DNA from: Candidatus Saccharibacteria bacterium UBA4215
GTDB lineage: Bacteria; Patescibacteriota; Saccharimonadia; Saccharimonadales; Saccharimonadaceae
DNA length: 10,101 nucleotides
NCBI GenBank assembly: GCA_002381485.1
Contig: DFTJ01000017.1
Location: forward strand, 11,996 to 22,096
Reading direction: 5' to 3'
Shown here: positions 1-10,101 of the stretch, one piece after another
How the letters are laid out: every line of letters begins with the position of its first letter
How positions within the stretch are numbered: the first letter of the stretch is position 1
Position numbers and translations under genes: made by a program
The notes under the pieces: model-generated
The model's database searches: none
What the model saw: the letters and a program-made list of their open reading frames with translations, nothing else
What the model was told of the DNA's origin: nothing

Positions 1-760
1 GATCCGTCAGCTCCTTCGTGATACCGAGTGACGGAGCGCCGAAGCGTACCCCGGCCTCGATGTTCGATTGGACAACGGGAAGCTCGCTCCTGAGCACTAC
101 ATCCGAACCAGCACGGCTCGAGATGAGTTGCCGGAGGTACTCCGCATACGTGGGCGGGTAGATCCCCACCGTTGCATGCATCGATCGCTTCTCTGTCTCG
201 GCACCGTGCCATCCTCCGGGCGGAATGTACAGGACATCGCCGACCTTTGTTTGGATCGTTGCCTCGATAGGCGGATCTACCTCCGGGTAGAAGCTTGGCG
301 CTTCCGGACTGGTGACGGCGACCTTGGGTCCGAGACCCCAGGTCTTCTCGCCGATGAGCTGCACTGCGAAAACGTGGTGGTTGTCGTAGTGCGGCCGAAT
401 GCCCTTGGCGGGGCCGGTCGATAGGAAGTAGTTCACCCTGACATTGGCGCCAGGAAAGACGTTCTTCCAATTGACCAGCGTGGTCTCTTCGGTGGTACCG
501 ACTGCGAGCTTGACCGTACCTTCCAGCTTCTCACCGTCGCAGAAGCGGCGGATCCATGCTTTCGTTTGTTCGGTCGACAGCTCGCTGAAGGTGCCGTCGG
601 GGTAATGCACAGATCCTTCGCCGATCTCGGCAAGTTCATTGAGCATTGCGGGCGTCATTTCTGGCGCAGTGGACGTCTTGCTGAGAGCCCAGGACTTGTT
701 CCAGTTGGTGTCGATGACACGCTGGAGGTCAACTCCTTCGGGCATGGGAAATTCGTGCAT
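1..760 (-). CDS. JmjC/cupin_4-type Fe(II)/2-oxoglutarate oxygenase, C-terminus cut by window
   Basis: Probable soluble dioxygenase of the cupin_4/JmjC superfamily (the RoxA/YcfD ribosomal oxygenase group), which hydroxylates proteins or peptides. 253 codons are visible and the frame is still open at base 1. The metal-binding triad can be read: H124-Y-D126 in RPHYDNHH, and H185 in the segment GDVLYIPPGGWHG (174-186). These match the HxD...H facial triad and the 'GD-LYIPPG--H' strand of the family. Residues 1-100 form an N-terminal extension of unclear role. The start ATG (758-760) follows a modest purine-rich AGAGAG; a second Met lies at residue 6. The gene sits 79 bp downstream of a 36-codon peptide gene on the same strand, which suggests co-transcription and possibly that the peptide is its substrate (inference). 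GC and codon use are clearly higher than in the middle of the window. The fold is fairly sure; the substrate is unknown. Confidence 0.75.
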   Translation of the reverse strand, partial: MHEFPMPEGVDLQRVIDTNWNKSWALSKTSTAPEMTPAMLNELAEIGEGSVHYPDGTFSELSTEQTKAWIRRFCDGEKLEGTVKLAVGTTEETTLVNWKNVFPGANVRVNYFLSTGPAKGIRPHYDNHHVFAVQLIGEKTWGLGPKVAVTSPEAPSFYPEVDPPIEATIQTKVGDVLYIPPGGWHGAETEKRSMHATVGIYPPTYAEYLRQLISSRAGSDVVLRSELPVVQSNIEAGVRFGAPSLGITKELTD

Positions 761-791
761 AATCTCACTCTCTTCTGGTGGGAAGTTGTGC

Positions 792-825
792 GCGGGGCGC
801 CCCAGTTTGCACTGAGACGCCCCGC
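792..825 (-). promoter_or_regulatory. 15-bp GNRA-capped hairpin between peptide and oxygenase genes
   Basis: On the minus strand the arms GCGGGGCGTCTCAGT (811-825) and ACTGGGGCGCCCCGC (792-806) pair along all 15 positions, two of them G-U, around the tetraloop GCAA, a GNRA loop. No U-tract follows, so a simple intrinsic terminator is unlikely. A partial terminator or 3'-end stabiliser that raises peptide mRNA over oxygenase mRNA is more likely. Such an arrangement is common between small precursor genes and their modifying enzymes; the role here is inferred. Confidence 0.7.
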
Positions 826-839
826 GGGTGGGAGCCAGG

Positions 840-950
840 TCAGCTGTCCTGGCTCAGGATCTGGACGGACGACGGCGACGAGGTCGCCGACTCGTCCGAC
901 CACGCGCTGGCCGAAGTGGTCAGCAGGTCGTCGATGGTGTCTGCCATCAT
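840..950 (-). CDS. 36-aa Ser/Thr/Asp-rich peptide, candidate modified-peptide precursor
   Basis: A short gene with a near-ideal Shine-Dalgarno, GGAGG, 8 nt before the first of two consecutive ATGs (948-950 and 945-947). The product begins MMADTIDDLLTTS and ends SSVQILSQDS, with stop TGA at 840-842. It has no Cys, no membrane segment and no signal peptide. It is acidic and rich in Ser, Thr and Asp, with a single Trp at residue 17. The leader-like part (DTIDDLL) followed by a polar tail resembles the layout of ribosomally made, modified peptides. The downstream oxygenase on the same strand and the hairpin between them support that reading, but the peptide matches no precursor family I can name. 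It could instead be a leader peptide. The gene is likely real because of the ribosome binding site; the function is speculative. Confidence 0.6.
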   Translation of the reverse strand: MMADTIDDLLTTSASAWSDESATSSPSSVQILSQDS

Positions 951-975
951 GGTAATCACCTCCTCGATGATATAG

Positions 976-990
976 ATCCTAGACCCTATA
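976..990 (-). promoter_or_regulatory. Possible -10 region for the peptide/oxygenase genes
   Basis: Two -10-like hexamers are seen on the minus strand, TATAGG (985-990) and TAGGAT (976-981), 26-40 bp before the peptide start. Neither has a convincing -35 at 16-18 bp. The palindrome at 999-1029 covers the place where a -35 would lie, so this promoter may depend on a bound regulator. The call is weak. Confidence 0.3.
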
Positions 991-998
991 CACTGAAT

Positions 999-1029
999 GC
1001 TCTAGAGGTGGACGTCCAATCTCTAGAGC
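999..1029. promoter_or_regulatory. 31-bp near-perfect palindrome, candidate operator
   Basis: The outer arms GCTCTAGAG (999-1007) and CTCTAGAGC (1021-1029) are exact inverted repeats. Each contains the 8-bp palindrome CTCTAGAG, and the two copies lie 21 bp apart (two helical turns). Between them is a third palindrome, TGGACGTCCA (1009-1018). The halves differ by only one base of spacing. Its position upstream of the peptide gene, over the expected -35, suggests a dimeric or tetrameric regulator site. The regulator is not in the window. Confidence 0.5.
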
Positions 1030-1038
1030 GGTGCCATT

Positions 1039-1072
1039 GAGCAAAGGGGTATGTAATACCCCGCTTTCGCTC
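1039..1072. terminator. Hairpin, possible terminator of an upstream transcript
   Basis: GGGGTAT (1046-1052) and ATACCCC (1056-1062) pair around GTA. The stem can continue through AAA/TTT and GAGC/GCTC (1039-1042 with 1069-1072) across small bulges. On the minus strand the stem is followed by CCCCTTTGCTC, a weak T-run. It lies between the AT-rich middle segment and the GC-rich peptide locus and could insulate them. No gene upstream of it on the minus strand is nearby, so the role is uncertain. Confidence 0.4.
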
Positions 1073-1086
1073 CATGTTAACGGGCC

Positions 1087-1107
1087 CAATAGTCAAGTCG
1101 ACTATTG
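1087..1107. repeat. 8-bp inverted repeat at the compositional boundary
   Basis: CAATAGTC (1087-1094) and GACTATTG (1100-1107) are exact inverted repeats separated by 5 nt, with GTCGAC at the inner edge. It sits where GC-rich sequence gives way to AT-rich non-coding sequence. From about 1,075 to 1,270 I see no gene; the stretch holds this repeat and a tetranucleotide tract. It may be a protein binding site or a recombination scar; nothing in the sequence decides. Confidence 0.5.
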
Positions 1108-1163
1108 TAGTACAAGACTAGCATATTACCTACTATTAAGCAATATAATGGCGTATATATCAA

Positions 1164-1186
1164 CTATCTATCTATCTATCTATCTA
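1164..1186. repeat. (CTAT)5 tetranucleotide microsatellite
   Basis: Five perfect CTAT units followed by CTA, in a non-coding AT-rich stretch. Tracts like this can change length by slippage. It is far from any start codon I support, so no phase-variable gene can be named. The tract is directly visible; its importance is unknown. Confidence 0.85.
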
Positions 1187-1270
1187 AGCTATGTTACAAG
1201 TGCGTTTTGAAATGATTTTAGCCACATCGTGTCTCATTTGTCTCACTCTTCGTTTTAGACCCACACGCTC

Positions 1271-1313
1271 AGCCAAATTAAGAACGGACTCAATGTCCGT
1301 TTTTAATTTGGCT
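1271..1313. repeat. 19-bp inverted repeat with 5-nt loop
   Basis: The arm 1271-1289 (starts AGCCAAATTAAG, ends CGGAC) pairs with 1295-1313 (GTCCGTTTTTAATTTGGCT) around TCAAT. One position differs, and it is a G-U pair if the plus strand is transcribed, so the RNA stem would be 19 bp without a break. Only weak T-runs adjoin it. It may be a terminator, the folded end of a small mobile or repeated element, or part of a larger structured block with the nested hairpin at 1327-1364. Confidence 0.75.
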
Positions 1314-1326
1314 TGCACATGGAGTT

Positions 1327-1364
1327 GAACCCCCGGTTTTGCGCAGCAAAACGACGCGGGGTTC
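1327..1364. repeat. Nested inverted repeat next to the repeat-protein remnant
   Basis: The outer arms GAACCCC (1327-1333) and GGGGTTC (1358-1364) enclose inner arms GTTTTGC (1336-1342) and GCAAAAC (1346-1352) around GCA. With the 43-bp hairpin just upstream, about 100 bp are almost wholly palindromic. The strand is also open in the frame of the following remnant (from 1329), so the element may have landed inside, or at the truncation point of, a gene. It may be a dispersed repeat; copies elsewhere in the genome would show this. Confidence 0.6.
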
Positions 1365-1370
1365 GGTGGA

Positions 1371-1616
1371 GTGAGTGAAGCGAAAGAAAGCGCGGAGCAT
1401 TTTCTTGAGCGAATGAACGAAGTTGTATTTGGGAACGGTCTCTTTGTCGCCGTTTCGAGTGATGGCACCAACCGAGTCATGACCAGTGAAGACGGTGAGA
1501 ACTGGGCGCACCATGAAGCTGCAGAGGCGAACACATGGCAAGGGATTGCGTATGGTGATGGAAAATTCGTTGCTATTTCTAGTGACGGTGTAAATCGTGT
1601 CATGACCTCCCCGTAA
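1371..1616 (+). pseudogene. Remnant of a beta-propeller-like repeat protein
   Basis: The only likely plus-strand gene of the window, 81 codons from GTG at 1371, with the frame open back to 1329. From residue about 20 two related units can be seen: FGNGLFVAVSSDGTNRVMTS, then EDGENW and YGDGKFVAISSDGVNRVMTS. The pattern 'G-G-FVAVSSDG-NRVMTS-DG-NW' resembles the blades of beta-propeller surface or secreted proteins. A whole protein would have many more units plus an N-terminal signal. Here there are fewer than two full units and the stop (1614-1616) falls inside a unit, so this is a fragment. The first 20 residues (SEAKESAEHFLERMNE) do not look like the repeat and may come from the palindromic block upstream. 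No clear ribosome binding site is present. The two units have diverged at the DNA level. Confidence 0.5.
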
Positions 1617-1637
1617 GAAGCCCTCAACATAAAAGAA

Positions 1638-1663
1638 GAGTGAGGCCCATACCGGCCTCACTC
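1638..1663 (-). terminator. Intrinsic terminator of the TM2-domain gene
   Basis: Perfect 10-bp arms, GAGTGAGGCC (1638-1647) and GGCCTCACTC (1654-1663), with a 6-nt loop. On the minus strand the stem is followed by the T-rich TTCTTTTATG. It lies 16 bp past the stop of the minus-strand TM2 gene and 21 bp past the stop of the plus-strand remnant, so it may also end plus-strand transcription, though that side has no T-run. Confidence 0.8.
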
Positions 1664-1679
1664 CTGGTTACGGCTATTA

Positions 1680-2138
1680 TTAGTCGCTCTTAGGTAACGT
1701 GATCTTCACCGTTCCCTCGCCCTTTTTGTCGTCACCCTCGCCAGTTGCCTCGATAACGGCGCCATCAAGTGTCTTTGTTAGTTCCGTAACGCTGTTGTCA
1801 AACGAACGAAGTGTTGATTCGTAGGTGATCGTTCCCACAATAGCTCCAACTACTTGCACCAGTAAGAAGATGCCGACGGCGATGTAGACAAGTCGCATAT
1901 CAGCTTCTTTGCGCGGAATGCGAACGCCACTCTTCGTTTTTGCGTTTCCAAGTGCGATCCAAATGAGATCAATCAGCCACCAAATACCGAGTCCACCAAA
2001 AGTGATAAGCTTGAGGATACCAAGCCAAGCGTATCCCAGGTAGAATCGGTCAATACCAAGAAAGCCAAGGAATAGGCTGAAATAGGTTGCCGTGACGTAT
2101 GTTGTGTTGTTCTGTGCTGTGGTTGCTCGAGTTGCCAT
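1680..2138 (-). CDS. TM2-domain membrane protein with acidic C-terminal tail
   Basis: A 152-residue membrane protein of unknown role. Residues 17-66 form a TM2 domain: two membrane segments joined by a short turn, with the family signature around LGFLGIDRFYLGY (24-36) and GLGIWWLIDLIWI (49-61). A third membrane segment follows at about 83-106 (VYIAVGIFLLVQVVGAIVG), then a tail of about 45 residues rich in Asp, Glu, Lys and Thr. The reading frame is open upstream to 2318, but I chose the ATG at 2136-2138: it has AAGGGGA 5-6 nt before it, and the upstream frame would overlap the next gene and lacks TM2-like sequence. It is transcribed alone from its own promoter (2163-2171) to the terminator at 1638-1663. 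The domain call is firm; no function should be inferred. Confidence 0.85.
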   Translation of the reverse strand: MATRATTAQNNTTYVTATYFSLFLGFLGIDRFYLGYAWLGILKLITFGGLGIWWLIDLIWIALGNAKTKSGVRIPRKEADMRLVYIAVGIFLLVQVVGAIVGTITYESTLRSFDNSVTELTKTLDGAVIEATGEGDDKKGEGTVKITLPKSD

Positions 2139-2162
2139 GAGATTCCCCTTGTTTATGGCTTT

Positions 2163-2171
2163 AGTGTAGCA
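2163..2171 (-). promoter_or_regulatory. Extended -10 promoter of the TM2 gene (TGCTACACT)
   Basis: TGCTACACT on the minus strand fits the TGnTAnnnT extended -10 shared with other promoters here. A start near 2156 would give a leader of about 18 nt that includes the AAGGGGA ribosome binding site. No good -35 hexamer is seen. Confidence 0.5.
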
Positions 2172-2232
2172 TATGATACCAGATTTTCGCCATACGTACA
2201 GGCGTGAGCGGCATGCTTTGAGGCGCCTTATA

Positions 2233-2697
2233 CTACCCTCGCTTGTACTCAGCTCGAACAATACCGTCAATACGGTTACTGTGCTCGTACTCTGTGAGGA
2301 CTGCGTGGTCGACAACAACTTCGTACACTATGTATGGACCGGCTTCAATCTTTGAAATTGGCAAGCGAAAATCATGACTTTGGTGACGAATACCACCAAG
2401 CACCTGGAAAGCAGCAGCGCTTCTATCCGGCATAGAGACCTCAGTGGCTGTTCCCGTTAGTTGTAGCGTTGTCTGGTGGTCTTCACCGCTGAACGTAAGG
2501 GATACTTTTGGGTTGTATAAAATGTTTTGGTATTTAGCAGTGTTCCGTTTAGTCATGAAGTAGACGTTGAGGTGGCGATCACTTCCTGCATATAGTGTCG
2601 TACCATGAGGCACGCCGTGCTCGTCGACGGTGCTCAGGACGGCTAAAGGATGGTTGTTGATATATGTAGCGATGTTTGCGACAGTATCTTCTTGCAT
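2233..2697 (-). CDS. Pyridoxamine 5'-phosphate oxidase-like flavoprotein
   Basis: 154 residues, a single-domain FMN-binding split-barrel protein of the pyridoxamine 5'-phosphate oxidase-like superfamily. The N-terminal strand pattern HPLAVLSTVDEHGVPHGTTLYAG (16-38, with the turn DEHG and the following PHGTTLY) and LNVYFMTKRNTAKYQNI with NPKVSLTF (about 43-71) are typical of the FMN-phosphate-binding half. Members reduce or oxidise diverse small molecules; true PdxH enzymes are longer (about 200-230 residues), so vitamin B6 synthesis should not be assumed. F420 use is possible in the superfamily but no F420 genes are visible. The ATG at 2695-2697 is preceded only 6 nt upstream by a TATAAT box, so the mRNA may be leaderless. 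It stands between the VIT-type transporter (26 bp upstream) and the TM2 gene (94 bp downstream). The fold is confident, the reaction unknown. Confidence 0.85.
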   Translation of the reverse strand: MQEDTVANIATYINNHPLAVLSTVDEHGVPHGTTLYAGSDRHLNVYFMTKRNTAKYQNILYNPKVSLTFSGEDHQTTLQLTGTATEVSMPDRSAAAFQVLGGIRHQSHDFRLPISKIEAGPYIVYEVVVDHAVLTEYEHSNRIDGIVRAEYKRG

Positions 2698-2703
2698 GCC
2701 TTG

Positions 2704-2712
2704 ATTATAGCA
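2704..2712 (-). promoter_or_regulatory. Consensus extended -10 (TGCTATAAT), probably leaderless start
   Basis: TGCTATAAT on the minus strand is a perfect TGnTATAAT. TATAAT (2704-2709) ends 6 nt before the ATG of the flavoprotein gene, so initiation at the usual 6-7 nt downstream falls on the start codon. It lies in the 26-bp gap after the transporter gene, making the flavoprotein gene at least partly independent of that operon. Confidence 0.7.
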
Positions 2713-2723
2713 CGCAGCCTACG

Positions 2724-3221
2724 CTAGACGGTGAGCAAGTTTCCGGCGATCAACCCAATCGCTGTTGCAATACCACCGATAACAAACACCTCGAGGGCAC
2801 TGCGAAGCGGCGACGCTCCGACTACCTTGCCCTTGGCGTATCCAAGAACGAGCAGACAGGTTAAGGACGCGGCAATGGCGACGTAGGCCGAGTATTCGAT
2901 GGGGAAAATCAGAACGGATAGAAGTGGCACGAGACCGGCGAGGAAGTAGGAGATAAACATGATGATGCCACTGATAGCCGGCATTTTAAAGGACTCCTTC
3001 TTGTCGAGCTGCCGAGCTGAGCGTAGGCTGAGGTATTGTCCCGAGCCCATGGAAAGGGCCTCGACTAAGATCGTCACAACACCTGCAAGGATAACAATAT
3101 CTTTGTCCCCTGTTCCGGCGGCAATACCGACGATCACACCTGTGGTAGACACCAAAGCGTCGTTAAAGCCGAACATTGCACTCTGAAGGTACTCTTTGTA
3201 GTTCTTAGTTATGTGTTTCAT
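2724..3221 (-). CDS. Short VIT1/CCC1-family iron/manganese transporter
   Basis: A 165-residue inner-membrane protein of the VIT1/CCC1 family, which moves Fe2+ or Mn2+ out of the cytoplasm in exchange for protons. Family signatures are visible: GFNDALVSTTGVIVGIAAG (18-36) in the first membrane segment and EALSMGSGQYLSLRSAR (54-70) in the second. Three more membrane segments follow (about 82-105, 108-130 and 145-163). Typical plant-type VIT proteins insert a long cytoplasmic metal-binding domain after the second segment; here only about 12 residues (QLDKKESFKMPA) join it to the third, as in short bacterial forms. The ATG (3219-3221) is 10 bp downstream of the mechanosensitive channel gene, so the two form an operon. 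Family assignment is secure; the metal carried is not determined. Confidence 0.88.
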   Translation of the reverse strand: MKHITKNYKEYLQSAMFGFNDALVSTTGVIVGIAAGTGDKDIVILAGVVTILVEALSMGSGQYLSLRSARQLDKKESFKMPAISGIIMFISYFLAGLVPLLSVLIFPIEYSAYVAIAASLTCLLVLGYAKGKVVGASPLRSALEVFVIGGIATAIGLIAGNLLTV

Positions 3222-3231
3222 GGTGTGTTAG

Positions 3232-4086
3232 TTATTTCTTATGAGCTTCATGGATAACAATTTGCGGGAACGGAATTGAAATGCCTGCTTTTTCAAACGC
3301 CTTCTTGATGCGACGACGAAACTCTCCGGCAACTGCCCATTGCTCGGCTGGCTCTACTTCGCCAAGTGTTTTGATCATAATGGCAGAATCGGCAAAGTCA
3401 TCGACGCGTAGGAACTGAATTGGCTCGCGAATAGCGTCGGCCCACTCAGGCTCTGCAGCCATCTTGGTGCCGGTGTCGTTGATAACTTTCTCGACAAGGT
3501 CGATGTCGCTGTCATAAGCAACCGAAAGGTTTAGGTTGACGTTGGCGTGGTTGAAGGTGAAGTTGCTGACAATATCGGCATTGCCGTTACGAACAATATG
3601 AAGATTACCGTCAAGATCGCGCAGTTTCGTAATACGGACGGTGAGCTCTTCGACAACACCAGCGACCTCACCTCCCCCGCCGTTCAGGCGAACTATGTCT
3701 CCGACGCGGTATTGGTTCTCTGAGATAATGAACAGCCCTGCCAGGATGTCTTTAATAGTGCTTTGAGCGCCAAAGCCGACGATAATACCGATCAGTCCAG
3801 CGCCAGTCATTAAGGCGGCGATATCTACCTCAAAGATTGAGAGGATTACCAGAATGGCAGTAATCCATATGATGATGGCGCTGAGGGTGCGGAAAACGCT
3901 TCCGAGAGTCTCTGCGCGCTTACGTGCGTCGGCAGCAGTGACATTTTTATGTCGAGAGATGCGCCGATGGACGGCTAGCGTGATAATGCGACGCAGCACC
4001 AGCTGGACAATAAAGGCGGCTGCGATAACTGCTAGGACAACGGTATATGTATTCTGAAAAATTTCTTGGAGTATTTCGATAATCAT
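3232..4086 (-). CDS. Small-conductance mechanosensitive channel, MscS family
   Basis: 284 residues, close to E. coli MscS (286). It forms a heptameric channel that releases solutes when membrane tension rises after osmotic downshock. Three membrane segments are seen (about 13-35, 65-86 and 91-118). The pore-lining third one contains GLIGIIVGFGAQSTIKDILAG (97-117), the MscS hallmark. The beta-domain begins ENQYRVGDIVRLN (123-135) and has an unusual GGGGE turn at 136-140. The C-terminal alpha/beta domain ends in a short basic tail (HEAHKK). AAGAGG lies next to the ATG (4084-4086), with a -10-like TATATGCT just before it. It is followed 10 bp later by the metal transporter gene. The family assignment is firm, and no disabling change is visible. 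Confidence 0.92.
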   Translation of the reverse strand: MIIEILQEIFQNTYTVVLAVIAAAFIVQLVLRRIITLAVHRRISRHKNVTAADARKRAETLGSVFRTLSAIIIWITAILVILSIFEVDIAALMTGAGLIGIIVGFGAQSTIKDILAGLFIISENQYRVGDIVRLNGGGGEVAGVVEELTVRITKLRDLDGNLHIVRNGNADIVSNFTFNHANVNLNLSVAYDSDIDLVEKVINDTGTKMAAEPEWADAIREPIQFLRVDDFADSAIMIKTLGEVEPAEQWAVAGEFRRRIKKAFEKAGISIPFPQIVIHEAHKK

Positions 4087-4093
4087 ACCTCTT

Positions 4094-4106
4094 ACGCTAG
4101 CATATA
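4094..4106 (-). promoter_or_regulatory. Likely -10 region of the MscS-transporter operon
   Basis: On the minus strand TATATGCTAGCGT offers two overlapping -10 candidates, TATATG (4101-4106) and the extended form TGCTAGCGT (4094-4102). The first would leave AAGAGG in the transcript; the second would give a nearly leaderless message. No clear -35 is seen, since the expected site falls by the terminator of the upstream small RNA. Confidence 0.45.
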
Positions 4107-4131
4107 TTTACTACGGCGCAAAATGAAGAGT

Positions 4132-4164
4132 GCCCCGCCTCCGCAATGAATGCGGAGACGAGGC
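4132..4164 (-). terminator. 14-bp terminator ending the small RNA and carotenoid operon
   Basis: On the minus strand 4151-4164 (GCCTCGTCTCCGCA) pairs with 4132-4145 (TGCGGAGGCGGGGC) along 14 positions, two G-U, around a 5-nt loop. It is followed by ACTCTTCATTTTG, a broken T-rich stretch. It separates the carotenoid operon and small RNA from the mechanosensitive channel gene. Confidence 0.75.
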
Positions 4165-4176
4165 GAGTCGGCGGAC

Positions 4177-4251
4177 CTACCGCGAGCAGTAGGACGGCGT
4201 TGTCTGGAAGTGCAGGATTCGGATGCACGACAGCCACTGCCAAAAGTTCAT
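4177..4251 (-). CDS. Possible 24-residue peptide inside the small RNA
   Basis: ATG at 4249-4251 is preceded by AAAGGAG with 7 nt spacing, a strong site, about 44 nt from the predicted transcript start. The 24 residues begin MNFWQWLSCIRIL and end PSYCSR before TAG. There are two Trp near the start, Cys at 9 and 22, and no charge-rich or membrane-spanning run. The codons overlap the RNA stems at 4176-4235, so ribosomes would open them. That layout would fit a leader peptide affecting the hairpins and terminator, or a small secreted or toxic peptide; neither is shown. The ribosome binding site is the main argument for translation. Confidence 0.4.
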   Translation of the reverse strand: MNFWQWLSCIRILHFQTTPSYCSR

Positions 4252-4301
4252 TTTACTGCTCCTTTCGTCACCAACAACACGCAATTTGCGTATCGTCAAG
4301 C

Positions 4302-4330
4302 ATAATAGCACAAAATAGTCTTTTTGTCAA
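4302..4330 (-). promoter_or_regulatory. Consensus sigma-70-type promoter of the small RNA
   Basis: Perfect -35 TTGACA (4325-4330), exactly 17 bp spacer, -10 TATTAT (4302-4307) with an upstream TGC giving an extended -10. It is the strongest promoter in the window. The -35 box starts 3 bp past the stop codon of the elongase gene, so it fires inside the tail of the carotenoid operon. Predicted start near 4295. Confidence 0.85.
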
Positions 4331-4333
4331 TGC

Positions 4334-5200
4334 CTACGCCGTGAGCGATACATTCACCAAGATGATAACAATCGTTACCACTGCGCCGACTGCGTAGTTG
4401 AGCCAGATAAAGCGCCGCCAGCCCTTATTGGCAGTAGATGATGTTTTATCAGTGATCGCGAGGTATGGAGCAACAATCGCTGCATAGCTCAGGCCAGCCA
4501 GCCCGACAAGGATGACCCAGCCCCCTTGCAGTAGCATCAGGCTTGAGGCGACAAGGTACAGTATAACGCTGAGCCAGACGGTGTTGCGCGCGCCAATGAC
4601 AGTTGCGATTGAGGCTAGTCCACCTTTGCGGTCTGGTATGACGTCTTGCACGGCGCCAAATGCGTGACTGGCAATCCCCCATAAGAACAGCGCGATGGCG
4701 TAGGGCCAGGCAGATTCGGCGAACCCAAATATAGCAATGGCGAACACCATCGGCCCTACAAAGTGGATACTGCTGGTAATCGAATCAAGAAACGGTTTCT
4801 CTTTAAAGCGCAGCCCCTTCAGGCTGTATGCGACGACAAAGAACAGTACTGCTAGCAAGATGAGGCTGGCTTGCCAGGAGGTCAAGAGTAGCAATACGAC
4901 CAGTGGCGGGAAGCTGAGCCAGAAAGCGGCTTTGAGGATTGTGGGGTGAAAACTGCGCGCCTCAGCGGATCCTTCGATACTATTCTTGCGGGGGTTCCGG
5001 ATATCGGATTCATAGTCGTAGACGTCATTTACTCCGTACATTAACAAGTTGTAAGGAACAAGAAAGAAGAGAGTCCCCAGGATAAACAGCGGGTCGATCT
5101 GACCGCCAAGTACGAGGTAGGTGGCGGCAAACGGATACGCGGTGTTCACCCACGAAATCGGCCGGGAGACCTTAAATAGTTTCCAGAGCGTTTCAAGCAT
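4334..5200 (-). CDS. crtEb: UbiA-family lycopene elongase (C50 carotenoid prenyltransferase)
   Basis: 288 residues, a polytopic membrane prenyltransferase with about eight membrane segments. It probably adds C5 units from DMAPP to both ends of lycopene to give an acyclic C50 carotenoid such as flavuxanthin. Both Asp-rich motifs are present: N58-D59-V-Y-D62-Y-E-S-D66 (NDxxDxxxD) and Q-D186-V-I-P-D190-RKGG. The frame is open upstream to 5320, but the ATG at 5198-5200 is chosen because it aligns with the family's short N-terminus and overlaps the cyclase stop by 8 bp (ATGCTTGA). It is the last gene of the crtE-B-I-Ye-Yf-Eb order seen in Corynebacterium, which is the main reason to prefer lycopene over quinone or other substrates. 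It could also be a bacterioruberin-type elongase/hydratase, but the cyclase pair next to it favours cyclic products. Confidence 0.85.
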   Translation of the reverse strand: MLETLWKLFKVSRPISWVNTAYPFAATYLVLGGQIDPLFILGTLFFLVPYNLLMYGVNDVYDYESDIRNPRKNSIEGSAEARSFHPTILKAAFWLSFPPLVVLLLLTSWQASLILLAVLFFVVAYSLKGLRFKEKPFLDSITSSIHFVGPMVFAIAIFGFAESAWPYAIALFLWGIASHAFGAVQDVIPDRKGGLASIATVIGARNTVWLSVILYLVASSLMLLQGGWVILVGLAGLSYAAIVAPYLAITDKTSSTANKGWRRFIWLNYAVGAVVTIVIILVNVSLTA

Positions 5201-5486
5201 CTTTACGTTCCCCAAGTTTATTCCATAGCAGCGGTACGGCGCAGGCGGCATACACGGCGTAGAAGAAGTCTTCGATTGGTGCGCCAAACAGCTTGATGCC
5301 CATAAGGAGGCTGTCGTCATACCCCACTACCCCTAGCCCAATAATAATCGGATCAAACACAGCGGTAAGTACTAGTAGCGTAGCGAGTGTCAGCCAGAAT
5401 ACCCTTGTGGGTTTGCTGAGTGTTTTTGGCAAGAAAAGAATCAGCGACAGTAGGAATACTAGATTAAGAATAAGGTAGGTAAACAT
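5193..5486 (-). CDS. crtYf: Heterodimeric lycopene cyclase subunit, second half
   Basis: 97 residues with three membrane segments (about 2-20, 28-50 and 68-87), one lycopene-cyclase domain of the CarR/TIGR03462 kind. The conserved FDPIIIGLGVVGYD (44-57) and APIEDFFYAVY (69-79) are visible; the PxE(E/D)xFF motif is the putative proton donor site in this family. With the preceding subunit it should form the membrane heterodimer that closes rings on the C50 chain. The ATG at 5484-5486 is used, overlapping the upstream stop by one base (TAATG). A longer open frame to 5537 would bury itself in the neighbour and has no support. It ends in TGA. Which ring is made (epsilon, beta or gamma) cannot be told from sequence. 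The e/f symbols follow gene order only. Confidence 0.85.
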   Translation of the reverse strand: MFTYLILNLVFLLSLILFLPKTLSKPTRVFWLTLATLLVLTAVFDPIIIGLGVVGYDDSLLMGIKLFGAPIEDFFYAVYAACAVPLLWNKLGERKDA

Positions 5487-5794
5487 TATGCTGCCCTCTT
5501 TTGCAAGAAGCGGTAGACCAATAACGCAACATAGCATAATAAGTAGAGGAAGAAGAGTTCTTCGATCGGAAACTCTGGGGCAATTCGATACGGCAATGCG
5601 AATTCAGATCCGCCGTGGAAGAAAATACCAAGTCGAATTCCAAGGATATCCCAAACAATGAACATCCCAATGATACTAAATAGCGTGACGGCAGTTCGCT
5701 TGGCATCGTAAAACCATGCGAGTGAGTAGCGCCAATCGACAAGCGTCAGGCAGGAGATCGAGAATACCAGTCCTGCGAGGTAGAGCCATTCCAT
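5486..5794 (-). CDS. crtYe: Heterodimeric lycopene cyclase subunit, first half
   Basis: 102 residues with three membrane segments, a lycopene-cyclase domain protein related to its downstream partner. Family residues seen are LVDWRYSLAW (18-27), IVWDILGIRLGIFF (46-59) and APEFPIEELFFLY (72-84). The last contains the PxEExFF motif shared with the partner's PIEDFF. Fungal and some archaeal enzymes carry both halves in one chain; here they are separate, as in Actinobacteria. It starts at ATG 5792-5794, overlapping the crtI stop by one base (TAATG), and ends overlapping the next subunit the same way, which suits translational coupling and equal amounts of the two subunits. The role is strongly supported by context. 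Confidence 0.85.
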   Translation of the reverse strand: MEWLYLAGLVFSISCLTLVDWRYSLAWFYDAKRTAVTLFSIIGMFIVWDILGIRLGIFFHGGSEFALPYRIAPEFPIEELFFLYLLCYVALLVYRFLQKRAA

Positions 5795-7314
5795 TATTTT
5801 TGCTTCCCTATAATTTTCGCTAGTGGCCCGGGCTGTCGGATGCCGCTAATCTTCTTATAGACAATTTCTGCACTTATAAGACACATCGGAAGCCCAATAC
5901 CCGGCATGGTGTTGCCGCCAACGTAGTACAGATTCTGCAATTTTTTGCTTTTTGGAGGAATACGAAACATAGCACTCTGCCCTAGTAAGTGTGACATGCC
6001 GAGGGCTGTTCCCTGCCAGGCGTTATAGCGAGCGGTAAAGTCGTCCGGTCCAAACAACGATTGGCTGACAATCTTTTTTGTTAGCTCCGGTTCGCCAATA
6101 GCGATGCCGAATTGGGTCAGGAAGTGCTCGGCAAGCGAGGCCTTCTTCTTTTCGGTCAAGTGCACACCAGTTGGAAGGGGCACTAGCACGAAGAGATTCT
6201 CGTGACTTTTCGGCGCGGTGGACGGATCAGTTGATGACGTTCGGCTGACGTACATCGAGGCAGACTTTGGGATTGTCTTGTGTTCATAAATGTTTTTAAA
6301 ATTATCTTGCCAGGCATCAACAAAAAAGAGATTGTGATGTTCTAGCTGTGGAAGTTTTCCTTTGACGCCGATGTACATTAGCAGCGCCGAGATGCCGGCT
6401 TCTTTCTTGTCCCAGGCTTTCTGAGGGTACGATTGAGCTTCGGGTGGCAGCAGGGCTGTTTCGGTGTGATGGAGGTCGGCGTTAGAAATGATGGTATCGG
6501 CATTAATTTGCGTGCCGTCGCGTAGCATAATGCCGGTGGCCTGCTTGCCGTTCGTTTGGATAGCAGATATATCGGCATTCGTGTGATACTGCACGCCGAG
6601 TTTTTTGCCAGTTGCTACTAGGAGCTCAATGATAGAATACATACCGTTCGAGGGGTAAAAGACGCCTTCCTTAAAATCGAGTGCGCTCATCAGGCTATAC
6701 ATCGCCGGGGCCTTGAAGGGTGATGTTCCCAGGAATACCATGGGGTATTCAAGGATTTGCTGCAAGGGGGTGCTTTTTACGAAGCTTTTGACGCGTGAGT
6801 GGATGGGCGTAGCCAAAAGTTTGAGCAACCGGGCGCTGCCTGCGACAACCTCTCCTTTTACGAGTTGGCTGGGGCGCGAAAAGTCTGTGTACAGGAAATG
6901 ACGGAGCGCGATGCGATAGATGTCATCGCCTTCTGCGACGTATTGGCGTAGCGCTTCGCCGCTCCCCTGCTCGATTGCTTCAAAGGTGGGCGCATCCTTG
7001 TTGACGTCGCCTTGAATGGTGACTGGGTCGTGTGACTCAAAGAAGACTTTGTAGGCTGGCGTGAGGCGCTTGATCGACAGCGCTGTATTGATATCAATAT
7101 CAAAGACGCGAAAATAATCCTCAAAGACCTTGGGCATTAGATACCAAGATGGTCCGGTATCAAACGTGAATCCGTCACGCTTCTTTGTGCCGGCTCGTCC
7201 GCCAAGCTGGTGGTTCTTCTCGTAGATATGGACGTCGTGGCCGTCGTTTTGTAGAAGGTTCGCAAGGGCTAGTCCGCCAATACCGCCGCCAATGATAATA
7301 ACTTTTTTTGTCAT
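5794..7314 (-). CDS. crtI: Phytoene desaturase (CrtI-type)
   Basis: 506 residues, the normal length for bacterial CrtI. It is an FAD enzyme, peripheral to the membrane, that converts 15-cis-phytoene to all-trans-lycopene in four desaturations. The N-terminus has the dinucleotide fold VIIIGGGIGGLALANLL (5-21), acidic E32 at the end of strand 2, and the CrtI-type GGRAGT and FDTGPSWYLMP segments (38-61). The C-terminus carries the second flavin-binding signature, YYVGGNTMPGIGLPMCL (463-479). No interruption is seen in between. The start ATG (7312-7314) lies one base after the crtB stop (TAGCATG). Some family members make fewer double bonds, but the elongase and cyclases downstream expect lycopene. 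Confidence 0.95.
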   Translation of the reverse strand: MTKKVIIIGGGIGGLALANLLQNDGHDVHIYEKNHQLGGRAGTKKRDGFTFDTGPSWYLMPKVFEDYFRVFDIDINTALSIKRLTPAYKVFFESHDPVTIQGDVNKDAPTFEAIEQGSGEALRQYVAEGDDIYRIALRHFLYTDFSRPSQLVKGEVVAGSARLLKLLATPIHSRVKSFVKSTPLQQILEYPMVFLGTSPFKAPAMYSLMSALDFKEGVFYPSNGMYSIIELLVATGKKLGVQYHTNADISAIQTNGKQATGIMLRDGTQINADTIISNADLHHTETALLPPEAQSYPQKAWDKKEAGISALLMYIGVKGKLPQLEHHNLFFVDAWQDNFKNIYEHKTIPKSASMYVSRTSSTDPSTAPKSHENLFVLVPLPTGVHLTEKKKASLAEHFLTQFGIAIGEPELTKKIVSQSLFGPDDFTARYNAWQGTALGMSHLLGQSAMFRIPPKSKKLQNLYYVGGNTMPGIGLPMCLISAEIVYKKISGIRQPGPLAKIIGKQK

Positions 7315-7315
7315 G

Positions 7316-8134
7316 CTATTTACCTCTCACCGCAACACCAGTAAGCAGGGCTACTTTTTGGACATCGGGAACTCGTATGCGCTGGTGTTTGAGCTTTTCG
7401 GCCGAAGTTCGTTCGATCTTATTGAGAAGCGTTTGGTAGTATTTGTAGCTTAATAGTACGGCTCGACGACAGGACGTTGGCAGTTTGTCGATGGCGGCTC
7501 GGCCAGCTTTTAGGTCGGTGCTGATGTCGGCAATAATGCGCTGTTTTTGCGTCTCGTCAAAACTCTCGTAGGAGCCAGTCGGAAAGTACCATCTGTTTAG
7601 TTCATCTGCGTCTGCAGCCAAGTCGCGCAGGAAGTTTACTTTTTGGTAGGCAGCGCCAAGTCGTCGAGCGCCACTGGCAAGCTTTTTGTAGGCTGATTCA
7701 TCATCTAAGAAGGCCTTCAGGCACATTAAGCCGACTACTTCAGCTGATCCATAGATATACGCATCGTACTTTTTCTTGTCGTAGGTTTGTGGCGAGAGGT
7801 CGGCGCGCATGCTACTAAAGAACGGTTCGATGAGCTGTTTGTTGATAGCGTAGCGACGAGCCGTGGTAGCGAATGCCTGGACGATGGGATTGGTGCTATA
7901 GCCGGTTGCGAGGGCGCGGTAGGTTTCTTGCTCGAGGTCGCCCAGTACGTCTTTGCTGTCATCTTTTCGGTTGGTATCTACAATTTCGTCGGCGATTCGC
8001 ACCAGCCCGTAGATGGCGTAGATATGTGGCCGTAACGGTGCATCAAACAGCCGAATACTTAAACCGAATGAAGTCGAATAGGCGTCGGTGATAATACGGC
8101 TCGCGGCGTAGGCGGCTTTGGTGTATTGCTCCAC
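7316..8134 (-). CDS. crtB: Phytoene synthase
   Basis: 272 residues, slightly short for the family (about 290-310). It condenses two GGPP head to head into phytoene. Both Mg-diphosphate motifs are intact: DEIVD (49-53) in the context GLVRIADEIVDT, and NFLRDLAADAD (167-177), followed by the expected WYFP. The start is GTG at 8132-8134, sharing one base with the crtE stop (TAGTG); no better Met lies nearby, and residues 1-30 align well with the usual N-terminus (YTKAAYAASRIITDAYSTSF). Squalene or diapophytoene synthase would be the alternatives in this superfamily, but the GGPP synthase upstream and CrtI downstream make phytoene the likely product. Confidence 0.93.
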   Translation of the reverse strand: MEQYTKAAYAASRIITDAYSTSFGLSIRLFDAPLRPHIYAIYGLVRIADEIVDTNRKDDSKDVLGDLEQETYRALATGYSTNPIVQAFATTARRYAINKQLIEPFFSSMRADLSPQTYDKKKYDAYIYGSAEVVGLMCLKAFLDDESAYKKLASGARRLGAAYQKVNFLRDLAADADELNRWYFPTGSYESFDETQKQRIIADISTDLKAGRAAIDKLPTSCRRAVLLSYKYYQTLLNKIERTSAEKLKHQRIRVPDVQKVALLTGVAVRGK

Positions 8135-9216
8135 TATTTATCTCGCTGTAAACACAAGTTGATAATCTGGTGGAATGCTTGACGATGGGCTTCATCGACA
8201 GAAAGCTGTTTTAGCAGGCTCAGTGATACTTCTTGGTATCCATCGATCATCTCTTCCAGAGCTTGTTTTGCGCCACTCTCCTTAAGGAGTTCGCGGGCAA
8301 CCTCAATCTCCTTGCTGCTCGCCTCGGCGTTGCCAAAAATGGTGTCAAAGTGAGTGCGTTGCTCGTCGCTGGCGCGTCGGTAAAATTCGTCAATTAAGAG
8401 CGTGAACTTTCCTTCGCGAATGTCGCCTTCGCTGCTCTTGCCAGTGAGTGCTTCGTTGCCGAAGACGCCAATGATGTCATCGCGTAGCTGGTAGGCAATT
8501 CCCAGCTGATGGCCAAGGTTCTGCAGGATATCCCGTTGTTCCTGTGGGGCCTCGGCCAGGGTTGCTCCCATCAAGAAAGGTGTGACAAATGAGTAGCTGG
8601 CTGTTTTTTGCTCGGCAATCACGAGCGGATGAGCGGCATCAGTTTTAAAGGTGGCTTCGGTATCAAGGAGTTCGCCGCTAATCACGTGGAAGATAGCCTT
8701 TGCAAGCAGGCGTTGGGCCGACAGTACGGCAGTTGGGTTAGCCTGTGTCTCGGCGATCAAGATAAAAGCCTCTGAAATAAGCAGATCTCCTGCTAGCATG
8801 GCGCTGCTTTGGGCGAAGTGGGTGCGATCAGCCTCGGGGAGGTTCTTGTAGTGATCAAGATACTGTGCAGTGATGTTCTTGACCCCATAGCGGGTAAAGT
8901 CGCGGTCAATCACGTCATCTTGTATCAACATTGCGAGGTGAAGGAGCTCTTGGGCGGCAGCTGATGGCAGAATAGATTCGATGGGTGCGTCAGAATAAGC
9001 GCTAAAGATGAGCAGCGTCATATATGAGCGCAGGCGCTTCCCGCCCGCTTGTTGTAGATTGACGATCGATTGCCACAGCGCGCCGTAGGAAGGATCTATT
9101 GCGCCCGCCTCTTCGGCTTTCATGGCAATTAATGGCAGCAAGAATGCATCTATCATCTCTTTGGACTGGGTAGGATGAAAAGGCGTTTTTACAGATGGCG
9201 TGGCGACCTGTTTCAT
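8134..9216 (-). CDS. crtE: Geranylgeranyl diphosphate synthase
   Basis: A 360-residue trans-prenyltransferase that extends allylic diphosphates with IPP to C20 GGPP, the first step specific to the pigment. Seen are GGKRLRSYMTLL (58-69), the first Asp-rich motif DDVID (100-104) in LAMLIQDDVIDRD, and the second, QLRDDIIGVFG (243-253), followed by K260 and GDIREGK (264-270). The second motif's DDIIG form and the 'TGKSSEGDIREGK' context are like actinobacterial IdsA/CrtE. The first gene of the operon, it starts at ATG 9214-9216 just downstream of an extended -10 (9225-9233). The GGAG there lies at the expected transcription start, so the message may be nearly leaderless. No IPP-forming enzymes are in the window. 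Chain length is inferred from context. Confidence 0.93.
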   Translation of the reverse strand: MKQVATPSVKTPFHPTQSKEMIDAFLLPLIAMKAEEAGAIDPSYGALWQSIVNLQQAGGKRLRSYMTLLIFSAYSDAPIESILPSAAAQELLHLAMLIQDDVIDRDFTRYGVKNITAQYLDHYKNLPEADRTHFAQSSAMLAGDLLISEAFILIAETQANPTAVLSAQRLLAKAIFHVISGELLDTEATFKTDAAHPLVIAEQKTASYSFVTPFLMGATLAEAPQEQRDILQNLGHQLGIAYQLRDDIIGVFGNEALTGKSSEGDIREGKFTLLIDEFYRRASDEQRTHFDTIFGNAEASSKEIEVARELLKESGAKQALEEMIDGYQEVSLSLLKQLSVDEAHRQAFHQIINLCLQRDK

Positions 9217-9224
9217 GTATCTCC

Positions 9225-9233
9225 ACTATAGCA
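9225..9233 (-). promoter_or_regulatory. Extended -10 promoter of the carotenoid operon (TGCTATAGT)
   Basis: TGCTATAGT on the minus strand is one base from the TGnTATAAT ideal. The -10 ends 8 nt before the crtE ATG, so transcription should begin 0-4 nt before the start codon. No -35 of quality is seen. The palindrome GACCA-AGGG-TGGTC (9240-9253) occupies the -35 zone and could bind a regulator. Confidence 0.65.
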
Positions 9234-9239
9234 TGGAAT

Positions 9240-9315
9240 GACCAAGGGTGGTCTCAAAAAAGCCTCAGAAAATGAGAAGGACCCAGACGCTCGAAAGCGA
9301 ATGGGTCCCTTGGTC
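9240..9315. repeat. 76-bp block bounded by 9-bp inverted repeats
   Basis: GACCAAGGG (9240-9248) and CCCTTGGTC (9307-9315) are exact inverted repeats that bracket the terminator hairpins. The octamer TGGTCTCA also recurs directly at 9249-9256 and 9311-9318. This could be a nested terminator structure or a small palindromic element inserted between the GC-rich surface gene and crtE. Confidence 0.55.
9256..9311 (-). terminator. Double terminator after the surface protein gene
   Basis: In the minus direction a bulged stem comes first: TGGGTCCCTT (9302-9311) against AAGGACCCA (9277-9285), with an inner CGCT/AGCG and a CGAA (plus-strand) loop. A short CTCA/TGAG hairpin follows (9264-9276), then a run of six T (9256-9261). 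It lies about 70-120 bp past the surface protein stop and 40 bp before crtE, so it isolates the carotenoid operon from the gene upstream. The 9319-9378 stretch holds nothing I can name. Confidence 0.75.
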
Positions 9316-9378
9316 TCATCTTGCGATGCTACCGACGCTCACCGCTGGCTTGCGGGAGCGAATGTGTTGCGTGTTGAC

Positions 9379-10101
9379 TTACTGCAGTGCGTTGCGACGG
9401 CGGACTGCCGTAGCGATGACCACGATGATGCCGACGATCAGCGCGAACATGCCGATGACGCCAGCTGCTGCGATGTTCGCGTCCAGACCGGTTGAAGCCA
9501 GAACACCAGAGCCCTCAGGCTCTTCGGTGGGAGGCTCTTCCTCGGCGGGACAGTCGACCGCAGCGATGCTGACGTCCTGCTGAAGTGCGCGACGCTCCTT
9601 GTTGCTGACTCCACCGGTGATGGTGAAGCGGTAGTCGTCCGCGGGCAGGTCGACGACAGTCGTCGTGTACGTCTCGCCGGGGGCGAGGGTCACGACTTCG
9701 TAGTCGACGATCTCTCCCGGAGCTCCGGTGGTGCCGTCGAGATAGTAGAACGTCTCGGCGGTTCCGCCAGTTCCGTCACCGAGCGACTTGAATCGCACGG
9801 TAGTGGAAAGGCCCTCGTCGCCAGCCGTGAGGCTGAACGTGGCGCTGCCACCCTCGATGTCACCAGGTGCGACACAGACTTCGTCCGTGCTGTCGCTGGT
9901 GCTCGTGTTGGGCAGCGGGTCGGCGCAGTCCGTGTCGACCGTGTCCGTGAACGGCCCCGAGTTGATGTCCGACTCGGCTTCGAGCTTGTCCTGGTAGGTC
10001 ACCAGAACGGAGCCGTTGTTGTAGTCCTCGTCGAACGCCTTCTCGAAGATGACCTTCGTCTCCCCGGGCTCCACCCTCACTGTGGTGTAGTACGGGAAAC
10101 C
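9379..10101 (-). CDS. LASTG sortase-anchored surface protein, N-terminus cut by window
   Basis: The C-terminal 240 residues of a cell-wall protein; the frame is open at the right edge, so the GTG near 10080 is internal. From the C-terminus backward it has a basic tail RRRNALQ, a membrane segment of about 27 residues (ANIAAAGVIGMFALIVGIIV onward), and the sorting motif LASTG, the LAxTG form used by class E sortases of high-GC Gram-positives. An acidic Pro/Glu spacer precedes these (EEEPPTEEPEGSG). Outside the wall lie two related Ig-like modules, each with a PGET turn, an acidic DEDY or ADDY strand and a closing DC: the first ends in VDTDC, the second in AAVDC. Sequence use is strongly GC-rich. 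It is followed by a terminator, so it is not part of the carotenoid operon. The ligand or role is unknown. Confidence 0.8.
   Translation of the reverse strand, partial: GFPYYTTVRVEPGETKVIFEKAFDEDYNNGSVLVTYQDKLEAESDINSGPFTDTVDTDCADPLPNTSTSDSTDEVCVAPGDIEGGSATFSLTAGDEGLSTTVRFKSLGDGTGGTAETFYYLDGTTGAPGEIVDYEVVTLAPGETYTTTVVDLPADDYRFTITGGVSNKERRALQQDVSIAAVDCPAEEEPPTEEPEGSGVLASTGLDANIAAAGVIGMFALIVGIIVVIATAVRRRNALQ

Follow-up and report, generated by a model that had tools for sequence, protein, structure and literature searches.

A complete operon for a carotenoid of the cyclic C50 type very probably resides in the genome of a Saccharibacterium. The window (the whole stretch of DNA analysed, 10,101 nucleotides) carried on its minus strand, from 4334 to 9216, six intact and tightly coupled genes in the order crtE-crtB-crtI-crtYe-crtYf-crtEb. 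In our main reading, to which we give a probability of about two in three, the operon is complete, is preceded by a near-leaderless promoter, and serves to build a pigment from prenyl diphosphates that come from outside the cell.

Organization of the six-gene locus

All six genes were on the minus strand, and adjoining ones overlapped by at most 8 bp or were separated by 1 bp. crtE (8134..9216) encoded a 360-aa trans-prenyl, probably geranylgeranyl, diphosphate synthase (PF00348, 158 bits, cut-off 27), which was the sole PF00348 match in the assembly and whose best PDB match was geranylgeranyl pyrophosphate synthase 3lk5 (E 1.5e-36). crtB (7316..8134) started with a GTG overlapping the crtE stop codon and encoded a 272-aa phytoene synthase-like protein (PF00494, 146 bits, cut-off 26); CrtM (8is6) was its best PDB match, and phytoene synthase 5iys was also among the matches. 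Neither CrtE nor CrtB reached the curated cut-off of any NCBIfam model. crtI (5794..7314) encoded a 506-aa phytoene desaturase (TIGR02734, 494 bits, cut-off 238), with gamma-carotene desaturase 4rep and phytoene dehydrogenase 4dgk among its PDB matches.

Two genes for small subunits of a cyclase (TIGR03462, cut-off 39.4) followed. The crtYe-like gene (5486..5794) encoded 102 aa and scored 44.8 bits, and its PxEE motif was invariant in an alignment of 12 sequences. The crtYf-like gene (5193..5486) encoded 97 aa after correction of its start. Its longest open reading frame (5193-5537; TIGR03462 45.9 bits, PF18916 39.5 bits) was probably over-called, and the start was placed at 5486 because the ATG there overlaps the crtYe stop codon (TAATG). 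The last gene, crtEb-like (4334..5200), encoded a predicted UbiA-family lycopene elongase of 288 aa (PRK13105, 376.8 bits, cut-off 217; PF01040, 93 bits), which was 83% identical to the copy of genome UBA6175 and had no PDB match at E 0.01. The CrtEb proteins of UBA6175 and the actinobacterial Naasia also passed the PRK13105 cut-off. This model is named only "prenyltransferase", and CrtEb may be a C50 elongase by homology, which alone is no proof of elongation.

Conservation of catalytic motifs was scored in aligned rows from 21 chosen loci, the window included. DDxxD and DDxxG of CrtE, and DExVD and RDxxxD of CrtB (DEIVD and RDLAAD in the window copy), were present in 20/20 rows, and NDxxDYESD and QDxxxD of CrtEb in 19/19. 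By strict pattern the counts were 18/19 for the first CrtE motif, 9/19 for the second CrtE motif and 12/19 for the second CrtB motif, the key residues being kept in the aligned columns. Compared with their UBA6175 copies, the six genes differed at 56-64% of third codon positions and at 9-28% of second positions, a pattern in line with purifying selection. The original prediction of six intact genes with this order and span and with readable catalytic motifs was thus borne out by family matches, motifs and coordinates, the motifs of CrtE, CrtB and CrtEb being intact and kept in relatives.

A candidate promoter and the flanking genes

An extended -10-like element, TGCTATAGT (9225..9233, minus strand), ended 8 nt before the crtE ATG, in agreement with the near-leaderless promoter that had been predicted. 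TGCTATAGT is a candidate promoter, from which the whole operon is apparently transcribed. TGNTATAGT was present in 6 of 11 crtE upstream stretches, including that of the window; four of the other five had a different -10-like hexamer, as judged by eye, and the start codon of the remaining one (L026) had probably been called wrongly. Two divergent open reading frames (9238-9583) and a surface protein matched no Pfam family. Beyond the end of the operon, a gene for a VIT-family (PF01988) protein (2724..3221, minus strand) was a neighbour common to UBA6175 (82% identity), which supports one genome of origin.

Proposed pathway and origin of the isoprenoid precursors

In the proposed pathway, prenyl diphosphates of C5 or larger size would be obtained from the host or the surroundings, the early steps being outsourced and the late pigment steps kept. 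CrtE would form geranylgeranyl diphosphate, two molecules of which would be coupled by CrtB to phytoene, and CrtI would desaturate phytoene to lycopene. CrtEb would then add one C5 unit onto each lycopene end, and CrtYe with CrtYf would close the end rings, yielding a decaprenoxanthin- or sarcinaxanthin-like membrane pigment that may order the membrane or protect it from oxidants.

Three markers of precursor synthesis, namely HMG-CoA reductase, IspH and GHMP kinases (GHMP_kinases_N), were searched for across the genus. Each was matched in 0/17 genomes, while control genomes were matched in 5/14, 10/14 and 14/14 cases, respectively. The genus genomes were 77-99% complete, so that single absences are weak alone, yet the three markers agreed in all 17. 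By these markers (0/17), a supply of IPP/DMAPP of its own, as found in Corynebacterium, was lacking in the genus. Because the genus is without mevalonate and MEP marker enzymes, prenyl diphosphates of C5 or larger size are most likely supplied by the host or the surroundings, and we consider import of the precursors rather more probable than its absence. The suggestion that this bacterium makes its own pigment has to be qualified, as markers of the known precursor pathways were missing from the genus.

Production of the precursors within the cell, by some route not yet recognised and with no import, is an unlikely alternative. It is compatible with the missing known markers if the pathway is novel or very diverged, and no import machinery is known; against it, GHMP kinases of any kind, HMG-CoA reductase and IspH were all without a match, and bacteria of this group typically have reduced genomes and depend on a host. 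According to the available part of PMC9166423, CPR classes except Gracilibacteria seem limited to C10-C20 isoprenoid synthesis, and in that of PMC6031116 a rhizosphere Saccharibacterium is described as lacking an isopentenyl-PP pathway, its precursors being likely scavenged.

PF00348 had one match per genome in 14/17 genus genomes, and in all 10 carriers of crt genes this match was the crtE of the operon. It had no match in the other 3/17, indicating that prenyl supply is not used this way by all members of the genus. In one carrier from another Saccharibacteria family, an IPP isomerase gene adjoined the operon (TIGR02150, 133.9 bits, cut-off 105.8); its database record, like one relative at 61%, bore a Saccharibacteria/Saccharimonadales name. 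In the present genome no IPP isomerase was found within the 60 kb searched.

Nature of the product

LyeJ, like CrtEb, is an elongase of the UbiA type, and the operon could instead yield an acyclic C50 carotenoid of the bacterioruberin type, the cyclases doing little or acting on side products. Acyclic C50 genes are already known from Patescibacteria: the available text of PMC9948471 reports lyeJ, crtD and cruF in Lake Baikal Patescibacteria, including a Saccharibacterium, which are likewise C50 carotenoid genes in CPR bacteria. For those genes, unclustered as described there, an acyclic product was predicted, whereas a cyclic pathway in a single operon is found here. Both cyclase subunits lie between crtI and crtEb, are kept in relatives and have constrained codon positions, which makes an acyclic product improbable.

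The original prediction had also offered a role as antenna or retinal precursor; in such a reading, a C40 cyclic carotene would supply a rhodopsin. Heliorhodopsin occurred in 6/17 genus genomes, this one included, and more precisely in 5/10 crt carriers vs 1/7 others, as such a role might lead one to expect. However, Blh (PF15461) was found in 0/17 genus genomes and type-1 rhodopsin (PF01036) over the cut-off in 0/17 (one weak match in G006 fell below it), no control genome being matched in either search, and crtEb within the operon points to a C50 product. The part of PMC9296517 available likewise states that no blh was found in rhodopsin-encoding Saccharibacteria genomes. A retinal precursor is thus not supported, and feeding of retinal or antenna by this pathway seems very improbable. 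The rhodopsins of Saccharibacteria, which according to the same source may rely on outside retinal, resemble the cyclic C50 pathway preferred here in being a pigment system dependent on outside isoprenoid; there the finished chromophore would be imported, whereas here the genome encodes the enzymes for the steps starting from C20 or lower.

The genome carrying the operon

The genome of 664 kb was 93.5% complete and 0.06% contaminated. The operon's contig also encoded EF-G (102201-104279), which was 92% identical to that of UBA6175 and grouped with its congeners, the genus clade having a support of 98/99. This agreed with the predicted placement in Saccharibacteria; markers of an ordinary pigmented actinobacterium, which would have spoken against it, were looked for on the contig, and the EF-G found was saccharibacterial. 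A 16S search of the bin found none. An assembly chimera or a binning contaminant from a pigmented actinobacterium, as might be suspected from the GC of the window flanks (near 0.60 vs about 0.50 inside) and from the resemblance of the crt enzymes to actinobacterial ones, was ruled out by the saccharibacterial EF-G on the same 118-kb contig and by the recurrence of this operon in many separately assembled Saccharibacteria genomes; moreover, the GC of the operon was that of most of the contig's first 60 kb, and the window CrtI and CrtEb grouped with Saccharibacteria, outside the actinobacterial clade.

Distribution and phylogeny

Of the 13 related loci that were fetched, 9 had all six genes in this order, as did 9 of the 12 named loci from Saccharibacteria or Patescibacteria; four genomes belong to both sets. 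Of the 392 Saccharimonadia sampled, 44 encoded cyclases of this family that scored over the cut-off, indicating that the pathway is patchy but widespread. With this distribution, and with acyclic C50 genes published for Patescibacteria (PMC9948471, available part), a whole pigment pathway in such a bacterium is less unexpected than originally thought.

Trees of CrtI and CrtEb were quick and midpoint-rooted. In the CrtI tree computed without L100, L030 and L113 (two long branches and one duplicate), 60 actinobacterial rows formed one side of a branch with a support of 99, and 27 window-type saccharibacterial rows, including L034 and L040 with uncertain labels, formed one side of a branch with a support of only 68. 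The full CrtI tree, with the three rows kept, did not show saccharibacterial monophyly. In the CrtEb tree, the actinobacterial clade (98) lay within saccharibacterial diversity, beside G295, G311, G231 and G077 (supports 88-89). Recent transfer from an actinobacterial host was not supported by the two trees. The direction of transfer is not readable from them because a saccharibacterial query was used and the 80 named loci are the top-scoring matches listed for it; Corynebacterium, Dietzia and Haloarchaea were not among them.

In the crt tree, in which 6/23 rows covered just 20% of the columns, the operon of the genus member G004 grouped with those of G102 and G347 (100/98). A constraint that placed all nine genus rows in a single crt clade was rejected (AU p 0.003), but not when G004 was left out (p 0.27). 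EF-G data in turn rejected the trio of G004, G102 and G347 (p 0.0007), a trio chosen after inspection of the tree. Purely vertical descent was thus rejected for one case, G004. EF-G was usable in 26 of the 30 genomes searched, and the G319 row (wrong frame, 10-unit branch) was dropped from the final tree.

Pairings elsewhere also varied: the crt tree paired G127 with G157 and G023 with G392, and EF-G paired G157 with G023 and G392 with G109.

A fuller account, which we regard as evenly poised, is that of a host-fed pathway in which imported C5 (or C10-C20) isoprenoid diphosphates would be turned into the cell's own cyclic C50 membrane carotenoid. Such a trait would be old, present in numerous genera across the class, inherited apart from some exchange between lineages, and common to Micrococcales, which include plausible hosts, through an ancient transfer in either direction.

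Comparison with known systems

The decaprenoxanthin operon of C. glutamicum, crtE-cg0722-crtBIYeYfEb, is co-transcribed, as described in the accessible part of PMC3598387. The same six enzymes occur there in the same order, as the predicted likeness to Corynebacterium had it, except that cg0722 lies between crtE and crtB in C. glutamicum and is absent in the Saccharibacterium. C. glutamicum has a MarR-type regulator, CrtR (PMC5401885 and PMC7432914, each in its available part), whereas no MarR-type regulator was recognisable directly upstream of crtE in the window. Unlike C. glutamicum, the Saccharibacterium belongs to a genus without a known precursor pathway, and its operon promoter is, by our reading, near-leaderless.

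Outside Saccharibacteria, the closest among the matches listed were crt clusters of Micrococcales (such as Arthrobacter, Microcella and Demequina), with CrtEb 50-56% identical. Most of these loci had the same gene order, and some were without crtE in reach; in the CrtI and CrtEb trees they formed a clade separate from the saccharibacterial rows. An Idi-1 homologue was present in the fetched locus, the lengths of which differed, in 35/65 actinobacterial vs 1/12 named saccharibacterial cases. No earlier report of a cyclic C50 operon in Saccharibacteria was found among the open-access papers listed, supplements lying outside the search.

Implications

CPR bacteria are usually portrayed through their losses, and the making of membranes in these bacteria is called enigmatic in the available text of PMC9166423. 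In the present case, many Saccharibacteria keep a six-enzyme secondary pathway under constraint, while the genus has lost markers of the pathways that would supply the building blocks of the pigment. The pigment would offer a simple test of what Saccharibacteria cells add to their membranes and, if its input is host-derived, would give a coloured, chemically traceable readout of the metabolites passing from host to episymbiont.

Organization of the operon

The original prediction of an intact six-gene run, crtE-crtB-crtI-crtYe-crtYf-crtEb, was borne out, profile searches backing each enzyme class. On the minus strand lay crtE (8134–9216; PF00348, 158 bits), crtB (7316–8134; PF00494), crtI (5794–7314; TIGR02734, 494 bits, cut-off 238), crtYe (5486–5794) and crtYf (5193–5486, corrected start), both above the TIGR03462 cut-off, and crtEb (4334–5200; PRK13105, 377, cut-off 217; and PF01040), with overlaps of at most 8 bp or a 1-bp gap between them. 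The top solved-structure relative of CrtE was a geranylgeranyl pyrophosphate synthase, and those of CrtI were a gamma-carotene desaturase and a phytoene dehydrogenase. In the NCBIfam profile search neither CrtE nor CrtB reached a curated cut-off, so their chain length and product rest on context. Upstream of crtE was an extended −10-like element, TGCTATAGT, near-leaderless at 8 nt before the start; TGNTATAGT occurred in 6 of 11 crtE upstream stretches compared (window counted).

Beyond the operon, a GC 0.59 patch (window 2–760 and 840–950, both minus strand; 10326–12755 of L002, a stretch reaching beyond the window) encoded a JmjC/cupin protein (PF08007) preceded by a 36-aa ORF that by eye was rich in Ser, Thr and Asp, a methyltransferase (PF13649) and an ORF that on inspection resembles a nucleotidyltransferase. 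The patch has the look of a cassette acquired by transfer, and its product may be a modified peptide. The other end of the window covered the C-terminal portion of a large surface protein that is probably secreted (9379–10101, minus strand, continuing to ~3663 of the adjoining stretch L003; GC ~0.57–0.64) and has no match in NCBIfam or Pfam. Its terminus consists of LASTG followed by a membrane helix and RRR, an arrangement that we take to resemble an actinobacterial sortase substrate.

Placement of the genome

An ordinary pigmented actinobacterium as the source of the contig was examined with a marker gene, and the predicted placement in Saccharibacteria stood. The window (G000:C6:11996–22096) belongs to an assembly of 664,051 bases in 31 contigs (completeness 93.48%, contamination 0.06%). 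EF-G, on the same 118-kb contig (C6:102201–104279), fell inside the genus clade (support 98/99); a 16S sequence was sought in the bin and not found. The congener UBA6175, with an EF-G 92% identical, carried the same crt operon (CrtEb 83% identical) beside the same VIT gene.

Conservation and origin

Of 13 loci retrieved from CrtI-positive relatives, nine had the same six-gene order; two more (L020 and L025) were interrupted by contig ends, and CrtI alone was seen on a short contig (L029) and in 20 kb of L030 (~30% identical). Among the matches listed, all six genes were present in 9 of the 12 loci that carry the name Saccharibacteria, Saccharimonadia or Patescibacteria, contig ends interrupting the other three; four genomes were common to the two sets. 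Between the window and UBA6175, third codon positions of the six genes differed by 56–64% and second positions by 9–28%. Key residues of CrtE, CrtB and CrtEb were retained in every aligned row read (19–20 rows each).

The actinobacterial loci sampled formed a single clade in the CrtI and CrtEb trees (support 99 and 98), and the window proteins lay outside it in both. In the CrtEb tree this clade was nested within saccharibacterial diversity (supports 88–89); in the CrtI tree, with three rows left out, window-type Saccharibacteria formed one side of a branch with a support of only 68. Because sampling favoured sequences close to the query and the root was uncertain, we claim only that nothing in these sequences points to a recent transfer from host to symbiont. 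The operon tree agreed with EF-G for several genome pairs (G102+G347, G195+G152, G008+G016, G012+G013 and G231+G295). The G004 operon was displaced with strong support and some further pairs also differed, indicating some lateral exchange within the class.

Distribution in the class

A CrtI search of 61 genomes, the window's own among them, gave matches in 14: 10/17 in the genus, 1/20 in the rest of the family and 3/24 in the rest of the order. In an even draw of 392 Saccharimonadia, the cyclase domain family exceeded its cut-off in 44 genomes and was matched in 33 of 152 genera, including types other than the window's. Other orders had crtYe-crtYf-crtEb on one strand and crtI on the opposite one. 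Fused two-domain lycopene cyclases, with no crtEb within the 18 kb fetched, occurred in loci L156 (5350–11318; genome G322) and L157 (7637–9752; G380). These look like C40 pathways, and some Saccharibacteria may have a beta-carotene-like route. The L156 cluster read crtI-crtB-crtY-crtE, followed by a 124-aa ORF without a match and a DNA photolyase.

G004 had a second, stand-alone crtYe-crtYf pair (L158, 8230–8825) on a contig other than that of its main operon. In another order, a CrtEb-like protein was fused to a family 2 glycosyltransferase (L161, 8366–10399; PF01040 and PF00535), an architecture suggesting a glycosylated C50 carotenoid. Window-type crt genes were also seen on contigs labelled Chloroflexi, uncultured bacterium and bacterium (L034, L035 and L040). 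L034 and L040 clustered with Saccharibacteria in both trees and L035 in the CrtEb tree only; all three are probably misbinned or unlabelled Saccharibacteria.

Supply of building blocks

None of the 17 genus genomes matched HMG-CoA reductase (5/14 controls did), IspH (10/14 controls, nine above the cut-off) or the GHMP kinase domain (14/14 controls). As this domain should, we presume, take in mevalonate kinase, phosphomevalonate kinase and IspE, mevalonate salvage is also unlikely in the genus, barring divergence of the kinases. Fourteen of the 17 had one trans-prenyl synthase each, and in all 10 carriers this was the operon's crtE. Among non-carriers, the synthase was 59–60% identical to the window CrtE in G006, G014 and G015 and 42% in G009, with no crt neighbours within the 16 kb fetched; G003, G005 and G007 had no match. 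The absent precursor markers and single synthase fit what two papers report: CPR classes outside Gracilibacteria seem limited to C10–C20 isoprenoid synthesis (PMC9166423), and scavenging of isoprenoid precursors was inferred (PMC6031116).

A complete IPP isomerase gene (L028, 7400–7948; TIGR02150, 133.9 bits, cut-off 105.8) lay tail to tail with crtEb in G038, from another family, as expected if the cell receives a C5 diphosphate. Its own database record and one relative were named Saccharibacteria or Saccharimonadales. Among the matches listed, the isomerase query matched within 35/65 actinobacterial versus 1/12 named saccharibacterial loci, a rough contrast given their unequal lengths. No match was found within the 60 kb searched of the window's own genome.

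Product and role

The operon matched that of C. glutamicum (PMC3598387) in gene order, two-subunit cyclase and CrtEb elongase. Its product would be a cyclic C50 diol, with epsilon, gamma or beta rings, located in the cell membrane.

A role as retinal precursor, also proposed originally, is unlikely: none of the 17 genus genomes matched Blh or had a type-1 rhodopsin above the cut-off, although neither search gave a match in a control genome. Heliorhodopsin was found in 5/10 carriers, including the window's genome (G000:C26:15285–15990) and G004 (C6:35476–36204), versus 1/7 others, too few for an association. In G004 it lay ~9 kb from the crt operon. The names of several carriers presumably point to groundwater or wastewater; such sources, if so, would argue against light as the sole reason for the pigment.

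In Patescibacteria, C50 carotenoid genes have been published for the acyclic bacterioruberin route (PMC9948471); among the papers listed, none described the cyclic operon in Saccharibacteria or how widely it occurs there. The missing precursor pathway adds to the interest of this cyclic C50 operon.
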